Of a DNA stretch of 57,447 bases, positions 1 through 57,447 are shown one piece after another. The notes beneath the pieces were generated by a model. That model did no database searches and was not told the origin of the DNA. It worked only from the letters and a program-made list of their open reading frames with translations. The translations under genes were made by a program, and so were the position numbers. Origin of the DNA: Holophagaceae bacterium (lineage in GTDB: Bacteria > Acidobacteriota > Holophagae > Holophagales > Holophagaceae); assembly GCA_023257195.1 (NCBI GenBank), contig JALRCU010000026.1:1-57447 (forward strand), in the 5' to 3' direction. Within the stretch, counting starts at the first letter, position 1. Each line of letters opens with the position of its first letter.

Positions 1-16
1 AAAGATTAAAAACTCT

Positions 17-1201
17 ATGAAATTTAAGGTGAAGTATACGACGCGAACCGGGGAAACCCTTCATCGTATCGCGGAGGGCTTAACTCCAAAAGAAGTTGAG
101 GCACAGTTTAAAGCCCAGGGTTTCTTTGTTCTACGTATTGAAAAAGAAGGGGATGGTCGACGAACTAAAGAAATTAAAATAGAGTCGCTGATTCTTTTTA
201 ATCAAGAATTATTAGCGCTTTTGAAAGCAGGAATTCCACTCCTCCAATCCCTAGAGCTTCTTAAGGACCATGGGCAAGATGCTGACTTAGAAAATTCTCT
301 ACAGAAAGTGATTCAAGACATCAAGGAAGGATTTTCTTTTTCTGAGGCGATTGCTCACCAAGGGGGGTACCCCCCTGTCTACCAAAGTAATGTTGTTGCA
401 GGGGAAAAAAGTGGATCGCTCCCACAGGTACTAGATCGATGGCTTCGCTTTCAGAGATTTGCTCAAAGTAGTAAGCGCAAGATTCTCGAAGCCTTGTTTT
501 ATCCTTCCTTTCTTGTCGTCGTACTATTTCTCGCCGTTGGAGTAATCCTTAATGTTGTGCTGCCTCGATTTGCCGATTTTTATTCAGGCGGTGATATCGA
601 ACTTCCCTTGATGACCCAAGCTCTTTTGTCCTTAGCTAGTTTTCTTCAATCAACCTTTTTGCTGCAGATTATTTTTTTGTTGGGATTAGTAGGCTTCGTA
701 CGCTGGCTGTGGGTGACCCCCTCCGGTCAAGCCCAAGGAGAGAGAGTACTCCTTAGAATTCCTAAACTTGGTAAGTTATATCGCATGTATCATTCTTCTG
801 TTTTTTGTCGTACGTTAGGGGTCTTACTTTCCGGTGGATTACCCGTAGTTCAATCCCTTGAAATCGTTTCAAAAACCTGCCCTAGCCCTAGACTTCAAGG
901 GCGTCTAGCTTTAATCACCGAAGAAGTTCGATCGGGATCCCCATTGCACCAATCCATTTCTAAGAGTGATGTCGTAGATCCCCTAGCGGCAGAAATGATT
1001 CGTGTGGGCGAAAGCAGTTCGGCGCTTTCCGAGATGCTCGATCATGTTGCTGATTTTTTTGATCAAGAAATTGAAAAAGCTACAGTGGCTGTCACCAATC
1101 TCATTGGGCCTGTATTGATTGTCTTTATGGGAGTCGTAGTTCTGGGGCTCCTCTTGGCGGTCTATGTCCCTCTCTTTAACGCGAGCAACGTCATTCGCTA
1201 A
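17..1201 (+). CDS. Type II secretion / type IV pilus inner-membrane platform protein (GspF/PilC family)
   Basis: This 394-residue protein belongs to the GspF/PilC family. These polytopic inner-membrane proteins anchor the assembly ATPase of type II secretion systems or type IV pili. Two repeated T2SSF domains are visible, at about residues 60-180 and 255-385. Each carries the family pattern of an FNQELLALLKAGIPL-like or FCRTLGVLLSGGLPV-like start and a GE(K)SG(S) or GESSS segment. Hydrophobic segments lie near 160-185, 207-232 and 363-388. Length is normal for the family. No strong Shine-Dalgarno sequence is visible before the ATG, but only 16 bases of upstream sequence are available. Its secretion or pilus partners must lie upstream of the window. 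The sequence alone does not decide between GspF and PilC. Confidence 0.93.
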   Translation: MKFKVKYTTRTGETLHRIAEGLTPKEVEAQFKAQGFFVLRIEKEGDGRRTKEIKIESLILFNQELLALLKAGIPLLQSLELLKDHGQDADLENSLQKVIQDIKEGFSFSEAIAHQGGYPPVYQSNVVAGEKSGSLPQVLDRWLRFQRFAQSSKRKILEALFYPSFLVVVLFLAVGVILNVVLPRFADFYSGGDIELPLMTQALLSLASFLQSTFLLQIIFLLGLVGFVRWLWVTPSGQAQGERVLLRIPKLGKLYRMYHSSVFCRTLGVLLSGGLPVVQSLEIVSKTCPSPRLQGRLALITEEVRSGSPLHQSISKSDVVDPLAAEMIRVGESSSALSEMLDHVADFFDQEIEKATVAVTNLIGPVLIVFMGVVVLGLLLAVYVPLFNASNVIR

Positions 1202-1920
1202 TTAGCTTTAGGGATCAATAAAGCGAGCAATGATAGAAAAAGGGGCACCCCAATAGCAATCAGAGAAGTGGTGGCACTAAAGACATCCATCGACACAAAG
1301 AGAATAGGCAAAGCAGGCAAGTAGAGGGATAAATAGTGAACCGTATCAGCCTTGAGTCCAATTTGTTCCCCAAAATCCACCAAAAATCCTCCCCGTAACG
1401 ATAGTTCAGCTAACAACAGCACAAGAAAGAGAGATAGCCCTGGGTGCTTCACTAGTCTTACTAAGAGGGTGTACCAAAGCAGATACTGAATTCCGATGAG
1501 AAAGCAGACCCCATTTAGGATTAATAATTCATGTAGATCATTGGTGGGGAAAAAGCGAAGGGCAAAAATAAACAAGGGGAGTAATAATAACTGGGTGTAA
1601 AAGAGGCCCTCTTTGAGGCTACCCCATAGTCCAATAAAAAAATCTAGGTAGCGCTGGAGTAATTTGTGGCTCTGTATATGGTCGTCCATGATATTCATGC
1701 CCACAAACAAGCACAGAATAGGATTAGCCCATTTTATAAATCCCATCATAAAAGTGAAAGCTAGGGCATTCACTCCTTCAGATCCCAAAGGGAGGGTACT
1801 CGATAGGATTGATAAACTAGTGCCGTCTTTTGAAACCGAAATGCCGATTCCAACCAAAAGAGAAAGAAGCACGAAGAAACTCGCCCAAACTATTTTGATA
1901 CGCTTCGAAGTCATATTCAC
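1198..1920 (-). CDS. Polytopic membrane protein of unknown function
   Basis: This 240-residue protein is mostly hydrophobic, with about six predicted membrane spans (near residues 10-28, 55-75, 105-122, 130-155, 160-178 and 195-235). The layout resembles permease subunits of ABC-2-type exporters, but I see no diagnostic motif and no ATPase partner next door. Its stop overlaps the gspF/pilC stop by four bases in a tail-to-tail arrangement. The next gene upstream on the same strand is argR, 14 bases away, so it could be co-transcribed with the repressor. The start is MNM; either Met is possible. Function unknown. Confidence 0.7.
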   Translation of the reverse strand: MNMTSKRIKIVWASFFVLLSLLVGIGISVSKDGTSLSILSSTLPLGSEGVNALAFTFMMGFIKWANPILCLFVGMNIMDDHIQSHKLLQRYLDFFIGLWGSLKEGLFYTQLLLLPLFIFALRFFPTNDLHELLILNGVCFLIGIQYLLWYTLLVRLVKHPGLSLFLVLLLAELSLRGGFLVDFGEQIGLKADTVHYLSLYLPALPILFVSMDVFSATTSLIAIGVPLFLSLLALLIPKAN

Positions 1921-1934
1921 CTCAAGTCAGACTA

Positions 1935-2348
1935 TCAGTCCTTAAGTTTGAGAAGTATCTTGATTTCTCTGACGGCGCTTTGGAACATTTGGGGGCTGGC
2001 AATAGCAATCATTACGGTATCTTCACCCGCCACGGTTCCGGCAATTAAATCCTTAGAGATTTGCTGATCCACCACATAAGCTAGTGCCGCGGCAAATCCT
2101 GCAGGCGTTCGCAGAATAACAAGATTTGGGGGTGCCGAAATGATGGTCGCCGAGGGCAGAGAATCCCCTGCTTGATTAACTATGCGATAAGCTCCCTGTT
2201 GTTTTTCAACGGAGAGAGCCTTGAGCCGTCTCGATAAAGTCGATTGATTGAGGTGTAAGCCCCGTTCCGCCAAAAGGCTCTTTAGTTGACTCTGACTGGT
2301 GACGTCTTGACCTGAAATCACGCTGAGTATCTTCTGATCGGGAGTCAT
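1935..2348 (-). CDS. argR: Arginine repressor ArgR
   Basis: This 137-residue protein has the two-domain ArgR architecture. The N-terminal winged helix (about 1-70) contains the recognition helix NQSTLSRRLKAL. The C-terminal oligomerisation and arginine-binding domain (about 75-137) contains NLVILRTPAGFAAALAYVVD and GTVAGEDTVMIA, matching the family's hexamerisation and arginine-binding core. It is slightly shorter than E. coli ArgR (156 aa). It is divergent from the arginine operon starting at 2450, so both sides of the intergenic region could be controlled from one operator. By family knowledge it represses arginine biosynthesis genes when arginine is plentiful. Confidence 0.95.
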   Translation of the reverse strand: MTPDQKILSVISGQDVTSQSQLKSLLAERGLHLNQSTLSRRLKALSVEKQQGAYRIVNQAGDSLPSATIISAPPNLVILRTPAGFAAALAYVVDQQISKDLIAGTVAGEDTVMIAIASPQMFQSAVREIKILLKLKD

Positions 2349-2369
2349 GGTAAGGGCTCAAAAAATAAC

Positions 2370-2399
2370 TTGGAATAAAAAGCTTGTTTTTTGTATACT
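2370..2399 (+). promoter_or_regulatory. Predicted sigma-70 promoter of the arginine operon
   Basis: TTGGAA at 2370-2375 and TATACT at 2394-2399 are separated by 18 bases. They match the sigma-70 consensus at 4/6 and 5/6 positions. Transcription would begin near 2406, just before the repeated TTATGC blocks. The site lies in the argR-argD divergent gap. Confidence 0.55.
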
Positions 2400-2416
2400 A
2401 CAAAACCATTCTTAAT

Positions 2417-2442
2417 TATGCAATATTATGCGTTTTTATGCA
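2417..2442 (+). promoter_or_regulatory. Candidate ArgR operator with three TATGC blocks phased at 10 bp
   Basis: TATGC recurs at 2417, 2427 and 2437, exactly one helical turn apart. Read as palindromes, TGCAA-TATT-ATGCG (2419-2432) and TGCGT-TTTT-ATGCA (2429-2442) resemble the ARG-box layout TGAAT-WWWW-ATTCA at about 6/10 and 7/10 half-site positions. The element sits between the predicted transcription start and the argD start codon, where ArgR binding would block transcription. Assignment to ArgR is an inference from position and partial similarity. Confidence 0.45.
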
Positions 2443-2449
2443 AGGCCTT

Positions 2450-3580
2450 ATGATTCCCTCCTTATTTCCCACTTATGCCCCCTACCCTCTCGTCATGGTT
2501 CGAGGCGAGGGCGACATTATTTTTGATGATGCAGGGCAGCCCTGGATCGATCTTTACGGTGGGCACTGCGTTTGTTCCACCGGTCACAGCCATCCCAAAG
2601 TGGTGGAAGCTATCCATCGTCAGTCGAAGCAGTTAATTTTTTACTCCACCGCAGGTGACCTCGCCATACGTCGAGAAGCTTCGGATCGTCTCGTGGCTTT
2701 TTCGGGAATGGATACTATCTTTTTTTGTAATTCTGGTGCTGAAGCCAATGAAAATGCTTTGAAACTCGCATTTCAAATCACGGGACGTAAAGCTTTTGGA
2801 AGTTTTCAAGGCGGTTGGCATGGACGCACCTTTTTAGCTATGACGGTAACCGATGATCGAAAAATTACTGAGGCTTTTGAGTCGATTTTTCCCGAACATT
2901 ATCAATTCCCTTTTGGGGATATTCAATCATTAAGAGTTTTGGATTTTTCTAATTTAGCCTGCGTGATTGTCGAACCGATTCAGAGCATGTCGGGTATTCG
3001 AACGGCGTCTTCAGAATGGTTTGCTGTATTGAGGCAAAAATGTACCGAGGCTGGGTGTTTGTTGATATTTGATGAAATCCAAACAGGTATTGGCCGTTTG
3101 GGTCAACCTTTTGCAAGTCAGTATTTTCAGGTTCGTCCGGATTTCATCACCAGTGCAAAAGGCCTTGCCTCTGGCATCCCCATTGGAGCCCTCATGATGA
3201 CCGAGACCGCAGCTCAGCATGTCAAACCCCATATGCTTGGAAGTACTTTTGGTGGGGGTCCCATCGCCTGTGCTGCGCTGATCGCAACGCTAGATATTAT
3301 TCAAAATGAAAAACTTATGGAACACGTGACACGTATGCATACGTATTTAACAAATGCACTTAAAAATACATTGATTGACGAGGTCAAAGGTATTGGCCTT
3401 CTCCTGGGTCTCAAATCGAATAGGGCGTCCGAACTCAAGGAATATTTATTATCTCAAAGGATTCTTGTCGGAGGATCATCCGATCCTCATGTTTTGCGCC
3501 TTATGCCACCTTTGAATGTCCGAGAAAGTTCATTGGAAATACTAGTAGAGCATATACGAACTTTAGGGGGTAAATCATGA
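2450..3580 (+). CDS. argD: Acyl-ornithine aminotransferase (ArgD-type, class III PLP aminotransferase)
   Basis: This PLP-dependent enzyme interconverts N-acylglutamate semialdehyde and N-acylornithine using glutamate. Visible family features are GGHCVCSTGHSHPKV near the N terminus, FCNSGAEANENALKLA (phosphate-binding region), IFDEIQTGIGRLG (the Asp that contacts the pyridine nitrogen) and ITSAKGLASGIPIGA with the Schiff-base Lys. The reading frame is open further upstream to a TTG at 2384. The start at ATG 2450 was chosen because AAGG lies four bases before it and the protein then begins at the usual LFPTYAP segment, giving 376 residues. ATG 2438 is the alternative, but it falls inside the putative operator. 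It overlaps argF' by ATGA. With the succinyl-type carbamoyltransferase next door, the physiological substrate is probably N-succinylornithine. Confidence 0.93.
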   Translation: MIPSLFPTYAPYPLVMVRGEGDIIFDDAGQPWIDLYGGHCVCSTGHSHPKVVEAIHRQSKQLIFYSTAGDLAIRREASDRLVAFSGMDTIFFCNSGAEANENALKLAFQITGRKAFGSFQGGWHGRTFLAMTVTDDRKITEAFESIFPEHYQFPFGDIQSLRVLDFSNLACVIVEPIQSMSGIRTASSEWFAVLRQKCTEAGCLLIFDEIQTGIGRLGQPFASQYFQVRPDFITSAKGLASGIPIGALMMTETAAQHVKPHMLGSTFGGGPIACAALIATLDIIQNEKLMEHVTRMHTYLTNALKNTLIDEVKGIGLLLGLKSNRASELKEYLLSQRILVGGSSDPHVLRLMPPLNVRESSLEILVEHIRTLGGKS

Positions 3581-4560
3581 GACATTTCACGCATCTCAAA
3601 GACTTAACTCCCGAAGAAATCCAATCCATATTACGTCAAGCCCGAATCTGGAAAACGGTTCCTCCTGATCATATTTTCTTAAATAAGATTCTGGCTATGG
3701 TCTTTTTTAATCCTTCTTTGCGGACCCGCCTAAGTTTTGAAGCTGCCATGCTTCGTCATGGAGGCCATGCCATTGCATTAGAGGTTGGATCAGGCTCGTG
3801 GAATCTGGAAATTGAATCAGGCGCCATTATGAATAGTAATAAACCCGAACATGTTCGAGAAGCCGTGCCTGTGATAAGTCGATTAGCAGATATTGTTGGA
3901 GTTCGGTCTTTCTCTCTAGGCCTATCTCACGAAGAGGATGATCGAGATTCTGTCATTCATGCTTTCAAATCACTTAGTAGTGTTCCGGTCATCAGCATGG
4001 AAAGTGCTCGTGAGCATCCTTGCCAAGGATTAGCAGATATGCTCACCATTCAAGAGCACTTTGAAGAGTTGAGACCCAAAGTTACTTTGGCGTGGGCTCC
4101 TCATATCAAATCTCTACCCAAAGCAGTCCCTCATTCTTTTCTGCTTTCCGCTTCAGCGATGGGCTATGACATCACAGTGGCTCATCCCCCTGGCTATGAA
4201 TTGGCAACTTCTGTAATTAAGGAAGCTCAGAACCTATCCCAAAGATCCGGAAGTCGGATTCGATTTAGTCATAATCTTGACTCCGCTATTCAAGATACAC
4301 AGGTCATCTACGCTAAAGCTTGGGGGCCATCCTCTCCGCTGGCCGCTCCCCTGGATACCCTTACATCCTGGATGACGCATGAGCGACATCTCAAACTAGC
4401 TGATCCGAAATCAATTTTTATTCACTGTCTGCCTGTTAGAAGAAATGTGGAGGTGCACGACTCTATCTTAGACAGTCGCCAATGCAAAGTGATTGATGAG
4501 GCAGAGAATCGATTCCACATCCAGCGGGCCCTAATTCATTTCTTACTATCACATTCTTAA
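3577..4560 (+). CDS. argF': N-succinylornithine carbamoyltransferase (ArgF' type)
   Basis: This 327-residue transcarbamylase transfers the carbamoyl group to an N-acylated ornithine. The phosphate loop is FFNPSLRTRLSF (residues 43-54). Trp75 lies in GSGSWNLE, HPCQGLADMLTIQE supplies carbamoyl-phosphate contacts, and HCLPVRRN lies near the C terminus. Residues 85-92 read MNSNKPEH, placing Pro at position 90. In the AOTCase/SOTCase family the equivalent residue is Glu92 in Xanthomonas acetylornithine transcarbamylase and Pro90 in Bacteroides succinylornithine transcarbamylase, and it decides between acetyl and succinyl substrates. The segments WAPHIKSLPKAVPHSF and HPPGYEL also follow the Bacteroides enzyme. 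It is not an ordinary ornithine carbamoyltransferase. It overlaps argD by four bases. Substrate is inferred from residues, not measured. Confidence 0.88.
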   Translation: MRHFTHLKDLTPEEIQSILRQARIWKTVPPDHIFLNKILAMVFFNPSLRTRLSFEAAMLRHGGHAIALEVGSGSWNLEIESGAIMNSNKPEHVREAVPVISRLADIVGVRSFSLGLSHEEDDRDSVIHAFKSLSSVPVISMESAREHPCQGLADMLTIQEHFEELRPKVTLAWAPHIKSLPKAVPHSFLLSASAMGYDITVAHPPGYELATSVIKEAQNLSQRSGSRIRFSHNLDSAIQDTQVIYAKAWGPSSPLAAPLDTLTSWMTHERHLKLADPKSIFIHCLPVRRNVEVHDSILDSRQCKVIDEAENRFHIQRALIHFLLSHS

Positions 4561-4571
4561 AGGCTCAGTTC

Positions 4572-5483
4572 ATGTTCGATAAAAATCCGTATCAGTTACT
4601 CAAATTTTCAGCCGCATACGGACGTCGGTTTCGGCATAAGATTTTTGTTATTAAACTAAGTGGTGACATCCTAACAGACCCAAAAACACGGGGTGCGCTC
4701 TGCGAGCAGATCGCATTACTTTGGAGTTTTTCTATTCGCATTATTCTGGTCCATGGAGGAGGAGTTGAATTAGATTTAGAATGTCAGCGCCTCAATATCC
4801 CCATTCATAAAGTGGCAGGTCGTCGAATTACAAGCCCCGAGGTTCTGCAAGCCGCTTTTAAAGTCTTCACCGAGCAAGTCCAGCCTTTAGTTCTCCAAAA
4901 TCTTAAGTCGTTAGGCATCACGGCAATCGGCCTCACCGGATTAGATGGGCAAATGATTGAGGCTCATCAACGACCACCCTTGGCCATCAAAGATGACGGT
5001 GATGCCGAGGAGAAGATGGTTGATTTTGGATGGGTTGGGGACGTTGATCGTGTGAACCCAGAAATTCTTTTTCATCTTTTAGACCAAGATATAATTCCCG
5101 TGGTCGCTCCGATTACAGGTAATCGGCATGGTGATATGTTCAATACCAATGCGGATACAATCGCATCCGAAATTGCTTGTGCGGTTCAAGCAGAGAAACT
5201 TTTTTTTCTACTTTCTGTCCCCGGCTTGCTTCGAGATATTCATAATCACTCTTCTTTAATTTCTCAAATTACTTTTCATGAATTAGATAACCTCGAGGTA
5301 GACGGGGTTATCTCAGGAGGAATGCGCCCCAAAATTCAAGCTATTAAACGCGCTTTAGGTTTGGGTGTCAGCGCAATTCATTTGGTTTCAGGCGTACTTC
5401 CTGATGCTTTATTGACTGAAGTCTTCACAAATGAAGGCAGCGGGACGATGATACTAGGTCCCGTGAGTCAAGGGGCATCATGA
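4572..5483 (+). CDS. argB: N-acylglutamate kinase (ArgB-type amino-acid kinase)
   Basis: This 303-residue amino-acid kinase family protein phosphorylates the gamma-carboxyl of N-acetyl- or N-succinylglutamate. The fold's landmarks are VIKLSGDIL (ATP phosphate contact Lys), VHGGGVELD (glycine-rich loop), GRRITSPEVLQ (acylglutamate binding), FNTNADTIASEIA and ISGGMRPKIQA (nucleotide-binding segment). The VDFGWVGDVDRV segment is shared with Bacteroidetes- and Deinococcus-like ArgB proteins, while classical ArgB has VGEVK. It follows argF' by 11 bases and overlaps the downstream deacylase by ATGATG. Because the carbamoyltransferase looks succinyl-specific, N-succinylglutamate is the likely substrate. 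The possibility of acetyl use is not excluded. Confidence 0.9.
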   Translation: MFDKNPYQLLKFSAAYGRRFRHKIFVIKLSGDILTDPKTRGALCEQIALLWSFSIRIILVHGGGVELDLECQRLNIPIHKVAGRRITSPEVLQAAFKVFTEQVQPLVLQNLKSLGITAIGLTGLDGQMIEAHQRPPLAIKDDGDAEEKMVDFGWVGDVDRVNPEILFHLLDQDIIPVVAPITGNRHGDMFNTNADTIASEIACAVQAEKLFFLLSVPGLLRDIHNHSSLISQITFHELDNLEVDGVISGGMRPKIQAIKRALGLGVSAIHLVSGVLPDALLTEVFTNEGSGTMILGPVSQGAS

Positions 5484-6562
5484 TGAGTCTCTATCCTGGA
5501 ATTTCTTCCGCAGAGTTTCTTAAGGCCATTGTTGGAACTCCCAGTCTTTCTGGACAAGAGAAGTCCTTGGCCGATGCCCTGGAAGCTTTTTTAAGTATTC
5601 AAGGATTTAGTCCTCAGCGCGCAGGTAACAATATTTGGTTCACCCTGGGATCTGTTTCCGGACCTACACTGTTGCTTAATTCGCATATCGATACCGTTCC
5701 TCCCAATGCTAATTGGGTTTCAGACCCCTTTAAGCCAGAGTGGAGAGAATCCCGATTAACAGGTCTAGGCGCTAACGATGCCAAGGGAGCTGTTACCGCC
5801 ATTATCTTTGCTGCCCTACGTCTCAAGCAGGACCATTTTCAATCAGGAAGAGTTTTAGTAGCTTTATCCTGCGAGGAAGAGACGGGAGGCCAAGGACTGG
5901 GAACGATCATCTCTCAATTAGGTCCCCTCGAGGCAGCTGTAGTCGGAGAACCAACCGGTCTTCGCGTAGTCTCATCGCAGCGTGGACTTTTGATTCTTAA
6001 ATGTACGGCTCGAGGCATGAGCGGACACGTTGCAAACGCTCAAATGTTAGGCACGGAAAACGCCATCGCCAAAGCCTCTCGGGATATTGTAAAAATTGAG
6101 CAGTTGGTTCTCCCTTCTCACCCTACCTTGGGAATGATGAAAGCACATGTAACCCAAATCCAAGGTGGGCTCAAGCGAAATCAGATTCCTGATCATTGTG
6201 AATTCTATTTGGATATTCGTACCAACCCAGAATCTGATCACGTGGCCTTGACTCACCTAATTCAAAGTCACCTTGAAAGCGAAGTTACAATCCATTCAGA
6301 TCGATATCTGCCTAAGTGGACTAATCCCCAACATCCTATCGTCATGGCGGCCCTCAAAGCAGCCAAGAAAGAGGCTCCCACTAGTTCGGCAACCACCTCT
6401 GATTGGGCATTTTTAAAAGATATTCCTGCAGTCAAGGTAGGACCCGGTGACACCTTTAGAAGTCATCGGCCGGATGAATACCTTTTACTTAGTGAACTGG
6501 AAGAAGGAATTTGTTTCTACCGAGATACCGTTCTTCATTTCTTCGAAAAGGCATCCGTATGA
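5480..6562 (+). CDS. argE: M20 family N-acyl-citrulline/ornithine deacylase (ArgE-type)
   Basis: This 360-residue zinc hydrolase of the M20/ArgE-DapE family has metal and catalytic motifs in order: NSHIDTVPP (His and catalytic Asp), LGANDAKGAV (bridging Asp), SCEEETGGQ (catalytic Glu and metal Glu), GEPTG (metal residue) and a C-terminal FRSHRPDEY (metal His). In this pathway the transcarbamylated product is N-acylcitrulline. The enzyme's likely job is therefore to remove the acyl group, probably succinyl, from citrulline before argG acts. It starts at ATG 5480 inside the argB stop (a second Met at 5483 is equally possible) and overlaps argH by ATGA. Confidence 0.88.
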   Translation: MMSLYPGISSAEFLKAIVGTPSLSGQEKSLADALEAFLSIQGFSPQRAGNNIWFTLGSVSGPTLLLNSHIDTVPPNANWVSDPFKPEWRESRLTGLGANDAKGAVTAIIFAALRLKQDHFQSGRVLVALSCEEETGGQGLGTIISQLGPLEAAVVGEPTGLRVVSSQRGLLILKCTARGMSGHVANAQMLGTENAIAKASRDIVKIEQLVLPSHPTLGMMKAHVTQIQGGLKRNQIPDHCEFYLDIRTNPESDHVALTHLIQSHLESEVTIHSDRYLPKWTNPQHPIVMAALKAAKKEAPTSSATTSDWAFLKDIPAVKVGPGDTFRSHRPDEYLLLSELEEGICFYRDTVLHFFEKASV

Positions 6563-7914
6563 CACCTCAACCCTTATGGTCCAAGAAAGGTCTTTTAACG
6601 AATGAACAAATTTCGAATTTTACAGTTGGTGAAGATCCACTCATTGATCCTAATTTTTTATCCTTTGATTGTTGGGGAACCATGGCGCATGTTCGTCAAC
6701 TTCATCATCTTGGGCACTTAAATCAGCAAGAAACCCGTGAGATTCTGACATTATTGGGGGAATTCGTTAATCAATTCGCAGTTCATCTCCCAGATCTAAA
6801 GGGTTATGAAGATGGGCATTCCTTTCTTGAAATTCAATTGACGGAAAAACTAGGAGAGACGGGTAAAAAGATACACTTAGGACGATCCCGTAATGATCAG
6901 GTTTTATTGGCTGAGCGATTATGGATGCGCCATTCGCTTCTCGAACTTCATCACGATCTTTATGTGTTAGTCCAACAATTATCTTCCCTCTCAGATCGCT
7001 ATGCATCAGCACTGATGCCGGGGTACACCCATCAAAGAAAGGCGATGCCCACCACCTTTGGTTTTTGGGTAGCCTCCTACGCAGAAGGCCTCACTGAGGT
7101 GCTGTCTATGGGTAAAGATTTATATCGTCAACTTAATCGCTCACCCCTCGGTGCTGCAGCAGGGTTTGGTAGCCCGATCCCCCTCGATCGACCTTTTGTA
7201 GCAGAATTATTAGGTTTTGATGAGGTCCAGCGGAATCCTTTGAATGTGATGTCAAGCCGAGGTCGCTGCCAACTGGATTTCTTACATTGGATCAACCAGA
7301 TGACCCATATTCTTGAGAAACTTTTTATTGATTTGTCTATTTTTTCACAAGAAGAGTATCAATTTGTTTCGCTACCTGACGCTTTTACGACCGGCAGCAG
7401 CATCATGCCACAAAAAAGAAACCCGGATGTTTTAGAATTGGCTTGTGGGCGTTGTTCTGAGATTCGAGGCCTCCGAATAACCCTAGAGAACATCTCGACT
7501 GGTCTCTCCTCAAGTTATCATCGCCATAGTCAGCTACAGAAATTTTATTTAGTTCGTTCTTTTGGATTAGCTCAAGCCATCGTTCAGATTACTCCCGAAC
7601 TTATAAAACATTTACAAGTTCACGACGTTCGAATGAAAAACGCTTGTAGCCCGGATCTTTTTGCAACCCATGAGACCTATCAATTAGTTCAAAAGGGTCT
7701 GCCCTTTAGGGAGGCCTATCAACAGGTTGGTGACCAAGTTTTAAACGGGACCTTTAAGGCACAAGCACCAGAGAAGTATCTTCACCAGATTCATCTTGAC
7801 TTCAGTCATGAGCGTCAGCTTTGCAATCAACAGTTAGACACCTTACATTCCTGGAACAATGGGACCCGGCATCATCTCGAAATCCTCTTCACTCAACTCT
7901 TGGAGTGCGTATGA
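6559..7914 (+). CDS. argH: Argininosuccinate lyase
   Basis: Splits argininosuccinate into arginine and fumarate, the last step of arginine synthesis. The 451-residue protein shows the fumarase/aspartase superfamily segments: a GRSRNDQVLLAERLW-type substrate site, GYTHQRKAMPTTFG, and the signature GSSIMPQKRNPDVLEL with the flexible-loop catalytic Ser. The frame is open upstream to 6511. ATG 6559 was chosen because it forms the ATGA overlap seen throughout this operon and gives a normal N terminus (MTPQPLWSKKG). The stop overlaps argG in the same way. Confidence 0.97.
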   Translation: MTPQPLWSKKGLLTNEQISNFTVGEDPLIDPNFLSFDCWGTMAHVRQLHHLGHLNQQETREILTLLGEFVNQFAVHLPDLKGYEDGHSFLEIQLTEKLGETGKKIHLGRSRNDQVLLAERLWMRHSLLELHHDLYVLVQQLSSLSDRYASALMPGYTHQRKAMPTTFGFWVASYAEGLTEVLSMGKDLYRQLNRSPLGAAAGFGSPIPLDRPFVAELLGFDEVQRNPLNVMSSRGRCQLDFLHWINQMTHILEKLFIDLSIFSQEEYQFVSLPDAFTTGSSIMPQKRNPDVLELACGRCSEIRGLRITLENISTGLSSSYHRHSQLQKFYLVRSFGLAQAIVQITPELIKHLQVHDVRMKNACSPDLFATHETYQLVQKGLPFREAYQQVGDQVLNGTFKAQAPEKYLHQIHLDFSHERQLCNQQLDTLHSWNNGTRHHLEILFTQLLECV

Positions 7915-9119
7915 GCTCACCTAAGGTACTGCTGGCATTCTCGGGCGGACTAGACACGACTTTTTGCTTGGTTTATCTCAAAGAGCAAGGTTACGAAGTT
8001 CATACTGCAACGGTCGATACAGGGGGATTTTCTCCGGAAGAAATTGAACGTATTCAAAATCTATCTCATTCTCTAGGTGCCAAGTCTCACACGCTTATCA
8101 ATGCTCAAAATGATCTCTTTGAGCATTATTTAAAATTTCTTATTTTCGGAAATGTACTTCGCGGCCAGGTGTATCCCCTCTCTGTTTCAGCTGAGCGCGT
8201 ATGTCAGGCTCGCAGTCTGGTCACTTTTGCCAAGAAACTTGGAGTGGGCGCTCTCGCGCATGGGTCAACGGGATCGGGCAACGATCAAGTTCGCTTTGAT
8301 GTAGCATTCAGAACCCTGTATCCGGAAGCCACTATCCATACCCCCATCAGAGAGCTCTCTCTATCTCGACAAGAAGAGATTTCATACCTGGCTCAGCATG
8401 GCGTCAATATTCCAGCTAAAACAGGAACTTATTCTATTAATGAAGGTATGTGGGGAATCAGTATTGGAGGTAAAGAAACCTTATCGTCGTGGGATTTTCT
8501 TCCAGAAAGTGCTTTTCCCAAAGGGGCTATTTCGAGACAACAACCCGCACAAGAACTACATATCACTTTTGAGAAAGGTGTGCCCACCCAAGTGAATCAT
8601 CAAGCAATGAATCCTGTTCAATTGATAAAGACCTTGAATAGTTTAGGATCCTCTTTGGGACTCGGGCGCGGTACTCATCTAGGAGAAACCATATTAGGTA
8701 TTAAGGGGCGGATTAGTTTTGAAGCACCGGCTGCCTATCTTTTGATTACGGCCCATCGTGAACTTGAAAAACTCGTCTTGAGTGGAAAGCAACTTTTCTG
8801 GAAAGAGACTTTGGGAAATCTTTATGGCTCACTTCTCCACGAGGGATATTTTTTAGATCCACTCAGCCGCGATCTTGAATCTTTTTTAGGCCATAGCCAA
8901 GAGCGTGTTACGGGAGAAGTACGTTTAAAAATTGAGCCATTGGCTTTTTCAGTTTTAGGCTGTCGGTCGCCTTTTTCACTGATGAATTCTCAGTTGGCCC
9001 AGTACGGAGAGAGTAACGCACTTTGGTCACATACGGATGCTTTAGGATTTACTAAAATCTTTGGGGTTTCTCAGCAACTTCATCATCATGTAGAAACTCG
9101 ACATAATCAGGAGTCTTAA
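7911..9119 (+). CDS. argG: Argininosuccinate synthase
   Basis: Condenses citrulline and aspartate with ATP. The 402-residue protein starts with the pyrophosphatase-type ATP loop LAFSGGLDTTF and contains AHGSTGSGNDQVRFDVAF (citrulline/aspartate site) and SINEGMWGISIGGKE, all standard for ArgG. ATG 7911 overlaps the argH stop by ATGA, so the longer frame beginning at 7821 is not needed. It ends in TAATG with the next gene, implying translational coupling. Sequence style resembles the Bacteroidetes-type ArgG more than the E. coli enzyme (judged by eye). Confidence 0.96.
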   Translation: MSSPKVLLAFSGGLDTTFCLVYLKEQGYEVHTATVDTGGFSPEEIERIQNLSHSLGAKSHTLINAQNDLFEHYLKFLIFGNVLRGQVYPLSVSAERVCQARSLVTFAKKLGVGALAHGSTGSGNDQVRFDVAFRTLYPEATIHTPIRELSLSRQEEISYLAQHGVNIPAKTGTYSINEGMWGISIGGKETLSSWDFLPESAFPKGAISRQQPAQELHITFEKGVPTQVNHQAMNPVQLIKTLNSLGSSLGLGRGTHLGETILGIKGRISFEAPAAYLLITAHRELEKLVLSGKQLFWKETLGNLYGSLLHEGYFLDPLSRDLESFLGHSQERVTGEVRLKIEPLAFSVLGCRSPFSLMNSQLAQYGESNALWSHTDALGFTKIFGVSQQLHHHVETRHNQES

Positions 9120-10171
9120 TGAGAATTCACGTTGATAAAATTGGCTCGGTCACACGCAATTTGAAACTTAGTCGATCACTAACGCTTTCGGATCAGTTTT
9201 ATATAGAACCGGGTTCGGTCATAGCTTGCCGTATACATGGGGAGAAATCCACATACAATCAACTCGAAGATCCCCATGGACGACTGGTTACCCTTCATCA
9301 AGGTGATCTCGTCGTAGGCGCCTTAGGCCATCGCAATGCGCTCCATGGTTATGAAGGAGTAATGCCTACACAGTTGAGGGTCGGAGATACCCTTCATATG
9401 TTGAATATGGGGGGCGTCATGGGACTTTGCCAATCGTATAACCCAGATGTTGGGGCTCCGTTTCGACTGGAGGTACTTGGGCAAGTAATGCAATTCCCAG
9501 AATTTCAATCCCGCATAGGACAACCTGCCCACATTTCAATGGGCGCACTCCCACTGAGGGATCCATCGGTGCGATGTCCGGTGGTCTATATTGCTGGAAC
9601 GTGTATGAATGCAGGAAAAACTGCCGCTTGCTGTGCTGTGATTCGGAATTTTTCACAACGGGGGCTTAGAATTGGTGGAGTTAAACTCACCGGCGTTTCA
9701 CTTCAGCGAGATATCCTGAGCATGCGGGACTATGGGGCATCTGAAATTTTAGACTTTACTGACGCGGGCATTGTATGTACTTCAAAAGATACTGCGGCTG
9801 CAACGGCAAAAACCTTATTAACGGCAATGTCTGAAATGGATGTTGATCTCATCGTAGCAGAAACTGGCGATGGCATTTTGGGTGAGTACGGAGTTCAGTC
9901 AATTCTCAGCGATCCCGATCTTAATAGATTAAGTTCGGCTTTTATTCTTTGCGCTAACGACCCCGTTGGCGCCTTGGGAGGTATCGATACTCTCCAAAAA
10001 CAGTTTGGAATTAAGGTCGATATCGTAGCCGGTCCGGTCACGGATAACCGAGTTGGGGAGCGATTTGTCGAATCGCTTCAAATACCGGCTCGAAATGCAA
10101 GAAGTAATCCCAAAGCCCTTGGCGATCTTGTATTTAATATTTGCTATCCAACTGCTCAGGTAGCTTCATGA
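9119..10171 (+). CDS. P-loop protein (DUF1611/BioD-like) embedded in the arginine operon
   Basis: This 350-residue protein is of unproven function. Residues 1-150 form an N-terminal domain without a motif I can name. Residues 153-350 form a P-loop NTPase-like domain with Walker A GTCMNAGKT at 160-168, followed by a dethiobiotin-synthetase-like series GGVKLTGVSL, FTDAGIVCTS and VAETGDGILGEYG. I associate this layout with DUF1611-type proteins. One member of that family, DgcN, is reported to N-acetylate D-glutamate. It is coupled to argG by TAATG and to argC by ATGA, so it is almost certainly part of the pathway. No argA or argJ is visible in the operon, so glutamate N-acylation is a reasonable but untested role. 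A regulatory or metabolite-channelling ATPase is the alternative. Confidence 0.6.
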   Translation: MRIHVDKIGSVTRNLKLSRSLTLSDQFYIEPGSVIACRIHGEKSTYNQLEDPHGRLVTLHQGDLVVGALGHRNALHGYEGVMPTQLRVGDTLHMLNMGGVMGLCQSYNPDVGAPFRLEVLGQVMQFPEFQSRIGQPAHISMGALPLRDPSVRCPVVYIAGTCMNAGKTAACCAVIRNFSQRGLRIGGVKLTGVSLQRDILSMRDYGASEILDFTDAGIVCTSKDTAAATAKTLLTAMSEMDVDLIVAETGDGILGEYGVQSILSDPDLNRLSSAFILCANDPVGALGGIDTLQKQFGIKVDIVAGPVTDNRVGERFVESLQIPARNARSNPKALGDLVFNICYPTAQVAS

Positions 10172-11157
10172 AGTCAATCATCCTTGGGGCTTCGGGTTAC
10201 GGTGGGGGAGAACTCTTTCGTTGGCTCTCTCAACATCCCACCATTGAATCTATCGAAGGTACGTCACGGACGAATGCAGGAAAACCTGTCTCATCCATTC
10301 ACCCGAATCTCTTAGGAATTGTGGATCAATTATTTTTAGAAACCATAGATTGGGCTCAATATAAAAACGAGAAAGCATTAGTAGTCTTTGCCAGTATGCC
10401 CCATGGTGAATTTAAAGGCCAGTATCCTTCGCTTGAAGATGAATGGAAAAGGCTTGGGCTATCAGAACGTATTCTTTTAATCGATTTATCACATGACTTT
10501 AGAATTCATCCAGGTTTCGTATATGGGCTTTCGGAAATTAATGCGGATCAGATTAGGGGATCTCGTAGAATTTCTAACCCCGGTTGCTTTGCAACTGCTC
10601 TCCAATTAGGAATGCTACCGCTGGCTCCGTATAGTCCTGATCAAATTTTTGTGAGCGCGGTAACAGGATCGAGTGGATCCGGCGCCTCTGCAAGTTCAAC
10701 AACCCACCATCCCACACGATCGAATGATTTTAGAGCTTATAAAATGCTCTCCCATCAACATGAGGAAGAAGTACTTCACAGTTGTGCTCAGAAAGGATGG
10801 AAGCCTAGGCTCTCTTTTGTTCCTCATTCCTCGTCTTTGGTCCGAGGTATTTTTGCCACTATTCAGCTTACTCAGAACGACTCTATGAAAGATCAAGACA
10901 TTCCAGGGATCTTTAGGGATTTTTATAAAGATAAATTTTTTATACGCTATGTTGAGGGAACGCCCCGTATTCTCAGCACCGTGGGTTCAAATTTTGTAGA
11001 CCTTAGCGTCATTACTCAAAACGATAAGGTGTTGATTATGGTCGCTCTTGATAATCTAGGTAAAGGCATGGCCGCCCAAGCTATTCAGAATATGAATCTT
11101 GCCTTGGGATTGCCTGAGTGGACAGGCCTTCGTCAAGCCGGGCCCTACCCTCTTTGA
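10168..11157 (+). CDS. argC: N-acyl-gamma-glutamyl-phosphate reductase
   Basis: This 329-residue NADPH-dependent reductase makes N-acylglutamate semialdehyde. It has the Rossmann start ILGASGYGGGELFRWL, the catalytic-Cys segment ISNPGCFATALQLG, the substrate loop HHPTRSNDFRAYKML and FVPHSSSLVRGIFATI. The position of argC at the end of the operon, after the P-loop gene, differs from the usual argC-first order. ATG 10168 overlaps the upstream stop by ATGA; the frame's earlier in-frame start lies inside the upstream gene. Confidence 0.95.
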   Translation: MKSIILGASGYGGGELFRWLSQHPTIESIEGTSRTNAGKPVSSIHPNLLGIVDQLFLETIDWAQYKNEKALVVFASMPHGEFKGQYPSLEDEWKRLGLSERILLIDLSHDFRIHPGFVYGLSEINADQIRGSRRISNPGCFATALQLGMLPLAPYSPDQIFVSAVTGSSGSGASASSTTHHPTRSNDFRAYKMLSHQHEEEVLHSCAQKGWKPRLSFVPHSSSLVRGIFATIQLTQNDSMKDQDIPGIFRDFYKDKFFIRYVEGTPRILSTVGSNFVDLSVITQNDKVLIMVALDNLGKGMAAQAIQNMNLALGLPEWTGLRQAGPYPL

Positions 11158-11177
11158 TTACTCTATTGGGAGACAGC

Positions 11178-12545
11178 ATGAATGAGCAATTACTAACGCG
11201 ACAAAGTCTTAAGGCTTTTGCAGAATCTCAACGAACTACTTTTGAAAAAGAGCTTAAGACCTTGGTAGAAATCCCAAGCATCAGCGCGGACCCCACCAAA
11301 GATCAAGATATTCAGCGCTGCGCTCAGGCCGCCAAGAGTCTCTTTGAGCGATACGGGGGACATGCAGAAATATTAGATACTCCCGGTAACCCTCTTATCC
11401 ACGGTTGGTTCAGTAAGGACTTTGATAAAACGATAACGGTTTATAACCATATGGATGTGCAACCTGCAAACGAGCCCGAGTGGACTGCCGAGCCTTTTGA
11501 ATTCACCATCGAAGGAGATACATACCGAGGTCGCGGGAGCACGGATGATAAAGGCCCTGCCCTAAGTGCTTTTTTTGGTGCGGTTGCGGCACATCGTGCT
11601 GGTGTTCCCATTAATATGCATTTCTTATGGGAACTCGAGGAAGAAATTGGGTCCCCTAACTTTGAGAAAGGCTTGAAAAAACATAAGGACAAATTAAAAA
11701 CAGATGCCATCGTAGTCAGCGATACGGTTTGGATTACCCGAGGTAAGCCAAGCACACCGGCTGGATTGCGGGGCCTAAAAGGTTTTCGATTAACTTTAGA
11801 AACGGCGGATCATGATCTTCACAGCGGCGTAGTAGGAGGGGCGGCTCGCAACCCTATCAGTGAATTAATTACCCTAGTAGGACAAATGGTGGACGGGAAC
11901 ACGGGTCGCGTTTTGATCCCCGGATTCTATGATGAGGTGATTCCCCCTTCCGCTGAAGAGTTGGAGGGGTGGCGAGTAAGTGGATTCACCACTGAAACTT
12001 TTATGAAAGACCATCAACTCAAAGGAATTCGAACCCAAAATCCAGTTGAGATTTTAACTTCGGTTTGGGGAATGCCGACCATGGAGGTTCATGGTGTAGT
12101 TGGAGGTTACACGGGGCCGGGCATTAAGAGTTCGGTAGCACCGAGAGCTGAAATTAAACTTTCCTGTCGTTTGGTGCCTGCGATGGATGAGTCAACCACC
12201 ATGGCCCGTATTCATGCATTTGTAAAATCAAAAAACCCTGACGTCGTCATTCACGAGGAACACGGACTTGCTCCTTTCAAAGGACATGTCGCGGGTCCTT
12301 ATGCCCAAGCGATTCGAGAAGCCTATCAGTTTGCCTTTGGTGAAACCTGTGTTTTCACTCGAGAGGGTGGAAGTATTGGTGCCGTGAAAACCATGGAAGA
12401 CGTTCTAGGGTCAGAGGTTTATTTCCTTGGACTTTCTCTTCCAAGCCACGGTTACCATGCCCCCAACGAAAATTATGATTGGGAGCAGGCAGGTGGTGGC
12501 ATGGCTGCCTTTGCGCATTACTTCGAAACCGTTTCTAAAATGTAG
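11178..12545 (+). CDS. M20 family dipeptidase
   Basis: This 455-residue metallopeptidase has the carnosinase/PepV-like M20 layout: NHMDVQPANEPEW (metal His and catalytic Asp), GRGSTDDKGPALS (bridging Asp), LWELEEEIGSP (catalytic and metal Glu), a lid domain with GLRGLKGFRLTLETADHDLHSG, and a C-terminal PSHGYHAPNE metal site. The start at 11178 follows GGGAGACAGC. The gene is 20 bases after argC, so it may be read from the arginine operon and release amino acids from peptides. No substrate can be assigned. Confidence 0.9.
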   Translation: MNEQLLTRQSLKAFAESQRTTFEKELKTLVEIPSISADPTKDQDIQRCAQAAKSLFERYGGHAEILDTPGNPLIHGWFSKDFDKTITVYNHMDVQPANEPEWTAEPFEFTIEGDTYRGRGSTDDKGPALSAFFGAVAAHRAGVPINMHFLWELEEEIGSPNFEKGLKKHKDKLKTDAIVVSDTVWITRGKPSTPAGLRGLKGFRLTLETADHDLHSGVVGGAARNPISELITLVGQMVDGNTGRVLIPGFYDEVIPPSAEELEGWRVSGFTTETFMKDHQLKGIRTQNPVEILTSVWGMPTMEVHGVVGGYTGPGIKSSVAPRAEIKLSCRLVPAMDESTTMARIHAFVKSKNPDVVIHEEHGLAPFKGHVAGPYAQAIREAYQFAFGETCVFTREGGSIGAVKTMEDVLGSEVYFLGLSLPSHGYHAPNENYDWEQAGGGMAAFAHYFETVSKM

Positions 12546-12564
12546 ATTCTCATAGGACTTGTGC

Positions 12565-14499
12565 GTGTCTGATCTTGAGAGTCTGTCCTCAGAATCGCGT
12601 CGTTTCTATCCTTCGGATGTATTCCAAAGAACTTCAAATCTATCGCGCCAAACACACACGCTTCTAATTAATCAATTCAAAGAAAACCGCCTGGGGACTT
12701 GGGGGCGTCTAGCGCGAGAAGAGCTCCTTTGGGATACCGATTTCCAAACGATTTATAGTGGAACGTTTAAAGATCCTCGTTGGTTCGAGGATGGTTATCT
12801 CAATGCATCCGTCCAATGTTTAGATCGATGGATCCACACCCCCACCGCCCAAAAGACAGCACTGATCTTTGAGGGTGAGCCGGGCGATCAGCAAAGTCTC
12901 ACTTATCAAGATCTATTCATGCAAGTGAATCAGCTGGCCGCCACACTTCGCAACTTGGGCATTCAAAAAGGGGATCGAGTGGCTATTTATCTCCCGCTGA
13001 TACCCGAAATGATCATTACCGTGTTAGCGTGCGCACGCGTGGGGGCCACTCATTCAGTCGTGTTTGCAGGCTTTTCTGCTGAATCACTCGCCAATAGAAT
13101 TAATGATGCAGGTGCCCGATTACTCATTACTGCGGATGGCGGATGGCGTAAAGGTGAGGCCCTACCGCTTAAAAATATCTCAGATCAAGCGATAGCACAG
13201 TCGCCCACTATCGAGAAGGTTATCGTCGTTCAACGAACAGGGCAAACGGTCTCAATGGATCCCCAACGAGATCATTGGTGGTCAGATCTTTTAACCAAAG
13301 CCGATTTATCTAAGAGCTATCCAGAATCCGTCTCCGCTGAACATCCTTTATTTTTGCTGTACACATCGGGGTCAACTGGAAAACCTAAGGGGATACAGCA
13401 CGGGACAGCGGGTTATCTTTTATGGGCGAAGCTGACCACTCGATGGGTGCTTGATTTAAAACCTAGCGATGTATATTGGTGTACGGCGGATGTAGGTTGG
13501 ATCACAGGCCATAGTTATGTTATTTACGGGCCCCTTCAAGAGGGCGGAACGATTTTTATCTATGAAGGTAATCCGGTTCACCCAAAACCGGACCGTTTTT
13601 GGTCACTCATTGAAAAATATCGGATCTCTATTTTTTATACGGCACCAACGGCGATTCGAACTTTTATTCGGCACGGTAAGGATTACCTTAAAAAACATGA
13701 TTTGTCCTCATTGAGGCTGTTGGGATCCGTAGGTGAGCCGATTAACCCCGAAGCTTGGCTTTGGTACTACCAAGAAGTTGGCGGGGGTCGATGTCCGATT
13801 GTCGATACGTGGTGGCAAACCGAAACAGGTGGAATGATGATTGCTCCAATACCAGGGGTTCACACCACCATTCCAGGCAGTGCTATTCAGCCCCTACCCG
13901 GCATTGAAATCGACATTCAAGACCGTGATGGCCATTCTCAAGAGTCTGGATTCCTCGTGATCACGTCAAGTTGGCCCTCTCAACTCAGAGGAATTTGGGG
14001 CGATCATGAGCGATATCAGAAGACCTATCATGACGAAATAAAAGGGGTTTATTTTTCCGGCGATGGAGCTCGTCGTGATAGCGAGGGAAATATTTGGCTC
14101 ATGGGTCGTGTCGATGATGTCCTCAATGTTTCAGGACATCGACTGGGAACCGCTGAAATTGAAAGTGCAATTGTAGCCCATCCCTGTGTCGCGGAAGCAG
14201 CGGTCGTGGGTCGACCCGATGCAATTAAAGGTGAGGGGATTGTTGCATTCATAACCCTCAAATCAGGAATGACTACTACCGAAGAAGAGTTAAAGGCCCA
14301 TGTCACACGAGAAATTGGAGCCTTAGCTCGTCCAGACGAAATTCGCTTTGCAGAAGGGCTTCCCAAAACACGGAGTGGGAAGATTATGCGGCGCTTACTA
14401 AGGGATTTAGCCCGAGGAGAAGACTCTCATCAAGATACCAGCACCCTTGAAGATCTTAGAGTGGTTGAGAAACTGCGAAAGGATGATGCTGAAGAATGA
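12565..14499 (+). CDS. acs: Acetyl-coenzyme A synthetase (AMP-forming)
   Basis: Makes acetyl-CoA from acetate, ATP and CoA through an acetyl-adenylate. The protein of about 644 residues has the AMP-binding signature YTSGSTGKPKGI, the acetyl-pocket segment DVGWITGHSYV, DTWWQTETGGMMIAP, and the C-terminal hinge and catalytic-Lys segment PKTRSGKIMRRLLR. That Lys is the residue acetylated for regulation in other bacteria. GTG 12565 is preferred over TTG 12559 because AGGA ends seven bases upstream of the GTG. It lies 19 bases after the dipeptidase on the same strand and ends tail-to-tail with the purine phosphorylase. Confidence 0.96.
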   Translation: MSDLESLSSESRRFYPSDVFQRTSNLSRQTHTLLINQFKENRLGTWGRLAREELLWDTDFQTIYSGTFKDPRWFEDGYLNASVQCLDRWIHTPTAQKTALIFEGEPGDQQSLTYQDLFMQVNQLAATLRNLGIQKGDRVAIYLPLIPEMIITVLACARVGATHSVVFAGFSAESLANRINDAGARLLITADGGWRKGEALPLKNISDQAIAQSPTIEKVIVVQRTGQTVSMDPQRDHWWSDLLTKADLSKSYPESVSAEHPLFLLYTSGSTGKPKGIQHGTAGYLLWAKLTTRWVLDLKPSDVYWCTADVGWITGHSYVIYGPLQEGGTIFIYEGNPVHPKPDRFWSLIEKYRISIFYTAPTAIRTFIRHGKDYLKKHDLSSLRLLGSVGEPINPEAWLWYYQEVGGGRCPIVDTWWQTETGGMMIAPIPGVHTTIPGSAIQPLPGIEIDIQDRDGHSQESGFLVITSSWPSQLRGIWGDHERYQKTYHDEIKGVYFSGDGARRDSEGNIWLMGRVDDVLNVSGHRLGTAEIESAIVAHPCVAEAAVVGRPDAIKGEGIVAFITLKSGMTTTEEELKAHVTREIGALARPDEIRFAEGLPKTRSGKIMRRLLRDLARGEDSHQDTSTLEDLRVVEKLRKDDAEE

Positions 14500-14501
14500 T
14501 T

Positions 14502-15320
14502 TTAAATAACAAGATCCCGTATAAATTGACGAACAACAGCCTGAAAATCATGGGCGGCTTGTTGGCCTGCTGCTAGTACTTCGTGATGAGTCAGGGGGGT
14601 GGGGAGCATCCCTGCACCCATATTGCATAAACAACTAATACCTGCAACTTTCAACCCTGCATGACCTGCCGAAATCACCTCAGGGACCGTACTCATACCC
14701 ACCGCATCTGCTCCTAGGGTTCGAAAAGCACGTATTTCAGCTGGTGTTTCGTAAGAAGGGCCCAATACGCCAATATAAACTCCTTCTTGAACTTTTTTTC
14801 CAACCTTCAAGGCAGCTGATTGTATTTGTTTGCGCAATTCTGGGTTGTAAACATTAGACATGTCTGGAAATCGTGGGCCTACTGAATTATTAGGTCCCAA
14901 CAAAGGGTTCGTTCCTGTGAAATTAATGTGGTCTTTGATAATCATCAATTCACCCACTTGATACGAGGGATTTATCGCTCCTGCAGCATTGGTATGAAGC
15001 ACCATTTGAATGCCTAGTGAAGCATATAAATACATAGGGGCGGTGACTATCGACATCGGATGACCTTCATAGAAATGAAATCGACCTGATTGAAGAACTA
15101 CTTTTTTTCCCTCAAGTTCACAAAACAGCATTTCTCCGGTATGACCTTCCACCGTCTGCTCGGGAAATCCAGGGAGCTCGCTAAATCTTATTAGAACTCC
15201 TTCTTGAGCTTCTGTACTCTTCATGAGTGAGCCCAAACCCGATCCCAAAACAATGGCAGCTTCGGGAATAAAGGGTATTCGCTTCGAAAGAGCTTGTGAG
15301 GCTGCCCGCAGCATACTCAT
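14502..15320 (-). CDS. punA: Purine nucleoside phosphorylase (trimeric, PunA/DeoD family II)
   Basis: This 272-residue protein splits purine nucleosides with phosphate to base and ribose-1-phosphate. Family motifs are VLGSGLGSLM (phosphate loop), GHTGEMLF, SGRFHFYEGH, LHTNAAGAIN and LGADAVGMSTVPEVI (purine-site region), with the Asn of the purine site probably replaced or shifted as usual in low-Mr PNPs. The ATG start overlaps the stop of the upstream lipoprotein gene by four bases. Symbol assigned by family resemblance. Confidence 0.93.
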   Translation of the reverse strand: MSMLRAASQALSKRIPFIPEAAIVLGSGLGSLMKSTEAQEGVLIRFSELPGFPEQTVEGHTGEMLFCELEGKKVVLQSGRFHFYEGHPMSIVTAPMYLYASLGIQMVLHTNAAGAINPSYQVGELMIIKDHINFTGTNPLLGPNNSVGPRFPDMSNVYNPELRKQIQSAALKVGKKVQEGVYIGVLGPSYETPAEIRAFRTLGADAVGMSTVPEVISAGHAGLKVAGISCLCNMGAGMLPTPLTHHEVLAAGQQAAHDFQAVVRQFIRDLVI

Positions 15321-17260
15321 CAGTTCGTTGGGGTTAAAGTCACCGTCACGGTATGTGCCGGGAGAGTCGTGAGAGGACTATTGATACGAAATGAAAAAGT
15401 ATGAATAACGGCATTCGCACTATTACCCCTGAGGACAATCCGAGTGGGATTCGTGGTTCCAGGATAAGTGTATTTATAGCCCGCCGTGGGGATATCAAGG
15501 GTGATCGATCCGGAGGGCAAAGCAATAGAGGAATTCACCGTCAGAAAGTATGCAGTATCTTTTGATAAAGCCAGACGACCAAGGGCGATTTCACCCTCAG
15601 ACGCATTAGGATAGATACCGCTTAAACTTTGTGCATTTGCCATTGTAAAAGAAATTGAAGGTAAGGTCGTGGGAGTCCCAAAAATATAATTAATGGAACT
15701 ATAGTCTTGGACGAAACGGATGACTGGAATTGTATTAATCACTGGACGTGGCCATACAATGTTGAACGGACCAAGAAGGGATGTCAGGGCACTATCGGTG
15801 AAAATGGATGCAAGATCAACAGAATCGGCAGCAGTTTTAACCTCTTGGAGACGAGATAATTGTCGATAGATGTTAGGGCAATCTTGTGAAAGCGAGTCAA
15901 ACGATGTAAAGAAATACTTAAGCGTCTTAATTGAATCTAATTTAGCCCAATCTGAAGGGCTTCCTGGAGAAGTTATAGAATTCCCCTTGAGAAGAATTTC
16001 CCAACCAAGTGCAGTAATGACTGGGGCCGAATAAGGACTTCTGTCATTGGAGGAGAGTCCACCAATATTTCGAATATCGCGAACTGTAATTCCCCCTAAA
16101 AAAGTATCTGAGAAATAAGGAGAAGTCAGAGTGGAGGCTATCATCAAATCCGCATGACCCTGAAGGTATGCCAGCATAGGATGAAGATGGGTCAAAGTAA
16201 GCGTTTCTGGCAAGGTCGGCATCACTGGTGTGATGCCCTTCATGAAGTTGGTACCCAATGCCATATAGCTGAACATCATATTTCGGGCTACTAAACCCAT
16301 AATGACGGATTCATCCCACGCATCATCATTGCTTACTGAACCACCGAGAGTGCCAAAATAATGAAGGCGTCCGGTACTTGCATTAAAAGCAGAGTTGTTT
16401 CCGGTTGATGCGATTGGATAATTATTTTGATTGTAGTCTACATAACTTCCTCGGGCTTCCCTACGCCCTGGAAGATAGTGAAGATCCAAGACCTCTGATG
16501 AAACCGAAGAACTGTATAGATTCTCCACTTTATAGATGGAATCCAATATGGCTAAGATGCGACTACCCGACCCTACTGCTTCCATTGTTGAAGAAGAGAG
16601 TCCTGAAGCAATACCGGTCGAAGGATCTGTAGAGACATCAGACAAGATCCACTTGTCAGATAAACCCACCGTAAAATCAACCGTTGCTGTCGTGGTTGTC
16701 GGACTTGAAGACGGTAAGAGATTTGTGGACGTTGCCGGAGTTCCATCAACAGCTTTTCGCAAAGTATAGCGAAGCCTTTTGGGGGCCGGTATTGAGCTTT
16801 GAATGCCATTTGGATCCCCAATGAGATTTACGGGATCAACATTTCCTTGGGTAAACTCAGAAGTAAGCTGAACCATCAGGGGTTTGCCTTGAGGAAGAGT
16901 AAAGGCGTATTTTCCCGAGAGGTCAGTATAGGTATTCGAAATAAGTTTCCAATAATTAATAGAGGCACCTGTCGCGGGAGTCTCTGTAGTGTATTGATAG
17001 GCTCGGACATTAACTCTTCTTGCTGGTTGGGCGGTGAGATATTTTTCAGAATCTGTTTCAAGTCCCGTGGGTACACCCGATGCATTTTTCAGGAGTGGAA
17101 TGCGGGTAAAGGTGACTGTTCCACTGATGTTAGTGGTGGGTGCTGGCGGGGTTGAATCTGAATCAGAACTCGAACCCTTTGAGCAACCAGTAAGAAGCAG
17201 TGCCGCAAGAAGAAAAGATACAAAGTTGCAGTAATCAAATTTAGAATTTCTCTGGATCAT
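15320..17260 (-). CDS. Large secreted lipoprotein with an N-terminal regulatory-like beta domain
   Basis: This protein of about 646 residues starts with a lipoprotein signal peptide. The hydrophobic segment ends in LLLTGC, with lipidated Cys at residue 26, followed by a Ser/Asp/Pro-rich linker. Residues of about 45-130 (ISGTVTFTR, then a YTDLSGKYAFTLPQG segment) resemble a carboxypeptidase-regulatory-like beta sandwich. The remaining ~500 residues are not recognised and are rich in Ser, Thr and Asn. ATG 17260 was chosen over GTG 17266 because AGG lies five bases before it. It is expected in the outer membrane or periplasm. It is translationally coupled to punA, but a shared function is not apparent. 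Confidence 0.8.
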   Translation of the reverse strand: MIQRNSKFDYCNFVSFLLAALLLTGCSKGSSSDSDSTPPAPTTNISGTVTFTRIPLLKNASGVPTGLETDSEKYLTAQPARRVNVRAYQYTTETPATGASINYWKLISNTYTDLSGKYAFTLPQGKPLMVQLTSEFTQGNVDPVNLIGDPNGIQSSIPAPKRLRYTLRKAVDGTPATSTNLLPSSSPTTTTATVDFTVGLSDKWILSDVSTDPSTGIASGLSSSTMEAVGSGSRILAILDSIYKVENLYSSSVSSEVLDLHYLPGRREARGSYVDYNQNNYPIASTGNNSAFNASTGRLHYFGTLGGSVSNDDAWDESVIMGLVARNMMFSYMALGTNFMKGITPVMPTLPETLTLTHLHPMLAYLQGHADLMIASTLTSPYFSDTFLGGITVRDIRNIGGLSSNDRSPYSAPVITALGWEILLKGNSITSPGSPSDWAKLDSIKTLKYFFTSFDSLSQDCPNIYRQLSRLQEVKTAADSVDLASIFTDSALTSLLGPFNIVWPRPVINTIPVIRFVQDYSSINYIFGTPTTLPSISFTMANAQSLSGIYPNASEGEIALGRLALSKDTAYFLTVNSSIALPSGSITLDIPTAGYKYTYPGTTNPTRIVLRGNSANAVIHTFSFRINSPLTTLPAHTVTVTLTPTN

Positions 17261-17312
17261 ACACACCTAGTGAGTAGAACTAAATACTTAGGCTAACATA
17301 CAGACCGTATTC

Positions 17313-17340
17313 ATTTTAAGACCGATCCCATGGTTTACAA
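17313..17340 (-). promoter_or_regulatory. Predicted promoter of the lipoprotein-punA unit
   Basis: On the - strand TTGTAA (17335-17340) and TAAAAT (17313-17318) are spaced by 16 bases, a fair sigma-70 match. They lie about 50 bases before the lipoprotein start, in the gap after the M23 gene. Confidence 0.4.
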
Positions 17341-17359
17341 GTAAGATGCCGAGAGTTCA

Positions 17360-18304
17360 TTAAAAGTTGCTTTTTTTTGTACTTCTACCGATTTCAGCAT
17401 TTCGAACTTGGAGCTCGCTCGGTATTTCTTCTTCATCATTGAGATACGGTAATGGATTTTGAGGAATACCTTCAGCGCGAAACTCAAAATGAAGATGGGG
17501 ACCCGTTGCATTACCCGTTCGACCCACTTCAGCAATTTTTTGACCGCGAACAACTTCATCGCCTTTTTGGACAAGATTTCTTTTGTGATGTCCGTAAATG
17601 GTCTCGAATTCATTTCCGTGATTGATAACGATGTAATTACCGAGTTTTCGGTCTCGACCCACTCGTTCCACAGTTCCATCGAGCGCCGCATACACGTTAG
17701 TTCCCGTCGGAGCGGTGAGATCGATTCCCTGATGACTGCCTTGATAGCGAATCCTTTTTTTGAGTCCGTTGGCAAGTTTCACTGTGGCCGAGCGAATGCG
17801 TGGACCCCATGCAGAACTGATTGATCTCGTTTCCACAGGCCACAGAAGATCTACCGTGTCCAAGGTTACATTTTTTATTTTGGCCACCAAGCGACGAGAG
17901 AAGGTCAACGAAGGATCTGACTCTGAATTAATGGGAGCCACACCCAGTAAGTTAATAGAGACAAGCCGTGGAGAAATTTCACTACTGGGCAGAGAGGGAA
18001 GAGACTGCTTCGAGGGCACTATAGAAAACTGATTTTTACTAGTCTTGATTGATCTTTTAGAATTTGATGGGATCTTAATTTTTTGTCCTATTTTCAGGTG
18101 ACTTGGGTCCAGCCCATCATTGAGATCCATAATAGATTTCCGACTTACGTTCATTCGACGGGCAATTCCAGTAAGGGTGTCTCCCGAGCGAACCGTCACC
18201 TGAGTGAAAGGGGTTAGTTCCCTAGTCTGTAGAGTTGAACCCATTAGGCTCAAGGAGCCCATAAATAGAGCCATCCTCAGGGTTTGAGTAAAGGAAAAAG
18301 GCAA
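17360..18304 (-). CDS. LysM-M23 peptidoglycan endopeptidase (NlpD/murein hydrolase activator type)
   Basis: This 314-residue exported protein has a hydrophobic N terminus (about 1-28), one LysM repeat (about 37-80, VRSGDTLTGIARRMNVSRKS), a Ser-rich linker and an M23 domain (about 190-295). The zinc motifs HQGIDLTAP (HxxxD) and GPHLHFEF (HxH) and the YGHHKR segment are intact, so it is probably catalytically active rather than an EnvC/NlpD-like activator. The TTG start at 18304 is supported by GGAG five bases upstream. ATG 18274 has no properly spaced site. It acts on peptidoglycan in the periplasm. Confidence 0.92.
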   Translation of the reverse strand: MPFSFTQTLRMALFMGSLSLMGSTLQTRELTPFTQVTVRSGDTLTGIARRMNVSRKSIMDLNDGLDPSHLKIGQKIKIPSNSKRSIKTSKNQFSIVPSKQSLPSLPSSEISPRLVSINLLGVAPINSESDPSLTFSRRLVAKIKNVTLDTVDLLWPVETRSISSAWGPRIRSATVKLANGLKKRIRYQGSHQGIDLTAPTGTNVYAALDGTVERVGRDRKLGNYIVINHGNEFETIYGHHKRNLVQKGDEVVRGQKIAEVGRTGNATGPHLHFEFRAEGIPQNPLPYLNDEEEIPSELQVRNAEIGRSTKKSNF

Positions 18305-18378
18305 GATATCTCCGAAATCATTCAGGCGAAGCGCTACAAAGGCCTACCCTTAATTTTACTTGGTAATAGGGCAATTCC

Positions 18379-18897
18379 CTACGTCAAATTTGAGGGGGGT
18401 TTCCAGGGGCAAATATCCCAAGAATTAGCGATAATTCCTGATTTTCCCCCTGACTTAAACAATAACTGAATAGGCCCTAACGTCATCGAGTGGCTGACTG
18501 CCTTTAGCATATCGTAGAGATTCAATAGACCAATGGCTACTCCATGTAGAGCTTCCATTTCTACACCCGTCTTACCTTGAGCTTGAACCGTGACACACAG
18601 CCATGCGCGATATTGCTCTGCGTCTAGATGATGATCGATTTGAATATTTTCGATCACGACTGAATGGCAGAGACTAATATTGAGAGGTGTGGCTTTGACT
18701 CCCGCTGTCGCCCCCAAGTGGGCAACTTCCCATGGATCTCCTTTAGTGGTCGAACCCTGTTGGAGCACACTAACAATATCCGGAGTCAGCTGTAAATAAC
18801 CTGCGGCGACAGAGACACGAGCGGTTGAAACCTTATGGCTAATATCCACCATTTGAGGTCTGCCGTCTTGGTTGAAATGGGAGAGTTTAGAGGACAT
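18379..18897 (-). CDS. moaC: Cyclic pyranopterin monophosphate synthase MoaC
   Basis: This 172-residue protein converts 3',8-cyclo-GTP to cyclic pyranopterin monophosphate in molybdenum cofactor synthesis. Visible family residues are MVDISHK at the start, the Lys in VKATPLNISLCHS with its catalytic-region His, GKTGVEMEAL, and LYDMLKAV carrying the Asp and Lys of the active site. The usual LCHP reads LCHS here, and the spacing otherwise fits. The start lies 11 bases inside the end of the upstream HAD gene. No other moa/moe gene is in the window, so the rest of the pathway must be elsewhere. Confidence 0.9.
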   Translation of the reverse strand: MSSKLSHFNQDGRPQMVDISHKVSTARVSVAAGYLQLTPDIVSVLQQGSTTKGDPWEVAHLGATAGVKATPLNISLCHSVVIENIQIDHHLDAEQYRAWLCVTVQAQGKTGVEMEALHGVAIGLLNLYDMLKAVSHSMTLGPIQLLFKSGGKSGIIANSWDICPWKPPSNLT

Positions 18898-19540
18898 AAG
18901 CCCTCAGCACATCGCATAAATCTTCTACCGTGTTAACCGTGGCTAGGGGTCTCTCTTGGCTTAACAGCTCACGGGAGTGAAAACCATAGGTGACAGCAAT
19001 GGAAGGAACACTCGCTTGGTGGGCCATCTGTAAATCATAGACAGTATCACCTATCATCACGATCTCATCAGGAGTACATCCAAAATAATTGTTGATTTGA
19101 TGCAAACTCTCTGGATGAGGCTTAGTAAATGTGACATCATCGGGAGTCACATAAATATCAAAAAAAGACTCCCAACCAAAGCGTTTTAATTCACGCTCTA
19201 GCGGTATCCGTCGTTTTGAAGTGGCGAGACTCATGCGTATTTTTTCACTCTGAAGTTCGTTCAATAAACTATGAATACCTTCGAAGGGATGAATGAGGTG
19301 TAGGTTTTCTGCGTAGGGATAACTTCGGTAAGCCTTGACAACATCCTCTACTTTAAGCCCAAGAGGGGTGAAGGTTTTAATAATGCCTTCTTCTACAGGA
19401 AGTCCTACGCATGCCAGCCAATCAATAGCTACAGATTCAGGTAGTCCTAGCGTCTCGAGGGCATGAGTCATGCCGGCTCTAATAAGGGGGCGACTATCGA
19501 CTAGTGTTCCGTCAAAATCCCAAGCAATATATTTCATCAT
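18887..19540 (-). CDS. HAD-superfamily phosphatase (phosphoglycolate-phosphatase-like)
   Basis: This protein of about 217 residues has the HAD motifs: motif I WDFDGTLVDSR (nucleophile Asp), motif II LATSK, motif III with Lys in FTKPHPESL, and motif IV VMIGDTVYDLQMA. The helical cap between motifs I and II places it in the Gph/PGMB-like subfamily. A TTG and two ATGs start the frame (19543, 19540, 19537). ATG 19540 is given because TTG is weaker, and no clear Shine-Dalgarno decides. It follows the symporter by about nine bases. Substrate unknown. Confidence 0.88.
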   Translation of the reverse strand: MMKYIAWDFDGTLVDSRPLIRAGMTHALETLGLPESVAIDWLACVGLPVEEGIIKTFTPLGLKVEDVVKAYRSYPYAENLHLIHPFEGIHSLLNELQSEKIRMSLATSKRRIPLERELKRFGWESFFDIYVTPDDVTFTKPHPESLHQINNYFGCTPDEIVMIGDTVYDLQMAHQASVPSIAVTYGFHSRELLSQERPLATVNTVEDLCDVLRAYVL

Positions 19541-19548
19541 CAATTTGT

Positions 19549-20880
19549 TCAGATATTGTCGGATGTTTCAGGCTGACCTAAAACCCCTTCCCATTTTGCA
19601 ATGACCACCGTCGCTAATCCATTGCCCATCACATTGATTGCCGTTCGAGCCATATCCATAATTTCATCGACGGCTAACAGCATCGCAATACCCGCTTCTC
19701 CGGGAAGCTGAAAACTAGCGATGGTAGCTGCAATAATTACCAAGGTTGCTCGAGGGACCCCTGCGACACCCTTCGAAGTGAGCATGAAAGCAAAAACCAT
19801 CATGAACTGTGTTCCCAAAGACATAGCGGGAAAAGTCACCGGATCAGCAGCATGGGCTGCTTGAGCAATTGTTAAACTTGCCAGAACAAGATAGAGAGTA
19901 GAGCCATCAAGATTGAAACTGTATCCTGTGGGAATTACAAATGAGGCTACGCGACGTGGAACACCAAATCGGACCATAGATTCTAGTAATTTAGGAAGTG
20001 CGGATTCCGAACTAGCAGTCGAAAAAGCAGTAATGACTGGGTCGCTGATGGCTTTCAAGAAGGAAAAGACTTTAACTTTGCAGATCCACATGATAGGAAC
20101 AAATACCAATATAAATAAAATAAACAACGCAAAATAAAGACTTCCCACGAGAACACTGTATTGCTTTAATAAATGGCCGACTGCGGGCCACCCTTGAAGG
20201 AAAACACCCCCAACTTGATGACCCGCCGCCATATGACTCACGTTGTAAGCCATGGCTCCAAAGACACCTAAGGGGGTAAGTGTCATCACCATATCGGTGT
20301 ACTTGAACATAACTTGAGCTACTGAGTCAAAGAAAGCAGTTATTGATTTCCCTTTTTCTCCCACACGCGTCAGGGCAATACCAAAGAGCACGGCAAAAAT
20401 AACCACAGGTAAGATATCCCCTTCGACGGCATGCTTGTAAAAATTAGATGGGAAGGCATGCAATAAAATATCCCAACCACTTTTAGCCTGACTCAGTACA
20501 ACCGCTGAATGACCTGATAAATCTAGGGGAAGATTTTTCCCAGGTTGGATCCAATTAGCCACCCCTAATCCAATAAACAGAGCAATCGTGGTCACAATTT
20601 CAAAGTAAATAAGAGCTTTTCCTCCCATACGGCCTACAGCCTTGATATCACCTGTCTGAGCAATGCCAATGATGATTGTGCTGACCAACAAGGGAATAAT
20701 GAGACTTTTAATAAGGCTGATGAATGCTTTGGAAAGAAATTTGAAAAATTGATAGGCCCAAGGATACTGATCAGAGGGAAAGAAGCCTCCAAGAATAATA
20801 CCCAAAAGAAGTCCGATGAAAATCAAGGGGGTGCTTCTGAGGTACCAAGGGCGTCGATTAGGAGAGAGCAATTTGTCCAT
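19549..20880 (-). CDS. Dicarboxylate/amino acid:cation symporter (DAACS family)
   Basis: This 443-residue inner-membrane transporter of the GltP/DctA family uses Na+ or H+ gradients to import glutamate, aspartate or C4-dicarboxylates. The signatures are all in place: the serine-rich reentrant loop STASSESALPKLLE (HP1), GYSFNLDGSTLYLVLA in transmembrane segment 7, TSKGVAGVPRA (HP2), and a final segment with DEIMDMARTAINVMGNG, whose Asp/Arg/Asn positions bind substrate. The Arg in MARTAINV favours an acidic substrate. It starts a three-gene unit with the HAD and moaC genes. Confidence 0.93.
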   Translation of the reverse strand: MDKLLSPNRRPWYLRSTPLIFIGLLLGIILGGFFPSDQYPWAYQFFKFLSKAFISLIKSLIIPLLVSTIIIGIAQTGDIKAVGRMGGKALIYFEIVTTIALFIGLGVANWIQPGKNLPLDLSGHSAVVLSQAKSGWDILLHAFPSNFYKHAVEGDILPVVIFAVLFGIALTRVGEKGKSITAFFDSVAQVMFKYTDMVMTLTPLGVFGAMAYNVSHMAAGHQVGGVFLQGWPAVGHLLKQYSVLVGSLYFALFILFILVFVPIMWICKVKVFSFLKAISDPVITAFSTASSESALPKLLESMVRFGVPRRVASFVIPTGYSFNLDGSTLYLVLASLTIAQAAHAADPVTFPAMSLGTQFMMVFAFMLTSKGVAGVPRATLVIIAATIASFQLPGEAGIAMLLAVDEIMDMARTAINVMGNGLATVVIAKWEGVLGQPETSDNI

Positions 20881-20923
20881 ATCCTAAGTTTCGCACAAAG
20901 CGTTTTTGCGTCAGAATAGAATA

Positions 20924-21301
20924 ATGAAAAATATACCAAAGATCGATGATCCAGGGGCATGGCGATGGGTTCTTATCGTACTGCTCGTGCTTGAAAGACT
21001 AGCCGCTCACTATGGGTTTTCTCTAACCGATCCTTGGAGGACAGCTGCTTCTTGGGAATTTACCTTTGCCCTCTTATGGTCCTGGTTCGGATTACTTCCC
21101 CTGGCGCTGGTCCTACTTAAGAGAAGGAGTGGAGGATGGTTATGTGGACTTTCCACCCTCCTACTTTTAATCCGAACGTGCATTCCTCTCGCGGGTGAAT
21201 ACCCTTCCACGGGTGCGGTTTGGGTCCTTTTCCCCATCGCCCTCTCGCTGACTTTCATCTTTTTATATGATCAGTCTTTCTGGTCTACCGATTCAAGATA
21301 A
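20924..21301 (+). CDS. Small membrane protein of unknown function
   Basis: This protein of about 125 residues is hydrophobic, with about four predicted spans (near residues 15-32, 45-65, 72-92 and 98-117 of the ATG form). No family is recognised. ATG 20924 is used; a TTG at 20906 in the same frame would add six residues. It lies divergently from the symporter and 33 bases before the desaturase on the same strand, so it may share that transcript. Confidence 0.55.
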   Translation: MKNIPKIDDPGAWRWVLIVLLVLERLAAHYGFSLTDPWRTAASWEFTFALLWSWFGLLPLALVLLKRRSGGWLCGLSTLLLLIRTCIPLAGEYPSTGAVWVLFPIALSLTFIFLYDQSFWSTDSR

Positions 21302-21334
21302 GATCAAACTTATCCCCTTAAAATCAGAGAGCGC

Positions 21335-22477
21335 ATGACGAACCGTTGGAATCCACTCAATACCTGGTTTCTGTTAGGCACTTTGGTTGCTTCTATCGTT
21401 TTAGTTCCTCTTCATCTTTATCTCAATGGCTTTGTTTGGTCCGAATGGATTGTATGTTTGGTGATGGTCTTTATGATCGGGACGGCTATTAGTGCTGGTT
21501 ACCATCGCCTATTTTCCCATCGGGCCTATCGAGCCTCCGCACCGATTCGGTTTTTATGGCTAGTGATGGGCGCTGCTAGTTTTGAGAATTCAGCTCTCAA
21601 ATGGTCTTGTGACCACCGCATTCATCATCAATTCTCAGAGGATCCTGAGCGGGATCCATACCCCATCTCAAAAGGATTTTGGCACGCCCATTGGGTATGG
21701 GTAATGGAAAGCACTGATAAACCCTTAGTTGGTGTTACCGATCTTGAAAAAGATCCGATGGTCATGTGGCAGCATCGTAATCATTTCATTATTGGCGGTA
21801 TTTTTTCAACTCTTCCGATTTGGTATGGAATTGCGATAGGGGATTTTTGGGGCTATTTGATCATTGGCGTTCTGCTTCGTATTGTTGTGACCCATCACAC
21901 AACTTTTCTGATTAATTCAATGGCTCATTGGTACGGAACAAAACCCTATTCTAACAATGAAAGTGCTAAAGATAATTTCTTGCTAGCTCCACTCACCTAT
22001 GGAGAGGGATTTCACAACTTTCACCATACATGGCAATGGGATTATCGAAATGGAGCGCGATGGTATCAATGGGACTCCACAAAATGGCTCTTAAAGATTT
22101 TGAGTTGGACCGGGTTAGTCAATGGATTAAGAACAGTTTCGTTAACCGAAATGCAAAAGGCAAAAGTCCATGCTGAAGAAGAGCGCCTATCGGCCAGACT
22201 CTCCAACGTTAGATCTCAGAAAAGAGGAGTGCTTGAAGAGCATTTATTACACACCAAAGAACGGCTTGTAAGTTGCTTAAGTGCGATGGAGCAATGTCGA
22301 CAAAAATATAAAGATATTAAAATCCAATACAGAAAAGACCCTCGCTCATTCGCCCAGATCAAAACTGAATGGAGCCTCAAGGTTGCTGAAGAAAGGCGTG
22401 TTCTACGAGAAGCTTGGCGACAATGGCGAGAGATTCAAAAACAGATTCGAATGAATCTCAGTCAGCCCACCGTTTAA
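21335..22477 (+). CDS. Acyl-CoA delta-9 type fatty acid desaturase
   Basis: This 380-residue integral-membrane di-iron desaturase introduces a cis double bond into acyl chains. The three histidine boxes are intact: HRLFSH (57-62), HRIHH (94-98) and HNFHH (227-231). Hydrophobic pairs lie near 10-55, 70-85 and 150-190. Residues of about 270-380 form a long charged, probably coiled-coil tail. Electron partner not visible locally. Followed 48 bases later by lpd. Assignment to delta-9 is by family resemblance; the position of the bond is not readable from sequence. Confidence 0.92.
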   Translation: MTNRWNPLNTWFLLGTLVASIVLVPLHLYLNGFVWSEWIVCLVMVFMIGTAISAGYHRLFSHRAYRASAPIRFLWLVMGAASFENSALKWSCDHRIHHQFSEDPERDPYPISKGFWHAHWVWVMESTDKPLVGVTDLEKDPMVMWQHRNHFIIGGIFSTLPIWYGIAIGDFWGYLIIGVLLRIVVTHHTTFLINSMAHWYGTKPYSNNESAKDNFLLAPLTYGEGFHNFHHTWQWDYRNGARWYQWDSTKWLLKILSWTGLVNGLRTVSLTEMQKAKVHAEEERLSARLSNVRSQKRGVLEEHLLHTKERLVSCLSAMEQCRQKYKDIKIQYRKDPRSFAQIKTEWSLKVAEERRVLREAWRQWREIQKQIRMNLSQPTV

Positions 22478-22525
22478 CCTCTGCTTTGTAGGATAATTAG
22501 GAGAGCAAGATCGAGGAGATGAGTA

Positions 22526-23938
22526 ATGGCTCAATTTGATTTGATCGTTATAGGTTCTGGTCCAGGTGGGTACGTAGCTGCTATAAGAGGAGCTCAGCTG
22601 GGACTCCAAACAGCCCTCATAGAAAAAGATGGTGGACTCGGGGGGACATGTTTATGGCGAGGGTGTATTCCAGCAAAAACTTGGTTGGAAAGTGCTCATC
22701 GATACGAGCAAATGGCTTCCCTGAGTGAATTTGGTATCGCTAATGTAGATACCTCAAAAATGAAAGCGGATCTGAGTGCCATCGTCGCACGCAAAGGCAA
22801 GATTGTTATTAAAAATGCTAAGGGTATTGACTTTCTAATGAAAAAAAATAAGGTTACGATTTTAAAGGGATTCGGGAAATTAATGGGCTCAGGAAGAGTT
22901 GAGGTCAAAGGTGAAACAACCGAAATCCATAGCGCTAAGAAAATTATTCTGGCTACAGGGTCTGTGCCCCGTGAGCTGCCAGGCCTTGAAACGGATGGGC
23001 AGCAAGTATTGAACAGTGATCATATCTTAGATCTTACAAACCTACCGTCCCACTTGGTGATTTTAGGAGGAGGAGCCATTGGAGTGGAGTTTGCATCAAC
23101 GTTTGCTCGTCTTGGCTCCAAAGTAAGCCTGATTGAATTAGCAGATCGGTTATTACCCATCGAAGATGAAGCGATCTCAGTCGAGCTTTCTAAGATATTT
23201 ACTCGGTCCTATAAAATTGACTGCAAAGTTAAAACAAAGATTACTTCCGTTGAGAAGAAAAAGGGATCTATCGTCTGTCAACTCTCGGGTGCGTGCAATG
23301 ATCGCCTTGAGGCAAGTCATCTCTTAATCGCTGCAGGTCGATCACCGGTCACATCTAAAATTGGACTTGAATCAACACGTGCCAAAGTGGAAAAAGGCTA
23401 TGTTCAAGTTAATGACGTTATGCTGACGGCCGAAGAGGGTCTCTATGCCATCGGCGATATTGTTAATACGCCTTGGTTGGCGCATGTGGCATCCGATGAG
23501 GGTATTGTAGCGGCAGAACATGCTGCGCAATCTCTGGGAAAATCAATTGAACCGCACCCCATCAATTACACAAGGGTACCCAGTTGTGTTTATTGTGACC
23601 CCGAAGTCAGTAGTATTGGACTGACGGAGAAAAATGCTAAAGATCAGGGCTATCAGGTCGCCGTCGGGCAATTTCCTTTTATGCCTATGGCTAAGGCCAA
23701 TATTTTGGGAGAAGCCCATGGCTTTATCAAAATTGTTTCTGACACAAAGTACGGTGAAATTTTAGGCATCCATATTATCGGGCCCAAGGCAACTGAATTA
23801 ATTGCTTCTTCGGTTGCGCTCATGGGGGGCGAGTTCACTGTTCAAACGTTAATGCACACCATGTATCCTCACCCAACGCTTAATGAAGTCTTTCCTGAAG
23901 CGGCTCGAGCTGTGCATAAACAATCGATTAATATGTAG
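22526..23938 (+). CDS. lpdA: Dihydrolipoamide dehydrogenase (E3)
   Basis: This 470-residue flavoenzyme re-oxidises lipoamide for 2-oxo-acid dehydrogenase or glycine-cleavage complexes. It has the FAD loop GSGPGGY, the redox disulfide in GGTCLWRGCIPAK (the common Asn between the cysteines is replaced by Trp-Arg), the NAD loop GGGAIGVEFAS, the second FAD segment YAIGDIV, and the C-terminal catalytic pair in HPTLNEVFPEA. GAGGAG stands seven bases before the ATG. No E1 or E2 gene is adjacent, so it is an unlinked E3. Confidence 0.95.
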   Translation: MAQFDLIVIGSGPGGYVAAIRGAQLGLQTALIEKDGGLGGTCLWRGCIPAKTWLESAHRYEQMASLSEFGIANVDTSKMKADLSAIVARKGKIVIKNAKGIDFLMKKNKVTILKGFGKLMGSGRVEVKGETTEIHSAKKIILATGSVPRELPGLETDGQQVLNSDHILDLTNLPSHLVILGGGAIGVEFASTFARLGSKVSLIELADRLLPIEDEAISVELSKIFTRSYKIDCKVKTKITSVEKKKGSIVCQLSGACNDRLEASHLLIAAGRSPVTSKIGLESTRAKVEKGYVQVNDVMLTAEEGLYAIGDIVNTPWLAHVASDEGIVAAEHAAQSLGKSIEPHPINYTRVPSCVYCDPEVSSIGLTEKNAKDQGYQVAVGQFPFMPMAKANILGEAHGFIKIVSDTKYGEILGIHIIGPKATELIASSVALMGGEFTVQTLMHTMYPHPTLNEVFPEAARAVHKQSINM

Positions 23939-23950
23939 TAGCCTAGTTCT

Positions 23951-24406
23951 ATGTTGCACTGGTCCCAGCCTTCGATCGCTTGCCGGCAATGGCTTCAAAG
24001 CTATGCGAGTGACCATCGCCACCCTACCAATCACCTAATCCATTGTTTTGGGATCCCCTTGATCTTCATATCTCTCAACGGTTTATTCAACATGATCATC
24101 TTCAGGGGTTATGGACTTGGTGACCTGGCCTTGTTGGGAATTGGAATCTTTTATCTTACTCATCACACTAGAGCCGCCTTGATCTTGATCCCTTTTATGT
24201 TTTTCTCTAGTTGGATTTCCAGTCACATAGGATGGATTACTCTTGGATCTATTTTTATGGTGTCCTGGGTCATTCAGATCATTGGTCATCGTATCTATGA
24301 TAAAAATAACCCTTCGGCCTATAAAAATCTCATCTATCTCTTCGTGGCTCCCCTATATTTAATCGACCCTTGGGTTCGAGTCCACGAGATAGAATCAAAA
24401 TCTTAA
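23951..24406 (+). CDS. Mpo1-like / DUF962 membrane protein
   Basis: This 151-residue protein has the DUF962 pattern. An N-terminal HxxxxNxxxHxxGIPL-type segment (HRHPTNHLIHCFGIPLIF) is followed by four hydrophobic spans and a C-terminal IIGHRIYDKNNPSAYKN and LFVAPLYLIDP. The yeast member Mpo1 is an iron-dependent dioxygenase that shortens 2-hydroxy fatty acids, and the conserved His residues seen here are the metal-ligand candidates. Its place two genes after a fatty acid desaturase fits a lipid role, but the bacterial function is not established. Confidence 0.85.
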   Translation: MLHWSQPSIACRQWLQSYASDHRHPTNHLIHCFGIPLIFISLNGLFNMIIFRGYGLGDLALLGIGIFYLTHHTRAALILIPFMFFSSWISSHIGWITLGSIFMVSWVIQIIGHRIYDKNNPSAYKNLIYLFVAPLYLIDPWVRVHEIESKS

Positions 24407-24417
24407 AAAGGGCGCAT

Positions 24418-24966
24418 ATGAAATTCAATTCAGCGCTAGAAACGGAAGTAAAGATCCGCATTCCTAATATCAGTTCTACTCGTGATCTTTTAGAAAGTCT
24501 AGGCTTCAGAAAAGAAGTCGAGATGCAAGAAGAGATCAGTACACTTTGGGATTCGAATGGATTACTGAGGTCTAAACAATCCGCCTTGCGTCTGAGGGTC
24601 TATGCAGGTGAGACATTATTAACGTATAAAGGGACGAGATTACCCCACAGCGAGTTCAAGATTCGCCCAGAATCCGAAGTCATTGTTAGTGATCGTGATG
24701 AAATGGAGTCCATCCTCAGGTATTTGGGCTATGAACCCATGCTTACGATGATCAAGCATAGAGAGATCTGGAATCGACCTGAACTCACGGCATGTATCGA
24801 CGAGACTCCCTTTGGTCTTTATTTAGAACTCGAGGGTGAACCATCTGCTATCAAATTAGCAATGGAAACATTTTGTAAGGATCCAGGAAAAGTTGAAAAG
24901 CGTGATTATCCAACCCTTTACGAAATCTATAGATTGAGTGAACCCTCTACAGAAAAAACAAACTAG
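24418..24966 (+). CDS. CYTH domain phosphohydrolase/cyclase-like protein
   Basis: This 182-residue protein has the CYTH (adenylate cyclase CyaB / thiamine triphosphatase) fold. The N-terminal ExExK motif is ETEVKIRI, followed by RLRVY and LLTYKGTR basic strands and TACIDETPFGLYLELEGE acidic strands lining the triphosphate tunnel. Members act on inorganic or organic triphosphates, or make cAMP. The sequence does not decide which. ATG 24418 follows AAAAAGGG; the earlier in-frame Met lies inside the upstream gene. A terminator follows directly. Confidence 0.88.
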   Translation: MKFNSALETEVKIRIPNISSTRDLLESLGFRKEVEMQEEISTLWDSNGLLRSKQSALRLRVYAGETLLTYKGTRLPHSEFKIRPESEVIVSDRDEMESILRYLGYEPMLTMIKHREIWNRPELTACIDETPFGLYLELEGEPSAIKLAMETFCKDPGKVEKRDYPTLYEIYRLSEPSTEKTN

Positions 24967-24977
24967 CGTATTCAACA

Positions 24978-25009
24978 ATAAAAAAGAGGCACAAAGGCCT
25001 CTTTTTTAT
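24978..25009. terminator. Rho-independent terminator after the CYTH gene
   Basis: A perfect 13-bp inverted repeat (24978-24990 and 24997-25009) encloses the loop ACAAAG. A GAGGC core is flanked by A and T runs, so it can end transcription from either side: the + strand desaturase-CYTH unit and the - strand small gene. Confidence 0.9.
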
Positions 25010-25034
25010 TGCTCATATTGACTATAAAAACGAT

Positions 25035-25196
25035 TTATTTTTTTCCTAGAGTGTCTTGCCAGCGAGCACAAGCAAGGCCCAAGACGGCTAAGAAGAGGCC
25101 TCTTTCGGCATCCAAGCCAAAGCCGACAAAGCTAAGAAGTGCGAGCGCATAAGCAGCATGCTCTAGTACGCTAAGTACTTTCAAAAGATTTTCCAT
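25035..25196 (-). CDS. 53-residue hydrophobic peptide (small membrane protein)
   Basis: This short reading frame encodes 53 residues, beginning MENLLKVLSVLEHAAYA and ending RWQDTLGKK. Two hydrophobic stretches (about 13-27 and 34-46) are split by a charged DAER turn. GGGAG stands eight bases before the ATG, and terminators flank it on both sides (25267-25292 upstream, 24978-25009 downstream). That suggests an independent unit rather than a shadow. No family recognised. It lies between the end of the ribosomal cluster and the CYTH gene. Confidence 0.6.
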   Translation of the reverse strand: MENLLKVLSVLEHAAYALALLSFVGFGLDAERGLFLAVLGLACARWQDTLGKK

Positions 25197-25266
25197 ATGA
25201 TATCTCCCAGGGAAATTGTCCCTTTCAAAAAGATAGCATAGACCCCACTGACCGTGTAAATCCCAT

Positions 25267-25292
25267 GAAAAAGGCCCCCAAGGGCCTTTTTC
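25267..25292 (-). terminator. Rho-independent terminator of the ribosomal protein cluster
   Basis: An 11-bp perfect stem (GAAAAAGGCCC paired with its complement, 25267-25277 and 25282-25292) has a four-base loop. On the - strand it is followed by a T run (GGGCCTTTTTC). It stands 18 bases past the rplQ stop and closes the long alpha/spc/S10 transcript. Confidence 0.88.
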
Positions 25293-25309
25293 AGTCTTTC
25301 TACCAATGA

Positions 25310-25708
25310 TTAATCCGTTTTTTCTTCCTTAGGTGTTTCAGCTGGGAGCGTATAGTCTACGAGTTCCACCAAAGCTATATCAGCCGCATCACCAAGACGG
25401 TGGGATCCCTTAATAATCCGGGTATACCCTCCAGGACGATTTTGGAAACGACTGATGAAATCAGACCCAAATATCTTTTGCACTACTTCTTTATTTCCTA
25501 ATCGAGAGAGTACTAGGCGACGATTTGCAACGGTATCCTTTTTGGCAAGAGTAATAAAAGGTTCGACAAAAGATCGAAGTTCCTTAGCTTTGGGTAGCGT
25601 AGTCTCAATTCGCTCAAATTTTAAAAGGGCGATTGCTAAATCTTTCATCAAAGCTTTACGTTGATTACTTCCTCGACCAAGACGACGACCTGCAACATTG
25701 TGACGCAT
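25310..25708 (-). CDS. rplQ: Ribosomal protein bL17
   Basis: This 132-residue large-subunit protein opens with MRHNVAGRRLGR and has the GSNQRKALMKDLA core typical of L17. It is last in the alpha cluster after rpoA. The C-terminal ~15 residues (ETPKEEKTD end) form a short charged tail. A terminator follows. Confidence 0.98.
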   Translation of the reverse strand: MRHNVAGRRLGRGSNQRKALMKDLAIALLKFERIETTLPKAKELRSFVEPFITLAKKDTVANRRLVLSRLGNKEVVQKIFGSDFISRFQNRPGGYTRIIKGSHRLGDAADIALVELVDYTLPAETPKEEKTD

Positions 25709-25731
25709 AACGACTCCAGAGTTTTGAGCTT

Positions 25732-26700
25732 TTAGACTTCCGTTTCTAAACGCATACCAAGAGAAAGCCCAATTCGGCTCAACTCATCTTTAATTTCTTG
25801 AAGAGATTTTTTACCAAAATTCTTTGTTTTCATTAATTCGGATTCAGTGCGAACCACCAGATCCCCGATGGTGGAAATCATGGCATTACGTAAGCAGTTG
25901 TTGGCACGGACTGATAATTCAAGTTCTTCCACGGGCTTACTTAACCAAGAATTGGTCTCAGCTGCAAGGGTCGCTGGTGCGGATTCAATTTCTTGAAAGT
26001 CTTCATCCTGACGGACAAACACTAAATAATGCTCGCGCAGAATCATTGCAGCATCTGAAAGGGCTTCGCGAGGAGAGACAGTTCCATTGGTCCAAATCTG
26101 TAGCACCAATTTTTCATAATCAGTACTTTGACCAACGCGGGCAGGCTCCACCATATAGTTGACTCGGGTAATCGGACTATGATTGGTGTCCATTGGAATG
26201 TAGCCCAATCCGAAAGCATCATTATGATTACGATCAGCAGAGATAAATCCACGGCCCGAACTGACGACCATCTCAATTTCAAGCTCACCGTCCACTCCTA
26301 GAGTCGCGATATGAATATTTCCATCCAGTACTTCGACATTTTGATTGGTTTGAATAGATGAAGACTTCACAACACCTTCGCCTTTAGCGGAAAGGGTGAT
26401 TTTTTGGGATTCTGATCCATGGAGTCGAAGAGGAATGGCTCGAAGGTTCAGAAGTACGTTGGTGACATCTTCATGAACTCCAGGGAGCGTGGAGAATTCG
26501 TGTTGAACTCCCTTGATTTTAACGTTCGTGATACCAGCACCTTGAATGGAGCTCAGGAGCACGCGACGTAAACTGTGACCGACGGTTGTTGCGAAACCAC
26601 GCTCAAAAGGAAAGGTAACAAATTCGCCGTACGAATCGTTCTCACCCGAAAGGGTAGTTTCAGAAAAACGAGGACGTTGAAAATCAATAAGACTAAGCAT
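25732..26700 (-). CDS. rpoA: RNA polymerase alpha subunit
   Basis: This 322-residue protein has an N-terminal dimerisation domain (about 10-230; [22 protein letters not shown] is the conserved alpha signature) and a C-terminal domain (about 250-315; [20 protein letters not shown] and [12 protein letters not shown]). The latter contacts UP elements and activators. It lies between rpsD and rplQ as in most bacteria. Slightly shorter than E. coli alpha (329). Confidence 0.99.
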
Positions 26701-26714
26701 GGGGACCCCTTATG

Positions 26715-27347
26715 TTATTTGCTGTAAAGCTCAACGATGAGCTGTTCATTAATTTCAAGCGTGATGTCTTCACGAGTAGGATTAGCAAGGACTTGACCTT
26801 TGAAGGTAGTGGCGTCGAGGGATAACCACTTGGGAATGCCGCGACCAGCAGCTATCTCTAAATTGGCTTTAACTGTTTCATTACTTTTGGCTTTATTTCC
26901 AAGTTCTACAGCGACACCAGGCTTGACCTGGAAAGAAGGTACATCTACACGCTTGCTGTTCACCATGACATGCCCATGCATTACCATTTGTCTAGCGGCT
27001 GTACGGCTCGGAGCAAAACCTAAGCGATAAACCACGTTATCGAGTCGACTTTCCAAAAAGGATAAGAGGTTATGACCCGTCACGCCCTTACGTGAATCGG
27101 CTTTGGCAAAATAGAGACGGAATTGCTTTTCGAGTACACCGTAGATTCGTTTTACTTTTTGTTTTTCTCGAAGTTGTAGGGAATAGCCTGTGGGTTTCTT
27201 CGTTTTAGCAGCTCCGTGTTGTCCAGGAACTTTGCCTTTACGCGTCTCGAAAGAGCAACTTTCCTTGAAACAGCGATCTCCTTTGAGATAAAGCTTCATG
27301 CCCTCTCGTCGGCAAAGTCGGCAAACTGCATCAATATATCGAGCCAT
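26715..27347 (-). CDS. rpsD: Ribosomal protein uS4 (zinc-binding form)
   Basis: This 210-residue primary 16S-binding protein carries four Cys near the start (C9, C12, C26 and C31), so it is the zinc-binding version. An S4 RNA-binding domain covers about 97-160 (SRLDNVVYRLGFAPSRTAARQ). It lies in the alpha cluster; in E. coli S4 represses this operon by binding its leader. Confidence 0.98.
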   Translation of the reverse strand: MARYIDAVCRLCRREGMKLYLKGDRCFKESCSFETRKGKVPGQHGAAKTKKPTGYSLQLREKQKVKRIYGVLEKQFRLYFAKADSRKGVTGHNLLSFLESRLDNVVYRLGFAPSRTAARQMVMHGHVMVNSKRVDVPSFQVKPGVAVELGNKAKSNETVKANLEIAAGRGIPKWLSLDATTFKGQVLANPTREDITLEINEQLIVELYSK

Positions 27348-27356
27348 AATTTTCTC

Positions 27357-27767
27357 CTATACTCGTCGACGCTTAGGGGGACGACAACCGTTGTGAGGGA
27401 TGGGCGTAACGTCGCGAATACTGGTTACAGCAATCCCTGCAGCATTGATCGCTCGAATAGCACTTTCACGACCAGCTCCCGGACCACTAACGCGAACATC
27501 CACCGAACGGACGCCGTGCTCCTTAGAAGCTTCAGCAGCAATACCTGAAGCAACCTGAGCGGCAAAGGGGGTTCCTTTACGGGTACCGCGGAATTGTTGA
27601 TTGCCGCTGGAAGCCCAGCACAGGATATTTCCCATGGGGTCTGAAAAAGATATGATGGTGTTGTTGAAGGATGCCTGAATATGAGCGATCCCATGTGGGA
27701 CGTTCTTCTTTTCTTTCTTTTTAACATTCTTCGTGCCCGAAACTTTATTCATCGGTGCTTTAGCCAT
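27357..27767 (-). CDS. rpsK: Ribosomal protein uS11
   Basis: 136 residues. The first ~18 residues are Lys-rich, followed by the S11 core [19 protein letters not shown], and it ends in [14 protein letters not shown]. The protein lines the 30S platform near the mRNA exit. Three bases separate it from rpsM. Confidence 0.98.
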
Positions 27768-27770
27768 AAA

Positions 27771-28148
27771 TTAAACCGTCGCTTTCTTGGCGCCTGCCAC
27801 AGTCTTGCGTTTACCCTTACGGGTACGGGCGTTTGTATGCGTACGCTGACCCCGTACAGGGAGTTTTTTACGATGGCGAATACCACGGTAGGTTCCAATG
27901 TCCGTGAGTCGTTTGATATCTAAATTAATATCTTTACGGAGATCTCCCTCGACCGTTTCAAAGTCCGTAATCACTTTTCGAATGGCACCAACTTGGGCTT
28001 CTGAAAGATCGCGGACCTTGATCCCATAATCCACGCGAGCACGATCTAAAATACTATGAGCTTTGACCCGACCAATGCCGAAGATGTAAGTCAACGCAAT
28101 TTCAATTCGTTTTTCAACGGGTAAATCGACGCCTGCAATACGAGCCAT
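27771..28148 (-). CDS. rpsM: Ribosomal protein uS13
   Basis: This 125-residue protein of the 30S head contacts the P-site tRNA and 50S. It has [14 protein letters not shown], a helix-two-turn-helix with [14 protein letters not shown], and a basic tail [14 protein letters not shown]. Its end is Lys/Ala-rich. Confidence 0.98.
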
Positions 28149-28157
28149 AGTTTCTCC

Positions 28158-28274
28158 TTAACCCTGACGTTGCTTATGTTTTGGATTTTTCTTGCAGATT
28201 ATTCGAATCACGCCTTCGCGCCGAACCACCTTGCAGTGTTCACATAGTTTCTTTATCGACGGTCTAACTTTCAT
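28158..28274 (-). CDS. rpmJ: Ribosomal protein bL36 (zinc type)
   Basis: 38 residues, starting [20 protein letters not shown]11, C14, C27 and H33 form the zinc ribbon of the C+ form, which is expressed when zinc is sufficient. Found by reading the gap between infA and rpsM. Nine bases separate it from rpsM. Confidence 0.96.
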
Positions 28275-28358
28275 AACGCGTACTCTTTAAAGACTGGTTT
28301 CGCCGGGGAAGACCCCCAAACACTGTTGCCCGGAAACCGCGGGTCAACAGCTGTTGTG

Positions 28359-28577
28359 CTATTTAAAGCGGTAAGTGATACGACCGCGGGTGAGATCGTA
28401 GGGTGTAACTTCCACGAGAACTTTGTCTCCTGGAAGGATGCGAATAAAGTTTTTTCGCATTTTCCCGCTAATGTGTGCAAGAACTTGGTGTTTGTTCTCC
28501 AATTCGACACGAAAAACGGCATTGGGGAGAGCTTCTACCACGCGAGCTTCGAGCTCTATGGCTTCTTCTTTACTCAA
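28359..28577 (-). CDS. infA: Translation initiation factor IF-1
   Basis: This 72-residue S1/OB-fold factor blocks the ribosomal A site during initiation. It begins with the family's usual [10 protein letters not shown] and includes [19 protein letters not shown]. The start codon is TTG (28575-28577), four bases inside the adk stop, with GGAG five bases upstream. There is no alternative start that keeps the family N terminus. An 84-base spacer with a CAACAGCTGTTG palindrome (28345-28356) separates it from rpmJ. Confidence 0.97.
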
Positions 28578-29227
28578 TGGGTCTCCGTGAAAAGGGTTAA
28601 AAGGGATTGAAAGACATCTTCGGTATTTCGATTGCCGTTGAAAGGAGCGAAACCCGGAAATGTTTTATAGAAAGTGACAAGGGGTAAAAATGTGGCATTG
28701 AACTCATTCATGCGTTGTTTAAATGATTCCGAAGTATCATCTGATCGGTGCCGAAGGGGACTTCTGCAAAAATCACAAACGCCTGACACTTGAGGAGACT
28801 TAGTATCTAGATGAAAGATGGCTCCGCAGGCTGCATTACTGCAGACGCGACGTCCAACGACCCTAGATTCTAGGACCTCTTGGGGGACTTCGACATTGAC
28901 CACCCGACCCAACTGATGACCCTCTTGGGCAATATAACCTTGGAGAGCTTCAGCTTGTTGTAAAGTGCGGGGGTATCCGTCAAACAAAACATCTTGGGTT
29001 TCACCTTTGAGTCGATCAAAAACGAGACCATTGATGATGTTGTCGTCCACCAACTTACCCTCAGCCATAATGGTTTTTACCTTCTGACCGAGGACCGTCT
29101 CTTTCGAGACCGCGTCTCTCAGAATATCACCCGTCGACAGATGTAACAAAGGGAAATTCTCCACGAGGCGCTTGGCCTGGGTCCCCTTGCCTGAGCCCGG
29201 AGGGCCTAGGAGTATGTGGATTTTCAT
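28574..29227 (-). CDS. adk: Adenylate kinase
   Basis: This 217-residue enzyme interconverts AMP+ATP and 2 ADP. It has the P-loop [14 protein letters not shown], the AMP-binding segment [12 protein letters not shown] and [13 protein letters not shown]. The lid (about 120-160) carries Cys pairs in [11 protein letters not shown] and CDFCRSPL, so it is the zinc-stabilised lid form. It lies between secY and infA with four-base overlaps at both ends, the arrangement common in many phyla (map is absent). Confidence 0.98.
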
Positions 29228-30561
29228 GGATTTGAGCCGGAGGAGCGCCCGGGAACCCGGCCCCGGGTCACAAAGCCATCATATTGACGCATGACGTTAT
29301 AAGACTCAAGCTGTGAGACCAAATCCATGGCTACCCCCACAATGATTAAAAGGGAGGTCCCTCCGTAGTAAAAATTCAACCCATTAATATTGTTAAGAAT
29401 CAACAGGGGGACGAGAGAAATAATGCCCAGGTAAATCGCTCCCGCAAAAGTTAACTTAGATAATACTGAATCCATATAGATGCTGGTTTCCTGACCGGGC
29501 CGTATGCCGGGAATATATCCCCCTGAGCGCTTCATATTTTCAGCTGTTTCGTCGGGGTTAAAAACGATCGAAGTATAGAAGAAAGCAAAGAAGATAACAA
29601 TGGCGATAAAAATAGGGGTATAGATCCAAAAATGGATCGAGGGATTAATGTAAGCCGATAGACGGGCTAACCACTCCCATTTTGTAAAAGAAGCAATTGT
29701 CGCTGGAAAGAAAATTACGGACTGCGCGAATATGACCGGCATCACGCCAGACGTATTTAACTTAAGAGGAAGGTAGGAACTCTTTTGACTAGCCATAGAG
29801 GCGGAGTCTGTTCGACGCGCATAATGGATTGGAATACGTCGAAACGCATTTTCGACCATCACAACCACCAAGAGAACTACAATCATGGAAGCCAATAAAA
29901 GTAAGAAAACACCGGCGGGAGGAACATCGGGTGCATTAGTTAGTGATTTGCCAAACATGGTCGAGAGGGTATAGACGCCTTCGGGTAGACCGGCCACAAT
30001 TCCTGAAAAAATAAGAAGGGAAATTCCATTTCCAATGCCTCGATCTGTAATCTGTTCTCCGAGCCACATGATAAAAATAGTCCCTGTAGCCAAGGTAAAA
30101 GCCGTTAATAGGCGGAAGGAGAGACCAGGATTCGCAACTACATCAAGTCCTTGGCTCTGAGCCAAGGCTGCAATACCAAATCCTTGAATGAAGGCTAAAA
30201 GAACTGTCGCATAACGTGTCCATTGATTAATTTTTTCACGTCCCGCTTCCCCTTCTTTTTTTTGAAGTTGCTCTAGGGAGGGAACGACTGCAGTCATCAA
30301 TTGAAAAACAATACTTGCAGTGATGTAGGGCGTGATTCCAAGAGCAAAGACAGAAAATTTCTTGAGCGCACCCCCTGAGAACAAATCGATCACATCAAAG
30401 AGACCCCCGCCTTGCTGCTGGAGGCTTTCTGTCAACGCTTGAGCATTGACCCCGGGAACACTGACATGAATACCTAAGCGGTAAATCACCAGAAGACCCA
30501 AGGTGAACAGAAATCGCTTTCGAAGTTCGGGATTAGTAAATAAGTTTTTGAAAAGATTCAT
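29224..30561 (-). CDS. secY: Protein translocase subunit SecY
   Basis: This 445-residue channel-forming subunit has ten transmembrane segments. It carries the plug and lateral-gate family signatures GIHVSVPGVNAQAL and LGITPYITASIVFQLM, and the cytoplasmic loop RKRSGGYIPGIRPGQET-like segment (KRSGGYIPGIRPGQET). It overlaps adk by ATGA and follows rplO by 22 bases. Confidence 0.99.
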   Translation of the reverse strand: MNLFKNLFTNPELRKRFLFTLGLLVIYRLGIHVSVPGVNAQALTESLQQQGGGLFDVIDLFSGGALKKFSVFALGITPYITASIVFQLMTAVVPSLEQLQKKEGEAGREKINQWTRYATVLLAFIQGFGIAALAQSQGLDVVANPGLSFRLLTAFTLATGTIFIMWLGEQITDRGIGNGISLLIFSGIVAGLPEGVYTLSTMFGKSLTNAPDVPPAGVFLLLLASMIVVLLVVVMVENAFRRIPIHYARRTDSASMASQKSSYLPLKLNTSGVMPVIFAQSVIFFPATIASFTKWEWLARLSAYINPSIHFWIYTPIFIAIVIFFAFFYTSIVFNPDETAENMKRSGGYIPGIRPGQETSIYMDSVLSKLTFAGAIYLGIISLVPLLILNNINGLNFYYGGTSLLIIVGVAMDLVSQLESYNVMRQYDGFVTRGRVPGRSSGSNP

Positions 30562-30583
30562 TCGCAGGACCTAGAAAATAGGC

Positions 30584-31045
30584 TTACTTGGCTTTGGTTT
30601 CACGAATATCGTTGATGGTTCCACCCTTAGCCAAAATCGCTTTACGGGCACCTTCCGTCACTCGGTGGGCTTCAACGGTAACTTTCACTTTAAGCTCACC
30701 ACTTGCCAAGACTACGATGCGCTCTATATGAGAGGAGAGTATCTTTTTCTTGCTCAGAGTTGCAATGCTGACAGTCTCACCTTCTTTGAAATGAGAACTG
30801 ATGGTCGAGAGTGTGATTTCCTGTGTTTTTTCCTTTAGCGCATTAGTAAATCCGCGCTTGGGAAGTCGACGCACTAAAGGCATCTGACCACCCTCAAATC
30901 CACGGCGACTGCGGTAACCAGAACGAGACTTTTGTCCTTTTTCTCCACGACCCGATGTTTTACCTAGACCACTGCCCTTACCGCGACCCAGTCGTTTTCG
31001 ATTTTGAGTGCTGCCTTCAGCGGGGCGCAATTCATTGAGTTTCAT
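30584..31045 (-). CDS. rplO: Ribosomal protein uL15
   Basis: 153 residues. The Gly/Arg-rich N-terminal extension (KRLGRGKGSGLGKTSGRG) that threads into 23S rRNA is followed by a globular domain ending in GGTINDIRE. Standard spc position before secY. Confidence 0.98.
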   Translation of the reverse strand: MKLNELRPAEGSTQNRKRLGRGKGSGLGKTSGRGEKGQKSRSGYRSRRGFEGGQMPLVRRLPKRGFTNALKEKTQEITLSTISSHFKEGETVSIATLSKKKILSSHIERIVVLASGELKVKVTVEAHRVTEGARKAILAKGGTINDIRETKAK

Positions 31046-31048
31046 AAT

Positions 31049-31246
31049 TTATCCCTTCACAACAACATCAACAAGATAGCCAATTTGCTTGACCATCCCA
31101 TGGATATTAGCGGTATATGTACACACTCGCTGATCACCAGGGCGACGGAGACCTAGGGTGCGAATAAATTCGCGGTGCTTAGGGACCGTAGCGATCGTAG
31201 ATTTACGAAGCGTAATAATAACGTTTTTGCCCAGCAAGTTTTCCAT
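31049..31246 (-). CDS. rpmD: Ribosomal protein uL30
   Basis: 65 residues with the L30 core TLRKSTIATVPKHREFIRTLGLR and a hydrophobic strand at the end. Slightly longer than E. coli L30 (59). One base separates it from rpsE and three from rplO. Confidence 0.96.
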   Translation of the reverse strand: MENLLGKNVIITLRKSTIATVPKHREFIRTLGLRRPGDQRVCTYTANIHGMVKQIGYLVDVVVKG

Positions 31247-31247
31247 A

Positions 31248-31784
31248 TTAGAGCTCCGCCTGTTCTATACCGCGATCCGTAGCAACGGTATAAGGATCCA
31301 TTAGGGAAGAGAGGCCATCAAAAGTAGCGCGAACGACGTTATGGGGATTAGAGGAGCCTAAGCTTTTGGTCAAGACATTTTGAATTCCCGCAGCTTCCAT
31401 CACCGCACGCACAGCGGCGCCAGCAATAATACCGGTTCCTTCGGGAGCAGGTTTGAGCAGCACTGATCCAGCACCAAATGTTCCCGTGATCGGATGAGCG
31501 ATCGAACCCGTCGAAGTAATTTTTATATCAATCATATTGCGCTTGGCAGATTGTATCCCTTTCTTAATAGCAGAGGGGACTTCGAGGGCTTTACCTAAAC
31601 CAAAGCCCACTTTACCTTTGCCATCACCCACAACAACAAGTGCTGAAAAGGAGAAATTTTTACCGCCCTTGACCACTTTTGTCACACGACCAATGTAGAC
31701 GACTTGGTCCTTATAGCCATCATTCTGAAGATCCGCTGTAAATTGTGCATTGGGATCGTTTTTTTCTTTGAACTCTTTTGCCAT
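31248..31784 (-). CDS. rpsE: Ribosomal protein uS5
   Basis: 178 residues. An N-terminal dsRNA-binding-like domain (about 25-90, [19 protein letters not shown]) and a C-terminal domain with [15 protein letters not shown] are visible. The protein acts in decoding fidelity and the mRNA entry helicase. No deviation seen. Confidence 0.98.
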
Positions 31785-31792
31785 ATATTCCC

Positions 31793-32155
31793 CTAGAACG
31801 TGAGACCGGCTTCGCGAGCCGAATCCGCCAAGGCTTTCACCCGGCCGTGATAGACATAACCATTCCGATCGAACACCACCGTGGTGATACCTTTTTCTTT
31901 CAAACGAGCGGCAATTTGTTGGCCAACGATTTTGGCTGCCTCAATGTTAGAGCCACTTTTTACTTTGGATCGCAAGTCCTTCTCCAGGGTGCTCGCCGTC
32001 GCTAGGGTGACGCCTTGAGCATCATCAATAGCTTGAACATAAATACGCTGAAGGGACTTATAGACTGTCAAACGAGGTTTGTCGGCGGTACCCGATACAC
32101 GACCACGGATGCGTTTTCGAGTTTGTAATCGTTGTTCGTTCATGCTTTTGGCCAT
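31793..32155 (-). CDS. rplR: Ribosomal protein uL18
   Basis: 120 residues, a 5S rRNA-binding protein. Landmarks are [18 protein letters not shown] near the start and a C-terminal [17 protein letters not shown]. Usual order rplF-rplR-rpsE. Confidence 0.98.
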
Positions 32156-32166
32156 TGGTTAGCTCC

Positions 32167-32703
32167 CTACTTTCCGGTCTTACCGGCTTTACGACGAATC
32201 ACTTCACCGGTGTACATAACACCCTTACCCTTGTAGGGCTCAGGTTTGCGGTATTTACGAATGTCTGCGGCAACCTGGCCGACAAGTTGTCGATCAGAAC
32301 CTGAGACAGTAACGTGGGTTAATTTCTCAACGGCAACTTCAATCCCCTGAGGAATCTCATAAAAAATTGGATGGCTGTAGCCTAGATCTAAACGGAGTTT
32401 TTTGCCCTCGAGGGCCGCTTTGTACCCGACACCCACGATATCAAGATCTTTCTTGAAACCAATGGTTACTCCAGTGATGGCGTTTTGAACCAGGGCACGA
32501 ACAAGCCCATGGTAAGCCTTCGTTTGGGCGTCTTCATTGGCTCGATTAATTTGGATGGTCTCCGCTTGGATATCGAAGCTGATTTGAGAAGGAACTGGGC
32601 AGTTGATCTTACCTTTGGGACCCTCGACTGTAGCAAGGATTCCTTGGACGGTCACTTTAACGCCCTTGGGAAGTTGAATGATTTTTTTTCCAACGCGTGA
32701 CAT
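32167..32703 (-). CDS. rplF: Ribosomal protein uL6
   Basis: 178 residues with two L6 repeats and the C-terminal signature RKPEPYKGKGVMYTGE. It supports the sarcin-ricin region of 23S rRNA, where translation factors act. Length normal. Confidence 0.98.
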   Translation of the reverse strand: MSRVGKKIIQLPKGVKVTVQGILATVEGPKGKINCPVPSQISFDIQAETIQINRANEDAQTKAYHGLVRALVQNAITGVTIGFKKDLDIVGVGYKAALEGKKLRLDLGYSHPIFYEIPQGIEVAVEKLTHVTVSGSDRQLVGQVAADIRKYRKPEPYKGKGVMYTGEVIRRKAGKTGK

Positions 32704-32750
32704 GTTTTTTTCCTTAGATTAGAGGCCTTAAGCCTGTTTCAGGAGGGGGA

Positions 32751-33146
32751 TTACCAGACGGAGGCGAGGATTTCGCCGCCCACATTTAATTTACGGGCTT
32801 CTCGATCAGACAACACACCTTTGGGAGTAGACAGAATGGAGATTCCAAGGCCGCCGTTCACTTGAGGAATACTCTCGCAGTTCTTGTAGACGCGGAGACC
32901 CGGTCGTGAAACGCGACGCACGCCATGAATAACGCTCTTGCGATCCTTGGCGTATTTCAAATTCACTACGACGTAGTTACGTCCCTCATGGTCAATTTGT
33001 TTGAAGGAATGAATATAGCCTTCTTTTTTGAGGATCTCGGAAATAGCCATTTTAATTTTGCTTGCAGGAATAACTACGGCATCATGGCCGGCCATCAAAC
33101 CGTTGCGCAAGCGAGTGAGGTAATCAGCAATAGGATCTGTGTACAT
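32751..33146 (-). CDS. rpsH: Ribosomal protein uS8
   Basis: 131 residues starting MYTDPIADYLTRLRNG and ending with LSTPKGVLSDREARKLNVGG, the S8 signature. In E. coli S8 also represses the spc operon by binding mRNA around the start of the L5 gene. See the structured spacer at 33905-34066. Confidence 0.98.
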   Translation of the reverse strand: MYTDPIADYLTRLRNGLMAGHDAVVIPASKIKMAISEILKKEGYIHSFKQIDHEGRNYVVVNLKYAKDRKSVIHGVRRVSRPGLRVYKNCESIPQVNGGLGISILSTPKGVLSDREARKLNVGGEILASVW

Positions 33147-33155
33147 AATCGTTCC

Positions 33156-33341
33156 TTACCAACTGGATTTTTGAACGCCGGGCAACATGCCAGCGAGGGC
33201 TAATTTACGGAAACACAAACGACAAAGGGCGAATTTTCGCATGTAACTTCGTGGACGACCGCAACTCTTACAGCGGTTGCGATGACGAATTTTGAATTTG
33301 GGCTTCTTTTCGTCTTTTACAATCTTACAAATACGAGCCAT
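33156..33341 (-). CDS. rpsN: Ribosomal protein uS14 (zinc type)
   Basis: 61 residues, the short zinc-binding form with [20 protein letters not shown] (two CxxC pairs). Most gammaproteobacteria instead carry the ~100-residue zinc-free form. Position between rplE and rpsH is standard. Confidence 0.98.
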
Positions 33342-33349
33342 GGGGTCTC

Positions 33350-33904
33350 CTATTTACGAAAGGGCATGCCGAGATGACTCAATAAGGATTGAGCCTCAGC
33401 ATCGGTCTGAGCGGTGGTCACAAACGTGATGTTCATACCCTTGATCTTGTCGACCTTGGCGTAATCGATCTCGTGAAAAATTAACTGCTCTTTAAGGCCC
33501 AGGGTAAAGTTACCTCGACCATCAAAGGACTTAGAAGGAACCCCCCTGAAATCACGAACGCGGGGAAGACTCAAGTTAAACAGTCGATCCATAAATTCCC
33601 ACATACGAGCACCGCGGAGAGTTACCATGCAGGCAATGGGCATTCCTTCACGTAATTTGAAAGTTGCGATACTTTTCTTGGATTTACGAACGACGGCTTT
33701 TTGACCCGCAATCGCTGTTAGTTCTTCCACGGCAACATCAAGAATCTTAATGTTTTGTGTGGCATCACCCACACCCATATTGATGACTACTTTTTGAACA
33801 CGGGGGACACGCATAGTGCTCTTGAACCCAAATTCCTTCTTGAGTTCGCTAATGACTTTCGTGTGATATAGCGTATGTAAACGCGGGGTTGTCGCTGACG
33901 ACAT
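33350..33904 (-). CDS. rplE: Ribosomal protein uL5
   Basis: 184 residues; binds 5S rRNA and the P-site tRNA side. Landmarks are [23 protein letters not shown] and [23 protein letters not shown] stands four bases before the ATG. It follows the 162-base structured spacer rather than abutting rplX. Confidence 0.98.
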
Positions 33905-34066
33905 GGGACCTCCATTTCCGCGAGCTCATTGCTCGGGGGTTCGGGAGTACAAAGGGGCTTGGAACCTGTGGGAACCGTTTCCCTTCGATCTCAATTGTAA
34001 GGGGCTTAACCGAGGCTAAGACCGAATGACTATACTCCCATAGAAGAGGGAGAAAGCCTAGTGAAA
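33905..34066 (-). promoter_or_regulatory. Structured spacer between rplX and rplE, candidate S8-responsive regulatory RNA
   Basis: This 162-base non-coding interval is exceptional in a cluster where most gaps are 0-30 bases. On the - strand GGGAGTA (34033-34039) can pair with TACTCCC (33943-33949), closing a domain. Inside it GGGAA-ACGG-TTCCC (33970-33983) forms a hairpin. Outside it CGAGC-AATGA-GCTCG (33921-33935) forms another just before the rplE ribosome site. In E. coli S8 binds mRNA at this same junction to repress the operon. An internal promoter is the alternative (TATAGT near 34030, without a good -35). Confidence 0.5.
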
Positions 34067-34333
34067 TTAAGCAGAAGGACGCTTACGCGTGGGTTTTCCG
34101 CTCTTATCAAAGAACATGACATTTGAAACATGTATCGGAGCTTCTTGCTCCACGATTTTGCCGGGCTCATCCGTTTGAGGATTACGCTTGACTGTTTTTT
34201 TAATCATATTGATACCCGAAACAACAACGCGATTCTTATCGGCATAGATTTTGGAAATAACACCTGTTTTTCCCTTATCTTTACCTGTTGTAACAAGAAC
34301 TTGATCGCCTTTTTTAAGTCGTTGGTTTGCCAT
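34067..34333 (-). CDS. rplX: Ribosomal protein uL24
   Basis: 88 residues with the KOW motif [19 protein letters not shown]. An assembly initiator of 50S. Shorter than E. coli L24 (104). Overlaps rplN by one base (TAATG). Confidence 0.97.
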
Positions 34334-34701
34334 TAGATCACCTCGGGTGCTAGAGAAATGATTTTCATATATTTCTTTTCTCGAAGTTCACGAGCGATGG
34401 GACCAAAGACACGAGTGCCGATTGGCTCGCCATCTTTTTTGATAAGAACGGCCGCGTTTTCATCAAAACGAATGTACGATCCATCTTTTCGTCGGAAAGC
34501 TTTACGCTGCCTGACAATGACCGCTTGAACAACATCTTTCTTTTTAACGGTCCCGCCTGGAATGGCTTCCTTGACGGATGCGGTAATGACATCACCGATT
34601 TCTGCAGTGACCCCTACGCCTCCGCCGAGAGGCAGAATGCAACAGATTTTTTTAGCGCCGGAATTATCGGCAACAGTCAGCATAGACCCCATCTGAATCA
34701 T
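34333..34701 (-). CDS. rplN: Ribosomal protein uL14
   Basis: 122 residues with [17 protein letters not shown] and [18 protein letters not shown], the L14 signatures. Sits at the subunit interface. Standard length. Confidence 0.98.
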
Positions 34702-34704
34702 GAC

Positions 34705-34962
34705 TTACTCTCCTGCTTTCTCGAGGACTTCAATGACAGTCCATCTTTTACGCTTAGAAAGAGGACGAGATTCAACAATTTTGACCTTATCCCCGATCTT
34801 TAGCGCATTGGATTCATCATGAGCCATCAGTTTTTTGGATTGTTTAACGGTTCGATCATAGAGTGCATGTTGAAAGACGCGCTCGACGCGAACCACGACG
34901 GTTTTCTCGGTTTTATTTGAGACCACTACGCCCGATCGTGTCATTTTGTTTTTAAGACTCAT
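34705..34962 (-). CDS. rpsQ: Ribosomal protein uS17
   Basis: 85 residues; OB-fold with GVVVSNKTEKTVVVRVER and KIVESRPLSKRKRW. A primary 16S binder. Three bases from rplN. Confidence 0.97.
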   Translation of the reverse strand: MSLKNKMTRSGVVVSNKTEKTVVVRVERVFQHALYDRTVKQSKKLMAHDESNALKIGDKVKIVESRPLSKRKRWTVIEVLEKAGE

Positions 34963-34973
34963 AGTCGAACTCC

Positions 34974-35174
34974 CTATTTCAACTTAACTTGCATCGCAGT
35001 TTTGACACGGGCCACTTGGCGACGAGCTTTGCGAATTTCAGCGTTATTTTCAACTTGACCTAAACTATTTTGAAATCGGAGGGTAAAACCCTTGGCAGTA
35101 TTTTCAACTTCCAGCTGAGCTAGTTCTTCCATACTCTTCGCTGTCAGATCTGAAAATGGATTCTTTTTACTCAT
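34974..35174 (-). CDS. rpmC: Ribosomal protein uL29
   Basis: 66 residues, two-helix protein near the peptide exit tunnel. It has the usual MEELAQLE start helix and LGQVENNAEIRKARRQVARV. Confidence 0.96.
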   Translation of the reverse strand: MSKKNPFSDLTAKSMEELAQLEVENTAKGFTLRFQNSLGQVENNAEIRKARRQVARVKTAMQVKLK

Positions 35175-35182
35175 CAGGTCTC

Positions 35183-35602
35183 CTATTCCTCAGGGGGTGT
35201 ACGTGAAATGAAAAGCGTTGATACCGATAGTTTCTGCTGAGCGAGAGCTAACGCTTCGCGAGCAATTTGTTCAGTGACCCCTTCCATTTCAAAAAGAATT
35301 CGGCCGGGACGAACGACCGCTACCCAACCATCCGGTGCGCCTTTACCGGATCCCATTCGGGTTTCCGCAGGCTTAGCCGTGGTAGGTCGATCAGGAAAGA
35401 TCCGAACCCAGATTTTTCCACCACGCTTAATGTGACGCGTCATTGCAATACGAGCCGCCTCAATTTGGCGGTTTGTAATATGACTATGAGCCATGGCTTT
35501 TAATCCAAAATCACCGAAGGAGAGTTCGGTGCCACGGGTGGCAGGACCCTTAGTTCGACCTTTTTGAGATTTGCGGTGTTTGACTTTTTTGGGCATCAAC
35601 AT
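35183..35602 (-). CDS. rplP: Ribosomal protein uL16
   Basis: 139 residues with [28 protein letters not shown] and [20 protein letters not shown]. It organises the A-site tRNA region. The start at 35602 (MLMPKK) has AGAGG six bases upstream; the inner Met at 35596 is possible but less well spaced. Confidence 0.98.
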
Positions 35603-35605
35603 GGC

Positions 35606-36253
35606 TTACCTCTTAACCGTTTCTACGGGTGCTTCACCCATATTGATCCACACTTTGATACCGATGATGCCGTAGGTAGTCTTCGCTTCTGCAAACCCAT
35701 AATCAATGTTGGCTTTAATGGTTTGGAGAGGCATTTGGCCTGACAAGAAATCTTCGGTTCGGGCAATTTCAGCACCGTTGAGTCGACCTGAGACTTTAAT
35801 CTTAAAACCGCGGGCTCCAAAACGAATGGCTGCCTCTTCCGCTTTGCGCATAGCACGACGGAAGGCAATACGACGCTCAAGCTGCTGCGCCACACCTTCA
35901 GCAATCAACTGAGCATCCACTTCGGGTTTCTTGATTTCTTGGATTTCAACAGCGACAGCTCGATTTAAACGCTTTTGGAGATCATCTCGTAACTTATCAA
36001 TTTCAGTTCCCTTACGGCCGATGACAATACCGGGTCGGGCGGTAAAAATACGAACCGTGATTTTATCAGCTGCACGATCAATATCAATTTTTGAAATCAT
36101 GGCATTGAGTCCATCCAATTGACCTTTTAGTTCCTTGCGGAGCTTGAGGTCTTCATGAAGAAGGACTGCATAATCACGCTTAGAGAACCACTTGCTGTGC
36201 CAATTGCGCTTCGCAATGAGGCGGAATCCGTAAGGATGTACTTTTTGACCCAT
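35606..36253 (-). CDS. rpsC: Ribosomal protein uS3
   Basis: 215 residues with [12 protein letters not shown], a KH domain ([20 protein letters not shown]) and the C-terminal [11 protein letters not shown] segment. Part of the mRNA entry helicase with S4 and S5. Confidence 0.98.
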
Positions 36254-36255
36254 GA

Positions 36256-36621
36256 TTACTCCTTACCTACAGCAACAGGGCTTGTCGCCAGTTGAATGGT
36301 GATGTGGCACATACGCTTTTGGACTCGATAGGCTTGACCCATAGGGGCAGGTCGGACCCGCTTCATGCGAAACCCTTCATTAACAAAAATGGTTTGGATC
36401 ATGAGTTCATCAGGATTAATGGATGGATTTTTATTAACGGCATTACTAATGGCCGAATCGAGTAATTTTTTCACAGGCTCACTGGCATATTTTTTGCTCG
36501 AGAGCAACAGACCTTGAGCATCGCCCACTTTGCGACCTCGGATAAGATCGGCAACGAGACGGGCCTTCTGGGCTGAGCCACGAAGACTATTAACGGAGGC
36601 GGTAGATACGATATCAATCAT
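36256..36621 (-). CDS. rplV: Ribosomal protein uL22
   Basis: 121 residues. The beta-hairpin that lines the exit tunnel is in [20 protein letters not shown]. The N-terminal part has [17 protein letters not shown]. Length is typical. Confidence 0.98.
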
Positions 36622-36623
36622 GA

Positions 36624-36914
36624 TTAAGCTCCTCCGACCGCTTTCACTTCAGCTTTTTTCTCAGGATGACCCTTGAAGGTACGGGTCAAAGCAAACTCAC
36701 CTAATTTGTGACCGATCATATTATCAGTGATATAGACAGGGATAAATTTATTACCATTATGAACATTAAAAGTAAGACCGATCATGGACGGCACAATAGT
36801 TGACCGGCGCGACCAAGTTTTAATCACACGCTTATCATTCTCTGCTTGGGCGGTTTCCGCTTTCTTTAAGAGATGGGCGTCAACAAAAGGACCTTTTTTT
36901 AGCGAACGAGGCAT
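36624..36914 (-). CDS. rpsS: Ribosomal protein uS19
   Basis: 96 residues starting [18 protein letters not shown] and with [20 protein letters not shown] and [16 protein letters not shown]. Two bases from rplV. Confidence 0.98.
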
Positions 36915-36924
36915 GGTCTAACTC

Positions 36925-37746
36925 CTAATTGATACGTTTAACGATATATTTGGTGGTGCGATTATTTTTACGGGTCTTGTAACCGCGTGTGGGCTGTCCC
37001 CAAGGCGTCACCGGATGACGACCCCCTGAAGTCTTACCTTCGCCACCGCCGTGGGGATGATCCACGGGATTCATGACGACTCCGCGTACTGTGGGACGAA
37101 CGCCCAACCATCGACGACGACCGGCTTTACCCAAATGGACATTCTCGTGCTGGAGATTGCCCACTTTTCCAATAGTGGCCATACAGTCGAGGTGAATTTT
37201 ACGAACTTCACCTGACATGAGGCGCACTTGAGCATAGGTTTCTTCTTTGCCTAAAACCTGAGCAAACGATCCGGCTGCGCGACAAATTTGTCCACCCTTG
37301 CCCGGCTTTAATTCAATGTTATGGATTTCGGTTCCTTCGGGAATATAACGGATAGCTAGAGCATTGCCGATCAAGATATCGGACTTCGTTCCTGAGTGAA
37401 CCGTTCGTCCCACTTCAAGTCCATCGGGAGCCAAGATGTAGCGCTTTTCGCCGTCCGCATAGACCAGTAAAGCGATGCGGGCAGTACGATTGGGGTCGTA
37501 CTGGATGGAGTGAACTTTTGCGGGGATATCGAACTTGTTACGTTTGAAATCGATGATGCGATATTGGCGCTTATGACCGCCCCCCATGTGACGAGTGGTA
37601 ATCCGGCCCGTATTAGAGCGACCGCCTGTTCGGTTCATTTTACTCAGCAGAGATCGCTCAGGTTTTTGAGTTGTGATTTCTTCAAAACCTTGCTTCGACA
37701 TGCCGCGCTGTCCGGGAGTCGTGGGTCTCAGTTGTTTGATACTCAT
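36925..37746 (-). CDS. rplB: Ribosomal protein uL2
   Basis: 273 residues, with [19 protein letters not shown], the conserved loop near the peptidyl transferase centre. ATG 37746 was chosen because AAGGA stands seven bases upstream; the earlier ATG at 37752 is only one base from it. Confidence 0.98.
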
Positions 37747-37804
37747 ATGCATGTCCTTGTGCCGGTGATTCTGGGCGATGATGGCAAGTTGTCCGCCCTA
37801 AAAG

Positions 37805-38083
37805 TTAGTTGCTCTCCGCTTTGATAGCTTCGGCAAGTTCGACATAAGCTTTTTTACGTTTACCGGAAACACCGACAAAACGGCCAAGTCGTTTGGTTTG
37901 AAGAGGAAGATTCACGGTGCGAATTTTTTTAACCTTCGCCTGAAGGAGTAATTCGACCGCTTCTTGAATTTGATGCTTGGTAGCCCAGGCTGCTACTTCA
38001 AAGACCTGGATATTTTTATCGCGGAGACCTTGATTTTTCTCCGTGAGCAGCGGTTTTCGGATGACATCAAAAACGGAAGTCAT
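37805..38083 (-). CDS. rplW: Ribosomal protein uL23
   Basis: 92 residues, docking site for SRP and trigger factor at the exit tunnel. Landmarks are IRKPLLTEKNQ near the start and VRTVNLPLQTKR-like basic strand (IRTVNLPLQTKRLGR). Overlaps rplD by ATGA. Confidence 0.97.
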   Translation of the reverse strand: MTSVFDVIRKPLLTEKNQGLRDKNIQVFEVAAWATKHQIQEAVELLLQAKVKKIRTVNLPLQTKRLGRFVGVSGKRKKAYVELAEAIKAESN

Positions 38084-38709
38084 GGTTTCACCTTTTCTTG
38101 TAAAGCCAAGACGGCTTCTTTGGAAAATACAATTTGGTCGAATTTAATGAGCTCATAGACATTGACGCCCAGAGAATCAACCGTTTGTAATTTGGGATGA
38201 TTACCCGCAGCCCGAATTAATTTTTCTTCAGAGCCAACAAGGAGAGCCTTGCCTTTGATGCCAAGACCCTCGAGAGTCGCTTGAAGTTGTTGAGTTTTGT
38301 GGCTTTCTAAATTCCAGCCATCCACAACAAGAATTTTTCCTTCCGACAGTTTCTGCGACAACGCATTGCGAAGAGCAGCGCGACGAGCCGTCTTCGGAAA
38401 TGCGTAGTCGAAGGAACGTGGGTGAGGTCCATGAACCGTTGCTCCGCCCTTCCACAGAGGAGAACGAATGGATCCCACACGAGCGCGGCCGGTTCCTTTT
38501 TGCTTCCAGAGTTTTCGTCCGGAACCAGAAACTTCCCACTTATCTTTAGTCTTTGCTGTACCAGCGCGCCGTTTTGCTAAGAAATGACGAACCGCTTCCC
38601 AAATCAGATGCGTATTGATCTCTTTCACTTGGAAAACATTGGATAGAAGATCCACCGAACCTGAAGGTTTACCATTCAAGGAGAGAACAGGATGTTGGAA
38701 GGAAGTCAT
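38080..38709 (-). CDS. rplD: Ribosomal protein uL4
   Basis: 209 residues with the tunnel loop KLWKQKGTGRARVGS and GGATVHGPHPRSFDY. In E. coli L4 represses the S10 operon through its leader. A structured leader is present here before rpsJ. Confidence 0.98.
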   Translation of the reverse strand: MTSFQHPVLSLNGKPSGSVDLLSNVFQVKEINTHLIWEAVRHFLAKRRAGTAKTKDKWEVSGSGRKLWKQKGTGRARVGSIRSPLWKGGATVHGPHPRSFDYAFPKTARRAALRNALSQKLSEGKILVVDGWNLESHKTQQLQATLEGLGIKGKALLVGSEEKLIRAAGNHPKLQTVDSLGVNVYELIKFDQIVFSKEAVLALQEKVKP

Positions 38710-38711
38710 GA

Positions 38712-39356
38712 TTAAGCCTCCTGCCTGATAACCACATAGCCACCTTTAGGTCCCGGAATGGCACCTTTGATGAGTAGGAGGTTGTTTTCAGAATCAATTT
38801 TGGCAATTTCAAGATTACGAACCGTAACTTGCTCATGACCCATGTGACCGGCCATGCGCATACCAGGGAAAACACGACTAGGGTTGGAGGACCCACCAAT
38901 GGAGCCGGGTGCCCGATGATGCATGGATCCATGGGTTGCTCGACCACCGGCAAAATGATGGCGCTTGACAACACCTCCAAAACCTTTTCCCTTGCTAACA
39001 CCCGTGACATGGACGAGAGCTTTTTCTTGGAAAGAGGTGACTAAAACTTGATCACCGGGTTTGGCTTCGTCCGTTTTTTCAACTTTGAGTTCGCGAAGTA
39101 CACGCACCGCCTGAACCCCTTTGGATTCGGCATGCATGCGCTCAGCACGGGAAATACGAGAGGATTTACCCTCACCCTTCACGCCTGAGGGATCCACGTA
39201 ACCAATTTGAATGGCTTCGTAGCCATCTTTATCAGAGGTTTTACGTTGAACAACAATACAAGGACCCGCTTGGATCACTGTGACAGGCACAATTTGACCC
39301 GTTTCATTAAAGATTTGAGTCATGCCCAATTTTTTACCAATAATTCCTGGTTTCAT
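38712..39356 (-). CDS. rplC: Ribosomal protein uL3
   Basis: 214 residues with GIIGKKLGMTQIF, GVSKGKGFGGVVKRHHFAGG and the conserved MAGHMGHEQVTVRNLE segment. A long extension reaches the peptidyl transferase centre. Length normal. Confidence 0.98.
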   Translation of the reverse strand: MKPGIIGKKLGMTQIFNETGQIVPVTVIQAGPCIVVQRKTSDKDGYEAIQIGYVDPSGVKGEGKSSRISRAERMHAESKGVQAVRVLRELKVEKTDEAKPGDQVLVTSFQEKALVHVTGVSKGKGFGGVVKRHHFAGGRATHGSMHHRAPGSIGGSSNPSRVFPGMRMAGHMGHEQVTVRNLEIAKIDSENNLLLIKGAIPGPKGGYVVIRQEA

Positions 39357-39368
39357 CGTCCGCGCTCC

Positions 39369-39695
39369 TTACCGATTGCCTTCACGACTGAAGACCTTGA
39401 TTTCGACTTCGACGCCCGCAGGCAGATCGAGTCTCATCAGGGTATCCACCGTGTTTTGGTTAGGTTGGAGAATATCCAGTAAGCGCTTGTGAGTACGAAT
39501 TTCAAATTGATCGCGTGATTTTTTATCAACGTGAGGCGATCGATTTACTGTGTATTTATTGATGCGGGTAGGCAAGGGAATTGGGCCTGCTACAAGCGCA
39601 CCAGTCCGCTTGGCAGTCTCTACAATTTCCTTGGCGCTTTGATCGAGTAAACGATGGTCAAAGGCGCGCAAGCGGATGCGAATGTTATCCTTCAT
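39369..39695 (-). CDS. rpsJ: Ribosomal protein uS10
   Basis: 108 residues with [20 protein letters not shown] and [19 protein letters not shown]. First gene of the S10 cluster; it also serves transcription antitermination with NusB in E. coli. Preceded by a structured leader. Confidence 0.98.
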
Positions 39696-39800
39696 GTTCT
39701 CTCCATTGGGACGGACAAACCGTCCTTAGATGAGGGGCGCTTAAACCGCCCACAGTGGGTGACCCAAAGGAACCAAAAGTTATCAATAGGTCGAGCCCAT
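39696..39800 (-). promoter_or_regulatory. S10-cluster leader region with hairpins
   Basis: On the - strand the ~105 bases before rpsJ contain GGACGG-TTTGT-CCGTCC, a 6-bp stem just before the GGAGAG ribosome site, and CCCA-CTG-TGGG further up. No clear sigma-70 promoter was found by eye. It is a natural place for L4-type autoregulation, but the fold does not show recognisable E. coli leader sequence. Confidence 0.35.
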
Positions 39801-39809
39801 TAGATTAAC

Positions 39810-39839
39810 AAAAAACCCTGATTCATCAAGGAGTTTTTT
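39810..39839 (-). terminator. Terminator after fusA
   Basis: On the - strand an A-rich arm and the segment CTCCTTGAT pair with ATCAGGG and a run of six T, around a two-base loop with one G-U pair and one bulge. This ends the str transcript before the S10 leader. A second GC hairpin, AGGGGG-TTGG-CCCCCT (39861-39876), stands between it and the fusA stop. Confidence 0.7.
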
Positions 39840-39951
39840 CTTCTAAGCCCCGAATATATAAGGGGGTTGGCCCCCTAGGAGGTCTAACACCCCGCGAAAC
39901 CCAACCCAAGGCTAGGTTCCGTTGGGGTATGGGACCAGCTGCTAAGGCAAC

Positions 39952-42060
39952 TTATTTGGTTCCCTTTTGCTTAGCAATGACTTCTTCAGCGACACTTTTA
40001 GACGCTTCAGCATAGTGAGAGAATTCCATGGTGTAGGTTCCACGACCTTGGGTCATGGATCGAAGCGTAGTGGAATATGCAAACATTTCAGCTAGGGGCA
40101 CCTTGGATGTAATAATCTTTGAGCCCGCTCGGTCTTCCATGTTTTCGATCTGGCCACGACGACTGTTTAGATTTCCAATGACGTCACCCATGTAATCTTC
40201 CGGGACTTCAACTTCGACGGCCATGATGGGTTCTAAAAGAACGGGAGTCGCTTTTTCACAGCCCGATTTAAATCCCATGGAGCCAGCGATCTTGAAGGCC
40301 ATTTCGCTACTGTCCACGTCGTGGTAACTTCCGTCGTAGAGGGTAATTTTCACATCGACCACCGGGAATCCCGCTAAGACGCCGCTCTCGCAAGCTTCAC
40401 GTATACCCTGATCGGTGGGCTTAATGTATTCTTTCGGAACCACGCCGCCCTTAATTTCGTTAATGAATTCATAGCCTTTGCCAGGCTCATTCGGCTCAAT
40501 GATCAGGCGAACATGTCCGTATTGACCTCGACCTCCCGATTGACGAACAAACTTACCTTCGGCTTCCACTCGTTTACGAATCGTTTCACGATACGCCACT
40601 TGGGGCTTACCGACGTTAGCATCGACTTTAAACTCTCGCATCATACGATCAACGATGATTTCTAGATGGAGCTCACCCATACCCGCAATGATGGTCTGAC
40701 CGGTCTCGGGATCAGATTTCACTTTGAAGGTGGGATCTTCTTGGGCTAAACGCGACAAAGCTACACCCATTTTTTCTTGATCGGCCTTCGTCTTGGGTTC
40801 AATGGCAACCTGAATCACAGGATCAGGGAAATTCATTGATTCCAAAATGACAGGATGGTTTTCATCGCAAATCGTATCGCCCGTGAGCATATCTTTAAGA
40901 CCCACCACGGCTCCAATATCCCCGGTGCGAACTTCTTGAATATCTTCACGTTTATTGGCATGCATTTGCAGCAATCGACCAATGCGTTCATTGCGACGTT
41001 TATTGGGATTGTAGACACTCGAGCCTGAGGCTAAGACGCCGCTGTAGACTCGGATGAAAGATAGACTTCCTACGAATGGATCGACGGCGATTTTAAAAAC
41101 GAGCGCACTAAAAGGAGCCTGATCATCGGCAGGTCGTTCCTGAGGTTCGCCCTCTTCCGTCAGTCCTTTGATGGCGGGCACGTCAAGCGGAGAAGGCATG
41201 TAATTGACGACCGCATCCAACATGGGCTGTACGCCTTTATTTTTAAAGGCGGATCCACACGTCATTGGGGTAAAGGCAAGGGTAATGCATCCTTTTCGGA
41301 TCCCTTCCCGGATTTCATTTTCCGTGAGTTCTTGACCCCCGAGATACTTTTCCATTAATTCATCCGAAGTTTCCGCGACCATTTCGATCATCTTGGCACG
41401 CCAATCTTTGGCTTCTTCAATCATGTCCGAAGGAATATCCCCATAAATCACTTTGAAGCCCTTATCGCCTTCGTCGAAGGTGAGAGCTTTCATTAATACG
41501 AGATCAATGACGCCTTTAAAAGTATCGGAAGCACCAATCGGAATTTGGATCGGACATGGCTTGGCTTTCAATCGAGTTTTCATCATTTCCACACAACGAT
41601 TGAAGTCGGCTCCAATACGATCCATTTTGTTTACAAAAGCAATGCGGGGCACCCCGTACTTGTTTGCCTGTCTCCAGACCGTCTCAGATTGCGGCTGAAC
41701 TCCACCCACGGCACACAAAACAAAGACTGCGCCGTCTAGCACACGTAGACTACGTTCAACTTCAGCGGTGAAATCCACGTGGCCTGGTGTATCGATAATG
41801 TTGATGCGGTGCTCGGTGCCCGTCATGGCTCCGGTTTGAGGAGTCCATGTTGCGGTTATGGCCGCAGACGTGATGGTAATGCCTCGTTCTTGTTCTTGAA
41901 CCATCCAATCGGTTGTTGCTGAACCGTCATGCACTTCGCCAATCTTATGAATTTTTCCGGTGTAATAAAGAATGCGCTCAGTCGTCGTCGTTTTTCCGGC
42001 ATCGATATGAGCCATAATTCCAATATTTCGATAATGTTCAAGCGGTGCAGTGCGAGCCAA
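39952..42060 (-). CDS. fusA: Elongation factor G
   Basis: This 702-residue GTPase translocates tRNA and mRNA. The G motifs are [12 protein letters not shown] (G1), IDTPGHVDF (G3) and NKMDRIGA (G4), with domains II-V following at normal length. The C-terminal domain IV segment [11 protein letters not shown] is present. It is third in the str cluster after rpsL and rpsG. tuf, its usual follower, is absent. Confidence 0.99.
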
Positions 42061-42093
42061 GTGAAACTCCTTAAATTGAAGAGAAGAAAAAAA

Positions 42094-42564
42094 TTACCAG
42101 CGGAAGTGAGCGAAAGCTTTGTTGGCTTCAGCCATCTTATGGACGTCATCTTTTTTCTTCACTGAAGCGCCTCGAGCATTCAATGCATCTAAGATCTCAG
42201 CGGCTAGTTTATCTTTCATCGTACGTTCACCCCGCTCAGCCGAGTATGTTTTCAACCAACGCATAGCTAACGACTGACGACGACTTTGGGGGACCTCCAC
42301 CGGAACTTGATAGGTAGCACCGCCCACGCGACGACTTTTCACTTCGACACTCGGTTTGATATTGTTGAGGGCCGTCTGAAAGGCGTCTAAAGGCTCTTTA
42401 CCTGATTTTTTACCCACAATTTCCAAGGCACCGTAAAGAATATTTTCGGCCACTTGTTTCTTGCCGCGTTCCATCAGAATATTAACGAACTTACTGACCA
42501 CCAGGGATTGATAAACAGGATCGGGAAGAATTTCTCTTTTAGGAGGAGACGAACGACGCGCCAT
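42094..42564 (-). CDS. rpsG: Ribosomal protein uS7
   Basis: 156 residues with [16 protein letters not shown] and the signature [20 protein letters not shown]. Head protein near the E site. In E. coli it represses the str operon. Confidence 0.98.
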
Positions 42565-42578
42565 AAAATTGTGCTCCC

Positions 42579-42971
42579 TTAACTCTTGGCAGCTGCGCCC
42601 GCTTTAGGACGCTTGGTGCCATATTTAGAACGAGATTGATTTCGATTTTCCACACCCGTAGTGTCTAAGCTGCCACGGACGATGTGATAACGGACGCCCG
42701 GAAGATCCTTCACGCGACCTCCACGAATCAGGACGATGCTATGTTCTTGGAGATTATGTCCGACGCCGGGAATATAAGTTGTGCACTCAACCCCATTGGT
42801 TAAGCGAACACGAGCTACTTTTCTTAAAGCCGAATTAGGCTTTTTGGGGGTGGTCGTGAAGACACGCGTACAGACACCGCGTTTTTGAGGACAAGCGTCC
42901 AATGCGGGACTCTTCGTTTTGGACTCGTATGATTTTCGCCCTTGGCGAATGAGTTGACTGATGGTGGGCAA
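42579..42971 (-). CDS. rpsL: Ribosomal protein uS12
   Basis: 130 residues beginning at TTG 42971 ([13 protein letters not shown], the family's N terminus). AAGGAGG five bases upstream is the strongest ribosome site in the window. The longer ATG frame from 43010 would add 13 non-family residues and is rejected. Loops [16 protein letters not shown] and [13 protein letters not shown] keep the wild-type lysines, so no streptomycin-resistance substitution is seen. Confidence 0.97.
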
Positions 42972-43033
42972 ACCATCCTCCTTGAAATAGTAAGAAAAAC
43001 AAAAAACCAAGCGGTCTCAGGTGTAAGACATTG

Positions 43034-43105
43034 GGCGTGAAGACCACGCCTTCCCGGAGGGGAAGCATGAACCTATTAGTTTATCGTTCTCGACCCAATC
43101 GTCAA
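43034..43105 (-). promoter_or_regulatory. Predicted str-cluster promoter and leader hairpins
   Basis: On the - strand TTGACG (43100-43105) and TAAACT (43078-43083) are 16 bases apart. The leader then holds CTTCCC-CTCC-GGGAAG (43050-43065) and GGCGTG-GTCTT-CACGCC (43034-43050), two abutting hairpins, ahead of the T-rich stretch and the rpsL ribosome site. Confidence 0.45.
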
Positions 43106-43166
43106 GGCAAAACCCGTTGGAAGATGCGTATCTTAGGGGTTTCTAGGGTGCCTGAGAACACTTTAT

Positions 43167-43484
43167 TTAAGGCTTTTTATCTCCGGAAGGTGTTACCGCT
43201 GGTGCGGACGTGGCAGCAGGAGGAGAGGTGGGGGACGTGGGGTTGGGAGATGATGCAGGGGCCGTTTCTGCTTTGGTCGTTGGTGCGGGGGTCTTACTTT
43301 CTCGGGAATAGCCTCCTGAATACCAAGCATCCCCCGAGAGCGAAAAAGAGGTAAGGCTCGTGATGCGATGAAGACCTAGGGGTGTCTCGCAAGCCCCGCA
43401 ATCCTGTTCCCGTGGGGCCGTCATGGACTCAAGTTTTTCAATCTTGGTCCCACAGTGTCGGCATTCATATTCATATAAAGGCAT
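43167..43484 (-). CDS. FmdB-type zinc ribbon protein
   Basis: 105 residues. The FmdB regulatory-protein zinc ribbon is MPLYEYECRHCGTKIE with CxxC at 8-11 and a second CxxC in DCGACET. The conserved core is followed by a low-complexity tail rich in Pro, Ala, Ser and Thr from about residue 66, which is unusual and probably disordered. The family is often called a regulator but its function is not settled. It lies just before the str promoter on the same strand. Confidence 0.85.
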   Translation of the reverse strand: MPLYEYECRHCGTKIEKLESMTAPREQDCGACETPLGLHRITSLTSFSLSGDAWYSGGYSRESKTPAPTTKAETAPASSPNPTSPTSPPAATSAPAVTPSGDKKP

Positions 43485-43545
43485 AGCGTTCTAACCTAAT
43501 GGAGTTTTCAGTATAGTTTGATCACCGCCGTGTACATAATAAATC

Positions 43546-44031
43546 ATGGCAATCTTCAGAGATGCAAAAGCCTTCTTCGATCAAATCCCCGAATGGGACA
43601 TAGTGTCGCGGACACGTATCCTAGGATTTACGAATGGATGTTTTGATCTTCTCCATGCAGGGCATGTTGATTACTTGAGCCAAGCGAGGAAGGCATGCGA
43701 TTTTTTAGTAGTCGGACTCAATACTGACGCCTCAGTTCGTAAACTTAAGGGATTGACCCGACCCCTTCAAAACGAACATTCACGAGCTAGAATTCTCGAA
43801 GCTCTCCGATGTGTGGATGCCGTTATTTTTTTTACTGAGGATACGCCGGCCAGTTTGATTGCCCAGCTGCAGCCCGATCGACTTTTTAAGGGAAGTGATT
43901 ACCAAGCTCACGAAGTCGTCGGAAAAGACATCGTTGAGTCTCGGGGTGGACAGGTCCTACTCCTTCCCTTTAGCGAAGGTGAGAGCACGACGGCTATTGT
44001 CGAACGAATCCAAAATCGAAAAGGGGTTTAA
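43546..44031 (+). CDS. RfaE2-like nucleotidyltransferase (heptose-1-phosphate adenylyltransferase type)
   Basis: This 161-residue cytidylyltransferase-fold enzyme has the HxGH motif in TNGCFDLLHAGHVDYL, the RPLQNEHSRARIL segment and KGSDYQAHEVVGKDIV, matching the adenylyltransferase half of HldE. The usual role is to activate D-glycero-beta-D-manno-heptose-1-phosphate for lipopolysaccharide core synthesis. The kinase half is not fused or adjacent. Divergent from the FmdB gene; its stop overlaps the glutamine synthetase stop by four bases. Confidence 0.9.
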   Translation: MAIFRDAKAFFDQIPEWDIVSRTRILGFTNGCFDLLHAGHVDYLSQARKACDFLVVGLNTDASVRKLKGLTRPLQNEHSRARILEALRCVDAVIFFTEDTPASLIAQLQPDRLFKGSDYQAHEVVGKDIVESRGGQVLLLPFSEGESTTAIVERIQNRKGV

Positions 44032-46205
44032 CTGAGAGGCGCTAAAAGTTCTCGGTATTTAGGGATCGGCCAATAAGTCGCGTCCGTTAATTCTTCGAGT
44101 TCGTCAAGGGTGTAGCGCAATTGATCCATGGCAGGCCTGACTTGACGGCCAAATATCTCCGTACGGGCATGCATGTCCGATTGATTCTCAGCGCGACCTA
44201 GTAGTTCTCTGAGTTTCATCACTTCACTTTGCGCTTGGTTTAATAGATTGACCTGACGGCCAATCATTTGGCCTATGGGACTTTCTTTTGTGAGGGTGGA
44301 CTGACCGGCATCCATGGCATATTTGATGGATTGAGATTTGTCTCCGATATCGCTAAGAATACTCGGGATCAAAAGGGTCTCGGTCATTTCTCGTAAGACT
44401 TGTGCTTCAATATTGAGTGCTTTTTGGTATTGTTCATGACGAATATGAAGTCGAGCCTCGAGTTCTTGGGTGGAAAAAATTCCACCGTTAACAAAGAGTG
44501 ATTGAACCTGAGGTTCTTCCCAGATCTTGAGGGCAGCAACGGTGTCTTCAGCTTGCGGGAGACCTCGCTGAGCCGCCTCCTGTTTCCATTCATCGGAATA
44601 GCCATTACCCTCAAAGCGAATGGACTTGGTGTCGCTTAGCGTCTTCTGAACTACTTTAATAATGGAAACTAGGATATCGCCCGATTGAGCCTCATCTTGC
44701 TTCACCTGATGATTTAGCTCATGGAGCGCTTCCGCGACCGCGGTGTTAATGATCATTAAAGGAAAGGCGATGGGCTGAGAGGAACCCACGGCTCTAAATT
44801 CAAATCGATTTCCCGTAAAAGCAAAGGGGGACGTGCGATTTCGATCTGTGGCATCTTTTTCTAGATTAGGAAGATTGGGTATACCAAAACTTAGAATTCC
44901 CTTACCCGCGGTTCCTTTACTTTCTCCGCGTTCAAAAATATTAAGGACTTGGCTCAGTTGAGCGCCCAAGAAAATAGACATGATCGCAGGGGGCGCTTCG
45001 TTGGCGCCAAGGCGATGATCATTAGCCGCCGAGGCAATCGCTGCACGAAGAAGTCCACCATGTCGATGAATTGCTTTGATCGTAGCAGTAAGAAAATAAA
45101 TAAACTGTAAATTTTGCTCGGGAGTCTTCCCGGGATCTAAAAGATTTTGGCCTTGATCGGTCGCTAGAGACCAATTGCAATGTTTACCGCTACCGTTAAT
45201 TCCAGCAAAAGGCTTTTCATGGAGCAAAATCGCCAGGCCGTGGCGCTCGCCAATGGCTTTCATAAGTTCCATCAGCAATTGATTATGGTCCGAAGCCAGA
45301 TTGGCTTGTTCGAAAATTGGAGCAAGTTCAAATTGATTGGGGGCCACTTCGTTGTGACGAGTCTTGACGGGAATTCCCAATTTCAAAGCCTCTAATTCGA
45401 GGTCTTGCATAAAGCCTAGTACACGATCTTTAATTGAACCAAAATAATGATCTTCAAGTTCTTGTCCCTTGGGAGGACGAGCGCCTTGAAGGGTACGATT
45501 AGCAAACATTAAATCAGGTCGCTGTTGAGCTAAGTCTAGATCCACAGCAAAATATTCTTGCTCTGCTCCACAAACAGACACGACGCGTTGTGCAGAATGT
45601 TTGAAAAATTTCAATGCATCAAGTGATGCCTTAGATAAAAATTCCATGGAATGCAAAAGCGGTACTTTGTGATCGAGGGCTTCGCCGTGATATCCCACAA
45701 AAGCGGTGGGGATGCAAAGCGTTTTACCCGAAGGTCCCCCCATAATAAATACAGGGCTCGAAGGGTCCCAGGCCGTATAGCCTCGGGCTTCAAAGGTTGC
45801 CCTCAGGCCGCCACTTGGAAAGGAACTGGCATCGGGCTCACCTTGAATTAATTGAGAGCCACTTAGCATTTCAATCACTGATCCTGGATTGTTTTTATCC
45901 CAGAAAATAAAGGCATCGTGCTTTTCTGCGGTGACGCCGGTCATCGGAAGGAACCAATGAGTAAAATGGGTTGCTCCCTGCTCCATCGCCCAATCTTTAA
46001 TTGCAGTCGCGATTTCTTGCGCCATCTCGGGCGTCAGGGCCCCGCCCCCGGCGGACATCGATTTGAGAGAGTGATAAGTCGAATGCGACAAGCGAGTTCG
46101 GGCTACCGCGTCGTTGAATGTATTGCAGCCAAAATACTCACTAATAGGATGCTCGTCTAAACGAAGAATGGATTCACCTAAACCCAAAGCCTTTTGATCG
46201 CCCAT
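44028..46205 (-). CDS. glnN: Type III glutamine synthetase (GlnN)
   Basis: This 725-residue protein is of the large GSIII class, found in Bacteroidetes, cyanobacteria and Bdellovibrio-like groups. It makes glutamine from glutamate, ammonia and ATP as a dodecamer. Family segments are HFTHWFLPMTGVTAEKHDAF near the N terminus, KTRHNEVAPNQFELAPIFE (glutamate site), GINGSGKHCNWSLAT (ATP-site region) and NRTSPFAFTGNRFEFRAVGS (active site). AAGGAG stands six bases before the ATG. No regulator (glnB, ntrC) is adjacent. Confidence 0.97.
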   Translation of the reverse strand: MGDQKALGLGESILRLDEHPISEYFGCNTFNDAVARTRLSHSTYHSLKSMSAGGGALTPEMAQEIATAIKDWAMEQGATHFTHWFLPMTGVTAEKHDAFIFWDKNNPGSVIEMLSGSQLIQGEPDASSFPSGGLRATFEARGYTAWDPSSPVFIMGGPSGKTLCIPTAFVGYHGEALDHKVPLLHSMEFLSKASLDALKFFKHSAQRVVSVCGAEQEYFAVDLDLAQQRPDLMFANRTLQGARPPKGQELEDHYFGSIKDRVLGFMQDLELEALKLGIPVKTRHNEVAPNQFELAPIFEQANLASDHNQLLMELMKAIGERHGLAILLHEKPFAGINGSGKHCNWSLATDQGQNLLDPGKTPEQNLQFIYFLTATIKAIHRHGGLLRAAIASAANDHRLGANEAPPAIMSIFLGAQLSQVLNIFERGESKGTAGKGILSFGIPNLPNLEKDATDRNRTSPFAFTGNRFEFRAVGSSQPIAFPLMIINTAVAEALHELNHQVKQDEAQSGDILVSIIKVVQKTLSDTKSIRFEGNGYSDEWKQEAAQRGLPQAEDTVAALKIWEEPQVQSLFVNGGIFSTQELEARLHIRHEQYQKALNIEAQVLREMTETLLIPSILSDIGDKSQSIKYAMDAGQSTLTKESPIGQMIGRQVNLLNQAQSEVMKLRELLGRAENQSDMHARTEIFGRQVRPAMDQLRYTLDELEELTDATYWPIPKYRELLAPLS

Positions 46206-46269
46206 CTCATTCTCCTTCGTAAGGCCCTGTGCTTGATCTTATACTTGGAAAAGGACAAGAGCACATCAC

Positions 46270-46485
46270 ATGAGCAATCGATTAAATACTCATTCCCATT
46301 TTACTCGGCCATCGCCGTCTTTAATAGATGATGTAGCCGTCAAACTTCTTGATCAAGTCCTCGAAAGGCAAGAAGGAGAAAGTCGGCAGGGTGCCCTATT
46401 TATTGAACAAGTGGCCTTTGCCCAATGCTTTCTGAGGCCGGAAGTTCGGGGTCGTATTAGCGCATTCTTTAAGACGAGATCCTAG
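46270..46485 (+). CDS. Short hypothetical protein
   Basis: 71 residues, charged and probably helical. The C-terminal half (IEQVAFAQCFLRPEVRGRISAFF) weakly resembles the last helices of enoyl-CoA hydratases, too little to assign a family. It could be a decayed remnant. AAGGAC lies about 14 bases before the ATG, which is far. It sits between divergent glnN and the convergent thioesterase gene. Confidence 0.4.
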   Translation: MSNRLNTHSHFTRPSPSLIDDVAVKLLDQVLERQEGESRQGALFIEQVAFAQCFLRPEVRGRISAFFKTRS

Positions 46486-46497
46486 CGTCTCATTTTG

Positions 46498-46893
46498 CTA
46501 TCGTTGCGACTCAAGCCAAGTGATGGCTTGAGTCGATAAGGGTTTAGATGTGAAGAGAGCAAAATCAAACATCACTTGAACCGTAAGAGCTCGAGCTAGA
46601 GTGTCCCCGCTCTTAGCATCAAAGATCCGATAAGACAGGTGAAAGGATTTAGTCCCGATGTGCGTGATATGAATTTCTATGCGTACATCATGGGTCAGTA
46701 AAATAGGTTTTTTATAATCCACTTCAATGCGCGCAATGAGAAACCCCTCCGCCTCAAAGGGTCGATCCTGTAGATAAAGCTTCCACCAGGCAAAACGCGC
46801 TGTCTCTAAATACGTCACCGTGACTGCATTATTCACATGCTGCAACGCATCAAGATCTCTGAAACGGACGGCTATAGGGTGTTGAAAACTCAT
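46498..46893 (-). CDS. 4HBT-family acyl-CoA thioesterase (YbgC/FadM-like)
   Basis: 131-residue single hotdog-fold enzyme. The active-site segment is VRFRDLDALQHVNNAVTVTY, with the catalytic Asp in the family's D-x-x-x-H-x-N-N pattern. It hydrolyses acyl-CoA or aromatic-CoA esters; the substrate cannot be read. Divergent from the CPBP protease gene. Confidence 0.92.
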   Translation of the reverse strand: MSFQHPIAVRFRDLDALQHVNNAVTVTYLETARFAWWKLYLQDRPFEAEGFLIARIEVDYKKPILLTHDVRIEIHITHIGTKSFHLSYRIFDAKSGDTLARALTVQVMFDFALFTSKPLSTQAITWLESQR

Positions 46894-46933
46894 GAGATTC
46901 CTCGAAAGGGCCCACTTAAGGCATTCTTAAACT

Positions 46934-47899
46934 ATGACGGAATCTTCATCGACCGGGGCCCGGTCTTCTCTCTTTCATCTGACCCTAGGGTTAGCCACCC
47001 TTATCTCCACCTTGGGACTGGGCGAGATTGTCCGAGAACAATGGAAGAACCTCGACTTTAAAATCCCCGATTTGACTGCTCAGATACAAAGTGTTCGGGC
47101 TACTTTTTTTTCTGAACCCGGGGCAGCGATCCTAGGCGGACTGATCCTATTACTTCTTGCTATCAGTCTCCAAAGCCTCTTAAAGCAATTGATAAAAAGC
47201 CCTCATGTAGAACAAGCACCCTGGACCCTCAGCCCTTTGACGGTCTTTGCATTTTTTATATTTTGGTTCATCGGATTTTTGTGTATTAGCCTGACGGCCG
47301 GCAGTGTTTATAAGAAGTGGAGTCACCTTAATCCCACACTTGTTCTTATTCTGATTCCTTATGCTTTGCAAATGGCTTGGGGAATGTTCGTTTTATTACG
47401 TCTTGGAAATTTTTCATGGTTATCATTCATAAAACAATTTTCTTTCCAGATAAGTCCCGGGGATGGTCGAAAGATTTTTCAGATGTTTACTTTAGCTCTG
47501 GTCCTGGTCTTGACCTATTCCGCCGTAATAAATCTCTTTTTGAGAGACCCCCAAAGCCAAGCAAGGCTTCATGAAATTCTGGGTCAGAGCCGATCGTGGA
47601 CCCAATGGATTCCGAGCGGTATTGCACTGACAATACTCGCACCCCTCTATGAAGAAATCATCTTTCGAGGGATCTTTCTAACCTGGCTGCGTCCCCGAAT
47701 CCGGATCGAGTGGGCCGTACTCTTGAGTGGTGTGGTTTTTGCCCTTTTCCATATGGAGATCGTGGCCTTTCCAGCGCTTGCTCTCCTTGGCTGTATTTTG
47801 GCGTGGTCCTACCTTATTTCCCAATCCATCTTAGTCCCGATCACCATTCATGCACTTTGGAATTTAACTGCCCTCTTGGGCCAAATAGTTCGTCCATGA
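46934..47899 (+). CDS. CPBP family intramembrane metalloprotease
   Basis: This 321-residue membrane protein with about eight spans has the three CPBP/Rce1-type motifs: YEEIIFRGIF (EExxxR), FALFHME (FxxxH) and HALWN (HxxxN/B). They cluster in the last ~110 residues. The N-terminal ~200 residues are extra membrane spans. Substrate unknown; relatives cleave prenylated proteins, bacteriocin-related peptides or anti-sigma factors. The stop overlaps the rsgA start by ATGA. Confidence 0.9.
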   Translation: MTESSSTGARSSLFHLTLGLATLISTLGLGEIVREQWKNLDFKIPDLTAQIQSVRATFFSEPGAAILGGLILLLLAISLQSLLKQLIKSPHVEQAPWTLSPLTVFAFFIFWFIGFLCISLTAGSVYKKWSHLNPTLVLILIPYALQMAWGMFVLLRLGNFSWLSFIKQFSFQISPGDGRKIFQMFTLALVLVLTYSAVINLFLRDPQSQARLHEILGQSRSWTQWIPSGIALTILAPLYEEIIFRGIFLTWLRPRIRIEWAVLLSGVVFALFHMEIVAFPALALLGCILAWSYLISQSILVPITIHALWNLTALLGQIVRP

Positions 47900-48981
47900 A
47901 AAAGAAGTTTAGACTTGGTCAAAGCAGTCACGCTAATGATTTTGGCGAGACGGGTTCGAGGCGAGAGGGCCGAAGTCAAAGTAAGCGTCGACAGCAGCAG
48001 ACCTCCCCGCAACGTGCACAAATCGAATCCCATGATAGCGAATCCATGTTGGCTCTCCCGGATAGTACGGAGTGGAGTCATCTGCCCAAAGGCACGGTCA
48101 TTCAACGCCACTCTCAATGGGTTGATTTTCTGGGGGCTGACCTTCAACCCCTTCGGGGGACCCTGTCAGGGAAACTGAGAGGCGTCAGCCTAGTCTGTGG
48201 TGACCAAATCCATTACGACCTCGCGGTGAAGACCAGTGAAACTCTGGCTCAAATTCAGGCAGTAGTTACCCGGCGAAATCTTTTGAAGCGAGGCGGCATT
48301 GACGATCGTAATCCCTGGCAATTGATCGCTGCCAACCTCGATGAGGTATGGTTATGTGCCTCTGTGTTGCAGCCTGCCCTGAAGCCTAGTCTGATTGAAC
48401 GCGCTCAAGCTTTAGCGCTTGATGCCGGTATCCCGCTCATAGTCGTGATCACCAAATCGGATGAGTTGAAGCCTTCGGATGAAATTCCAGAACTCGAGCC
48501 GTTGAGAAGTACGACTCAGCGGATTGTTCGCTGCTCTTCAACCAGCGGAGAGGGGCTTGATCTTCTTCAATCCCTCTTGCCCAAAAAACGGATCGCTCTC
48601 TTAGGCCACAGTGGGGTAGGCAAAAGTACCCTACTAAATCGAATGCTCAATCAAACGGTTTCCCGAACGGGAGGGCTCTCAAAATTTGGAACGGGCAAAC
48701 AAACGACCACCTCCACTCGGTTAATTCCAACGCTCGATCAAGGCTTCATGGTGGATACGCCCGGCTTTAGAAATTTAAGTGTGCGAGGAATTTCCCGTCA
48801 TTGGCTTGCCGATATCTTTCCCGAATTCTCTAGTGCGGTCTTAGAGGATCCTCTCGGCTTTGACCCTGAGGATGAAGAAATATTGATGCAACTCAATCTT
48901 GCCTTTCCCGAACGACTCAAAAGTCTTCAGCGGCTGTGGTCCGAAATGGCAGAAAAGAATCCCAATGCAAGAGGTCAATAG
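47896..48981 (+). CDS. rsgA: Ribosome small-subunit biogenesis GTPase RsgA, lacking the zinc knuckle
   Basis: 361 residues. RsgA helps 30S maturation and its GTPase is circularly permuted, with motifs in the order ITKSDE (G4), GHSGVGKSTLLN (G1) and VDTPGFR (G3). A basic low-complexity leader (about 1-60) precedes the OB domain. The zinc domain that normally follows FPEF carries a Cys-Cys-His-Cys knuckle, but here the last 50 residues contain no Cys at all. The final helix (RLKSLQRLWSEM) still matches the family, so the frame is intact and the metal site has been lost. ATG 47896 overlaps the upstream stop. Confidence 0.9.
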   Translation: MKKKFRLGQSSHANDFGETGSRREGRSQSKRRQQQTSPQRAQIESHDSESMLALPDSTEWSHLPKGTVIQRHSQWVDFLGADLQPLRGTLSGKLRGVSLVCGDQIHYDLAVKTSETLAQIQAVVTRRNLLKRGGIDDRNPWQLIAANLDEVWLCASVLQPALKPSLIERAQALALDAGIPLIVVITKSDELKPSDEIPELEPLRSTTQRIVRCSSTSGEGLDLLQSLLPKKRIALLGHSGVGKSTLLNRMLNQTVSRTGGLSKFGTGKQTTTSTRLIPTLDQGFMVDTPGFRNLSVRGISRHWLADIFPEFSSAVLEDPLGFDPEDEEILMQLNLAFPERLKSLQRLWSEMAEKNPNARGQ

Positions 48982-48985
48982 TTTT

Positions 48986-49306
48986 TTAAGTCTTCGAGAG
49001 AAACCAACGACCGATCCATGAGCGTAAGCCCGGAATCAAAAGAAATGGGGTCAGCCAAGCCCATCGAGGGAGCGCTCTCAACAGGGGACGAAGAAGTTCC
49101 TCGGCAATAAACACTTCACGCGTGGTGAGATCCATACCATGCACTTGACCGTGAAGCTTTCGTCCGGCCAACTCTGGAGCCATACGGACTAGTTCCGGGT
49201 GCTGTAGCGGAAACAACATTAATTGCGCTTGAGTATCCTGGCGCTTCAACCAATCGGCCCGACGAATACACAAACTGCATTCCCCGTCGTAGGCAATCAG
49301 GAGCAT
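48986..49306 (-). CDS. DCC family thiol-disulfide oxidoreductase-like protein (DUF393)
   Basis: 106 residues with the YDGECSLCIRR motif near the start (DxxCxxC), which defines the DCC family of small proteins resembling thioredoxin-like folds. Catalytic activity is unproven in the family. One base separates it from the end of the nuoG-like gene, so the two are probably co-transcribed. Confidence 0.85.
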   Translation of the reverse strand: MLLIAYDGECSLCIRRADWLKRQDTQAQLMLFPLQHPELVRMAPELAGRKLHGQVHGMDLTTREVFIAEELLRPLLRALPRWAWLTPFLLIPGLRSWIGRWFLSKT

Positions 49307-49307
49307 A

Positions 49308-50759
49308 TCAAGAGGAGGTCGTGGCTAAAGTAGAAGTGCGGAGAATCTGCAACCATTGGATGATGGTGCTACAGCCATCGGGTGCTTTCAGGGCTTTTTG
49401 GTAGCGACAGATTTCACCGCGTAGATTAATCACAAAATCACTTTCTTCTACGTAAGAAGTCATAGGAATCCATAGAGTCGCTAATTGGCCTAATTCTGAT
49501 TGAAGGACTTCAAAGACGATCGACGTGGAAGCCAATTGAAGAATCTCTTTTAAAAGAGCCACTTCAGCATCACTGGAAATACGCTCATCATGGACCAGAA
49601 TAACGGTCTTGATAGAGCCTTCTTCTAATTGTTTTTTCAGCGTCGCAAGTTGACCAAAGCGATAACCTCTTTGTTCCAATCCTTTTCGGTTTATGACGCC
49701 ATCCGTTTCCTGTTGGAGATGAGCCAAATCGATGGGAAGACGACGATCGCCGCTTCCGTAACGATGCTCGGGCGAAGAGGCGCACTCCGCAATCTTCTGA
49801 GCCGCATCGCACCCAACGGTACCCTGAACGACGACGGCTGTCGGGGCTTGAAGGGCTTGGGTAAAGAGGTCACTGGCCCCTCCATTTCGACGCAGGATCA
49901 TTTGGGTGGGTCGATCCTGTAAATTGTAGTGTTTGTAGGAATAGCGCTCACGATCGGAAATAAAATGAGTATCTTTTTGCCCCTCGATAGGACGCGGACG
50001 CATTCGATAAATCTGGTTCCCTTCATGGTCAATCCATACCGGGGCCGCTAACGCACTTTCACGACAAATCGAAGGGGTCGACGTGAGATACCAAACTCGT
50101 TTTTTAAATCTAAAGTCGCGGCTGGTGAGGGCTCCCACGGGACAGATATCGACGACATTCGCTGCATAAGGATTGGAATCGAGCGATTTACCAGAGTACG
50201 TCGTAACTTCTAGATTTGCCCCACGCTGGGCGACCGTAAGTTCAGAACCGCCCGAAATTTCTTGGGTGAAGCGAATACAACGGGTGCAATGAATACATCG
50301 GTTCTTATCAATGACAATCTTTCCGCCAAGGTCTTCATAGCGGTAACGTCTTTTAGCTTCGTGCATGCGGGAATCACCGCTGCCGTAGGCATAACTGTAA
50401 TCTTGTAGCTTGCACTCCCCTGCTTGATCACAGATCGGACAGTCTAGGGGATGATTCATTAGTAAGAATTCCATGACACCGGCCCGTGCATCAGCCACCT
50501 GAGGGGTATCAGTAAAAATTTCCATGGCAAGACCGTCGGGTTGGTCTTTGGGCGCTAACCCTACCGTCGTAGTACACGACGTCGCCAATTTAGGCATGCC
50601 TTTGATTTCGACCATGCACATCCGACACGTTGCAACGGGTGTCAGGGCGGGATGATAACAATAATGAGGGATATCGATGCCCACTTGCTTACAGGCATCG
50701 AGCACCAAGGTTCCTACTGGAACCTCAAGGGTCTGACCATTGATGGCAATCTTCGGCAT
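49308..50759 (-). CDS. nuoG: NuoG-like NADH dehydrogenase subunit with shortened C-terminal domain
   Basis: 483 residues. The N-terminal iron-sulfur module is complete. Ferredoxin-type cysteines appear in CYHPALTPVATCRMC and LATSC (2Fe-2S). HPLDCPICDQAGEC supplies the His-Cys3 ligands (N5 type), and RCIHCTRC with CPVGAL the Cys4 cluster (N4 type). After about residue 225 the molybdopterin-like domain is short. The CxxC-type ligands of cluster N7 are not present (the segment reads STPSICRESALAAP). Other nuo genes are absent from the window, so it is unlinked or a NuoG/HoxU-like paralogue. Start ATG 50759. Confidence 0.88.
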   Translation of the reverse strand: MPKIAINGQTLEVPVGTLVLDACKQVGIDIPHYCYHPALTPVATCRMCMVEIKGMPKLATSCTTTVGLAPKDQPDGLAMEIFTDTPQVADARAGVMEFLLMNHPLDCPICDQAGECKLQDYSYAYGSGDSRMHEAKRRYRYEDLGGKIVIDKNRCIHCTRCIRFTQEISGGSELTVAQRGANLEVTTYSGKSLDSNPYAANVVDICPVGALTSRDFRFKKRVWYLTSTPSICRESALAAPVWIDHEGNQIYRMRPRPIEGQKDTHFISDRERYSYKHYNLQDRPTQMILRRNGGASDLFTQALQAPTAVVVQGTVGCDAAQKIAECASSPEHRYGSGDRRLPIDLAHLQQETDGVINRKGLEQRGYRFGQLATLKKQLEEGSIKTVILVHDERISSDAEVALLKEILQLASTSIVFEVLQSELGQLATLWIPMTSYVEESDFVINLRGEICRYQKALKAPDGCSTIIQWLQILRTSTLATTSS

Positions 50760-50898
50760 TATCCCTACTCCGCATAAATAGAATGAGGCCTCTGAAACCT
50801 AGGATCAAGTTCTCAATCTGAGGGTCTACGTTATTTCCCCTTGGATTGGGGACTATCCCGAATCACGGAGTCAAATCAAAATGAAAAGAGGGGGAGTC

Positions 50899-52440
50899 AT
50901 GCCAACAGCGTTAATCTCGGTCTACGACAAGACGGGGATCATTCCGCTTGCGCAATCACTTATCCAAAAAGGTTGGACGCTCCTCGCCACGGGAGGCACC
51001 CTTCAAGTTCTCAAGGCACATCCCCTTCCCGTTACTGAGGTTTCATCGTTTACGGGCTATCCCGAATGCTTTGAGGGACGGGTCAAAACCTTACATCCCA
51101 AAGTCCATGGAGGCCTCCTTTTTGATCGTCAGAAAAAACAACACGCCGAGGACGCCCAACGACTCGGTATTGAAGCCATCGATTTAGTGGTCGTGAATCT
51201 CTATCCCTTCGAGGCGACCATTCAAAAACCTGGAGTTCGATTCGAGGAAGCCATTGAGCAAATCGATATCGGCGGGCCTAGTATGATTCGAAGTGCGGCG
51301 AAAAATCATGCCTCGGTTACGGTATTGACTCAGCCTTCTCAATACGAACTTTTTTTGAAAGCCCTGGAACAAGATCAATGGGGTGAGACGCAGCGAAGAC
51401 AGTGTGCCCAGGAAGCTTTCAACCATACCGCTCACTATGATCGCGTGATTGCCGACTGGATCGCTTCTTCGGCGACAACTGCTCCCTCCTTATCGCTTCC
51501 TCCAAAGCTTCAATTAAATCTCATTCAACATCAGAGTCTTCGCTACGGAGAAAATCCTCACCAAGAGGGCGCCTATTACCAGCCGATCTCCGGGTCCACC
51601 CACGGCTTGGCCCAAACTCACCAACTTCAAGGGAAAGAGCTTTCCTTCAATAACTTACTTGATATGGAAGCCTGCGGTCGATTAATCGAATCCTTTCAAA
51701 CGCCGGCGTGCGTCATTGTTAAACACAACAATCCTTGTGGAGTTTCACTCGGGCCTGATGTTGATACTGCTTTTGACCGAGCGCTAGCTTGCGATTCCAT
51801 CTCAAGTTTTGGGGGGATTGTCGCTTTTAATCAACCGGTGACTGGAACTTTAGCCCAAAAGATGATCGAGAACTTCTGGGAAGTGATTATGGCTCCAAGT
51901 TTTTCACCCGAAGCTCTGGCAATTTTTCAATCGAAAACATCCCTACGCTTGATGCAAATTCAATTGCCGTGGTCGAGTGCTGAGAGTTTAGATATTCGCT
52001 CCGTCAGTGGTGGCTATTTAGTTCAAGACCTCGACCGAAGTGAGGTGGTAACTGCCGACTGGGTGATCAAGGTAGAGGGCAAAAGCCCGAGGCCGTCAGA
52101 CGAAGATTTAAACCTTGCTCAAACCGTGGCGAAATCCGTGAAGTCGAATGCCATTGTCTTAGTGAAGAATGGCCAAACCGTAGGGATCGGTGCGGGTCAG
52201 ATGAGTCGCATCGAGGCGGTTCGTATCGCCTGTGAAAAAGCAGGCCCCTGTGCCGAAGGAAGTGTGCTGGGCAGCGACGCCTTTTTTCCTTTTCCCGATG
52301 GAGTAGAGTGGGCCGCTTCTCTTGGGGTCCGGTCGTTTATTCACCCTGGGGGTTCCCTTCGAGATGCTGAGGTGATCGCGGCAGCTCAGCGCTTAGGAGT
52401 TTGGCTTTTTACGACCGGTATTCGGCATTTTCGTCATTAG
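50899..52440 (+). CDS. purH: Bifunctional AICAR transformylase / IMP cyclohydrolase
   Basis: 513 residues, doing the last two steps of IMP synthesis. The N-terminal cyclohydrolase domain has ISVYDKTGI and LATGGTLQVL. The transformylase domain has LRYGENPHQEGAYY, the Lys-His catalytic pair in VIVKHNNPCGVSLG, and GAGQMSRIEAVRIA. ATG 50899 is chosen because GAGGGGG stands five bases before it; the frame starts at 50881 with an unsupported ATG. alaS follows 20 bases later. Confidence 0.97.
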   Translation: MPTALISVYDKTGIIPLAQSLIQKGWTLLATGGTLQVLKAHPLPVTEVSSFTGYPECFEGRVKTLHPKVHGGLLFDRQKKQHAEDAQRLGIEAIDLVVVNLYPFEATIQKPGVRFEEAIEQIDIGGPSMIRSAAKNHASVTVLTQPSQYELFLKALEQDQWGETQRRQCAQEAFNHTAHYDRVIADWIASSATTAPSLSLPPKLQLNLIQHQSLRYGENPHQEGAYYQPISGSTHGLAQTHQLQGKELSFNNLLDMEACGRLIESFQTPACVIVKHNNPCGVSLGPDVDTAFDRALACDSISSFGGIVAFNQPVTGTLAQKMIENFWEVIMAPSFSPEALAIFQSKTSLRLMQIQLPWSSAESLDIRSVSGGYLVQDLDRSEVVTADWVIKVEGKSPRPSDEDLNLAQTVAKSVKSNAIVLVKNGQTVGIGAGQMSRIEAVRIACEKAGPCAEGSVLGSDAFFPFPDGVEWAASLGVRSFIHPGGSLRDAEVIAAAQRLGVWLFTTGIRHFRH

Positions 52441-52460
52441 GTTATAAAGTTAATAAAGCA

Positions 52461-55082
52461 ATGAAAACCTCTGAGATCCGACAGAAATTTCTAAATTATT
52501 TTGTGGCTCATGACCACCGACAGGTGAGTTCTAGCCCGGTCATCGGTCCCGCCAACGACCCCACAGTCTTGTGGACCAATTCGGGTATGATCCAATTCAA
52601 AGACGTCTTTATAGGCCGTGAAGAGCGGCCCTATCGCCGGGCCACCAGTAGCCAAAAATGTTTACGAGCAGGCGGAAAGCACAATGACCTCGATCAGGTA
52701 GGCTTTACCGCTCGCCATCATACTTTTTTTGAGATGCTCGGTAATTTTAGTTTTGGCGATTACTTTAAACGGGAAGCCATTCATCTGGCCTGGGATTTTC
52801 TGACCGGAAATGTCCAGGAAGGTAAACTCGGCCTTCCACCTAAAGATCTGTGGGTAACGGTTTTCGGTGGCGAGGACGGGATCCCGGCCGACGAGGAGGC
52901 GATTGCCCTGTGGATTCAAGTCGGAGTCCTACCTGAGCGTATTTTAAAGTTTGGTAAAAAAGATAATTTTTGGCAGATGGGGGACACCGGTCCTTGTGGT
53001 CCTTGCTCAGAAATTCATTATGATCGCGGAGCTTCTTATCCTGGCGATGCGCTTCCGAATGGCGAGGGGGATCGCGTCATGGAAATTTGGAACCTCGTCT
53101 TTATGCAATACAACCGAAATGATCAAGGGGCATTCACGCCGCTTCCGAAACCCAGTATCGATACCGGTATGGGGCTTGAGCGCGTAGCGTCCGTACTTCA
53201 ACACAAAGATTCCAATTACGAGATCGACTTATTTGAGCCGATTTTTAAGGCGATTTGGTCCATGTCGACCCTACCCGCTTCTGAGCATCAGGAGCCTACG
53301 GCTAAAATCGCAAGTCAGGTCATTGCTGATCATATTCGCGCCGCAACGTTCATGATTGCTGATGGCGTGATTCCCTCAAACGAAGGTCGCGGCTACGTGT
53401 TGCGAAAAATTATTCGTCGCGCGCTTCGTTTTGGAAAACGACTAGGCATGCCTTCTGGATTCTTTGCACAACTGCCCCCCTCAGTCCTTCTCAGTATGCA
53501 AGATGCCTACCCCGAACTTGCTACCGAGATCAACAATATTGAGGGGGTTTTGACTAGGGAGTCGAAACAATTTGAGCAAACGTTACAAGCCGGTCTAAAA
53601 ATTCTTGAGTCGGCCAAGCTCACTCAGAACATCCTCTCCGGAACCGACATTTTTAAACTCTACGACACCTATGGTTTCCCTCTTGATCTTGTTGAGGATT
53701 GGTGTCGGGAGCGCCACGTCCAACCCGATCTCGAAGGTTTCCAAAAAGAACTTGCGGAACAACGAGCAAAGAGTAAGGTCGGAGCTAAGACGACGGTGAC
53801 ATCGAAGCAAGATCTCTCTGCTCTGATGAACGTCGCCCCCACGACCTTTACGGGTTATGAGGTACTGCAAGGCCCAGCCAAGGTTTTGGCGTTGCTAGAT
53901 CCCAAAGGACAGAGTGTTTCGAGTCTGACGGGAAAAGGATTCCTGCTGGTCGATCGAACCCCTTTCTATGCGCAAGGGGGAGGTCAAGTGGGGGACACCG
54001 GAACCCTTCGATTTGAGGGGGGCTATGGGACCATCATTGATACTCAAAGCCCTGCCGATAAGCGCATCGTTCATCAAGTTCAAATTGAAGGAACACTGAA
54101 GATTGGCGAGGATATTCATCTTCAGGTTCATGCCGAGCGTCGGGCTCGTATTCGCGCTCATCATACCGCGACGCATCTTCTTCATGCTGCGCTCCGAGAG
54201 GTCTTGGGGCCTCACGTAAAACAGGCGGGGAGCGTTGTAGATGAGGATCGTTTGAGATTTGATTTCACTCATTACGCACCTTTGGACCGAGAACAAATCG
54301 AACTCATTGAATCGTCTATGAATGAGCAGAGTCTGAAAGGACTTCCTGCCCATATTGAAGAGCTTCCGATTGAAAAAGCGCTTCAACAAGGGGCCATCGC
54401 TTTGTTTGGAGAAAAATACGGAGAACGGGTTCGCGTTCTTACACTGGGAGACTACTCGGTTGAACTGTGTGGAGGAACGCATGTCGCCAATACGGGTGAA
54501 ATTGGTCTAATCAAAATTACTCAAGAATCCTCGGTCGCAAGTGGAATTCGAAGAGTAGAAGCGGTCGCCGGGATCATGGCTCTGAAATATCTTCAAGATC
54601 ATGATCGAGTCCTGACCCAACTGGCCCGAAGTACTAATGTCTCGAAAGATCAATTAAGTTCAGTCATCGCCCAAAAAGATCAAAAGATTCAAGCGCTTGA
54701 GGAAAAACTCAAAAAAACTAAATTACAGGCGGCCTCCGATCAAGAAACCGAAGAGATTCTTACACCGATTCAAGGCGGTGCTTTGATCTGTCGCCAAATA
54801 GAGGGGGTAGACGGACAAGATTTACGGCAGTTAATGGATCGTTTCCGCCAACGCCATCCAAAAGGTATTTTATTACTCACCTCGATACTGAGTTCAAACC
54901 AACTGGCGCTAGTGATTAGTGTCAGCTCCGAATTGCCTCATCATGCAGGAGATCTCCTGAAGATCATGACACCCTTTTTAAAGGGTAAGGGAGGCGGAAA
55001 AAAAGATTTAGCCCAAGGAGGGGGCACCGAGCCGTCTAAACTCCCTGAAGCTTTGGGGGCACTCAAGCAGTTCCTGGCCTAA
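52461..55082 (+). CDS. alaS: Alanyl-tRNA synthetase
   Basis: 873 residues. It has the class II catalytic core (WTNSGMIQFKDVF, GFTARHHTFFEMLGNFSFGDY), a tRNA-recognition region, the editing domain with metal ligands HHTATHLLH and CGGTHVANTGEIG, and a C-terminal DHHA1 domain with GGGKKDLAQGGG. The start at 52461 matches the family N terminus (MKTSEIRQKFLNYF); the frame is open to 52401 within purH. All four editing-site zinc ligands appear intact. Confidence 0.98.
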   Translation: MKTSEIRQKFLNYFVAHDHRQVSSSPVIGPANDPTVLWTNSGMIQFKDVFIGREERPYRRATSSQKCLRAGGKHNDLDQVGFTARHHTFFEMLGNFSFGDYFKREAIHLAWDFLTGNVQEGKLGLPPKDLWVTVFGGEDGIPADEEAIALWIQVGVLPERILKFGKKDNFWQMGDTGPCGPCSEIHYDRGASYPGDALPNGEGDRVMEIWNLVFMQYNRNDQGAFTPLPKPSIDTGMGLERVASVLQHKDSNYEIDLFEPIFKAIWSMSTLPASEHQEPTAKIASQVIADHIRAATFMIADGVIPSNEGRGYVLRKIIRRALRFGKRLGMPSGFFAQLPPSVLLSMQDAYPELATEINNIEGVLTRESKQFEQTLQAGLKILESAKLTQNILSGTDIFKLYDTYGFPLDLVEDWCRERHVQPDLEGFQKELAEQRAKSKVGAKTTVTSKQDLSALMNVAPTTFTGYEVLQGPAKVLALLDPKGQSVSSLTGKGFLLVDRTPFYAQGGGQVGDTGTLRFEGGYGTIIDTQSPADKRIVHQVQIEGTLKIGEDIHLQVHAERRARIRAHHTATHLLHAALREVLGPHVKQAGSVVDEDRLRFDFTHYAPLDREQIELIESSMNEQSLKGLPAHIEELPIEKALQQGAIALFGEKYGERVRVLTLGDYSVELCGGTHVANTGEIGLIKITQESSVASGIRRVEAVAGIMALKYLQDHDRVLTQLARSTNVSKDQLSSVIAQKDQKIQALEEKLKKTKLQAASDQETEEILTPIQGGALICRQIEGVDGQDLRQLMDRFRQRHPKGILLLTSILSSNQLALVISVSSELPHHAGDLLKIMTPFLKGKGGGKKDLAQGGGTEPSKLPEALGALKQFLA

Positions 55083-55375
55083 GACCAGCTCTGCTCAATC
55101 GTCCATACCTGACGTTCAACTTCCGTCTCACCGGGAAAGTGCTTGAGGAAGTCTTCACGAAATTGGGGGGCGTGCTGGGTCAGGTAACGATCGAGATCCT
55201 CTTGATGCAGGGCTTGATACTGGGTCCGAAAATGCTTTTCACCGAGACGCTGAAAAGAGACTTGGTCAAAACAACCCGTGGCAACAATATCGGGAATATG
55301 AGCCTCCGTCATGAAGCCACGAAATGCTTCTTCATCCGCATATTGCAGGCAAACCGTGACTTCATAAACGAGCAT
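55079..55375 (-). CDS. DUF4286 family protein
   Basis: 98 residues, starting MLVYEVTVCLQYADEEAFRG and with EAHIPDIVATGCFDQVSF, the core of the DUF4286 family of small alpha/beta proteins. The C-terminal half contains YQALHQEDLDRYLTQHAP. Function unknown. Its stop overlaps the alaS stop by four bases, tail to tail, and it follows rny on the same strand with only eight bases between. Confidence 0.85.
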   Translation of the reverse strand: MLVYEVTVCLQYADEEAFRGFMTEAHIPDIVATGCFDQVSFQRLGEKHFRTQYQALHQEDLDRYLTQHAPQFREDFLKHFPGETEVERQVWTIEQSWS

Positions 55376-55383
55376 GGACCATC

Positions 55384-57012
55384 CTACCGAGCGAATTCAA
55401 CGGCACGCGTTTCACGCATGACGGTGACTTTAATCTGACCCGGGAATTGCATTTCATTTTCGATGCGTTTGGACACGTCTTTAGCAATCCAGAAAGCCTG
55501 ATCATCGTTCACCTTCCCTGCGTCAACCATGATGCGAATTTCACGACCCGCTTGGAGCGCAAAGCTTTTTTGAACGCCTTGATACGAATTGGCAATGACT
55601 TCGAGTTGCTCCAGTCGCTTAACGTAGGTCGATAGCATTTCGCGACGAGCACCAGGACGAGCTGCGGAAAGCGCGTCCGCCGCGGTGATCAACATCGCTT
55701 CCACGGTGCGGGGTTCAAAATCACCATGATGGCAACTCATGGCATGAATAACCCCTTCTTTTTCCCCGTAGCGTTGGAGTAATTGCATGCCAAGTTCGAT
55801 ATGAGTACCTTCCACTTCGCGGTCGACGGCTTTACCAATGTCATGGAAGAGTCCGGCACGACGTGCAAGGATGGGATCAGCGCCCATTTCGCCGGCCATA
55901 TATTCGGCAATATGGGCAACTTCTTTGGTGTGCTCGAGGACGTTTTGACCATAGGAATGTCGGTAGTTGAGACGACCGAGAAGTTTATGAAGTTTGGGGT
56001 GAACATCAGGAAATCCAAGTTCAATGGCGGCGGCTTCACCAATTTCTTTAAGTTTAATATCAAGATCCACTTTAACTTTTTCGACGACTTCTTCAATACG
56101 CGCAGGATGAATACGTCCATCGGCTAGTAAGAGTTCAACAGCCTGTCGAGCCACTTCACGACGAATCGGATCAAAAGACGATACGACGATCGTTTCGGGT
56201 GTTTCATCCACGATTAAATCGCAACCCGTCGCTTTTTCTAAGGCTCGAATATTGCGGCCTTCTTTGCCAATGATGCGGCCTTTGAGGTCATCGCTGGCTA
56301 ATTGAATGGAGCCCACGGCGGTTTCCGTGACAACGTCACTGGCAATACGCTGAATGGCGGCCCCAATGGCCCAGCGGGCTTTCTTCTGAGCTTCTTCGGT
56401 GGCTTCTTCTTCAATACGGCGAACAATTTTGGAAGCATCCATCTTGGCATCGTGCTCAAGCTGTTCCATGAGTTCTTTACGAGCATCATCACGAGTCAGA
56501 TTGGCAATGGATTCGAGTTTCTTCTGTTGTTGTTCGACTAATTGCTTCGCTTCTTGCTTTAGCGCTTCGAGACGTTCATTTTCTTTTTGGCGCTTCTCAC
56601 GCTCAATTTCTATTTCTTTTTCTTTCTGCTCTAGACTCTGCGTTTTTTTATCGAGGGTTTCTTCTTTTTGAAGCGCTCGCTTTTCTTGAGCTGCAAGGGT
56701 ATTTTGTCGTTCGCTGAGTTGCTTTTCGATTTCAGCCCGAGCGGCCAGGGCAAGATCTTTCGACTTGAGTTCGGCATCTTTCTTCATGGCCTCCACTTCG
56801 AGACGCACTTTCTCCCGAAGTAGTTCGGCTTCTTTAGCCGCCTCGGCGACTTGACGGTCCGCCTTGGCTTTCAGTTCTTGCTCGAGATCTTGTCGAAGCT
56901 TAGCTTTTGCTTCTTCGCTTAATGAACTCGAAACATTCTTTTTTTGATTCAATAGGGCCAAGGCAATAACTGCCAGGACCAAGAGACCGATTAATAAGGT
57001 ATTGGTATTCAT
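55384..57012 (-). CDS. rny: Ribonuclease Y
   Basis: This 542-residue membrane-anchored endoribonuclease starts mRNA decay. It has an N-terminal span (about 5-22), a long coiled coil (about 35-190, Glu/Lys/Gln-rich), a KH domain (about 225-290, GRIIGKEGRNIRALEKATG), and an HD phosphohydrolase domain (about 355-445) with RAGLFHDIGKAVD and SCHHGDFE. Followed by DUF4286. The start follows TAGGAG seven bases upstream. Expected at the inner membrane. Confidence 0.97.
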   Translation of the reverse strand: MNTNTLLIGLLVLAVIALALLNQKKNVSSSLSEEAKAKLRQDLEQELKAKADRQVAEAAKEAELLREKVRLEVEAMKKDAELKSKDLALAARAEIEKQLSERQNTLAAQEKRALQKEETLDKKTQSLEQKEKEIEIEREKRQKENERLEALKQEAKQLVEQQQKKLESIANLTRDDARKELMEQLEHDAKMDASKIVRRIEEEATEEAQKKARWAIGAAIQRIASDVVTETAVGSIQLASDDLKGRIIGKEGRNIRALEKATGCDLIVDETPETIVVSSFDPIRREVARQAVELLLADGRIHPARIEEVVEKVKVDLDIKLKEIGEAAAIELGFPDVHPKLHKLLGRLNYRHSYGQNVLEHTKEVAHIAEYMAGEMGADPILARRAGLFHDIGKAVDREVEGTHIELGMQLLQRYGEKEGVIHAMSCHHGDFEPRTVEAMLITAADALSAARPGARREMLSTYVKRLEQLEVIANSYQGVQKSFALQAGREIRIMVDAGKVNDDQAFWIAKDVSKRIENEMQFPGQIKVTVMRETRAVEFAR

Positions 57013-57065
57013 AATGAACTCCTAGGGAATGAATGAGGAGCTCTCAGATCTTGAAGGATTTAAAA

Positions 57066-57235
57066 TTCCCCGCGTAGTCGTGGAGGCTTGCCGAGTTCCC
57101 TAGGTTGTAGGGGGGCAGTCAAAACCCACTTTGAGGCATGCCGACGCGCGGAACGCACAAGGGTGGGGGCAGATTGCCCAATCATAGTTATGGAACAAGC
57201 GCTTGGCCATACACACGTGCCTTGCAGGGAAAGAG
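57066..57235 (-). ncRNA. ssrS: Probable 6S RNA (SsrS-like)
   Basis: The gap between zapA and rny folds as a long rod on the - strand. The ends pair (TTTCCCTGC near 57228 with GCGGGGAA near 57066-57075). Inside come CGTG/CACG and GTTCC/GGAAC helices, an unpaired central zone, and then an apical arm closed by GGGCA/TGCCC and CCCAC/GTGGG. 6S RNA, which mimics an open promoter and traps sigma-70 polymerase, has this shape and lies next to zapA in many proteobacteria. Boundaries are approximate and primary-sequence conservation was not tested. Confidence 0.6.
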
Positions 57236-57262
57236 CATTTAAGATGACCCCGGTCTTAGCCG

Positions 57263-57447
57263 TTAAAGGGGTAAAGAAGGGGGGGTGTCATCTGGAACAT
57301 CTTCTAACAATTTGAGTAGTTTCTGTTCCAAATCCGTACGATGTTTGAGAGCTTCCTTTTCTTGACGAATCAGTTGATAAGCCAGGTTGAGGGTTCCAAG
57401 GATGAAACGAACCCCATGGTCCGCCTCCTTCTTGGTATCTCCATATA
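57263..57447 (-). CDS. zapA: Cell division protein ZapA (3' part)
   Basis: The last ~61 codons before a TAA at 57263-57265; the 5' end lies beyond the window. The visible residues contain HGVRFILGTLNLAYQLIRQ followed by a charged coiled coil (LKHRTDLEQKLLKLLEDV), as in the dimerising C-terminal half of ZapA, which bundles FtsZ filaments. Position beside a 6S-like RNA supports the call. Confidence 0.75.
   Translation of the reverse strand, partial: YGDTKKEADHGVRFILGTLNLAYQLIRQEKEALKHRTDLEQKLLKLLEDVPDDTPPSLPL

Follow-up and report, generated by a model that had tools for sequence, protein, structure and literature searches.

A P-loop protein encoded in the arginine operon of Acidobacteriota is a candidate for the missing glutamate N-acylation step

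Gene organization of the arginine operon

The window, a 57,447-nucleotide stretch of DNA from a Holophagaceae bacterium (assembly GCA_023257195.1, contig JALRCU010000026.1), carries an arginine operon with the gene order argD, AOTCase-like gene, argB, argE/dapE-like gene, argH, argG, P-loop gene and argC on the forward strand, and argR divergent upstream on the complementary strand. The arginine repressor gene argR (bp 1935 to 2348) was recognised by PF01316/PF02863. For argD (bp 2384 to 3580), the N-acylornithine aminotransferase model TIGR00707 was the best match, below its cut-off, and the true start may be further in. It is followed by the gene for a knotted N-acylornithine transcarbamylase (bp 3577 to 4560; NF003384 over cut-off) with the succinyl-type residue Pro90, and by argB, encoding N-acylglutamate kinase (bp 4572 to 5483; TIGR00761 over cut-off), in which AA_kinase was the sole Pfam match over cut-off and there is no GNAT domain. 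The argE/dapE-like gene (bp 5480 to 6562) encodes an M20 deacylase (PF01546; TIGR01910 at 141.9 bits, below cut-off). The argininosuccinate lyase gene argH (bp 6559 to 7914) matched PF00206 and scored 266.8 bits with TIGR00838 (cut-off 279.5), and the argininosuccinate synthase gene argG (bp 7911 to 9119) matched TIGR00032 over cut-off. The last gene, argC (bp 10168 to 11157), encodes N-acyl-gamma-glutamyl-phosphate reductase (TIGR01850, 277.7 bits, over cut-off). Downstream of argC, bp 11178 to 14499 contain M20 dipeptidase-like and acetyl-CoA synthetase-like genes that are kept in close relatives (L005, L006); L038, a locus from a larger genome in this family, also has the M20 dipeptidase-like gene 3' of argC.

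Between argG and argC lies an open reading frame with an ATG start (bp 9119 to 10171, forward strand) encoding a 350 aa two-domain P-loop protein, the candidate for forming N-acylglutamate (here N-succinylglutamate). A reading made from the sequence only had described this gene as translationally coupled on both sides in an operon with no argA, argJ or GNAT-like gene, and both descriptions hold. The gene overlaps argG at TAATG (bp 9117 to 9121; TAA at 9117-9119, ATG at 9119-9121), and its stop overlaps the start of argC at ATGA (bp 10168 to 10171). Four GNAT genes are found elsewhere in the genome.

The first step of arginine synthesis in the source genome

The source genome is streamlined, totaling 1,195,406 bases in 56 contigs at 97% completeness, and appears to belong to the streamlined Holophagaceae genus UBA12189/Acidiparvus. 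A PF01960 search of this genome did not find argJ. No full-length ArgA was found over cut-off, the single match being ArgB itself, and no match to short GNAT ArgA was obtained. The four PF00583 GNATs comprise a SAT-like protein, RimI and two others. One of the genome's own GNATs (L002) was weighed as a possible ArgA and not retained. Thus an argA, argJ or GNAT glutamate acyltransferase elsewhere in the same genome, which the earlier reading had named as the finding that would count against it, was not found.

In the Acidiparvus study, 61 of 66 MAGs were credited with a complete arginine pathway including N-acetylglutamate synthase, which counts against the proposal made here; other Holophagaceae were reported without N-acetylglutamate synthase, independently of our analysis and in agreement with it (PMC11561045). 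Our guess is that the count in Acidiparvus came from an N-acetylglutamate synthase model matching ArgB, as happened in our own ArgA search.

One alternative is that an unrecognised GNAT elsewhere in the genome carries out the first step, and that the P-loop protein is an accessory factor such as a regulator, a channelling subunit or a nucleotide-sensing subunit. The presence of four GNATs in the source genome is consistent with this, but ArgA is the best match for none of the four, and the GNAT with a faint ArgA match has no close copy in complete genomes carrying the P-loop gene (for example G087) or in other families. Such a factor would also not be expected to give the complete exclusion of argJ described below. 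We consider this explanation unlikely.

Distribution of the P-loop gene across Acidobacteriota

Matches to the P-loop protein were found in 113 of 396 Acidobacteriota genomes and split into an arginine type (101 of the 396 genomes, in 19 families) and a sister type with 26-34% identity. The arginine-type family is defined here by full-length two-domain similarity and an argC gene directly downstream, both of which the window protein shows. In 75 of 78 arginine-type loci, chosen by sequence and not by context, argC lies directly downstream on the same strand; two of the remaining three reach the end of the contig or locus, and one has argC 1.5 kb off. Upstream of the P-loop gene, argG, argR or argH was found in 71 of the 78 loci. 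This conservation across the phylum, together with the position directly upstream of argC, places the observation far above chance. The identities between pairs of P-loop proteins track those of ArgB, ArgC, ArgD, ArgG and the transcarbamylase (r 0.69-0.84).

The gene argJ is present in 144 of the 396 genomes but in none of the 101 arginine-type carriers, where 36.7 co-occurrences would be expected. At the family level the P-loop gene occurs in 19 families and argJ in 30, with zero shared where 6.6 are expected. Because the genomes share ancestry, the exclusion does not tally independent events: the hypergeometric value of 1e-24 ignores relatedness and is not to be read as a probability, and the family-level figure is 8e-5, with families still not fully independent. 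No ArgA over cut-off was found in 72 genomes. Strong matches to short ArgA (E < 1e-27) were restricted to argJ carriers and two f10 genomes (G023 and G084), which carry GNAT ArgA, and there were none among 40 carriers of the P-loop gene. The refuting pattern named in the earlier reading, in which homologues would mostly lie away from arginine genes, was not seen. Together, the phyletic exclusion and the gene context strongly support the earlier suggestion that the P-loop gene fills the argA/argJ gap.

Genomes without the P-loop gene

Among 80 genomes with neither the P-loop gene nor argJ, about 60 have no true argC. The relatives G284, G292 and G124, which are without a true argC, are also without the P-loop gene. 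This bears on a second alternative, that the protein catalyses some other arginine-linked reaction while N-acylglutamate or acylornithine is imported or salvaged. In its favour, distant homologues occur in unrelated clusters, one kind with an ABC exporter and a hydrolase and one a plasmid cluster that includes a PEP mutase-family gene, so these homologues probably act on other substrates. The joint absence of argC and the P-loop gene in these relatives argues against it, as does the window operon, which, carbamoyl phosphate supply aside, encodes every step but the first. We regard another reaction as quite unlikely.

In four tested loci with neither the P-loop gene nor argJ (G005, G366, G064 and G330), LysX lies beside argC, and the gene order of G006, G010, G032 and G190 points to a similar arrangement there. 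G064 has no P-loop homologue, and its ArgB is of the Xanthomonas NAGS/K type. Its locus L114 (G064:C82), which combines this 438 aa ArgB with a transcarbamylase whose specificity residue is Glu, offers a natural acetyl-route contrast. In Acidobacteriota clusters of the LysX type, an EgtC-like class II amidotransferase-type protein (L102:9964-10602 and L105:8834-9553; TIGR03442 below cut-off) is encoded between argC/lysY and the argB/argD side, and might act on a LysW conjugate.

Five genomes (G141, G149, G173, G371 and G131) have an arginine operon in which neither the P-loop gene (profile search included), argJ nor a recognisable ArgA was found. The first four belong to one genus in f22 and are 95-98% complete. 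Synteny with carriers from that genus shows the gene cleanly missing between argR and argC, while argC, argD, the transcarbamylase gene and argB are kept (L098-L101). This clean absence means that either another route exists there or the pathway is failing. These four exceptions and G131 argue most strongly against a need for the P-loop gene in every genome that has the operon, and retention of the operon without the gene is what an accessory factor would allow. Weak ArgA-like GNATs of the f22 genomes were considered as a substitute and turned out to be present in a carrier as well. When the GNATs of G141 and G149 were set against those of three carriers, several candidates were left and no clear ArgA. 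Open reading frames of 181 and 203 aa between the transcarbamylase gene and argB (L098/L101) had no family match and were not acetyltransferase-like.

Structure and conserved residues

The P-loop protein was confidently modelled with AlphaFold2 as two domains (pLDDT 94.5, pTM 0.91). The N-terminal domain, residues 1-148 (bp 9119 to 9562), is beta-rich with a pLDDT of 93.7, and the second is a SIMIBI-type P-loop domain. Foldseek with the full model retrieved SRP GTPases, BioD and HypB, sharing the P-loop fold only. The N-terminal domain alone gave no PDB match by Foldseek (best E 1.5), and PDB sequence searches with the P-loop protein returned nothing useful. Invariant residues of the N-terminal domain are Y46, E50, R72, L95, N96, G98 and G99. 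In the Walker A motif, GTCMNAGKT at residues 160-168 (bp 9596 to 9622), G160, M163, G166, K167 and T168 are invariant in 47 of 47 sequences, as are E248, G250, D251 and G252 of the E248-x-G-D-G motif at residues 248-252 (bp 9860 to 9874). In the same 47 sequences Lys189 (bp 9683 to 9685) is invariant, and was paired with a conserved Lys of BioD by profile alignment with hhalign; Asp198, Asp215 and the Walker A motif as a whole (GTCMNxGKT) are invariant or nearly so.

The acyl group

The transcarbamylase of the window has Pro90 where the wild-type Xanthomonas AOTCase (3kzc) has Glu (E92), and its best PDB match is a chain of 3l04 with Pro at that position. Substitutions at this specificity position switch which substrate is preferred, succinyl substrates being favoured by S, P, A or V (PMC7311316). 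With NF003384 over cut-off and Pro90, the window enzyme classes as an N-succinylornithine transcarbamylase. Among carriers of the P-loop gene, position 90 is A, P, S, V, T or I and never Glu, T and I being outside the residue rule; the single Glu is that of L114, in the genome without the P-loop gene. The acyl group in the source organism is thus predicted to be most likely succinyl rather than acetyl. The sequence-only reading had left the product as either N-succinyl- or N-acetylglutamate, and Pro90 points to the former in the source organism. Succinyl use cannot be generalised, since families f21, f53, f61 and f64 carry the P-loop gene and apparently rely on transcarbamylases that score only as ordinary ornithine transcarbamylase.

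Proposed reaction

We put at roughly three in four the probability that the P-loop protein is the enzyme of the first committed step in arginine synthesis, acylating the amino group of L-glutamate, here likely with a succinyl group, in place of ArgA or ArgJ. It would then be a non-orthologous substitute for the enzymes of a known step. We infer the reaction itself, the acyl donor and glutamate as the acceptor: the N-acylglutamate-forming role is reached by elimination and by the exclusion with argJ and ArgA, and N-succinylglutamate in the source organism by Pro90 of the neighbouring transcarbamylase. The candidate enzyme would place an acyl group, most likely succinyl, on L-glutamate, and the resulting N-succinylglutamate would pass through ArgB, ArgC, ArgD, the succinyl-type transcarbamylase, the M20 deacylase, ArgG and ArgH. 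The donor may be succinate, activated with ATP to an acyl phosphate in the manner of BioD, or it may be succinyl-CoA, at about even odds.

The earlier reading had proposed an acyltransferase. Its N-acylglutamate-forming role is supported, but whether the acyl group would come by transfer from acyl-CoA or by an ATP-dependent ligase stands about even. As a ligase, the protein would join an acid to glutamate with ATP through an acyl phosphate. The canonical GxxxxGKT with invariant T168, the BioD-aligned Lys189 and the invariant E248-x-G-D-G favour this form, as do the BioD and CobB/CobQ models among the weak library matches and the GKM or GKR found in place of GKT in DUF1611/DgcN proteins of the same phylum. 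Conserved residues alone, however, do not show ATP hydrolysis, and DgcN, the only P-loop relative known to us that acylates glutamate, is classed as an N-acetyltransferase (NF041892). We give the ligase form somewhat less than an even chance.

As a transferase, the protein would be a DgcN-like acyl-CoA:glutamate N-acyltransferase whose P-loop holds the phosphates of CoA. The P-loop domain of DgcN (DUF1611), named N-acetyltransferase DgcN by NCBI, is distantly related, the Acidobacteriota DgcN adjoins a DgcA-like gene, and the known ArgA enzymes use acyl-CoA. Against this, only 86 columns around the P-loop align with DUF1611 (hhalign probability 75%), the N-terminal domain is unaligned and the Walker A motif differs. 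We give the transferase form a slightly lower chance than the ligase form. The intact Walker A motif and Lys189 give a slight lean to ATP-dependent ligation. The proposal in its fullest form, a family of P-loop ligases that converts succinate, glutamate and ATP to N-succinyl-L-glutamate and has replaced ArgA/ArgJ across much of the Acidobacteriota, is somewhat doubtful.

If the main proposal is true, it fills a hole in a central amino-acid pathway for roughly one in four of the Acidobacteriota sampled, among them the Holophagaceae reported without N-acetylglutamate synthase, and would correct auxotrophy predictions. It would also add another unrelated protein fold at the first arginine step, and an ATP-dependent ligase would open arginine synthesis by a new chemistry.

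Comparison with known systems

The P-loop protein scores above cut-off with no Pfam or NCBIfam family, and no description of such a protein was found in the open-licence literature. The resemblance to DUF1611/DgcN proposed earlier does not amount to membership. PF07755 (DUF1611) scored 16 bits where the cut-off is 25, the lowest E among 30 members was 4.8e-4, there was no NF041892 match, and about 37-86 columns of the P-loop match weakly. DgcN shares a distant P-loop domain and glutamate N-acylation with the proposed enzyme, but differs in its N-terminal domain, its Walker A motif and its DgcA neighbours, arginine genes being the neighbours in 75 of the 78 P-loop loci. The two true DUF1611/DgcN-like genes of Acidobacteriota that were examined adjoin epimerase/racemase genes (L143, L144; DgcA-like in L143), and DUF1611 also occurs in the arginine-type carriers G008, G063, G219 and G318.

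BioD and CobB/CobQ share the SIMIBI-type P-loop, an active-site Lys and ATP-dependent C-N bond formation, but only about 33 profile columns align, they have no N-terminal beta domain, and they belong to another pathway. BioD was defined as a single domain of about 220 aa with TIGR00347 above cut-off; the P-loop protein has two domains in 350 aa and no TIGR00347 match (best of family E 0.0011). The MobB models were also below cut-off (PF03205, 25.2 against 26.6 bits; TIGR00176, 23.3 against 76.2 bits).

The sister family (A2 set) has the same two-domain architecture over its full length (hhalign E 8e-67), and none of the sister-type loci examined is in an arginine operon. Its members (L083-L094, L007 and the plasmids L160, L161 and L163) are annotated as DUF1611 or dethiobiotin synthase, come from Acidobacteriota and Alphaproteobacteria, and often adjoin an ABC exporter with an alpha/beta hydrolase gene or an ATP-grasp gene. 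Plasmid matches are all distant, under 30% identity. On a Priestia megaterium plasmid (NZ_CP085446.1; L162:2730-11418) a distant homologue lies with two ATP-grasp genes and genes for ornithine carbamoyltransferase, TPP-enzyme subunits, an M20 peptidase, an LLM oxidoreductase and a PEP mutase-family protein, an arrangement suggestive of an uncharacterised cluster for phosphonate-type biosynthesis.

The ornithine/glutamate acetyltransferase ArgJ, which also recycles the acyl group, carries out in other Acidobacteriota families the entry step proposed for the P-loop protein and is of an unrelated family, with no PF01960 match in the P-loop protein. ArgA and short GNAT ArgA likewise open arginine synthesis by acylating glutamate, but their fold is unrelated, with no GNAT match (TIGR01890/NF005840) in the P-loop protein, and they were not found in the tested carriers. 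The Bacteroidota N-succinylglutamate synthase BT3761 and its homologue Cabys_1732 are GNAT proteins, which sets them apart from the P-loop protein. They resemble it in predicted product and in the succinylated pathway downstream, GapMind having placed BT3761 as the entry enzyme of the succinylated arginine route in Bacteroidota (PMC7311316). Cabys_1732 was reported only from Bacteroidota and Caldithrix (PMC5317091); if our reading is correct, the succinylated arginine route extends beyond Bacteroidota.
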